Shown here: piece after piece, positions 1-64,000 of the stretch
Layout: each line of letters begins with the position of its first letter
Position numbering within the stretch: the first letter of the stretch is position 1
Source of the DNA: Progne subis subis
Taxonomy: Eukaryota; Chordata; Aves; Passeriformes; Hirundinidae
Direction of reading: 5' to 3'
Assembly: GCA_022316685.1 (NCBI GenBank)
Contig: JAKJHU010001549.1
Location: 62,001 to 126,000, forward strand
DNA: 64,000 nucleotides
Made by a program: the position numbers and the translations under genes
The notes under the pieces: model-generated
Databases searched by the model: none
Told to the model about the DNA's origin: nothing
The model's input: the letters and a program-made list of their open reading frames with translations, nothing else

Positions 1-3000
1 TGCTGTGCAGTTTTTAAGACAGAGACAATCCAAACAGCAATGAAGGTCTGTGACCCCTGCCAGCAGGCAGGTCTTGAATGTACAGGTCTGTTATGCATAA
101 AACTCCTTCAGAGTCTCATGATCACCCCAAGCCCAGGTTCTCCCAGAGCCCAGCACCATGGCACCTGAAAGCCAGGCTGCTCTACCAGGAGTTCATCACC
201 CTGCAGCAGGTTCTGGCTTCAAGTCCTTCTCAATCCAAAGGCTCCCACAAGTCAGGCAGCAAGCACAGCCAGCCCAGCTCACTCTCTAGCACTGGGGTGA
301 GCACCACAGTCTGACAATAATTACAAACACTGGGCAAATATTTATGCTTTTCACAAACACAATCAGCCAGCTCCCTCACACTAACCCATCACGACGCCAC
401 AGCATAGACCAGCAGCCTGCTTTGCTCAGTGCTGCTTTCAGAGCTCACAGAGTACAGCGCCAACTTGCCTGAGACCCCAGAATCTGAAAGCCTAATATAC
501 CTGAAAACAGACTGCACCAGGATTTGAACTGCCTGGATGATGGCTGACTTGACTGGTTTCACAACAGCAGCTGTGGAAAGCTGTGTGGGAAATATTTCTG
601 TTGAAATATATTCAAAGTGCAGTTTCACAGACATTTCTTCTGGTAAGCCAGGCTGGCTTAAATACCCCAGGCTCGACTCAGCCTGTCTCCCAATGACACC
701 AGAGTTGTGGGTGTGATCCCCATATACGCCATTCACACAAGAGGTGGACTCAATGATCCTTCCAACTGAGACTAGTTTGTGGCTCCTCTGGCAGCCACTC
801 ACTCAATCCTACCCCTGCTCCAGTGCCTTACGAGCCCTGACAGTTCTGGGGATGACCAAATAAAGCAACCTAGTGAAAATTACGTATCAACCCTTCTCAG
901 CTGCTGACTTATTATGCAACAGCAGCAGTGGTTCTACCACTTCATGTGAGGGCACAGTTCATGGGCAGGAGGGAAAAGCAGAGGTGAACATTTTGCAGCT
1001 GTCCTACACGCCTTCTCCCTTCTCTGCACAGATGTTTCCAGTGGCGTTTTCCTACCACCGCATTTAATTTGAGTGCTGTAGGTGCCTGCCACCCAAGGAA
1101 CAGTAATTTTGACATTCACCCAGTAAAGAGCGGCAGTAAGCAGACATGTAACAGTCCTCGTTTGTGCAAACCACATTTCCAAGTACAGCCAGGCCCGGAC
1201 GTATTGAACAGCTCCATCTTACAACAGCCTGGGGAGCACCTACGGCTAACAAGAGTCAAACAGGTCAACAAAACACAGTAAGAGCAAGCTTACCAACCTG
1301 CGTGCAAACTATCAGTTCCCTACAATAAATACTCCACCAACACACACTTAACATCTGCCACACAGGCAAGTCTTGATTTTCGTAAGCTGTGATGCAATCT
1401 GATAAATCACTGGAATGGGGTATGACAGTAATGTTAATCACATGTAACTGTTTACATACAAGACTGAGAAGTAAGAGAACCCATCTTGCCTGCTGCTTTT
1501 ATAGAGACAGTGAGATTTTAAGAACATATTTTCCACGTATGTTTCCAAAAAGATCTCGAAGGCATTAGAAAATACTTTGTGTAGTCATTAAAGTGAGGAG
1601 TTTCAGGATCACTGCCCAAAATAGCCTATGGTACTTTTAAATTATACAAACCATAGACAAGTATCAAGCTTATCACAACAAAGTATTTCCTTTTGGGAGA
1701 CTTCAGCAGAAATGGTAAAAATCAAAGGGGATAAGAGCACAATGGGGAAAAAACCCTGCATTCTTTAATGAAATTAAGACTTATCAGCTTTTCATTTCTT
1801 CCTTCCTGACTGACAGCCTGGTGAGAGCGTCGGGGGAGAACACGTGCCTTCCAGCCTGTCCACTGAGCTCAGGAATGTGCCTTGCTGAAGCTTCTTTTCA
1901 TAGGGGCCTAGAGCAGCTTAGTTTTTCATGCACTGCTTGATTACTTGACTACCAGCATTATCTGGGCCATAAGATTTGCAGATAATGCAGTCACTGAGCT
2001 GTTAACAGCAGCTCTATCAAAAAACATCCAAACATCTACTCTCACAGCTACAGGCAGCATCCAGGCAGGCTGGACAGGCAAAGCACAAAAAGATCCTGAA
2101 GCAGCTACACACCTGCCCTTGCTTGGACTTCTGCCTTCAGGAAAGAAGCAAATATTTTGTTAGTGCACTCGTTCATGAAAACAAGAGATGTCTGATGCCG
2201 GGTGTCCTAAGCATTAGGAGCTGGTCTTAGACTATTATTGAAAACCCACTGCTGTTATGCACATGCATCTTCCAAAAAGCTTCTTCAGTGGATCACATGA
2301 TTATACAGCTGTTTGTCCCTGTGAAGTAACTAAACTCACCAAAAAGGAGGCTTTATTTTGTCCTCTGTCTGACTTAACTGGCTTTCCACTGCTTGTCATT
2401 TAATATTCAGACTCACCATGGGACTTAAGCCAAGAGGCTTTGTGAACCAACATACCAATTAATCAACTGATGACCTATTTTGAGGAGCACATCTCACACT
2501 GCAAACTGCGCAAAATTCAAACAGACTTCAGAGAAAAGTCACGCCAGCCCAGATGCTGCCTGAGTCAGGCTTTCTGGTGAGGGCTTCCTACCCTCAGCCA
2601 CCATGAGCACCAAGCAGCTCGAAACCTAGGCAAGAAAGCTACCCTGAGAGTTGGACCGTGGGTGAGCCACTGCCAGGCACTGGCAGAGCTGAAGTTAAGG
2701 TGGACTGAGAGTGATCAGCTTCTGTCTCTCTGCACAAACGTAACCAGGTGGTGACTCAGCTCAGCATGAGAAAATAACACCACTGCAAAATGTCTACATT
2801 CAAGTCTGCTCAACTGCTCTTCTCCGGGTGATTTTGGAAAAATACAGTCAATTGTTTAGTCTGACCTGAGCCTTACAGTGTATCATATCACCCATCTCCT
2901 CTACTGAGCTATTTTCCATTAGCATAGACCATCTGAATTTGACAGCAGTACGAGGAAGACTGTCCACCCCAGTGGTTACTTAAATCTGACACTGAAAAGA

Positions 3001-5704
3001 GAAAAAAAAAATCCCCACCTTCTAATTTGTCTGCTGCAGTTCCCCAGTCACTGGGTCCTGGTGAGACTTTCTTCACTAGCTTAGACAGCCTTTTAATTTC
3101 CTGGTTTTTTTCTCCCTGCTCACCAAAGAAGGAAACCAAAACATTTATCCTCAGTCACATCTGAAGGTTTTAAGACTTCTCCACCAAGCACTTAAGTTGT
3201 TCAGGGTCTTTTTTTTCTGAAAAAAAAATTCAAATTTTCCCAGTCTCTCCTATAAAATCATGGTAGTCCAACTGCAAACAGTCCAGCACTCAGTCACAAA
3301 GGGGGTGGGACTCAGCCTTGCAGCACTCCACACACAAGGTGGGCAACCAGCTACATGGCTGTACGTAAAAAGTTGTATTTTATTTACAGTGGTGTCATGC
3401 CATCTGGGTTACACCTGATCCATTAGTCTCCATTTCACCAGTCCTTTCATCTGCCTGTGTGCTTCTGGGAGCAATTCTAAAGATCCTCTCAAGTCACTGA
3501 TCCTGAAGCCTCTTTGCACTGATCCCTTAACATTCTTTACTGACAGCAACCTCTGCTGGGTGACAGGTTCAGCTGTCCTTTCCTACAATTTCGTATTTCA
3601 CAGTTTTCTCATCTGCAGGTAGTTTAAGCTCATGCTGCAGCCAATTGTGAAACTTTCACAGCAGAGGAGATAATAACCGAGCAACTGAAAGATGAAAGAG
3701 AAGTCAGCACTGGCAAAGTCTCACAACTGAGGCCATCACTTCAGAGATTCAAATATCACTTCATACAGATTTTCTCCAAGTTAGCTCTGATGGTTGAGAC
3801 CAGGACTCTAGAGGTAATTTGGCACATGGCATAATGTGGTGTATCACCAGGTACAGAGAACAAAATACAGGGCAGTAACTGCCTAAGTCCATGTACCACT
3901 GGAGTGAAGAAGAAGTTAAAATGAAATTTTTATTTGCATTGACTTAAAAGCACTTAACTGGAACAGCTGCTTTGCTTTTGAATGAGCAGACAGCTTTGAG
4001 TTGTTCCACAAACATGCTGTGTCTTTAAAAGATGGTTTCAGTACTGAGTACAAGAGGACTTTAGGGTGTGGAGTTTAAAAAAGAAAAAAAAAAAAAAAAG
4101 GCATTAACACTTTGTACAAAGTGACAAAAGCCAATAAACAGGTACAAAGCCTTAACTCTTTCTCATCCCTTCCTATTAAAAAAAATACCCTATTTGTTCG
4201 AAGCATTGCTAAAGATGATTCAGTTTACATCCATGTCCCAACATTCACACTTTTCCAGACCAGCAGATTCAAAGTGGAGTCTGCTCACATCCTGACATTG
4301 CTTCTTGATGAGCATTTTTAAATATAATGCCTGTATCTTCCTGATGTAGGAAGTATTCCTGAACCACTGTTTTGCCAGTGACTGTAATAAGCCAAGAGAA
4401 AAACCCATGAGACAGGTCTTTTTAAAAAACACGAAGAACAGTTCCTGTTAAAACTCAGTACCAGAGATTACAGGATGACATATATTTTGGATCAGTGCTA
4501 CTGGCCTGGAAGAAGGAAGAGCAAAATTTTTACGTTCTCAGACTGTTAGCATTTTATATGTTTAAATACTTGAGCTCACACCATCTTTAACTGCTGGAAG
4601 ATTCAATTACTAATAATTCCTGCACAGCTACCACTAATTACAAAGATGATGAGATGGCTGGTGTGTAGGTGTCCCTTCAAAACAGGCCCAGAGCCACCTC
4701 TCCCCATGTGCCATCACCCTGCAGTCCCCCCACAGCTCTGGCTGGCGCAGTCCTTGGCTCAGTGCCTCATGCTGGAAAATGCTGATGCTGAACCTTATCT
4801 CCTGGGTGACCTGAACAAGGCAGCAGGTCAAACCTCATCGACAGAACAGTCAGTTGCAGCCTAAATGTCTTACAGGCCAGGCATTGAAAATGCCAAGACC
4901 TCTTAGGGCCTGCACAGTTGAGAAAGAAATGGAAGCACCACTGACTGGGATTCTTGAGTAGGACACAGGAAGCAACCTAAGGTCCAAGCATCTTCACATG
5001 GCTAACTTGAGAACACGATGCGACCTCAGTACATGTTTGGGATGAGAGGGGTCACTAGCTCCAACCAGCTCCCGCCGTAGTCACAGCTCAGGCTTTCATT
5101 CCTGAATTAAATATATCTTGTACCCACAACTGCGAGCGTTTCCATTGCAATCAAAGTCCCAGTAACGGGAAAAACATATCCTGGAACAACCACACTTGCA
5201 AAAACTAAAATAAAACCAGCAGTAGTATTTAGATCCTTTGGCAGAAAAATACTCCCCTGTCCTTAAAAGTGAAGGCCCTGCTCTTATACTGCCTTCACTC
5301 CACAGCGCTGGAGCTATGAGTTTTCAAAGCATTTCCTTAAATCCGTAATACAACCAACTCATGGGTTGCAAGAGAAAAAGTCTAAAAAAATAGGAAACAA
5401 CTGGAAATCAGGCAGGAATGAGAAAGACTGTCTTCTCCCTCTTATGCAAAGACAGGGAAAGGATTACAACCTAGAAATGCAATGTCAAATGATACAACAC
5501 CCTCAGGATCTACCCATCTTTTGGTCACTTTTCCTTCCCTTTCTGGTTGCTTTTGAATCCAGCAGTAAATTTTATCCTGCTATGGCAGGCAGATGGAACT
5601 TCAACGATAAGTTTTTAACGTTTCCTTGAAAACAGGCAAAAGTTTTAGTGGAGAAAAGATGGTGTATCAATGCTAAGCAAGGAAAAGGTTGCAACGCAAC
5701 TTCA

Positions 5705-5800
5705 TATTTATTAGAAAGGGAATCAGCATGAGATGCCAACCTCAATGGACAAAGCTGCAGGAAGTCAGGCTTTCCTAATTCAATTATTCAGGAAATTGTT
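5705..5800 (+). repeat. Interspersed repeat shared with 39.71-39.80 kb
   Basis: Starting at ATTTATTAGAAAGGGAATCA, about 90 bases here match 39711-39800 with roughly 85% identity by eye, in the same orientation. The family is not recognised. The second copy sits inside a CR1-rich block, so this may be an uncommon CR1 internal piece or another small repeat. Confidence 0.7.
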
Positions 5801-6391
5801 TATTTAAAGTAAAAACTTCATGTTTCTGCAAACGGGAAAAACAGTCCTTCACCAGGTTTTCCTTCTTAACATATTGGAGTATGCTACAATATTCTACATC
5901 TGACCTCAGACAGCTAGTTTCACCTTCTATCACAACTAATAATAGCAGTGGCAGAGAAATATCTACAGCTAAATGTTCAGGTCAAACACACTAAACAAAC
6001 GCCTCTCACCCAGGAATACCATTTGCAGAACAAGAAATGGTATTTTTGTGAGCACCGTGTGGTGTGAAGCCAGGAACACCACCAGCACCACCCCACAGCA
6101 CTGCGGTACATCACCCTACACCTATGTCCTGCTATGCTCCTGCGACCCTAAGAGGACACAAATCTGGATGAAGGTGACAGAACCACGCTTTTCACCATGC
6201 AATGAAAAGAGGAGACCATGGGACAGGACAGCAAGCTCCTGTCTCAACCTGCAGGTGCAAACAGGCAGCACCAGAGAGGTAGGCAGTCCCGGTGTGCACA
6301 GGGATCTCCCTCCTTTCCCCAAAAGCTATGAGTCACAAAAGTCATAAGATGAGCCAAGGTCAGCCTTAAAAATATAGAAGCACTGTTTTTA

Positions 6392-6424
<33 letters not shown>

Positions 6425-9400
6425 CCCTTTAAAAAACCCCATCAGAATTAGAATTCTGGGTAGAAAATAAAAACCTGACACTCAAACTTGTGGCACATCT
6501 TTTATTTACTACATGATATGATTTCTAAGGGCAGAACACCATTAAGGACATCTCTCAAGATTTAATAAACCTGCAAAAAGAGCTTTGCAAGCTTTAATAG
6601 CTGCTAGTTCTGACTGAAAAATTAAACTTCTTGAACAACCCAGCTACACCATACTGTCCACCCCAAATGAACGTTAACGATCTAAATTACATTTAACTCT
6701 GGAAAAAACCATATTCATTGTAATAAAGATTTTCTGCAGCAGCTGCTTTCTTTAACCATGATCTCAACTTTATTCTCTTGAGAATTACTACTGAAGAAAA
6801 GCCAAATATAAAATCCTGTTTCCTGTCAATTTAAGCAGAGTTTTTATGTAATCAAAAGCATTGTGGAGGCCCAAGCCAAACTGTATTCTCACTGCATTCT
6901 TAAAATAGGTCTACCAACAAGACACGAGCAAAACAAGAAATATTTAGCAAGCTTATTACAGCTCAGAAACATAAATATCACAATTGTCTTCAAAGCAAGG
7001 TTGTACTTTACCCAATAAAAACAACTACAGAAATTAAAGTTCATAAACAGCCAAGTTTCTTCAAATAAAGTTTCCAGGATGTATTTGGCAAGGATGCAAG
7101 TCGCACAGTAATGTCCATTAAGATAATTTTAAATTATTTTGCAAATGCAAAATCAGCATAACTGAAGTACTCTGAAGTCTGGCAGCTTGCTGCTATACCC
7201 TGTAGCAACAGGAATCTGTGCTGCAAAATCTGAATGCATTCATTCTGACAGACACCATCAACTAGACATTTAGCATGGTTTGACTCAAAAAAAGTACCAA
7301 TCACTCATCATCTACTTCACACCAGGAAAATTTTTTTGAGTGAAAATTAATTGTCATGTTACCTCACAGCTACAGACAAATGGCAATTACACACAAACAA
7401 CAATTGCACTTAAATAGCTCAGAGAGACAATAACAAAGTTCTCAGTTGGCTCTAGAAAAGAAGATAAACAGACAGAGGCATGCATAAGTTATAAACAAGG
7501 CAAAAATACTTGCCACAACAAATCCTCACACTACAAGACATAAAGCACATTAAACTACTATCTTTTAGGAAAAAATCAGGGACCTAACTTGAGAGTTGTT
7601 TTGTATAACTCTTATTAAAAAGTTTCATCTTTCCTCAAGCACTTAATCTCTCATTCTGGGCATAGGGTTAACTTTATCTTCATGGAAACACTGAAGGAGA
7701 GGCCAAATTCCTTCTTGATTTTCCTGCTTGATTAACAGTACCCACAAAAATGCCTGAGGAAACTTGGATGAGAGATAATTAAGACCTTCTATCCTTTTTG
7801 TTTTTCTCGTGTATTAGTCATGTTACACAAACATGTCCTCATCAACGTTGGAATAAATCAAGTAAAAAAGGCAAAGACCATTTTTCATTTTAAAAATGTG
7901 ACACTGCATACTACTGAAACATGGTTTATGCTATTATCTTAGCCTATAGAAAGGCTATCCACACTATGTTTGCTGATGTAACTCAAGCAATATGTCATAT
8001 TTAGCACAGGTAAGTCTTACATCAAAAGTAATGCTTGAGCCAGCAGAATAAATCTCCTCAGGGATTTTCTGGCACTATGACTACATCCACCTTAGGACTC
8101 TTGTTTCATCTTCAACAACACTAAGGAGTTCAGTTTATTTACAGACTCCAAGTGACACATCAGGGTCAATGAAACACGTTACTATCAGGGAATACTACAA
8201 CGGGTAGGGACAGAGGCTTAAAGAATGTCTCCAAGAAAGGCTGGTCACGCTAAAGCCATGCCATTCACCACCAAGCATCACAACAGTTTCATACTCTTGG
8301 TGATTTAAGTTACTTCTCCAGAAGCTACACCAAAAAAAAGAAAGCACAATGAAAATGCAAAAAGCCACTGTAGTAACAGCACCTACTAACTGCACTTTGT
8401 TGAGCTGCTCCCCAACTTGTTTCACACACTGCCAAAATGGTTATGAAGCAGCAGTCAGGGAGATCCCTGCATTAAGGACAATATTAGCAAATGTGGTTAC
8501 TGCTGTCCTCCAGGTCCACAGGACTGTGTGGAGAGGCCCAGGGCAGCTCCCAGAGGGCAAGCAAGTGAATGCACGCTCAGTAATCCCCCTGTCCCACTGA
8601 AGATTGAAAGAACCACAGACAAAAGACCAAATCTAGCCCAGGATTTCAAACTATAGGACAGACTAAGATTTTTCCCAGGAGGTTCACACAAGAGCAAGAG
8701 AATAATCAGATTCTAAGGGTGGGCAGAGTGAACAAAGGAAAAGAAGTATCAATAGAATTGGGACCATAAGGTGTTTAAATATGTAAAACAACAGGAATAA
8801 GCTCGCTGGCAAGTCTGTTGCAGATGGCAGTAGTAATGCGCTTCTACTGCAGAAACAAAGATTTGTGGAAATTAACCACAAAATAAAGTGCCTGGAGAAG
8901 ATGTGTAACATCAAACCAGAGAAACAACTACTAGGAACAGGAGACCCTCCCTTCAGTGCAACCAAGGAGGAGATCTGGAAAGGGCGCACTGCTGCCTATC
9001 TCCTCCAAGTTATGATCCTTCATCTATGGGATTGATTTAAATAGGAAAACAGGTGCACCACGGTAAGATGAGGAGTACTGAACCCCCACCCCATGGATAC
9101 TGAGCAATGTTGGTCCAGCACCGCCCTCCATCACCTCACTTGCTCTCATCTCTCACTTCCTCTGCCAGCACCTGAGTATGCCGAAACCTTCCACAAGCCG
9201 AACTTAAAGGAGTTTGTGAAAGGGTCTGAGGACTGACAGGCAGCCGGTGGCTACGAGATTACTTAAGACCATTCCAATCCTTATATCATGCCGTCTCATC
9301 TCCCCACCACCCGCAGCCAGTGGCTACTACCCAACTGCCTCGCGTAGCTGCAAAGGATCTGTTGCCCCTTCGGGAACTGCTCCTTGCCGTGCAGGGCTTT

Positions 9401-9740
9401 GGGAAGGCCTCCTTCCATATCGGCACCTCCACCCGCACGCCGCTGCCCTGCTGCGGGCGCCGGTGACAGGAGCAGCTCCCGCCCGTCCACCCGCACCTCG
9501 GGAGACAGCCTGCCTCCAGCCTCCCTCCCGGAGGGGAATCCACCGAGGGAACCGGCAGAAGCACCACCCTGGGCACTGAGAGCATGGAGCCTGCTTTTCC
9601 TCTGCCGCGCCGACGGCCCGGGGAGCCCGGCCCGGAGCGCGCCGAGCCGGGGCCGCGGGGCAGCGCAGGGACGGCGCGACCGCCCCTGCCCACGCCGGCC
9701 CCCGCTCCCAGGGAGAGCGCCCACCGCCGCGGCCCCGCCC

Positions 9741-9835
9741 GGGACCTCGCTCCCCGCCCGGGACCTCGCTCCCCGCCCGGGACCTCGCTCCCCACCCGGG
9801 ACCTCGCTCCCCGCCCGGGACCTCGCTCCCCGCGC
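9741..9835. repeat. GC-rich minisatellite, 19-bp unit, five copies
   Basis: Five head-to-tail copies of a 19-bp unit (GGGACCTCGCTCCCCGCCC), differing at one or two positions, lie 80 bp inside the probable SERINC5 intron 1, within its CpG island. Because 19 is not a multiple of three, translations of the array change frame with each copy, which argues against a coding role. Confidence 0.9.
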
Positions 9836-9915
9836 GGCCGCGGAGCCCCCGGCGCGCTGCCCGGGAATGTCCGCCGCACACCTGCCGCTCTCCCCGCGGC
9901 CCCGACCCTCCCTAC

Positions 9916-9942
9916 CTGGCCGGCGCAGCAGCGGGCGGACAT
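9916..9942 (-). CDS. SERINC5: SERINC5 first coding exon (partial gene; rest lies beyond the left edge)
   Basis: On the minus strand an ATG at 9942 opens nine codons, MSARCCAGQ, followed at once by a GT donor (GTAGGG) at 9915-9914. Human SERINC5 begins MSAQCCAGQ, so eight of nine residues agree and the exon ends where the next part of the protein (LACCCGSAG...) would start. SERINC5 is a multipass serine-incorporator family membrane protein of the plasma membrane, known in mammals for restricting retroviral infectivity. The exon sits inside a CpG island, as expected for a first exon. I found no second exon between 1 and 9915, so intron 1 is longer than 9.9 kb and the gene continues left of the window. 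The call rests on only nine residues plus the splice site, so it is likely but not certain. Confidence 0.72.
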
Positions 9943-10280
9943 GCTGGCGAAGCGGGGCGGCGCGACTCCCCGGCGGCTCCGCTCATGCAGGAGCGCGGCG
10001 CTGGGATCTCCCGGGATGGGCAGGGCTGGGACGCCCTGGGATGGGCAGGGCAGAGCGGGGCGCCGCGGGAGGAGCGGCACCGCCTCTGCCCGGCTGCCAG
10101 CCCGGCCCGGCCCCGCCGCCCGGCTTCCGCTGTCGTCAGCCGCTGTGAGCTTCGGTGCCTCGCTCCCCGAGTCGGGTGGAGCGGCGGCGGCTGCGACGCG
10201 GAGGGTGGATCCGAGCGGGGCCATCCTCGGCGGGCTGTCCTCCTCGCAAGGACGCTGCTGAGATCGCTTGCCTGCTAGTG

Positions 10281-10869
10281 TACTCACTCACCTGTTTTTG
10301 AGTAGCTGGAATCTAATAAATTCAGTGAATAGGGCATTTTAATACGTAGATGCGGGCATCAAATCGAAGTTTAACGCTGTAGCGCACCAACCCCGGTGCA
10401 GACTGCTTTGCCGCATCGCACGGCCGGCACACAGGCGCGTTCCTGCCTGGAAAAGCCGTGTCTGTTCCACGGACAGCTGTAAGCTGTGTTTTCCCAACAG
10501 GAGCCGAGAGCTTTCCTCGGTGTTTCCAAAACACATTCTCCAGCCGCGGTCGCTAAGAACCATGCGCAGCCAAGGGTTTCTCGGCTTCCCGTGTGACGGC
10601 AGGAACTTTCAAAGCCAAATTCAGATATGACAGGCGTCAACATATCAGGTGAATATGTCTTTACAAGCGCACTGCGTGAATCTGTTTCTAGATAAGGCTA
10701 GAGATTTGTAGATAAGGAAATTATGAGACAACCCATTAATTTTATAAAGCTTAACTAATGGATACAGGCTCCTGCTCAGCCAAGGTCATGCTAAACTCCT
10801 GAACTTTATGAAGAAGAACAAAGACTTAATAGCGTTACGAATATTACCTCCTATGCCCAGGGTGGCCTT
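10281..10869. other. Intergenic sequence next to the SERINC5 CpG island
   Basis: GC content falls quickly to the AT-rich background. No exon, repeat family or conserved motif is recognised here. Confidence 0.5.
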
Positions 10870-11640
10870 GAAGCTAATCTTAATGATCATTCACTGTGAA
10901 AAACGCCAAGCACTTGTTTTAAAATTTTAAAGGTTTAATAATAATAAAATGGTTATTAAAAATAGTAATAGAATTAGAGTAATAAAAATTTGGACAATTA
11001 GGATTAGGACAATGTGAGACAATAAAAACAAAGTTACAGACGTCTGGGTGCTTTTCTGGGCAAATAAGCTCCAGAAAACGACGCCCGTTAACAGAGGATT
11101 AACTCTTAAAAGCAGTTGTTGAATATTCATACATCTCATACATGGCACATAAATTCCGTTCAAACAAAGGATTCTTTCTGGTCAGTGTCACTTTCTTCCT
11201 CTTAATCCCTACAGTATCTTCAGGGCTGAGCGAGGCAGGAGAAATTGGTCTCTTCTGATAAGAGAATAATAAATCCTTTTTCTCTGAAAGATTTATGTAT
11301 TCTGTGGCTGCTATCTCTGTGAGTACCCCCTTCCTCTCGTCAAAAAAATATCCCCTCAATCCATAGTTTCTATTTTAACTACAAAAGCTATATTTTAACT
11401 ACAAAACTACATTTACCATACTATCAAAATATTAATACCGCACTACTAATAAATGCAACATAATACATGTAGTAAATATCTTGTGTAGAGTCATATAATA
11501 TGCACTTTTCACATTTATATTGTACAGGTGGGCAATGCATTAAGATGTGTGGTATGTGGATGGGGAAGTCTGCATTTTCACAGGACTCCTCTGTCTCCTT
11601 TGTGGACACTAACCTGTAGTGATGTGAATTTCCCGCAGAT
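10870..11640. mobile_element. Solo LTR-like segment of a passerine endogenous retrovirus
   Basis: The block running from the AT-rich stretch near 10.92 kb through 11.35 kb resembles, from memory, an LTR common in songbird genomes: a stretch giving AAAACGACGCCCGTTAACAG, then the TTCATACATCTCATACATGG region, then AGGGCTGAGCGAGGCAGGAG and an AATAAATCCTTTTTCTCTG segment. It encodes no viral protein. Exact ends, strand and family need a repeat-library search. Confidence 0.5.
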
Positions 11641-14600
11641 AGGGATTATTACTGCAAAGCTATGAAAGCAAAAAGTAAGGGCTCTGTGGAAAGACTTCCT
11701 TATCTTGACTGCTCTGTGTCCTTCTGCATGTGTGTGTGTGCATGTTGTAGTATTTAATATAAATATTTTAAACTCTGTTTCTAGTCTTAACTACTCTTAC
11801 TTTAGGAATTCAGTACTACTAAAAGCTATTATTGTGAATAGGGGTACGTACATGGTGTAGATAATGTAGCAACACCTACCAAGGAAACTGGTATGGATTG
11901 CAGGATGTAAAACCCCTTCCTCTTTCCTCATGTACACAAACAAATGGAGTTGATGGTTCAGGAAGTGGATCATATGATGAATCAGCATTACATAATTTGG
12001 TGTTATACTAGGGACTGAAGAGGCCAGTTACCATAGTGGTACAATGAATAAAAACCAGATATGTACTTTGTTTTTAATGGTGTTCCAGAAGCTGCAGATA
12101 CTCGGCTAGAGACACTGTAGAGATGGACACGACACACTGAGCAACATATCAAAAGCTTCTCATTTATTTGCTCCCTTTTTATACATTTCGAAACAAAGAG
12201 TGTACAGAACATATTTCTAAACAAAGCTTGTACCTAAGTTATTGGTTAATTAAAACAGCTCATCATGTATTGGTACAAAACAATTAATATCAATTTATTT
12301 GGCAAGCATTGACAAAAATCTAAAAGCACGTATTCATTTCTGTTTCTTTAACTGCAAAACTGCAAAAACCCTTCTAATTGTTGTATTGGTTCCCATGCCA
12401 ACAACCTTGTCTTCTTCCTTTCACAGGTATACACAAATCCTATCAACTTCTGCTAACTCTGTCATTTGGCTCACAGACCCGCGGTCAGCCCCTAGAGTAC
12501 AAGACTAATTCTGTCAACCAGATGGTTATTAAACTGCAAAAGACACAAGTTTGTGGGCATCTGAGAGGACCCCAGAACAGTTCAGGCACTGATGTGGCTG
12601 ATGCTCCTGCTTTTAGAAGCAGCAAAAGTTCCAACCTCAGATGGGGACTCCTCAAGCCAGGACTAGGGCTGGAGGCTCAGCACATCTTCTCTGATTTATA
12701 GCTCCTTTCCCCAGAAGCTGCAGAGATAGACTCAAGAATTGAACAACCATCAGGAAAGCAGCATGACCAGCCAACAGGCAGTGGAAAACCACTGGTGTGT
12801 TTAACTTTGAAACATGGTCAGCTTCCCAAAGAATGTGGTTAAGACATGGTAACACAAGGATCACAGAATAGTGAGAACTCAGCAAACTGCAATCATCTTC
12901 TATTTCTGTTCCAGACTTACTGTACAATTGCAAGAAGCTGTCTGGTTGGGCTTTCCTTAATTTCCACATCTGCAAAATCAACTCAAATGAGGAAGAAGAA
13001 TCTGAGGTTTAATTTAAAAATGAAACTGTATTATGAAGAAGGACTGGTGAAGGCAATTGTATGGGCGTGGTGGAAGAGTACGAGGGGCTGTACCACACAT
13101 CAGCATGCCTGTGATAGCAACAAGCATTCACTGCATGGGAAGCACCATTAATTCACTGCTCTCTGCAGGTCTGTTAATGCCAGCCAGTGCTGTTATAAAC
13201 AAATCTAGCCTCTGCACTGAAGAAAACAGCAGAGCTCTATAATGGCTTTCCAATCAGTTAGAGCACCCTGGAGCACTGGGATGTGTGCCTTGGCTTTTTC
13301 AGTAAAAATTTATCACCAGAAAGGCTTGAACTTCCCTGCTGTGTTGCTGGCAAACATTACGCAGACTAATAGCAAAGCAATGTGCAGATGTTACTACGTG
13401 GAAAGAATTGTCACTCTCAAACTATCAGTGCATTTAGAATAAGGTTTATCCATCAAATACACATTCTGAAATCAGAGAAGGCTGATCTGATTTACTGGGC
13501 AGAAATATTCAACCAGTAGTAATTCCTCAATATCTTCCTTTTGGCAGGGAGCCTCTTTGAAGAGATGCTTATTCTGATTTAGGGCTTTGGGACAAAGCGA
13601 CACTTAAAGTGTCCCTTTAAGTGACAGGGAATTCATAGCATCACTAGGGAATGGCAAGATGCCTTGGTGTTGCTTTGTATAGGGAATTTTATGCACACAG
13701 ACTTACAGAGTTCTAGTAAGTCAGAAAGAATTGAGGCATGGAGTATCCTCGCAGGACAAAAGACAGCCAAGGAGCACCCAAGAATTAACTTAAAACTCTG
13801 ATCTCCATTCAGGTGTTGGGGAGCAAAGAAGAAAGGAAAGCACTGGGTTAGAAGCTTTAGCCAAGGGGCAATTCTTAGGAAAACCCATGGTCAGAAGCCA
13901 GTTGTGCCCTGGGAACAAACCATTCTCCTCACCAGAATGTGTGCAGGTAGAGCAGCAGAACCTGAAGCCCCTGAAGCATGTCACTTTGGGGCACCTTCAG
14001 GTAGCCCACACCATAGCCAACCTGTTTTTAGGTATACTGGTGACCTCGGGCACATCAGCTTTGCTCATGTGACTGGGGCAGGCATTATTACCCTCAGATG
14101 CCAACCGCAGTTTCACTTGCATGTGTTGCACCTTTGCATGTGTCTGCTTTGCTATTCCCATGCTCATTTCTACATGACTTCTACATGGATATTGTAACAG
14201 GAGCAGAGGTTCTCACCATCCTCCTTTACTGTGAGGAGAATGCAGTATTATTACCTCTACAGAGAACTCAGAAGATGTTTGTGGTGAAGCACAAAGCTTT
14301 TTGGCATAGCATAGGGAAATCATAACTTTCCAGGAATGCTCTAAAACTCTCTGCTTCCTCAGGATGAACCAGCCCAATGTATTTTGGGATAAGAATATTA
14401 GGAATTGCATTGTTTTGTTCTTACCTTCTGAAATAAAGCTACAACTCAGAAAGATGTTTTCAACATTATATAATTTCAAGTTTTTTCAGTAATTAAACAG
14501 TTTTGTTTTGTGTCAATTAGCAAAATGAAGAGCATAAAATGTCTGCATACAATGAGAAGGAGAAATATACCACTTGTCTGTTTTTCAGGTGAAATTAAAT

Positions 14601-17600
14601 ATGGCAATTTGTTTTCCAAATGAAAATGCAAGCAGAAAGAAAACAAAACCAGATTATTACATGTGGTGGTCACCTCTGTAAATTTAGAATTTGCATGCCT
14701 GTTAAAACAAAAAAGGCTCGAAATTGCTTTTTAAGAAAATGTGTATTTTGCTTGAGCCTAGTAGTTAAGAGACCAGGCATGATTATGGGAAGGAGGAAAA
14801 ATGTCTATGCATGTGCACACCCATGTTCTGGAAACCACAACTTAGATTCCCAACCAGAGTTCTGACACAGCCAGTGACCTTACTGTTTGCTACAGTTGTT
14901 TCCTGTGGGAAAGATTTCCAGTATAGGGAAGCATTGTGCAAAGGTCTGATCAGACAGAAGTAACTTACTCCCTGTAGTTTTACTTGTGTGTCACTGCAAG
15001 ATCACCTGTGTCAGGCAGTCTAGGTGGCTAATGACCATAATAAAGTCATGGCTTTCTCCACGTGTTCCAAAGTGTGCACCAACATCTGGATTATGGACCA
15101 CATCTCCCCACATGCTTGTAGATAACCAAGGGTTTCCAGAAGCTCTGGCCTTTGTACGTTTTCCAAAACCCAGCGTACCCTAGGAATCATGACAGCTGAA
15201 CAGCACATTACGTCCAAGCTATGGGCCTGACAAAAAGAAAAGCTGGAATATTCCAGTACTTATTACAGCTGTGACTGAATGGCAACCCTTATGACTGTGT
15301 GTGGAGGTTGGGGAGGCACAGCAAGCAACCACAACAGCAACACAAACGCCCAAGGATCTGACCAGCGCAAGGCAGGAGCAGCCTGCAACTATAAATCCCT
15401 GAAGGGGAGTGATCACAGAGACAATCAGTGCATGTGGGGCCTGACACACAAATGTGTCTCCCCCTTTTTCAACAACGGGTTAGTCATAATGCTAAATGGT
15501 GGTATCTTCCTCTGTACCTTTATTAGTGCTCTGTAATTTACACACACACACAAATTTTCTGGCTAGTAGCAGTTACTGTTTTCTAAAAAATTATCCATGC
15601 ATTTAAGTATTCAAATTTAGTTAGATTCTAGTCAAATGAAACTTGCTGGACTTGAAAGTATTGCATAGCATTTGAAGAGTTTATTTTTAAAAACCCCACA
15701 AGGATGGTATTTCCAGGCAAAATTGCTTTTAAAATCTTGTTTTTTGAGAATGATAGTTTAATAACCTGGTTGTTTTTCCAATCCAATGTTAATTTAGAAT
15801 GGATTGAGATCTGCATTGTCTATTAAGGAAATGCATCAATTACACCTTTCTGAAGTTAATTTTTGTAAGTGACGCACAGAAGTGTGGCATTACACAGGTT
15901 TGCACTGAACTCCCCTGCATTGCATTTGCATGCTCTTCATTGCCCCTTTTTAGCACAATGCCATGAGATGCCACTTACAAATATTATTCTAAGCTCCCTG
16001 CCACTGGATGCAGTACAGCATTTCCATCCTACTCAGAATTTCATTACACGATGTCTCAGATTTTCAATCACAACTAGAAACAAGTGACATGGACGTTTAA
16101 CTTAGGTGATGCTGAGGAAACTGTGTGCTGGGAGAAAAGGAGACAGCCATGTACCCCTGCATATTTCACATTTCAGACACTCAGGTAACCAGCCAGCAGC
16201 AGGGAGTCTGGTGCTGACTGGGAGGCACTGTCTTACTCGACTTAATGAGTGACAGATGGAAGAAGGGAAGCCTGATATCCCTGATTTACCAGATAAGGTC
16301 AATATAAAGGGTCTTATTAAAGAGCTTTACATCAATATGAGGTTAAACAGGCTCAGGCTGATAATCAACCTGGTTCTCTGTGCTTACAACAGACCTTGAA
16401 GCTTGTAAAGTGATGACTCTCAGAGAGACAAGCAATCACTAGGTTAAGATCAGATAGTTGTTACCATATCTGACGATCTGCCGTGTTTCTCTGTCACACA
16501 CAACCTTCTAGCAGGAGGAAAAACTGAGCTGGTTGTAAATCAGAATTTCAACTCCTGCAATTAAGCCTAATAGACTAAAATCAGTTTGTACCATCATATA
16601 TAAAGATGAAAAACATGGTGGCACTTTCTGGACTGTTGACTAATTTAGGATGCAGAGGAAGTTCCCAAACCTATAGGTAAATTTAAAGTAGCAAGAAAAG
16701 GACAGTTTTACATTTTTCAGCTCTGTAGCAGATTACTTCAGGCCTGGCAGGTTGCAGTTACTGTTAATCATCTGTTAATTTTGACAGTGAATGTTTTCTT
16801 AAAAAAAAAAAAAAATCACAGATGACAAATCCATGCAGCACAGCATAAGTATTCTTTGAGGGTACCTGCCTACTACCTTGGCCCAAAGTGGAGATTTCCC
16901 CAAATCAAAGCACATAGCTTCGATGCATGCCTGTTGTGTGAATGAGCTTAAGGTAACTATCAGTGCCAAAGGAACAAATCTCCTGTGGTAGGCAATAAGC
17001 TACACAACAGTAATGCATTCTAATTAAGAGCAAAGTACCTTGCCTTCTTCTTCCATCTCTGCAGATTATTCTGCTCATATCACAGTAATGAACCCTGTTA
17101 CTTTCTGGGCACAATTTGAGCCGGCAGAACAAGAAGAAATGGTTACAGTGCTAATGGCCTCTGTGCTGTCCACAAAACAAGACGCTCAAAAAGTCCTTGT
17201 GCAGGATCTGCAGCCCCATGGATTTGATTCTTTGCAGGGAAGAGATAGAACCCTCCCCCCTCACCCAGTTCTTTTATTTGAAAGGAATTTTTAAAAATAA
17301 ATAAATGGAAATTTTTTGAGTAAGTTGTCAACAAAGAAGAAAAAAATATTGGAAACACTAGAACGGAACACAGAGATATGAGTCTAGTTCAATAGCATCA
17401 AAGCTCTGCTTAGGAAAACCTGAAAATAAGAAATGGGCATTATGTGATGAAAAAAGTTTGGCCAAATAGAATTCTCTCACTAGCAAGACCAGAGCTGCTT
17501 CAGGAATCTTCCTGATAGTGGTGTGCTACAGCAGTCAGTCTAATTCCCAGAAGGTTTTCTGGAAGGTTAGGATCAATACAAGATTTTCCTAGGCAGTGCT

Positions 17601-19509
17601 GTTTTGGAGCCAAAAGAGACAGCAACTGTGCATGTCATTTGCAGCACCACTCACGTTACTGGATACCAGCAAGGTGTATGTCAAAATACAGCTAGCCAAA
17701 AGTGTTCAAAGCACTCAGTTTAGTTCTCTGAGTATTTCTGTCTCAACTGGATAAACCATATGCAGACGTATCTGTGGTTTATCCTGTAATTTTATTACAA
17801 GCTTGTGGAGGGAACAGCTTAACTCAGAGACAAAGCTGACATATCTGAGTATAAAATGCAAGGCGGAGGAGAGCAATTAAAAGAAAAACAGACCCAATGA
17901 TAGCCTCTTTTGAAATGACCCCTTCCTTCTCTTGCAGTATTAAAAGGTTGCAGGTAAAATCTGCTCTGTAAAAGAATCATTATACTGATGGAGATGAAGC
18001 ATAAACATTTGTGCACCAGAAGAAATGGCCAAGTCAGCAGTGCATATGCAGTGATTCAAGAGAACAAGAACAATAACAAAAGCCAAGAATGATTGATAAA
18101 AACAAAGAATTGGCAATGCTGCCCAGAGCACATCAAGGTTATAACATGTACAGAAAAATACCAAAAAATGCAAAACAGTAACTGTGGCCAAAACAAAAAG
18201 GCTTCTGGGATCAGCATTGGCACTAATCAAGAACAAGAGAGACAGAGAAGGATGTGATAGCAGTCCTTGTTCTCCACAAGTAATCCTGGCATCTACAAGA
18301 AAAGGAAATCAGTTTTGTTTAGAACAGAGAGCACCTTTCTCTATGGTGCGCTCATACAATGAGTTTTGCTAATTCATTGTGGCAACAAGGTGGAAGAAGA
18401 AAACAAAATTCTAGTTCAATTACAAACAGTATCAGTACAATGCACAGAAGTCACTCAAATTCCATCAAGTCTTGAGGTAAAAGCCATCACATTTGCCAAG
18501 AGGAGAATTAACCTTTCAGGAAGAAACAGCATAACTCATGATAAAAAGATGGTAAAGACAGAAGAAATGTCTCAACCCAAGGGAAAAGGCATTTATATTA
18601 TGTTCCTGTTTGTTCAGGTGTACAACTGAGAGTTTTGCACAAGCGTGCACATTACATGCTCCAGACTAACCGTGCTTGATTGTTGTGGTTCTGAACAGAA
18701 GCCAAATAGACTACAGTAGCTGCATATTCAGTAAGTTGGTGTGATTAGAGACAGACTATCAATGCTGAAGCATGATTAACATGATATAGTTTACAAACTA
18801 ACCAAGTCACAAATTAAACAGTATTTAGATGACTAATTATGTGATTGCATATTATATTCACAAGTCCCAAACATTTCTTCCAGAGTTTTGACCTGTCACA
18901 AAAGTTAAACCATTCAAAAAAGATTTAGAAAAAAATGTGCTGATCCTTTCTCAAATCTTATCTTACTCTGTGATGCACACTATTACTAAGAGCAAGGCAA
19001 TTTAATCCCTGACATAGGTAGCTTCACTCATCTCCATTCAACCGAAAAAATTCAGCTGAAAACAAGACTTACTGCACACACTCATGGTATACAACAGGGC
19101 CCAATTGTACATAGAGAGCACAATCCAAACTGCTGCATGGAACCTGGAGGGAAACAGCTCCTGTACTTGTATTATATAAAAAATTGCACTTTGTGAGCAT
19201 CTACTGTGGCATACATGCATGCAAGACAATAGTCTTGGTCACAAAATATCCTCTCACTTTGTTTTGCCAATTGACAGGGCAATTTAAAGGACACATACAC
19301 CAATGGAAAGAAGGGTCTTATATAACTACAAGTATTAAGGCAACACAAAAGTAAAATGATACATTCAATAAAACAATAAACTTACTACATGCTCAGCTTT
19401 AGCAACATGCAAAAATAAGCAACATAACATGACTAATCATAACTATACAAGAGAAAGTGAATTAGAAAGTGAATTAGAAAGATATATCATCAACTGCCTA
19501 AATACTTTA
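11641..19509. other. Intergenic sequence, no gene recognised
   Basis: About 7.9 kb of AT-rich DNA with only short, unremarkable open frames on both strands. A segment near 12.06-12.23 kb may be another LTR fragment, and there is a short CA run at 15540-15551. I saw no exon of CCDC125, the gene next to CDK7 in mammals, and no other recognisable protein. Confidence 0.5.
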
Positions 19510-20040
19510 CCATCGTCCAGAGCATGAAATTGCCGGGGAGCCCCATTTTGCAGAGAGGACCTGAAGAACCCTTCCTGGCAGTTAGGAAAATCCTACAGAA
19601 TGTGTCCACTCATAGGTGAGGTCTCCAAATTCACCTTGAAAGGGGGTCCAGCTTTTATAGGCCCAAATCAGCAAGTCAAAGTGACTTGATTATATTTTTA
19701 GTGCAGGAGCACCTGGGTCTGGTGGCATACTTCCCTCCCAGCTGGGGCCAGGGCAGGGCCAGAGGCCAGGTCTTAGCTGGGAGGGTTTTCCCTAAAATAC
19801 CCAACAAACAAGCCTCTATTAATGTTTGGGAAAGTTCCTTAAAATGATACATTTCTTACAGATAGCTGCACAAGGTTATGTGAAAGTTTCTAAAGCAGCC
19901 AGGTTGGTGATAAACAGCCAGCATAAGCGTCTCAGTCATTTGTTTTTAGCTAAACAATACTCGGCTGTTAGTCACATAATGCCCACGATTCATCTTGTAA
20001 GTCAGCTCTGACTGAGGTCTGTTGCTTAGGCCTTAGTACA
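19510..20040 (-). mobile_element. Possible solo LTR (minus orientation)
   Basis: A compositionally distinct, more GC-rich block in AT-rich surroundings. On the minus strand it contains a TATA box in the context CCTATAAAAGCTGG at about 19648-19662, followed downstream by promoter-like sequence, as in a retroviral LTR. No viral coding sequence is present. It is assigned by appearance only. Confidence 0.35.
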
Positions 20041-21620
20041 TCACATTTCCAGCCACTCTTACAGAGCACAGTAACCATGCTCTGTGCATTAATACATTGA
20101 CTGCCCACCTAATTTGGTATCTACTCTACAACTTCTGCCAGTAGGAGCTTAGAGGACTGCTACTCGTTTCAGTGGAAAAGGTTTTGGGTATTGTCTAGAC
20201 AGGTACAACTTTTTTTACAAGACAGAAATGGTGCTTCTTTCCCAAAGCAGCACTGACAGAACACTTAAGATTATCACTATCATGCAAATCTTATCTGTTA
20301 TATACCCAATAGTAGGGATACTGCATTTTTCAGTGGCTGAACGTTTCCAGGCTTTTAGGATCAGTTAGAAAGACACGCTAGAGAAGCAAATGCAAAAAAG
20401 TTTACAGTACTCCTAAATCCCTCTTCACTATTCAGATGTAACATATTTTTGAACCTGTGCCAGTGAGAAGCAGGACTGTAGTTATCTAAATCCTCTAGCC
20501 TGCAATGAGGAGTATGACGTTTGATTAAACAGACAATAAAAATGTATACAACTACGGCTAATGGATAAAACTTTTCTCTACACTGTCAATTAGATCTTAG
20601 GATACCTGCTTACTTTTCAACTGCCAACAACCAATACAGAACACAGCCGGCTACTGGGAAAATACTAACTCTTCTGCCTTACAAGGCCAAATACTTTACA
20701 TTAGATCAAGTAGCAGCAAAATGAAGGAACACAGAAGCAAGATGATGGTTGCTGTTCCTCCACAAGCCTCAAAGTCTTGCACTACTACACTTGCTGCAAA
20801 ATTAGAAAAGAGAATGCTGGATGTGTTTCAAAAGCAGAAAGATGACAATGGCTCAGCAGTCAGTCCTGAGATCCACTGCACAGCAGCAGTGGGCCCAGTT
20901 AAAGTTAAATGTTAAAATGCAGCAACAGCATATAAAAGCTTGGTTCTCCCCAATGCAGAAGTTTGGTTACCCAGCAGAAACTGTGCTACCTCTCCATGCT
21001 GGAATTCAGGCACAGCTGAGTCCAGTGTCTGCACTAAGGATTGTTCTACAGACATAGGCTGACAGGAGGACTAGTGTTGTATAGTTTCCCCAGCTGGATC
21101 TTCCTGCTCTGTCTCTCACTGCAATCTTCAAGGCTTTGAAGGAAACAATATTTCTACGTTCTCAGGTAACTTCTCCTGCCAGACTGCAATAGGAAAAAAA
21201 AAAACAAACCCTCCAAATAATTTGCATTCATTCTGTACTTCATACTGTTTTCAAGGCAGTGAATGTCTCTTTGGAGAAGTCTTAATGCATGACTGATGAC
21301 ACAGCATATGCAAACTCATTTGTTAACACTTGAGCCTACTAACTGAAACAAAAAAACATCCTACCCTCCCCTTACAGGGATACATTTTCATTATAGGTCT
21401 GGAAGACAGTCATATGTTCATCTAAGCTGCATGTGAGAAGAAAATGTTATCTGTAGTTTTTCCCCTTAGGATATATATCTGCACAGGATAGCATGTAATT
21501 CAGCACAGAGATTCTACAAAATTAGTCTGTAGCTTGTACACCTGTAGCTTGCAATCAGTTTTGACAGTTACTGTCTCAGAGCACGACTCAAAGGACAAGA
21601 CAGCAAACCAGATAATATCT
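20041..21620. other. Intergenic sequence downstream of CDK7
   Basis: AT-rich sequence between the probable LTR and the CDK7 poly(A) region. Two overlapping plus-strand open frames at 20721-20915 and 20821-21057 do not resemble any protein I know. Confidence 0.4.
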
Positions 21621-21637
21621 TATTTTCTCAAAACATT

Positions 21638-21643
21638 TTTATT
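21638..21643 (-). terminator. CDK7: CDK7 poly(A) signal AATAAA
   Basis: TTTATT on the plus strand reads AATAAA on the minus strand, about 157 bp after the CDK7 stop codon. It is the first canonical signal downstream and implies a short 3' UTR. Confidence 0.7.
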
Positions 21644-21799
21644 GTAAAAAGAAGGGCTAATGAAACTTCTGTGTCAGTAAGGAAATAGTAAATTCGTATT
21701 TTACACATAGAAATATTAAAAAAAACCTCATCCAGCGACTGCTACAGCATTTTATCAACAGCTGAGACTCAGGGTATTTTCATTCATCATCCACAGCAA

Positions 21800-40824
<19,025 letters not shown>

Positions 40825-41539
40825 AGCCGGCAGGACGCGGGGCGGGAGCGGCGGGCACGGGCGGAGCGGCGGCGGCGCTGCTCGGCGCTTTAACCCCGCG
40901 GCCCCGCCGCTTCCGGCCCCGCCCGGCCCTGCGCGCGCAGCGGCACGTGGCCCTGCGCACGCGCCGATCCCTCACAGATCGGCCCTCCGTTCCGAGGTGT
41001 GCGGGAATGTTCGCAGTGACCTGTCTGCTGGAAACCTCTGCAGTTTATCCCAAAGGCTCTTTCTGTTTTGAACCTGGAGTCACGTCTGACATTCGGGCAA
41101 ATTTCCGAAATCTTTCCGTAGAGAGATAGTTTTTTAATTAAAAAAAAAAAAATTATCCTCTAGAAAGGCTGCTCTCATGCACTTCATTAGGTAATACTGG
41201 AAATTCTTAATTGTACTTCTATAGTTGCTTCATTATGAAGAATTACCTACAATAAAACTTGAAGTACTTAAAACAACATTCAGTAGCTATCAGAAGTAAA
41301 TACTGGAGGAATTCTCACTTGAGAATTAATTTCCCTACGTGCCCGAGCTTTCCTGTTATTTAATAAATTAATATGTAAGATCAGTGAAGCTGTGTAACTG
41401 TGAAGAACAGCCATCACCTCTGAGAGCATGTCAGTGTCGCTTTCCTGCCTGTGAAATCATTCCCAGTGAGACACCCAGGTGAGTCAGTCTTACCCCAATC
41501 CCTGGAAGAGTGGTGGCATGCCTCACAGGAGGCCATCTC

Positions 41540-42172
41540 TGTGTGGATGAGACGTTAATTTTGAGGAACTAAGGATTTTTAGGAAAGTTAAGATAATAAG
41601 TTGCTGAATTAGCTGAAGTAGATAGGTAATCTTTGTTCACAGTTAACAGAAGCCGGATCTTAGATAAGCTACCCCAGATCTTGTAACTCATTTCTTGTCA
41701 GGTTTATGTTTATGTAGTTGTGCTTGTAATGAAAAACAAAATGTGGTAAATAGGACATAAGATAGCTGCAGATTTCCTGCTCAAAGGACCCATTGAACAC
41801 AGGAAACTGTAAGTTATACCAAGGATCCATTTGTCATGAATGCATTGAAAAGGTAGAAAGGTCAGGATGAGGAAGACTCATCTTACTTCCTCATTTTGGG
41901 TGACCCCTCCCCAGAATAGACCCCCGACTCATTTTAAGAAACAAAGTACACATGCTTAATAGCCTTTTTGCCAATTAGCATACGAAGCGAGGAATGGGAG
42001 GTGACAGGGGTATGAATATGTATTTGTATTTTGGGTATTCAACACTTTTGTAAATAAAAGGCTTTGTAATTACCTGTGAATTTCGCAGTGCGGATATCCC
42101 GCGTGCTGCCCGGCCGTAATAAACATACACTTTCTAACTTTAAACTGTTAGAGAGTTTTTGTCCATCACAGT
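41540..42172 (+). mobile_element. Solo LTR-like element, plus strand
   Basis: The right half has LTR-type architecture: AATAAAAGGC near 42053, a GC-rich patch (GCGTGCTGCCCGGCCG), AATAAACATACACTTTC near 42118, and an end at ...GTCCATCACA. No viral genes flank it. It lies between the CDK7 promoter and a CR1. The left boundary is approximate. Confidence 0.5.
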
Positions 42173-42204
42173 TGGGTATCGATACTACATCAATACCCAT
42201 TTTC

Positions 42205-43465
42205 TTTAATAAGTCATGGAAGACAAGAAGGTGATCAGGAATAGTAGCATGGCTTCACGAAAGGTAAGTCTTGCTTGACCAGCCTGATTGCCTTCTGCAA
42301 TGTAACAACTAGGTGTACGGGAAAGGGGAGAGCAGTGGATATTGTCTTGGTGTCAGTAGGGATTTCAACACTGTCTCTCACAACATCCTCATAGACAAAC
42401 CCAGGGATGTGGGCTGGATGAGCAGTGAGGTGGATCGAGAACTGGCTGAACAACAGATCCCAGAGGGTCAAAATCAGTGGCACAGGGTCTAGCTGGAGGG
42501 CTGTCCCTAGTGCTGTCCCCAAAGGTTCAGTGCTGCACTGTGTAACTTATTCAGCCGTGACTTGGGTGAAGGGGCAGATGCCTGCTCAGCAAATTCACCA
42601 AGGACGCAAAGCTGGGAGGAGTAGTTGATACCCGAGTGCTGTGCAGCCCTTCAGAAGGACCTCAGCAGGTTGGAGAAACAAAGAAGAGCCATCTGAAACT
42701 CAGCAAAGACAAATGCAGGGTCCTGCTCCTGGGGAAGAACAACCCCAGGCACCAGCACAGCCTTGGGCTGACCTGCTGGGGAGCAGCTCTGAGGAGAAGG
42801 ACCTGGGCATCCTGGTGGACAGTGAGCTGCCCACGAGCCAGCAGTGTGTCCTGGTGGCCAAGAAATCCAGTGGGCTCCTGAGGGAACATTAGGAAGAGCA
42901 TTCCCAGCAGGTCATGGAAGGTGATCCTGCCCCCTACTCTGTCCTGGTCAGGCCTCACCTGGAGTGTTGTGTCCAGTTCTGGGCTCCTCAGGAGAAGAGA
43001 CATGGAGCTCCAGGAGTGGGTCCAGCAGAGGGCAACAAATTTTTTGACTGGTCTGGAGCATCTCTCGTATGAGGAAAAGGCACGGGAAGCTGGGGCAGTT
43101 CAGCTCAAGGAGATAGAACTGGGAGGGGACTTCATCAATGTCTATCAGTACTTGAAGGGAAATTGCCAAGAAGATAGACCAGGCTCTTCTTGGTGCTGAG
43201 CAATAGAAAAGAGGCAATGGTCAGATATTGATGCCCAGGAAATTCCACGTGGACATGAGGAAGAACTTAACTGTGCAGATGATCACACTGGAACATATTG
43301 CTCAGAGAGGGTGTGGAGTCTCCTTCACTGGAAATACTCAAGCACCATCTGAACACAATCCTGTGCCATGTGCTCTGGGATGACCCTGCTTGAGCAGAAA
43401 GGTCAGAAAAGATGACCCACTGTGGTTCGTTCCAACCTGACCCATTCTGTGATTTTGTGATCTCA
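42205..43465 (+). mobile_element. CR1 LINE, 3' portion, plus strand
   Basis: Decayed reverse-transcriptase and C-terminal ORF2 segments are readable in several frames (for example MRWIENWLNNRSQRVKISG, DLGILVDSEL, LSYEEKAREAG). The 3' end runs through GTTCCAACCTGACCCATTCTGTGATTTTGTGA, the standard CR1 tail. It sits between CDK7 and the MRPS36 3' end. Many frameshifts make it inactive. Confidence 0.85.
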
Positions 43466-43696
43466 ATCAGTGAAAAAATAAAATGACTGTTAGATTGTTG
43501 ACTTTTCCCATGGCTAATTAGAAAAATATTTTAATGGTGCAGACATCATATATATTCAACTGCTATTAGCCATAAACATAAAATCCTTCTCAGTCACAAA
43601 TCAGTATCTTGTGTGTTGTGTCCATCCTCTCACACATCATGTGGGATTTTATAAAAGCTATTAGTATACAATAATTTTTAATATTAAGGAAACACC

Positions 43697-43702
43697 TTTA
43701 TT
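43697..43702 (-). terminator. MRPS36: MRPS36 poly(A) signal AATAAA
   Basis: Plus-strand TTTATT reads AATAAA on the minus strand, 53 bp after the MRPS36 stop. It implies a very short 3' UTR. Confidence 0.65.
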
Positions 43703-43754
43703 GTGAATTTAATACCTCATTCTTCAACAGTGGCCAAGAAACTATCTTCTACGT

Positions 43755-46700
43755 TTATTCTGGACCTCCACGCTGTAAAAGAAAAGCATACAGTTAAATA
43801 TATTCCACTAATAGAATGTAAAACTGAGATCAAATTCTCTTTTGAACTGCTATAGGCTAAGAGACATAGTTCTAATTTTAATTTCTGATTTAAATACTGA
43901 CTTTTTTACTTATTTAAGAACAGGCATAGAGTATCAAATATCAGCATCTATCAATCATGGCTACATTTTTTTTCAAGGGGAAATACAAAAAAATCATCAC
44001 ATGCTACCTACAGTTATAGCTGCTTCCATGTCTGTCTCCTTCTCTGAAGAAACCTAACTCTTAAATTTAAAAATGTCTGACAAACTTTAAAATAACTTTC
44101 ACTGCCTACATTCCAAAATGCAAAATGAAAAACAAAGCCAAGCGGAGTAGTTACAGTCTTAATGAGAAATCAGAAAGGTATTCAGTTCATTATTTTCCCG
44201 ACAGAATTATTGTACAACTTACCTCACTGTTAAACAAACTTCTGCAAAAAGTCAAGAAGTATACTACTATGGGAAGTAACTGGTTTTATTTCTACTATAT
44301 GCAGTCTATTGCATACATGAAGAACTGATTTCCTCTACTAATATGGTTATGCTATACATGTCCTTACCATTTAACAAAGCTTTGCAAGCATCTTTTCATT
44401 TCAAACTCACAATCACCTCACATATTCCTCGCATTTTGTGCATTCTCCCTTTGAATCATCAGTTTTTACAACTGAGAATTGTTATAGAACAGAAGCAGTT
44501 TTTTCTTATCTTTCATGTACAATGTTATATTTGCAAGTATTGCAGAAAATATTTATATTAAGTTTAATAAAATGTTTCCACTACTTGAAATACAAGAGTT
44601 AATTTACTAATAAATAACTTATAAAACTGGCTTGAGAAATATTTTGGACTTTGATCACCTGCTAATAGCCTTTCCTGGTCTAAGAACAGGCTCTTGCCCA
44701 GCACAGTCAAATTACACATTAAACAGCTGTAATAAAACAGGTAGTGGTGTCAATTAATGCAGGCTGTGACTATCACCAGCTTACCTGCACATCTTCTTCT
44801 AAGTCCAAATTTCTCTACTCAGTGGTACCACAAGCTACTGTAAAGTGAGAGTTGGGTACCTTCTGTATTAAGAATTGGTATTTTGGGTATGAAAACCATG
44901 AAAGCCCAGGGCTTTCACTCTTACAAATAATTACTACGTAATACCATACCAGAAGATGTAGAAATAAGCTAAAGAAAAATACTTACTTGAATATATTCAA
45001 TTTCTTCACCTGACATTTGTTTCCTTCTGTATTTCTGAGGTAAGGTTCTTGTTAATTCAGAAGTGTCTGGTGTACCTTGTACTCTACTAGCAGGTGAAAT
45101 ATTTTGAAAGGCCGGTGATTTGGCTCCTACAAATTCCTGAGCTTTTGAAGCAAGGAGAGATGGCATACTTGCTTGTAGAGATTCCTGTACTGAAACCCAG
45201 ATTTCAAAACCATTTACAGAAATATTATTAGACTGCAAAATTAATAAGCAGGCAATAAAATCTACTATTGCTTGAAAATCTTATTCAAATACCGAAATTA
45301 CAAATAGCTAAAAGAATTAACTCACTCTACTTCTCACAGCCTGCTTTTATTGCTGTTATACGTATCAAGTGCAGAATCTAAAAATTCTGGCAGTGGTTTG
45401 AATGGCAGAACTGCTGATGTGGAAACAGAAGATATATCAGCATATGCCCTAACACTGGCTTTTTCACTGGGAAGCTGTACTTGGCGAAAAAGCATAAAGT
45501 TATGTAAATGTTTGTGCATGGACAATTATGTAGAAAGATAACTGAGATGATGCTTTTCATTTACTGCAGCTGAAAAGACGGACAACTGAAAAAGATCTAG
45601 AGGCTTACAGAAAGATAAAGCTTACAACCACAAAATGCAATGCAGTGCTCTACCTGTTTTAATACTACAAAATGGCATCCTATCACATTTTGCTAATTAT
45701 GTGCATAATGACCACCAAGTATCAGGCATCAGCAATCAATGTTAATGAAATGCAAAGACCAAGGAGTGCATGAAGTTCTTCACAGGAGAGGATCAGGAGC
45801 TAAGCTTCAGGAATTCACATTATAGAAGTTGCCTTGATTGTGCAGACAGCAGAGACAACAAAAGGACAGTGTTTTCACAGTCAGCATTCCAAACTTTAGG
45901 TCTATCCCACCATGGCTGATTTTACAATGGAAATATGCAATTTCCCCACCAGGAAGGACAGAGATCACAGCAATATGTTAATTTCACCTCTCAGTTCCAT
46001 ATGGGATGGGATCCATCCCAGGGTGATGATGGAGCTGGCAGATGAGCTTGCGAAGCCACTCTCCATCTTTTACCAACAGTCCTGGCTCACTGGAGAGGTT
46101 CCAGGTGACTGGAATCTGACCAGTGTGATGCCCATTCACAAAAAGGGTGGGAAGGAGCATCCTGGTAATTACAGGCCAGTTAGCCATGAGTACCCGTTAG
46201 AGTAATGGAGCAGTTTATATTGAGTGTCATCATAAAGCACTTACAGGATGACCAGGGTATCAGGAGGGACATGGGTTTAGGAGGCGTAGGTTGTGTTTGA
46301 CCAACCTGGTCTCCCTTTATGACCAGGTGATCTGCCTGGTGGATGCAGGAAGGGCTGTGGATGTTGTCTGTTTGGATTTCAGCAAGGCCTTTGACACTGT
46401 CTCCCACAGCATACTCCTGGATAAGCTGACAGCCCGTGGCTTGGACAGGAGCACTCTGTGCTGGATTAGGAACTGGCTGCATGGCCAGGCCCAGAGAGTG
46501 GTGGTGAGCGGTGCTGCATCCAGCTGGGGCCAGGCACCAGCGGTGTCCCTCAGGGGTCTGTGCTGGGGCCAGCTCTGCTCAATAGTTTTATTGATGACAT
46601 GGATGTGGGTATTGAATCTTTCATTAGTAAATTTGCGGTTGACACTAAGCTGGGAGTGTGTGTAGATTTGTTGGAAGGTAGGACGGCTCTGCAGAGAGAT

Positions 46701-49700
46701 CTGGAATGGTTGGATGGATGGGCAGAGTCCAAAATAATGAAGTTTAATAAGTCCAAGTGCTGAGTCCTACATTTCAGCACAATAACCCCCTGCAATGTTG
46801 TAGGCTGGGACGGTGTAGGTTGGACAGTGCCAGGAGGAAAGGGACCTGGGGGTGCTGGTGACAGGAGCTGAACATGATGCAAGATGTGCCCAGGTGGACA
46901 AGAGGGCCAATGGCACCTGGCCTGGATCAGGAATGGTGTGGCCAGCAGGAGCACGGAGGTCATTCTGCCCCTGGACTCGGAACTGGTCAGGCCACACCTT
47001 GAGTGCTGTGTCCAGCTCTGTCCCCTCAGTTTAGGAAGGACATTGAGTGCTGTGTCCAGCTGTGTCCCCTCAGTTTAGGAAGGACACTGAGTGCTGTGTC
47101 CAGCTCTGTCCCCTCAGTTTAGGAAGGACACTGAGATGCTTGAGCATGTCCAGAGGAGGCAACAAGACTGGTGAGGGGCTTGGAACACGAACCATACGAA
47201 GAACGACTGAGGGAGCTGCTGTTCTTTTGCCTGGAGAAAAGAAGACTCAGAGGTGACCTTATCACTCTCTTCAACTTCCTGAAGGGTGGTTGTAGACAGG
47301 TGGGGGTTGGTCTCTTTCTCCAGGCAGCAGCTGACAGAACAAGAGGACACAGTCTCAGACTGCACCAAGGGAAATATAGGTTGGATATTAGGAGGAAGTT
47401 TTTCACCACAAGAGTGATAAGGTACTGGAATAGTCTGCCCAGGGAGGTGGTGGAGTCACCATCCCTGGATGTGTTTAAAAAAAGATTGGATGTGGCACTC
47501 ACTACCATGGTTTAGTTGGGAGGTTAGGGCATGGGTTGGACTCGATGATTGAAGGTCTCTTCCAACCTAGCGATTCTGTCATTCTGTGATATAAAAGGGT
47601 AAACCACCTGACAAAGCAGAATTCTTCCACAGAAATCCTTCCCAGTGCTCCAGAAAAATGGGCAAGAAAAATGTAACATCTAACAGCTGGACAGAGGCTC
47701 TATATAACTATAAAATAAGCAGCATGAAAACTGCATGAATCAAAGCATGTGAGCACCTACAACACCATAGTTTTGCCTGCCTTTGTCCTTCCTAGCTCCA
47801 GCAAGACCAATGACCACAAAGGAGAGGGAGCCAGTTTTAGCCTTAGCGAGTCTGATGCAGCCATAGGATTGGGACAAACACCTGCAGCACTGTGACCAAG
47901 TCACCATTGAGAGGCATATTCAGAGGCTGTCAGTCATAAGATTGGGTCTGAAAGTCACAAGGTGGTTCAGAAATAATGGAAGATCCCAAACAGAGGAAGG
48001 CAGAAGTGAGCCCACAAGAAGCAGCATATTGTGAACAGGGGGTAAATTACTTTTGTTTCAAGAAATAATACACCTTATATACAAAACAAACAAACAAAAA
48101 ACCAACAAAAACAAAACAAAACAAAAGCTTCTCAAAGTTTGTTTCATCTACCACAAAAAAGTCATATGATCTGTCAAGGATTTTCCTCTACTGTATGTTT
48201 CAGCCTGAAGTGTAGTTGGAGTAGACTCCTTAGCCAATTAAAACCATCAGAAGTGCAGTAATCAGAATTTTTACTGCTGCTTTAGTTCTGTTACAGTCTC
48301 TACTACATCTCTCCCTTCCCTCTTTGAGACTATAATGCTGGAATAGTAATAGGCCCCCTAGAATTTGACTGGCCTTTCACATCCAGCCTGAGGAGTTGTT
48401 CTGAGGAGCCATTTAGCTATGCAGCAGCAACAATCTGGTACAATTAAATGTAGTTTTTGCTACAGCATTCAAGCAAGACAAAGTAGGTTGCAGTCTACCA
48501 ATAAGATGGCAGATCCTGATGAAGGTAGAAAAGTCTAATGTACCTAAAAGAGACAGTCACAACAATCTTCTGACACAGAGATAAACAAGAAGTCAGAAAC
48601 ACATTTTCTAGCTTTTGAGAGAATAGTTCACTGGCATGAGAGGTGGTGCATTTGGCTGAACCGTGCAAAATGTACAGAATTTTGACAGAAAGTTATTGCA
48701 GAAAATAGTTCCTGAAGAGTTCACGGAGAAGTCAGAAGAGGCATTTATATGCACTGCATAGTTTCAGATGTAAAACTAAAACTGCAAAGCTAAACTGTGG
48801 GCTTGATGATGATGTCGCAAATAACTAGGAACAGTATAATTTCGAAAGAAGTGAGAATAACATAACACAGCTTTTAGAGAAAACTGCTACTTTTCTTTGA
48901 GATACTTTTTGACCCAAAAGGACTTCTAAACCAACATATTGCTACATAAACCCGTTGTTTAAATAAAATAGTATTGGGAATATGATAAATATCAACATGG
49001 GTATAAAAGTTAATATCAAAGATTGCAATGAAATATTTCCTCAGCATTAATTAGTAACACAAGAAAATAATTCTTAAATCATACAGAGGGCTGGATCTCC
49101 CAGCTATAACCATGTTTTGAAAATAGAGCAGAAAATACATCACACACTTCAACTAAGAAAAAATGAGGAAAATGCAACAACATTTATGCAAATATCTGAA
49201 TAACTGAATAACTAAAGCTTCTTCAAAATGACATGGGCACAGTCATTTCAGTAAATATTAGTACTTGGGAAAACGTGACTTTATATAAAGTAGAAAACAA
49301 ACACTGGAAATCTTTGTGAATCTTGCTTGAGAAAAAAAAAGCTGTGCATGCATTATGTGTCTACACACAGTTGCAAAGAAAAGAAGTTATGAAGAAAATT
49401 CAAGAGTTGCCTTCAAACTAAATCAAGCATGTTGCAAAAACCTTGCTCCAACTCAGTTCAGTTGCATAGCTGAAAGCAAGAAGCTTGGTCCTGGTTCCTA
49501 AATAAAACAGGCCATGCAAAGAAATGTGGTACAAGCTGTATTCATATCCAAAATACTTACTTTTAGGTCTGGGACCACTTTTTCTGTCTGGGAATTTTAT
49601 TAAAGGAGTATGTGGCTTGACTACCTAGAAGACCAGGTCGGGAGAGAAACAGACACAAGTTACCTTGAATAATAAAATGGAATGTACAATGTATCAAACA

Positions 49701-50695
49701 ACTACTCCCAACAGCTGCTCTCTTCACCACTACTTGGATACACTTACTACTTGAAGCTCTCAGTTCACCCCAAGAATTTTACTTAAAAAGCAGTCCTGCA
49801 CCCAGACGTCCAGGTACAGGCTTTGTTTTCCTATTCTCATCAGGGTGTGTAAGGAGAAACAGCCATTACCATTGAATGAATACAATCACAATGCAATCTG
49901 TTCTGGTGAGAATCCACCTATAGTGCCGTGTTCAGCTCTGGGGTCCCCAAGCAAAAAAAAAAAAACAAAACCATGGACGTGCTGGAGTGAGCCCAGAGCA
50001 GGGCCTTTAAGGTGATCAGAGGGCTGAAGCACCTCTCCTGTGAGGACAGGCTGAGAGAGCTGGGGTTGCCCAGCCTTAAGAAGGTTCTATGAAGACGCTA
50101 CAACCCAAAGAGAGCAGCTTTGGATTAGAAAGATTAGGAAGAAATTCTTTATTTTGAAAGTGGTGAAGCACAGGCACAAGTTGCCCAGAGTAACTGCGGC
50201 TGTCCCATCCCTGGAAGTGCCTAAGGCCAGGTTTGGACGGGGCTTTTTAGCAATAGAATAGACCTATTCCAATGAAGGTGTCCCTGCGCACGGCGGGGGG
50301 TGCTGTAACTAGGTGACCTTTAAGATCCCTTCCAATCCAAACCATGCCGTGGTTCCACAGCGCCTCAGCACACGGAATCGCGACCTATACAAAGCACTTT
50401 CACCTTGGAGAGGCCCATCTTAGGAAGGAGCTGTCAGCCAGCTCCACAACCGCTGCTATCACAGCACCGGGCACCTGCGACACCGTGTGCGCGCCACTGC
50501 ACGGCTCTCCCCAAGGACACCGGCCGCCCCAGCGGCGTGTCCTCAAGCCGCGGCCGCCTCAGACCTGCTGCTCGGCGGCAGCAGCAGAAGCGAGCCCCTC
50601 CGCCCGAGCCAGGGCTCCGGCTGTCTCAGATACCGCCGTTCGGGGGCCGCCCTTACCTGCACCGCCCTGGTGGCAGCCGCCATCTTGCTGCCCAT
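43755..50695 (-). CDS. MRPS36: MRPS36 / KGD4, complete, 4 coding exons
   Basis: Small mitochondrial protein first listed as ribosomal protein S36 and now known as KGD4, which ties the E3 subunit to the 2-oxoglutarate dehydrogenase complex. Coding exons, in minus order: 50695-50657 ([13 protein letters not shown]), 49624-49561 ([15 protein letters not shown]...), 45189-44987 (includes [18 protein letters not shown] and [10 protein letters not shown]), 43772-43755 (RGGPE, stop TAA at 43757-43755). Junctions are GT/AG and in phase; the total is 107 residues, close to the human 103. The basic N-terminal half and the C-terminal EYIQRGGPE are the family hallmarks. Exon 1 lies in a CpG island. Introns 1 and 2 contain CR1 insertions at 49.92-50.34 and 45.9-47.59 kb, antisense to the gene. 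Confidence 0.96.
45900..47592 (+). mobile_element. CR1 LINE, long 3' portion, plus strand, in MRPS36 intron 2
   Basis: The best preserved CR1 in the window. It shows the reverse-transcriptase segments [40 protein letters not shown] and [19 protein letters not shown], and the C-terminal [20 protein letters not shown] region. It ends at 47.57-47.59 kb with CTTCCAACCTAGCGATTCTGTCATTCTGTGA. Frameshifts and stops interrupt the frame, so it is dead. It carries an internal tandem duplication at 46998-47130. Confidence 0.9.
46998..47131 (+). repeat. Tandem triplication of a 45-bp piece inside the CR1
   Basis: The segment ending TTTAGGAAGGACA recurs with ends about 45 bp apart, near 47042, 47087 and 47132. 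The copies are nearly identical, so the duplication is younger than the CR1 insertion. In the normal CR1 this piece occurs once. Confidence 0.85.
48084..48125. repeat. A/C-rich (AAAC)n-like simple repeat
   Basis: Repeated AAAC/AAAAC motifs in MRPS36 intron 2, possibly the tail of a degraded retroposon. Confidence 0.8.
49915..50345 (+). mobile_element. CR1 LINE 3' fragment, plus strand, in MRPS36 intron 1
   Basis: Text such as TTCAGCTCTGGGGTCCCCAA, GTGAGGACAGGCTGAGAGAG, GGAAGAAATTCTTTA and CCCTTCCAATCCAAACCATG is the 3' part of CR1. It ends about 310 bp downstream (in transcription) of MRPS36 exon 1. Confidence 0.85.
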
Positions 50696-50800
50696 GGTGA
50701 CGAGCCTGAGGGTCAGCCCCGGGCCCCGCCCACAGCAGCGGACGCCCGCCGTGGGCGGGGCCCAGAGCTGCGGCCCGGCCTGCCGAACTTAACGGCTTTA
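50480..50800 (-). promoter_or_regulatory. MRPS36: MRPS36 CpG island with a YY1-type site over the start codon region
   Basis: CpG-dense sequence surrounds exon 1. On the minus strand AAGATGGCGGC at 50686-50676, within codons 4-7, matches the YY1 consensus often found just downstream of the transcription start in housekeeping and mitochondrial genes. The site is therefore coding and probably regulatory at once; that is inference. Confidence 0.6.
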
Positions 50801-50856
50801 TCATGAGCTAAAAACCCCTCCAAACCAAATAAAACAATTCCAGGAAAAGCAGGATT

Positions 50857-50869
50857 TTTATTATTTATT
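50857..50869 (-). terminator. CENPH: Tandem CENPH poly(A) signals
   Basis: Two AATAAA hexamers on the minus strand (50869-50864 and 50862-50857) lie about 790 bp after the CENPH stop. They are the only good signals before the MRPS36 start codon at 50695, so the CENPH 3' UTR ends roughly 130-160 bp upstream of that ATG. Confidence 0.6.
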
Positions 50870-51659
50870 CAAGGCACACGGTTAAAAAGAATAGCTAATG
50901 ATCACCCACCACGTTAAAAGTCACACACCGAGACAAGGGACACTACACGCTCCCAAAATGTCCTATGATGCAATAGTCGATTTCTTTAAAACATCTTCAA
51001 AACATTTCTTTCAAATGAACAACATCAAGGAAAAAAGTGCAAATGCTAGTGAAGACATGTAATTAGACATTGCCTAGCTGCACAGTCGACAGTATGCAGT
51101 CACCTTTGCAAACAAAAGCCACTGGTGACAAGCAGAAAATTTCTGGTGTTTAAAATTATACATAATGCATTTAAAAAGTCATACAATTGTACATAATTAA
51201 AAGCAAAAATAATCTCAATTGAAGACTTGCTAATAAATTTTCCAGAGTAAGCTTTTGAGCAGGACAGAGGAAGGTCATGCATCTTCCTTGAGCTCCACGG
51301 CCTGTTGGTTCTCAGGAGAGGCATACAGCAAAGCCTCAGTTTAAGTCCACTTCTTCATGAAACCTTTCTTATGTTATTGCTGCCTTTCAGAGGCACTTGA
51401 GACTGGACAGCTTGAGAAGCGAGTCTTCAGGTAGTTTCACTTCATTAGTTCTACTACCCATTCAAATGTTTGTTGTCTACCAGAAGATAAATTTAATTTA
51501 AAAGACTTGCTTGGACACATTCGAATTCTCTAGAGGGAATGATACTTTTCAGAAAGGTCAATGTTAAAATTCTTGAAGTGTGTTTTTGAGATACATATAA
51601 CCTATCAAGTTTAATTAAAATGCACACACTGAATAAAATAAACTTATCCATCTCCTGGC

Positions 51660-54600
51660 TTACTGAAGATAGGAACTTTTTTCAAGCTGTAGAACAATTG
51701 CCTTTAAAGACGGATCTTTTGCCCAGTTAACTCTGCTTCCAATTATGATGTTCTATAAATGAGAAAGATTTACAGGTTAAAACAAACCCTTGCAAAGGAC
51801 AATTCCTAGTAAAATATTTCAAAGAAAGTCTGCTTTTTAATTTGTAATTTGAAAGCCCTTGAAATTCACAAGTGTTTGAAATAGACAAGGTGGGGCAAAA
51901 AAGGAGAAAGTGAAGCAATCTTATTGTTGATACATAGGCAATTCCTGCCCCCTGCCACCGATCCATGTTTTTTGATTTCCATGAAGGGATTGCATACCAC
52001 CTCTATTTTAAACAATGAGAACATTTTTAACAATGTGAAATAAAGTTTGCCTCAAACACAAATTAAGAAAGTTAACTTTTTCACCCTGCCATTCTGGATA
52101 TAAAATGGGAATTTAATCAAAGAGGATTTGCTCTACTTAGGGCTCAGAAAATTTCAGGAATACAAAACTAGGAGATAATTTTAGACTCTAATCTAAATCC
52201 CAGTAAAATGTTAAACTTCTTGTTCTCAAATTGAGATGTTATCAATGCAAAATAATAGCAGCCTTAGCATGCAGAGCAAAACGTCAGACACTCTTTTTGT
52301 CCTTGACATTCCTGTGCAGCCTGAGACCCTTCCACCCTAACCCAAACCTCCATGCTTTGCATGACCCCACGCTCCAGGTGACCTGCCAGAGGCTGCATGC
52401 ATGCAGAGTGGTTAGCAGCCCCTGACACACAGATAACCAAAGGGGCAAAGGCATCACTGAAGGAATGTGGCCGCTGCTGCAGGCCAAGGCTTTCACAGGG
52501 CTGTAGGGCATGACACAGAGAAGGCATGTGGTCAGAAGGGACAGATGGAAATTCACTGGAAACATGGGATTAACACCTATTTATTTTTTCTAACCATGAG
52601 ATCAGTAAACTGATTTGGTAGGTGCAGTGGTGACTCAGAGCAGAAGGAAATACAGCCATTACTGTGACAGACATTCTTCAAGAAAGATGCATTAGTTTTG
52701 TATCTTTAAGGAAACAAGATAGATTGATAGACTATCCCTAAACCCCTCAAAAAATTAAAGCAAATACGCTTGTGACAATTTCGTGCTCTTAGCCTTTAAA
52801 GCAATAGAAATCTTCCTTCTAGACACCGTTCTTCCATTACCACTGTTTGGAAAACACAATTTTGTGCTGTTATGTTATATTTGCCATATAGTATTGTTAT
52901 CTTGAATGTAATAAAAAATTGTAAACTTGGTTCTAAAAGCCATGCAACATTACCTGGAACACATTTTGAATTATTGTAGTCATCTGTCTTTCTCGTTCTA
53001 ATTTTTTAAGCCTGTTCGCTCTTCCAGTGACACTCACACTTGCTTGTTTCTTCTTTTGCCTTTTCATCACGGTCTGAATTTGCTGTAGTTTCTGTCTTTC
53101 ATCTACTTTTAGAGCTGTTACATTATTAGGAAAATTAAACATTAAGTGGTTAGGTGAACAGTAGAACTGAAGATATTATTTTTCCTCATGGCCACCTAAA
53201 CTTCCACTGCACTCTCCACAGCAATAACCCTAATTTCACACTCCACTCCTTCCCTCCAACATACCTCAAGATATTTCTTTTATGAAAGAGGCTCTAGCTA
53301 CCGCATATCAAACTACATCAATTGGCTCCCTCGCCAAGAGCAAAACAGAAAGTACGTTATACGCTACCTGCATTTCCCGCACACCAGGACTAATTTCCAT
53401 CTCTGTCCTATATCCTGTTTTTGAGTGCCACAACTTGTACAGATCTTTTTTATACCTCTTAAAGACCCTTACTCCTTTTTCATATTTCATTGAAACCAAA
53501 TTCCAAAGTCCTACAAGGAGCATATGGACATGAAATAATAAAATGCTGCCACATTGTTTTTGAGTGTTGTCTTGCATCTCTCATTCTAACATGTCAGTCT
53601 CACGTTCAAGTAGGGAACACTCCAGCTCATCTCTACAGTACTTTCTACTCTTTTAACCAGTTTCATAACTGTGTTTTGTTACTTCCCATGTAAATTAATA
53701 TTGCTACAAGAACTACTTCAAAATATAAACTATATGAACTCTACATTAAAATACAAACCAAAGTCAATACAGATAACTTACAGAGCCTTTTCCTTCTCAT
53801 GTCAGTCAGCTGCTGTTCCTTCTGATCTGCTTGCTGAAAGGTAAAAAAAAGTATTTTCCAGACTCTTGTCTTCAAAAATATTGAAAGGTGCTAATTCAAT
53901 CCACAAAAACAGCTAAGGGCAACTCTAAAACAGATTTACTTACATGCTCACTTTAAGTAATCCTCTCAATAATTTTGACAGCACTAGGAACTGCACCCAT
54001 GTCACCACATATTTAACTTCAAATGACTTGTGCAGTCCTGTTGCTTTCAAAATGCACTCCTGCCCATGCTGAGGTTGGTTGACCTGCACAACAGTAACAG
54101 AAGCTACGACTGCCACTTACCTGCTGATACTCAATTATTGTCCGGCTGAGCAATCCTATCTCTTTCATGGTTTCGAGGATCAGACTAAAGAAGGAAAAAA
54201 ACAGTTGCATACCTTAAGGCCACTAATATAAGTCAACACTGTAAATATTTTAATCAACATTATCTAGTTTAAATAAAGGATTTCTCATTTATCCTAAGAG
54301 CAAAATAATATTATGTGTCTGCACATATCTTTTTATAGTTAATATACTCAGTATCATTGTAGAGGCCAAAGAGTTCCCTTACTTCCCTCTCAGTTTTCCT
54401 AAGACTTCATTTAAGTCTGTCCAACATTTTAAATCACACAGTTTGGAAGGCATCAAGAAAGTCCAGCCATCAGACAGCTGGAAACAGCTATGAATTAAAG
54501 CTTCTAAATCATGGACATGCAATCTCTTAGCTGTATTTCTGACAGAAATTAAATTTCTCATATTATACTTCATTTGCATCCACCTGTTAATAATTAGTAG

Positions 54601-57600
54601 GGAATTAAAAGGTACTTTTAAATGTTTAAGCTTTCAGTTCTTTGTCACAGATATTTTGCTCCTACACATTTAATTAATAAAGGCAACAAAACAGAGGCAA
54701 GATCCTGTTACAAGCCTGTAATATGTGCTCAGCTATTATAAATGCAGATAATTCAGGCACTAAAAACAAAAAGCTCTATTGGCTAAAAGCAGTTCTCACT
54801 AGCGAATCAAGAGTTATGATCTCTGTGATCAATGGTGGATAAATTCAGAGCCCAACTGTAAATCTACTATGGGCCATGAGGTACCATGAGGTCTGATCAT
54901 GCTGATTCTACCAGAAGGTAGACAGTATATCATTCTGTCAAATCTAGAAAAAGGAAGCTTGCTTTCACAAGAGGTAAAATGAAATAATCTAGAAATACGT
55001 AACAATAAACTGTGCTAAGTCCATTCCTTTCTAGGCATCTGACCCCCAAGAACACCTTACCGTGAGTCCTCATCATCTTGTTCCAATTTGTTTCTCAGGG
55101 CATTCATAATTTGGACCCTGCATATTGTAAGAAATAACATATGACTGATGAGAACTCATAAGGAACTGAGAGAAGCAGGAAACGAAGTAGGTTGAAATAA
55201 GTAATAGAAAAAGATAAAATAGAAAAGGATAATTTCCAGGATTCTACTTTTGTCCACTTCCACATTGGAATTATATAAACAAAATCCTCAGTACCTTTTA
55301 AATATCACACTTCATAAATATTGGGGCTTAACTCTCAGGACAGGATGAAGGATCAACAATTATTTGTAAGAGTGACAACTCCTTTGTCTCTTGACCAACA
55401 TATTTGGACACCATTAATCCCAGAGCCTGCAGAAAGGAAGCTGGGCAAAGGTGTCAATTCAAATAAACAGCCATGAAATACATGGGATGTCTAACACCAA
55501 CTTCCATCTTTTCATAGGCATTTGGAAAATATTGCCAAGAAATATGCTTACTGATCTGTACAGTCACTCTTTTCCAACTGTAAAGGAACTTTTGGGTTTA
55601 CACATTTTAACTGGTAAATTTTTAGTTTTGGTGGGCTTATTTTTGTTTTGTTTTCTACAGCATATCCATCTGCATTCCTATAGTTTAATTGTACTTAAAA
55701 TCTTTCCAATCTCCCATATCACCTTAAAACCCTGTTTTAATCAGATCTATGTATATGTGCATCTATGTATGCACACACACAGAGGGTGAAGAAAATTCTA
55801 CCTTTGCAAGGCCAAGGTCTTATTCTGGAAGGAGACTTTTACTTCCTCTATACTTCTTTGCAAATCTTTCGTGGCACTGAAAGACAAAAAACCAGTAAGA
55901 GAGACAACCTGAGTGTGAAGTGTCACATTAAAAACAGTGTCACATTTTAACTTGCTTTCTACATATGTAATGTAATAATTTTTCATGTGAGCCACAAATT
56001 ATTAAGGCCAGGAGTAATTTAGCATGTGGAACTGTATTAGTGAATTCTAGCCATCACATGAAGGACTGCAAATTTAAAAGCCACATCAGATACAGAAGTA
56101 CACTGGGAGAATGAATAAAGAATTTCTTCCCCATATTTTCTCTTAGTTTCCATTATTTTCACCAATCTTATACAAAGTACTGATTGTTAATCCAGCGATT
56201 CACTATGAAGGAATAACTAGAAGAAAGTTTTGAAGTTATCCAGTGACATACCTCGCGACAAGATTTTCTTCAATAGCATTAATCTTCAATCGATCAATAA
56301 AATTTTCTTGATCTGAAAAAGAGAATGTCACTAAAACAAGCACAATAGAGACTTTTAAAGACAATCTATAGAGCATAAAGGATTAGTATTTTTTGTGTGA
56401 ACAAGTTACTTCTACCTCCAAGGTTTATTATCTCTTACTGTTAAATGAGACTATGCTCATGAGACAATGCTATCAATCAGCAGTATAAGAGAAATAACTA
56501 GGTTTTAAAATATTTTAATTTAGCACTTTTTAGAAGAGCTGGACATGTTCATGACATTGCTCTATATATGCCACTGGAGGGCTCACAGTGGAAGAGCACG
56601 TACCCAGCTGTACTCTGGGCTGTATCAGAAATGTGGCCAGCAGGTCAAGAGAGGTGATTCTGCTGCTCTACTCTTATCTTGGCAGTCCCCACCTGGTGTG
56701 CTGCATCCAGGCCTGGGATTCCCAACATAAGAAGGAATGTGTTAGAGCAGCTCCAGAGGAGGGCAGTGAAGGTGATCAGAGGGCAGGTGCACCTCTCCTA
56801 TGAGGCAAAGGCTGAGAGAGTCGCTGTTCAGCTTGGAGAAGATTGCACAGTGACCTTGCTGAGTCTTTCCAGTCTCTGAATGAAGCTTACAAGAGAGCTG
56901 GAGAAGAACTTTTTACTAGGGTATGTAGTGACAGGACAAGGCTTGTACTCAAAAGTGGGCAGGTTTAGATTAGTTATAGTGTGGGGTGGTGAGGCACTGG
57001 TAGAGAGATTGCCCAGAGAAGCTGTGGATGCCTCATCCCTGGAAGTGCTCAAGATCAGGCTGTCAGGTTGGATACGGCTCTGAGCAAGGTGGTCTAGTGG
57101 AAGGTGTTGCTGTGCATGGTGGAGGGTTTGGAACCAGATGTGTTTAACATCCCTTCCAACCCGAATCATCTCGTGACTCTACAGGTAATGGAAACACCTT
57201 AAATCAGTATTGCTGCCAAACGCTTTGGCAGACTTTTGGCAAGACTTCAGCCCCAGTGACCAGATTTCTGAAAACCATCACTAGTGTCATGGGAGTCTAA
57301 AGTTCAAACCCAGAAAAGAAAGGAAAGGGCAGTGGGCAACAACTATATGGCATCTTTGTAAACACTCAAATATGTTTCAAAAGCCGCCTATAAAATGCAT
57401 TAAAACGTACACCCAGGGGAAAAAACAAAACAACCCCATCATTATCGTAAGGAGGACTTTACATAAATAATTAAAGAAAACATTCAAAAATTATATATAT
57501 GTGTGTGTGTATACATATACATACATATATACACACACACATCGCATTCTTTGTTAGTGCAACATCCCACTGCGAGGAGGGATATACTTACTGGCAAGAA

Positions 57601-57966
57601 CGGCGCTTTTGTACTCCTCGAGCTGTTCCTTCATTCGGTCCCTCAGGCTGCGGCGGGAGTAAAGCGACAACGGTCAGAGGCTGTGCATCCCTTCATCCCA
57701 CCCCTGGGCTGCTCCCCGTCCCGTCCCGCCGGCACTAACCGGAGCAGGCTGAGGACATCCACGTCGCAGGGGTCGGCGATGCAGGCCGGGCCCGGGGCCG
57801 TGGCCGTGGCCGGGGTCGTGCCCGTGGCCGGGGCCATGCCCGTGCCGGTGCCCGTGGCCATACCCGTGCCGGTGCCCGTGGCCATGCCCGTGCCGGTGCC
57901 CAGGGCCCTGCCCGTGGCCATGCCCGTGCCGCTGCCCGTGCTCGGGGCCGCGTTCAGTTCCGCCAT
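51660..57966 (-). CDS. CENPH: Centromere protein H, complete, 9 coding exons
   Basis: Subunit of the constitutive centromere-associated network, needed for kinetochore assembly. Coding exons, in minus order: 57966-57740, 57647-57592, 56312-56252, 55876-55802, 55117-55061, 54184-54121, 53833-53782, 53114-52954, 51752-51660 (stop 51662-51660). All junctions are GT/AG and in phase, giving 281 residues against 247 in human. Recognisable blocks are [19 protein letters not shown] (exons 1-2), [16 protein letters not shown] (exon 4), LTDMRRKRL (exon 7), TTIIQNVFQ (exon 8) and [20 protein letters not shown] (exon 9), matching human GSKVNWAEDPALKEIVLQLE. Most of the body is predicted coiled coil, as in the family. 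The extra length is largely in exon 1, which carries a Gly-Thr-Met-Ala repeat not present in mammals. A CR1 lies in intron 2. Confidence 0.96.
56550..57185 (+). mobile_element. CR1 LINE 3' fragment, plus strand, in CENPH intron 2
   Basis: Pieces such as [20 protein letters not shown] and [18 protein letters not shown] are CR1 ORF2 C-terminal sequence. The element ends CCTTCCAACCCGAATCATCT, the usual CR1 3' end. It is interrupted and inactive. Confidence 0.88.
57497..57541. repeat. TG/TA/CA dinucleotide microsatellite in CENPH intron 2
   Basis: A compound ATAT-TGTG-TACA-CACA array ending about 50 bp downstream (in transcription) of the CENPH exon 2 donor. Confidence 0.9.
57839..57945 (-). repeat. 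CENPH: In-frame 24-bp minisatellite in CENPH exon 1
   Basis: A 24-bp unit (plus-strand form starts CCCGTGCCGGTGCCCGTGGC) repeats about four times with small changes, flanked by weaker copies to about 57800. Twenty-four bases are eight codons, so copy number can vary without breaking the frame. On the coding strand it gives [12 protein letters not shown] octapeptides in the CENP-H N-terminus. Confidence 0.85.
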
Positions 57967-57975
57967 CGTCGCACG

Positions 57976-57989
57976 TTCAAACCTCGCGG
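57976..57989 (-). promoter_or_regulatory. CENPH: CDE/CHR-like cell-cycle element at the CENPH start
   Basis: On the minus strand CCGCGAGGTTTGAA lies 10 bp upstream of the CENPH ATG. TTTGAA is the canonical CHR, and the CGCG four to seven bases before it fits a CDE, the arrangement through which DREAM and MuvB-type complexes confine transcription to G2/M. CENPH is a mitotic gene, so the match makes sense. It is a motif call only. Confidence 0.5.
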
Positions 57990-58100
57990 CTCCCGGCAGC
58001 CCGCGCGCCCCGCGCCTGCGCAGAGCAGCGGCGGGGCGGGGAAGTGCGGCCCTCAGCGGCCCGGGGTTGGGGGGGTGGGGAAGAGGGTGGCGCGGCTCTC

Positions 58101-58394
58101 CGCGATCCTGAAAGAAAACAGATAAATAAATAAATAAATGAAGTAAAGGTCACTCGCAGAGTGCTACATAAAGTGCAGTAAAGCTGCCCTCTGCCGTAGT
58201 GTTCGCATGGAGATAGAAGCAGTAGGTGCAAGCTACTAACGGAAGTAAAAAATAGAGGGCAAAACCGAAACACTAAGCAATGAGAGCTGTTGCATATAAC
58301 CAGAGACTTACTTGAGTTTCAGAGCAAGTGCAGCTGTCAACCCAGCACACCAGTCCTGTTCACCATTAAACCATTACCTCGTGTCATATTCAGC
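58101..58394. other. Spacer between CENPH promoter and the CCNB1 remnant
   Basis: About 300 bp with a short (AAAT)n-like run at 58121-58140. No exon or repeat family is recognised. Confidence 0.5.
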
Positions 58395-58870
58395 GGTTTT
58401 TTGTTTGTTTGTTTTTGAGCATGCCCAGGGATGCTGACTCCTGCACATCTAAGGGCAGCTTGTTCCAATCTCTGACTACCTTGGACAGCCTCTGTAATTG
58501 TCAGAGGGTAGACAATCCTAGAATCCTAAATGCTTTCTCCTTCCTCTTTGATCTCTGCTGCCAGGCTGAGCAGATCATCCACCTCACACAGCTGTTTTCT
58601 GCCCCCAAGTCTAACCCAGCAGACACTCCACCACCAAACTAGCAGATGCCATGCCAATGCTCCTGTCCATACACCACCCTGCGTGACCAGCCACAGCACC
58701 TTGAGCTGGCCCCAGAGCTCACCCAAGCTCCCAGCACCGGTCACAGGCTTCAGGGATATGGTCAGCTCTAGGAGGAAGGTAACTGTGCTGCCTTCGTCAC
58801 CAAGAAAATCCAACCAAAACAAACAAAAAAACCCCAAACCAACCAACCAAACAAAAACCCACAAAAAACC
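58395..58870 (-). mobile_element. CR1-like fragment, minus strand
   Basis: The plus-strand text CCAGGGATGCTGACTCCTGC, GGGCAGCTTGTTCCAATCTC and CTTTGATCTCTGCTGCCAGG reads like reversed CR1 3' sequence. It lies immediately downstream of the last CCNB1-like exon, and the open frame of that exon runs into it, ending at 58768. An AAAC-rich stretch at about 58815-58870 follows. Confidence 0.45.
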
Positions 58871-58959
58871 CCACCAGCTTTAATAAGTTTAATAAGTTTA
58901 ATACAAATTAGGCACTTTGTATATACAGTGAACAGCATTTTGCTTAAGTTCATATAGGA

Positions 58960-59045
58960 GTTAAAAACTTCTAGCCAATCCCATATAATAGGAGAGTACA
59001 ACTGTTCAATGGTGCTTATCTTGGTGTTGGCGATGGTGGTGATGC
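58960..59045 (-). pseudogene. CCNB1: CCNB1-like block E: C-terminal exon
   Basis: The minus strand reads ITTIANTKISTIEQLYSPII then WDWLEVF, against human SKHAKISTLPQLNSALVQ and DLAKAV. Upstream the frame meets a stop within five codons, so the human TVKNK portion is gone or the acceptor has moved; an AG lies at 59047-59046. Downstream the native stop is missing and the frame runs on to 58768 through CR1-like sequence. The similarity is weaker than in blocks A, C and D and leans on position and order. Confidence 0.6.
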
Positions 59046-59054
59046 CTTAAAGAC

Positions 59055-59640
59055 ATAGAAATGAAACAACACACTTTCGAGGCAATATTAATAAAGGAGA
59101 TAAATAAAGGCTGGTCTTTATTTGAGGCATCCAGGGGCAGATATGGAAAAATGCCCACCTCACATGGGGTGAATACAGCTTTGTAAGTTTAGCAAATTAG
59201 CATAATTGACAAGAATTCTCAATTAGAAGCACAAGCAATGAAGTAATTCTCACCTGGTCAACTCTCTCTGAATCCTCTCCTACCCCTTGCTCTTAGATAG
59301 GAGCTAAACTTTGTCTTTGAAAATGTGTCTCAAAGAGCTGATTTCAACCTTGGCTCCCAGGAAGAACCAAGATAGGACAGGGGCCTTAGACCCCCAGCTT
59401 GGGGCCTCTGGGAAGTGTTTTGTCTTTCTGCCTATCAAGGTAGGGAAAAGGTGGGGAGAAGTACTGGGGCTAGCTAGGAACTACTGTACAACAATAATAT
59501 ACAGAGTGAATATACATGAAGGAAGTATAACAACGAAAATCATTCTGGCATCCGGGGCATATTTCTTCATTACTCTCTGCAGAGAAATGAGGTTATGTTT
59601 ACCCTGTTCACTATTTCAGCTCACTTAAGGCTTGGTGATC
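59055..59640 (-). mobile_element. Possible LTR insertion in the CCNB1 remnant
   Basis: Between blocks E and D lies a block with LTR-like content, including AATAAAG/TTTATT motifs at 59088-59120. No viral reading frame is present. Its edge falls within about 10-40 bp of block E, which may explain the lost 5' part of that exon. The family is not identified. Confidence 0.35.
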
Positions 59641-59843
59641 AAGCCAGACCCATCCTAGCACATAAACCCCACTCATGGATGGTCCATCTTTATCTGAGCA
59701 AGATAAAGATCTTCAGCTCGGAGGTGAGCAGATCTTAAATTTAAGTCTGTCTGCAGTGACAGACTGAACCAGCCTCAGTGTGCCATGTATCTACACATAA
59801 CCACACCTATTTCCCCCACACCTCTGCACCCTAAGATTCTTAC

Positions 59844-59952
59844 CTTTTGCTTGGCAGCACGCTTACTCACATTGATTACATTTTTTGCCATATGCCATAT
59901 AAATGGGAGAATGTCACTCTCAATGTAAGATGCAGCATTGCAGAAGTGGTAA
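59844..59952 (-). pseudogene. CCNB1: CCNB1-like block D: end of second cyclin lobe
   Basis: Preceded by a pyrimidine-rich acceptor (CCCCTTCCTTTCAG), it reads YHFCNAASYIESDILPFIWH then MAKNVINVSKRAAKQK, against human HYLSYTEESLLPVMQH and LAKNVVMVNQGLTKHM. It ends AAAAG|GTAAGA, a strong donor. The matching frame begins one base after the acceptor, whereas block C ends in phase 0, so the splice would shift the frame. That mismatch is direct evidence of loss of function. Confidence 0.85.
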
Positions 59953-60241
59953 CTGAAAGGAAGGGGAATCCATTAGATAAGCCTATTAGAATAATCGGAG
60001 TACACTGGGTTCTTTGTCTTCAGTTTTGCTTGGACAGTTATGGTCTCTTGTCTCACAGTGGGAGGTTTTAAAAGGCACTGCCCTACTGCTGTCCCTTTTT
60101 AGTGGTCCCCAGGAAGACAAGAACGTGTTGAAATACTATGAGGAATGGAGGAGGCATGCACCTTTTAAGAGTGGCCTTTTAAGCTGCTGCACAGGCACAC
60201 TGAATCACAAAGTAGGAGGTGGCCTGACAAGCACAACTTAC

Positions 60242-60372
60242 CAATGTGCATTCATCAAGGAGTTTCAGAGACAAAGAGAAGGCAGCTGCTGCAATCATGA
60301 ATGGAGGAAAGTGAACCCTGTCATAACTCACAATGCACCGCTCCATCAGGTACTTGGCCAGAATGTTTTGTT
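60242..60372 (-). pseudogene. CCNB1: CCNB1-like block C: second cyclin lobe
   Basis: After an AG acceptor the minus strand reads [20 protein letters not shown] then [20 protein letters not shown], against human [20 protein letters not shown] and [20 protein letters not shown]. It ends TTG|GTAAGT, a consensus donor in phase 0. Frame is open and splice sites are intact, so this block alone would look functional. It is the clearest evidence that the locus derives from cyclin B1 or a very close B-type cyclin. Confidence 0.9.
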
Positions 60373-60719
60373 CTGTTTACCTGCAATAAGTCAGAGTTGA
60401 ATATTGGCTATCTCCAGGACAAGAGCATTCTGTCAAGCCTTGGTTTAGTTAAACAGGAAGAAATACTTCCTTAGAGAACACTTGCAGAGTACAGGGTTGA
60501 AATTCAGGTGGCTTAATCACAGAACATGTCTGTGTTATATTAGGCTGCTCATAGTCTAGGACTGCCCCTTTCAACAGCAGTCTAGCAGTTACCTGCAATA
60601 TCAGTGTCACATTCCACTGCAAGGCGAGAGAGGAAGAGAGAAAAAGATACCAGTGGAGGTCAGGGAGTGCTGTGGATGTCCATGAGGTGGGGGGTGCATG
60701 CTGTTTGATGGGCAACTGG

Positions 60720-61235
60720 ACATGAGGTGAGGAGATCAGGCAGGACGTCCAGAAGTCTGGAAAGGGTCGTAGTGTGGATCACAGCAGTGGGCTGGCTCGG
60801 AGGCAGGCAGGGTTGGACTCAGGTGGCTCAGGCAGGGACACAGGGAGGCAGAACACACACGAGAGCGAGCAAGAGCCAGCGAGGACAGGAGAGCCAAAAG
60901 GAAGGCTGGGGCCAGGTCAAAGGGCAAAGTCAGGGGAAGGCCAACAAGACTGACATCCTGGTTGGATGTTATAGACCACCAACCCTTGTTCTGGTAGGTG
61001 ACTTTAACCTGGCAGCTATCAGACGGGAATCCAACACAGCAAAGAAGAGGCAGTCCAGGAGATTCTTAGAGTGCGAGGAGGGCAACTTGTTACAGCTGGT
61101 GAGTGAGTGTACCAGGAAAGGGACTATACTAGACCTCCTGTTTGCAAACAGAGCTGGTGGGAGATGTGGCGATTGGAGGCCATCTGGGGCATAGTGGTTA
61201 TGAAATTATAGTTGTCAATATTTTCAAAAATTTTG
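60720..61235 (+). mobile_element. CR1 LINE endonuclease-region fragment, plus strand
   Basis: The plus-strand frame 60727-61194 contains TLVLVGDFNLAAI and RRFLECEEGNLLQLVSE followed by GTILDLLFANRAG, the C-terminal part of the CR1 endonuclease domain, then frame-shifted GDVAIGGHLGHSGYEI. It lies between blocks B and C of the CCNB1 remnant, antisense to it. Confidence 0.85.
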
Positions 61236-61298
61236 AACCATTTCAACAAGTTGCCACAGTTAAATATTGCCTTTTCCAGATTCAATTTACAATATTAC

Positions 61299-61620
61299 CT
61301 ATTCTCGACGCTTCTGCAATCTTTGAAGCTCTTCTTTGGCCCTGCAGAGGGAGAGGGCAACCCAGAGAGAAGTCCAGGGCTTTCGGGATCTTTGTCTCCA
61401 TCTGGTGGATGTGGATCCTTAAGCAAACGTGGTCAGTTGCATAGCTAAAGTCTTCAATTTCACCTTGAAAACAGCATTGTCCTGTAGAAAGAATCAGTAG
61501 AGATTTATCTAAATTACTTGGTTCAGAACACAGGTTTTCAAGGTAGTCAGTGTAAGGTTGGTTATGTGGCACCCACTTACACAGAATAACTACACATCCT
61601 CTGTTTACCTCTCTTGACAC
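61299..61620 (-). pseudogene. CCNB1: CCNB1-like block B: damaged cyclin box
   Basis: An AG acceptor at 61622-61621 opens a frame reading VSREVNRGCVVILCKW, aligning with human GREVTGNMRAILIDW but without the conserved R and D. After a poorly matching stretch about 20 residues too short, the frame becomes clear again: EIEDFSYATDHVC, then QMETKIPKALDFSLGCPLPL and RRASKIAEA, against human [33 protein letters not shown] and RRASKIGEV. The block ends at AATAG|GTAATA, a good donor. A second AG acceptor at 61483-61482 may mark an original intron that has collapsed, or a deletion. The residues ASKYEE, needed for CDK contact, are absent. Confidence 0.85.
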
Positions 61621-61831
61621 CTGCAGGGGTGTTAGAAGGCCTTGAGTTCAAATCAGGGAGAGGAATAAAAAGTTTTGATACATCAACTCACAGTTCATAG
61701 CCAAGAGCTTTGTGTGCACATACAATTGAGAATTGAATGTCCTCTGTTGGTCATCTGTATTGTTAAAGGTACGTACAGCCAGGTAGGGTGTTACTAACCA
61801 GCATTCATGCTTTAGCCTAGGGTAAAAGCCC

Positions 61832-62092
61832 CTTGTCAACTGACACATCCAGTCACTTCATGAACACTTATGGAGAGTGACTTTATCACTTCCCTGGGCA
61901 GCCCATTCCAATGTCTGACCACCTTTTCAGTAATAAAATTCTTCCTGATGTGCAACCTGAACCTCACCTGGCACAGCTTATGGCCATTCCCTCTTCTCCT
62001 GTCCTTATCTGGGAGTTTGGTACAGATATAACCCATGGGTGTAAGACCATAGGGCACAAGGTTTCCTTGCTCACTAGACATGGGCTAGAAAG
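61832..62092 (-). mobile_element. CR1 LINE 3' fragment, minus strand
   Basis: Minus-strand translation gives [20 protein letters not shown] then [12 protein letters not shown], the CR1 ORF2 C-terminus. It lies between blocks A and B of the CCNB1 remnant, in the same orientation as the gene. Confidence 0.85.
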
Positions 62093-62296
62093 AGCACAGT
62101 GCTAGTATTAGAAGTTGATTGGTCTAACAATCAGCATCTCTTCTTGTGATCATCTGAGTCCAATCCTGTATTTTAAAGTTGAAGGAAGCTTACTAATGCC
62201 TCTGGAGAAATCACTGGTGAAAGTGAGTACCAACTCCAGGGCAGGCCACACCTACACGGACAGGTTAACTGCAACTGTCATTAGAAGCCTACCAAC

Positions 62297-62434
62297 CTCA
62301 GGTGTCTCAGATAGTTGTAGATGTCCTTCATACAGCTGCTACACAGGTTTGGGTCATTACTATCTGACATGTCTGGGTCTTCAGACTCAAGCAAGATATC
62401 AGATAAAGCCTGACACAGTATGTGTCTTCTGCTG
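62297..62434 (-). pseudogene. CCNB1: CCNB1-like block A: N-terminal helix before the cyclin box
   Basis: Minus-strand translation contains [20 protein letters not shown] followed by [19 protein letters not shown]. Human cyclin B1 has [20 protein letters not shown] then DPNLCSEYVKDIYAYLRQL, so about half of the residues are identical with no gaps. The block ends at a possible GT donor (CTGAG|GTTGGT) where the human exon continues with EEEQAV. The frame is open. This is one of the two strongest pieces of evidence for CCNB1. Confidence 0.88.
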
Positions 62435-62599
62435 GATCACATTCTCATATGTCAATGGAGTTTGGAGACTGATGCTCTGACTACAAGGAAATTCAGAAAA
62501 TCACTGCAGATAACACCTCCCTCCACAGCCCAGGGTGGGCCAAGCTGTAATCTTGCAGCATGGAGCCCCACAGGGGCTCATGACCCTTATTTCAGGGCA

Positions 62600-63480
62600 C
62601 CAGAGGAAGGCACGGCTCTGCTGCAGCGGCGGCTGGGGAAGGGACACAAGGCACAAGGAGGCCGCAGAAGGTACCTTAGAGGGCTCTGGCTGAGGCTCCG
62701 GGGCTGGTGGAGGCGCGTTTTCCTTGGCGAAAGCCTCAGCAGGCTGCTGGTAACCATCCTCCCCGAGGCGGGGGTTGTGATGACGCTTGACACTGCCCGT
62801 GGTCCCCCATCAACTTGGCGACTTCTTGGCGGCTGGGCGCATTTTCGGGTCAGCCGTGAAGCTATCCCCAAGCATTCTTGGGGACGGAGGGCGTGCTCCT
62901 CTCGTTCGGGGGATCTGCTGCGGAGCGCAGGGGAGGGCGAGAGAAGGGGACGGTGCCTGTGGGTGTGCGCTGCGCCGCCGCGCCCCCGGGCCGCGGGAAC
63001 GGGAGAATCGGGGCAGCGCTGCAGGCAGGAGGAGCGGAGCCGGGGCAAGCCCACACGGCACCGGAGCAGAAGGGCTGTGGACGCGGAGCTGAGGGGCTTC
63101 ACTCTCCTCCCCTTCAGCCCTCTAGGGAACAAACGGGCTGTCCCAGGAAAAAGCGAAATGGGCACACGCCCAGCGCCCTCCCCGCCAGGCGAAGACCGGG
63201 CTGCATCCCGCACTGCCCGCCAAGCTCAACAGAGTTGAGGGAGCGAGCAGGACACGAGGAGCCGAGCAGGTGCCTCCCCGTGAGCCACGGCAGCATCCCC
63301 GCCCGCCCCTCGCCGAGCCGAGCTGGCCCCATCGCGCACGTACCGAGGTGAGCTCCGGGCAGGGAGAAAGCCGCGGGACAGGCGCGGTGCAGGCGCGGCG
63401 CCTTGGAAACGCCCAGCCGCCAGCCCTGGCTGGCCGCACACCGCCCCGAGGCACCGCCGCAACTCGGGCCCTGCTGACCT
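62600..63480. promoter_or_regulatory. CpG island at the CCNB1 promoter position
   Basis: A CpG-dense block of nearly 0.9 kb, immediately upstream of the CCNB1-like blocks. Good splice donors occur on both strands (plus CCGAG|GTGAGC at 63347-63349; minus CCTCG|GTACGT near 63343), so it may still start a transcript. Large open frames here on both strands have no recognisable protein and are attributable to GC richness. Confidence 0.6.
62675..62865 (-). pseudogene. CCNB1: Possible CCNB1 first-exon trace
   Basis: Within the CpG island the minus strand reads IASRLTRK from 62865, where human CCNB1 starts MALRVTRN; the first codon is ATA, not ATG. A second phase then gives RLGEDG and a Pro/Glu-rich PPPAPEPQPEPSK ending at AAG|GTACCT, reminiscent of ALGDIGNK and the PVPEPEPEPEPEPVK stretch. 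Joining the two phases requires a frameshift. The match is short and low-complexity, so this is tentative. Confidence 0.3.
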
Positions 63481-64000
63481 CCCGCCAAGGCGTCTGCTCC
63501 AGGGAAGCCAAGACGCAGGACAAAAAACATTACTGGAAAACTATCATTCTCCTCCTTACACGTACTGCTCCCTCGGAGTGCCTTTTAAACCCGTTTAATC
63601 TTTCAAAGTGTTTTGTTGCAACAACTGTCTGCATTCTAATCAGGTGATTACATTGAAATCCTCAAACCCTCCCAGTATTAAGACAAGAATCAACTGGCCT
63701 GCACGTGTGGTTTGAAAACCTGACCACACAGCACAGATCCAATAGATCTTGTGGGGAATCCTGAACCCTTTGGTGGATTATTGCCAGACTAAACAAATTT
63801 AAAATGTATGTTGTAAGGTAAGACAATGCTTATTGCCATCATCCTTCCGCCAGGAGAGCCAGGAAGAACACTGTGCATGTGTGCTGGGTAACATGCAGAA
63901 ACCTGCCAAATGCCAGCTAAGATGCAGGTTTGCACCTGCCTGTGAAGTATCCAAGTATGGGCTTATCTTCACTGCCATGATCACAGTGCCAGCCACCTTG
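63481..64000. other. Right-edge sequence, nothing recognised
   Basis: Moderately AT-rich DNA beyond the CpG island. By human gene order SLC30A5 would be the next gene, but no SLC30A5 exon is visible here. Confidence 0.5.

Follow-up and report, generated by a model that had tools for sequence, protein, structure and literature searches.

The products of CCNB2 and CCNB3 are B-type cyclins and partners of CDK1. In mice, cyclin B1-null animals die as embryos and B2-null animals are fine, as an excerpt of PMC3162929 states, and B1 is therefore regarded as the mitotic cyclin that cannot be replaced. A comparable unitary pseudogene in birds is STK33 in neognaths where, according to part of PMC4509753, an ancestral gene decayed in place and palaeognaths keep it; CCNB1 differs in being a core mitotic cyclin that many Neoaves still keep. 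Intact avian CCNB1s (curlew P0174, ground hornbill P0203, kiwi P0139 and others) resemble the remnant described here in their exon blocks and in the neoavian C-terminus KISTIEQL..IIW. However, the curlew and ground hornbill proteins, both of which were scanned, contain nearly whole Cyclin_N and Cyclin_C domains, whereas the remnant retains only the end of the first and half of the second.

The window, the whole stretch of 64,000 nucleotides from Progne subis subis that was analysed, carries a decayed, intron-bearing CCNB1 on its minus strand at about 58,978-62,974. A first-pass annotation had placed blocks in cyclin B1 order on the minus strand at 58960..62865; these coordinates are about right, and all four peptides that it quoted were found in open frames. 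Four things had escaped it: one exon is absent, another has an internal deletion, the last exon is interrupted by a repeat, and a C-terminal piece, KISTIEQL, is present. The features are as follows.

24581..40827, minus strand: CDK7 exons, open (11 exon queries, all free of frameshifts and stops)
44987..50695, minus strand: MRPS36 exons, open (3 exon queries, all free of frameshifts and stops)
51675..57646, minus strand: CENPH exons, open where tested (5 exon queries, no frameshift or stop; one query, score 14, is not a convincing match, and human residues 111-159 were left out)
58978..59037, minus strand: last CCNB1 exon, second piece (TIANTKISTIEQLYSPIIWD), with a neoavian-type C-terminus; score 41 against a null maximum of 32
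59040..59552, no strand given: dispersed repeat of roughly 0.5 kb splitting the last CCNB1 exon, ends approximate
59553..59576, minus strand: last CCNB1 exon, first piece (RVMKKYAP), read off the sequence at its acceptor
59844..59952, minus strand: CCNB1 exon remnant (LPLLQ / SYIESDILPFIWHMAKNVINVSK) with an internal frameshift
60242..60380, minus strand: CCNB1 exon remnant, frameshift at its start, donor GTAAGT, Cyclin_C E 1.8e-8
61299..61481, minus strand: CCNB1 exon remnant, DNAVFK at the acceptor, about 24 codons missing, then GEIEDFSYATDH...RRASKIAE
61570..61617, minus strand: possible shred of the MRAIL exon (SREVNRGCVVILCKWV), from a short-region shuffle test with three queries
62297..62480, minus strand: CCNB1 exon remnant of 184 bases, frameshifted, preceded by AG and followed by GT
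62672..62974, minus strand: frameshifted remnant of the CCNB1 N-terminal coding part, carrying an LGD that resembles a destruction box and a KEN..PPPAPEPQPEPS stretch

A tblastn search of the window with human CCNB1, a check that the first-pass annotation had proposed, returned three blocks (E 5e-10, 1e-10 and 1e-10). When the 61.3-61.6 kb piece was compared with PDB sequences by phmmer, the top six matches were CCNB1 chains (E 4e-11 to 2e-10); cyclin A2 (0.61) ranked behind two colicin immunity proteins (0.12). Frame-tolerant scores for the CCNB1 exons were 143, 132, 142, 69 and 41 against shuffle maxima of 42, 43, 35, 29 and 32, with 30 base shuffles per exon as the null. The N-terminal remnant scored 117 with the Ciconia CCNB1, a value that none of 60 shuffles reached (frame-tolerant; null maximum 99); four further bird queries were likewise reached by 0/60 shuffles each, the weakest at 72 against 66, and the human query was marginal (88 against a shuffle maximum of 84). 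The RVMKKYAP piece is not significant on its own, since it scored 19 against a null maximum of 23. The score of the MRAIL shred was reached by 4, 6 and 23 of 100 shuffles with the three queries in the short region; the long region gave 5-24 of 100. The exon of residues 183-235 showed no excess over the null (35 against a shuffle maximum of 37). In the 61299..61481 exon the Pfam Cyclin_N match is confined to profile positions 94-126 of 127, and the DNAV start was placed by the position of the acceptor, its score being reached by 1, 18 and 8 of 100 shuffles. We rejected SLLILSTGQCCFQ as the upstream continuation of the exon before GEIEDF, because the acceptor falls inside SLLILSTGQCCFQ; the exon begins with DNAVFK, and the deletion follows.

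The remnant is closer to CCNB1 than to other B-type or A-type cyclins. It matches 41 CCNB1s at 92 to 116 of 182 positions (most aligned over 181-182 columns), compared with 93/182 for human CCNB2 and 88/182 for the CCNB2 of its own genome, so that only the fast-evolving Morus CCNB1 is not closer to it than human CCNB2. The tree and the set of invariant sites used 41 intact CCNB1s chosen from 225 proteins, including Pterocles (marked low quality) and Morus. This tree places the remnant within bird CCNB1 (support 97) and, in the absence of Galloanserae and passerines from the sample, groups it with Neoaves (support 92) on a terminal branch of 0.64; inside Neoaves, the nodes that lead to the remnant have supports of 10-39. 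A placement beside Bucorvus (support 79) and an invariant count of 34/54 had rested on a misread exon start and were replaced.

Processed and segmental duplicates are the usual source of cyclin pseudogenes, and the remnant might be such a duplicate and not the ancestral gene. We found no support for this origin and consider it exceedingly improbable: the remnant has kept its introns and does not lie at a foreign site, its exon blocks are split much like those of CCNB2 in the same genome, and both flanks match the human order. Along the contig the order is SLC30A5 (just outside the window), the CCNB1 remnant, then CENPH-MRPS36-CDK7, as on human chromosome 5; the ancestral neighbourhood SLC30A5-CCNB1-CENPH-MRPS36-CDK7 is present.

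Judged from its sequence, the CCNB1 remnant is non-functional, with lesions in the cyclin box, in the reading frames and in the last exon. The MRAIL-helix exon is gone or unrecognisable, the core of the cyclin box, by which CDK1 is held, has been lost, and the remnant lacks the complete cyclin box (MRAIL helix plus KLQLVG..ASKYEE helix) and the single open frame across spliced exons expected of a working CCNB1. When the exons are spliced, with the repeat and the 3′ region included, the three frames contain 21, 27 and 16 stops and their longest open runs are 75, 60 and 55 codons. The decay of the remnant was measured at the protein level: it keeps 34 of the 47 residues that are invariant in the 41 intact CCNB1s and has lost the other 13, and in a leave-one-out comparison each of those 41 retains at least 87% (47/54) of the invariant residues. 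A working but divergent cyclin B1, with its apparent breaks being assembly or sequencing faults, would fit with the fast evolution of intact neoavian CCNB1s themselves and with splice dinucleotides that are mostly kept (AG or GT at all 9 of the sites chosen by eye, although one lies 12 bases away from its homologous site, where the sequence is GC). We regard it as very improbable given the missing MRAIL exon, the internal deletion, several frameshifts, the repeat in the last exon, the loss of 13/47 invariant residues and the absence of lesions in the neighbours. The missing exon, the deletion and the insertion are together not explicable by read error, though an error at a single site is possible in one assembly. 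Assembly noise was rejected, as all 19 exon queries of CENPH, MRPS36 and CDK7 were free of lesions.

The first-pass annotation had described a unitary CCNB1 pseudogene beside CENPH, and this description stands: introns are retained, the locus lies in its ancestral place and the same-genome search that it had proposed found no intact CCNB1 elsewhere in this assembly. With the curlew CCNB1 as the query, no second CCNB1-like locus was found in the 1.17 Gb assembly (38/38 candidates scored, 25 rows); cyclin rows, their kind unnamed, on C2121, C113, C732, C757 and C2298 match this query at 29-48%. We also considered that the window might hold a decayed W-linked (or duplicate) copy, with an intact CCNB1 on the Z. 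At 129,549 bases the contig is short for an assembly in which some contigs extend to 17-38 Mb, and part of PMC3621764 describes the region as Z-linked in chicken. However, no second CDK7 locus was found among the 117 of 789 candidates scored, in which all eight CDK7 rows above 62% identity (69-92%) lie on this contig, and the CENPH, MRPS36 and CDK7 found here carry no lesion. On the CCNB1 and CDK7 searches we rejected a W gametolog, and we hold a decayed extra copy to be unlikely in the extreme, if a little less so than a working gene. Very probably the remnant is the ancestral single-copy CCNB1 of a passerine, dead in place; its CDK1 work may have passed to CCNB2 (and partly CCNB3) after constraint relaxed. 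Two divergent growth-hormone (GH) genes in the assembly, a duplication typical of passerines, identify the genome as passerine. Exons of CCNB2 (C1668) and CCNB3 (C824) are present in the same genome; these are likewise B-type cyclins but, unlike the remnant, are open in the parts found and lie at other loci. We infer from what is left that CCNB2 or CCNB3 covers the CCNB1 role.

The first-pass annotation had also held that the lineage lost CCNB1, which applies to this lineage only. Among the 120 matches listed of 1,749 in a protein database, 50 were bird CCNB1s (6 palaeognath, 44 neoavian); the gene persists in many birds, ostriches, storks and gulls among them. A loss in all birds is contradicted by these entries, and the statement that birds lost CCNB1 is wrong. 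The literature matches listed, as far as their text was available, held no statement of cyclin B1 loss in chicken or birds. CCNB1 serves as a marker in chicken myoblasts in part of PMC11066001, which speaks against a loss in chicken. In an excerpt of PMC10525107, a fold change that the text gives for CCNB2 stands under CCNB1 in a table, a mismatch that looks like a slip.

CCNB1 change since the split of palaeognaths and Neoaves amounted to 0.316 in Neoaves and 0.026 in palaeognaths, about twelve times faster in the former among the compared species and for CCNB1 alone, with no control gene. The rate tree used chosen rows, 23/44 neoavian, 5/6 palaeognath and 21 others, and left out close relatives and apparently mispredicted rows (Pterocles, Morus, Aegotheles and Eudromia among them). 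Most likely, neognaths saw constraint on CCNB1 loosen, and the gene was then lost in passerines or in an ancestor of theirs, leaving CCNB2 and CCNB3. Such loosening would have allowed cyclin B2, and in part cyclin B3, to take on the CDK1 work of cyclin B1; a CCNB1 null allele would then have become fixed, in all probability tens of millions of years back, after which the locus would have decayed and an old repeat landed in the last exon. Whether cyclin B1 has been dispensable from the neognath branch onwards, with the roughly twelvefold speed-up, outright loss in the passerine lineage and probably separate losses (for example in the chicken line), seems to us an evenly balanced proposition. 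Passerines account for over half of the bird species alive today, according to an excerpt of PMC5729268. If the proposition holds, over half of these species would have CCNB2 and CCNB3 as their sole B cyclins for mitosis and female meiosis. A vertebrate lineage long without cyclin B1 would make the non-replaceability of B1 testable, and would raise the question of which functions of B1 (mitotic entry, checkpoint scaffold, separase control, oocyte arrest) were taken over by B2 or B3 and which disappeared. Assays for 'CCNB1' in birds may also be measuring a different gene.

Lastly, the repeat in the last exon belongs to a dispersed family, for which 40 copies were scored among 705 genome candidates and the 39 others are 69-86% identical to it. 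No clear target-site duplication was seen by eye around it. Among seven copies compared for their ends, five reach 59,552-59,540 and all seven stop between 59,054 and 59,034. A CR1-like endonuclease reading lies at 60,709-61,194 on the plus strand, where Exo_endo_phos_2 scores no better than E 0.0068, below the Pfam cut-off.

The window minus strand was read and searched from CENPH to the window end. Tblastn with a human CCNB1 query (100% identical to the database record) gave matches at 62,418-62,299 (60% identical), 61,545-61,312, 60,373-60,254 (65%) and 59,930-59,850. Among PDB sequences, six cyclin B1 chains headed the hits of the 61.3-61.6 kb piece, with E values of 4e-11 to 2e-10, followed by two colicin immunity proteins (0.12) and cyclin A2 (0.61). 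Both searches bear out the minus-strand cyclin B1 blocks reported in the first-pass annotation. With a frame-tolerant aligner, five exon queries exceeded the maxima of 30 shuffles each, while neither the exon of residues 183-235 nor the first piece of the last exon scored above its 30 shuffles. The N-terminal part exceeded its shuffles by a small margin; with five bird queries it scored above 60/60 shuffles every time, once narrowly. In a tree without Galloanserae or passerines the remnant clusters with Neoaves (support 92), with no firm position inside.

The remnant does lie beside CENPH, as had been proposed, with MRPS36 and CDK7 on the same strand and SLC30A5 on the other side. Across the window, which covers C612:62001-126000, and the rest of that contig, the minus-strand order is SLC30A5 end, CCNB1 remnant, CENPH, MRPS36, CDK7, as in human. 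The flanking gene end is as follows:
C612:128,933-128,044, minus strand, SLC30A5 end, two pieces sharing 82% and 89% identity with the human tail
Exon queries for CENPH, MRPS36 and CDK7 (n = 19, in the window) showed 0 frameshifts and 0 stops, with convincing alignments in 18; the exception was one CENPH query (score 14). In an assembly-wide CDK7 search (117 of 789 candidates scored), every match above 62% identity was one of eight on C612 (69-92%). The sandgrouse CCNB1 record P0192 continues, as read by eye, into an apparent CENPH exon 1, which fits CCNB1-CENPH adjacency in another bird. AK6, TAF9, RAD17 and OCLN gave no match on C612 at E 1e-3, the first three of which follow CDK7 in human; their absence at C612:1-86000 (including window 1-24500) could reflect a synteny break, greater distance or a contig misjoin. 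A GC-rich tandem repeat with 12/18-base units lies in CENPH exon 1 (window 57784-57940) and translates as TGTGMA-type protein repeats, and the length of the CENPH N-terminus may vary as a result. A 44-base tandem repeat of 3.2 copies lies in the MRPS36 gene span (47000-47140).

Judged from its sequence, the CCNB1 remnant is a dead gene. No MRAIL helix exon is recognisable in it, and two further lesions are structural:
Minus strand, exon after the MRAIL exon, opening DNAVFK at the acceptor, then about 24 codons missing, the helix [19 protein letters not shown]
~59,552-59,040, dispersed repeat of ~0.5 kb inside the last CCNB1 exon
The DNAV start is placed from the acceptor position and is a weak match, its score being reached by 1, 18 and 8 of 100 shuffles. 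The repeat was defined from 40 scored copies, this one included, among 705 candidates, with ends judged from 7. The reading frame shifts between ~62,468 and 62,419; further shifts lie within the 59.95-kb exon and where the 60.38-kb exon begins. No single frame reads through the spliced remnant, the three frames holding 21, 27 and 16 stops and longest open stretches of 75, 60 and 55 codons, counts that take in the repeat and 3′ sequence. The remnant keeps 34 of 47 covered residues invariant across 41 intact CCNB1s; the poorest score among those 41 genes in a leave-one-out test is 47 of 54. In Pfam, Cyclin_N matches no more than positions 94-126 of 127, with a score under the cut-off, and Cyclin_C matches positions 7-65 of 119, whereas both domains are nearly whole in the two intact bird CCNB1s tested. 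The absent exon, deletion, frameshifts, repeat, stops, lost residues and truncated domains together argue for death of the gene.

Could an intact copy lie elsewhere? A search of the whole assembly (1.17 Gb) with curlew CCNB1 gave 25 matches at E up to 1 (38/38 candidates scored), among which no second CCNB1 was found. Five were to CCNB2 on C1668, three to the remnant and 17 to other loci at 29-50% identity, on the following contigs:
C224, CCNA2
C1112, a CCNA1-like gene
C824, CCNB3
C2864, C2080, C2205 and C1646, which by eye look like D-type cyclins
C2121, C732, C113, C757 and C2298, cyclins left unnamed
CCNB2 is present as seven pieces covering human residues 9-51 and 92-395, with one or two residues absent at two joins and no match on C1668 for residues 52-91. 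CCNB3 comprises six pieces spanning residues 122-381 of the chicken protein at 84-92% identity, its ends lying outside the pieces. Cyclin_N matches of equal score in the pairs C1646/C2205 and C2080/C2864 suggest duplicated or haplotig contigs.

The decayed CCNB1 was thus rightly observed. Loss of a core mitotic cyclin, as then claimed, holds for the lineage of this genome and does not extend to all birds, since CCNB1 is listed for palaeognaths and many Neoaves. Unitary gene loss is a known kind of event; the surprise is which gene died. A turtle CCNB1 query returned ostrich, emu, kiwi, rhea, two tinamou and curlew CCNB1 among the best 120 of 5,050 matches. Curlew CCNB1 returned 50 bird records among the best 120 of 1,749, 6 palaeognath and 44 neoavian, the latter including gulls, storks, cranes, herons, penguins, hawks, cormorant, nightjars, ground hornbill, seriema and pigeon. 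No record among those 120 was named as passerine, parrot, falcon, galliform or duck; some lacked a name and each represents a cluster with other members unnamed, and the absence of these orders is a hint, not a loss count. In chicken, CCNB2 lies on chromosome 10. One published table puts CCNB1 on that chromosome (PMC1876622), and the text on a fine-mapped chicken Z region lists SLC30A5, CENPH, MRPS36 and CDK7 without cyclin B1 (PMC3621764). CCNB1 qPCR reported in chicken (PMC11066001, PMC10525107) speaks against loss there. Cyclin B1 loss in birds was not found stated in the literature searched, most subscription journals lying outside its scope.

In a rate tree of CCNB1 alone (290 columns, 49 chosen intact genes, some records being partial predictions), mean distance from the bird ancestor was 0.316 for 23 Neoaves and 0.026 for 5 palaeognaths. 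The stem of Neoaves had a length of 0.135, and the turtle crown averaged 0.051. Across 153 sites that do not vary among 26 other tetrapod CCNB1s, each neoavian CCNB1 carries 9 to 27 changes. We infer relaxed constraint on neoavian CCNB1 before its death; the twelvefold gap is large, yet general bird rate differences exist. A notably fast group (P0212, P0216, P0217, P0223 and P0225; hawk/eagle, cormorant, seriema and pigeon) has 17-27 of the 153 otherwise fixed sites changed, and these genes may also be heading for loss.

By our own arithmetic, ~0.14 neutral changes per base would account for the 13 fixed residues lost out of 47. The last-exon repeat is 21-24% different from the 7 copies compared, and has therefore undergone about as much change per copy as the remnant. 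Bird neutral rates are 2-3e-9 per year, and residue loss and repeat divergence at this rate would date both decay and repeat, to an order of magnitude, to some 45-70 million years.

Growth hormone is present on C336 and C2330, with aligned stretches 78-86% identical in DNA, and the two are therefore paralogues, not alleles. A third, partial copy (L048; C2753:2588207-2589661) matches the C336 gene at >99% identity; no match was found for its last exon. One survey retrieved two growth hormone genes from 154 of 183 passerines and more than one from none of 159 non-passerines, and it reports at most two copies per passerine (PMC10016047). The pair of paralogues therefore makes it almost certain that this genome belongs to a passerine. 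The C2753 copy could represent either a haplotig or a recent duplication.
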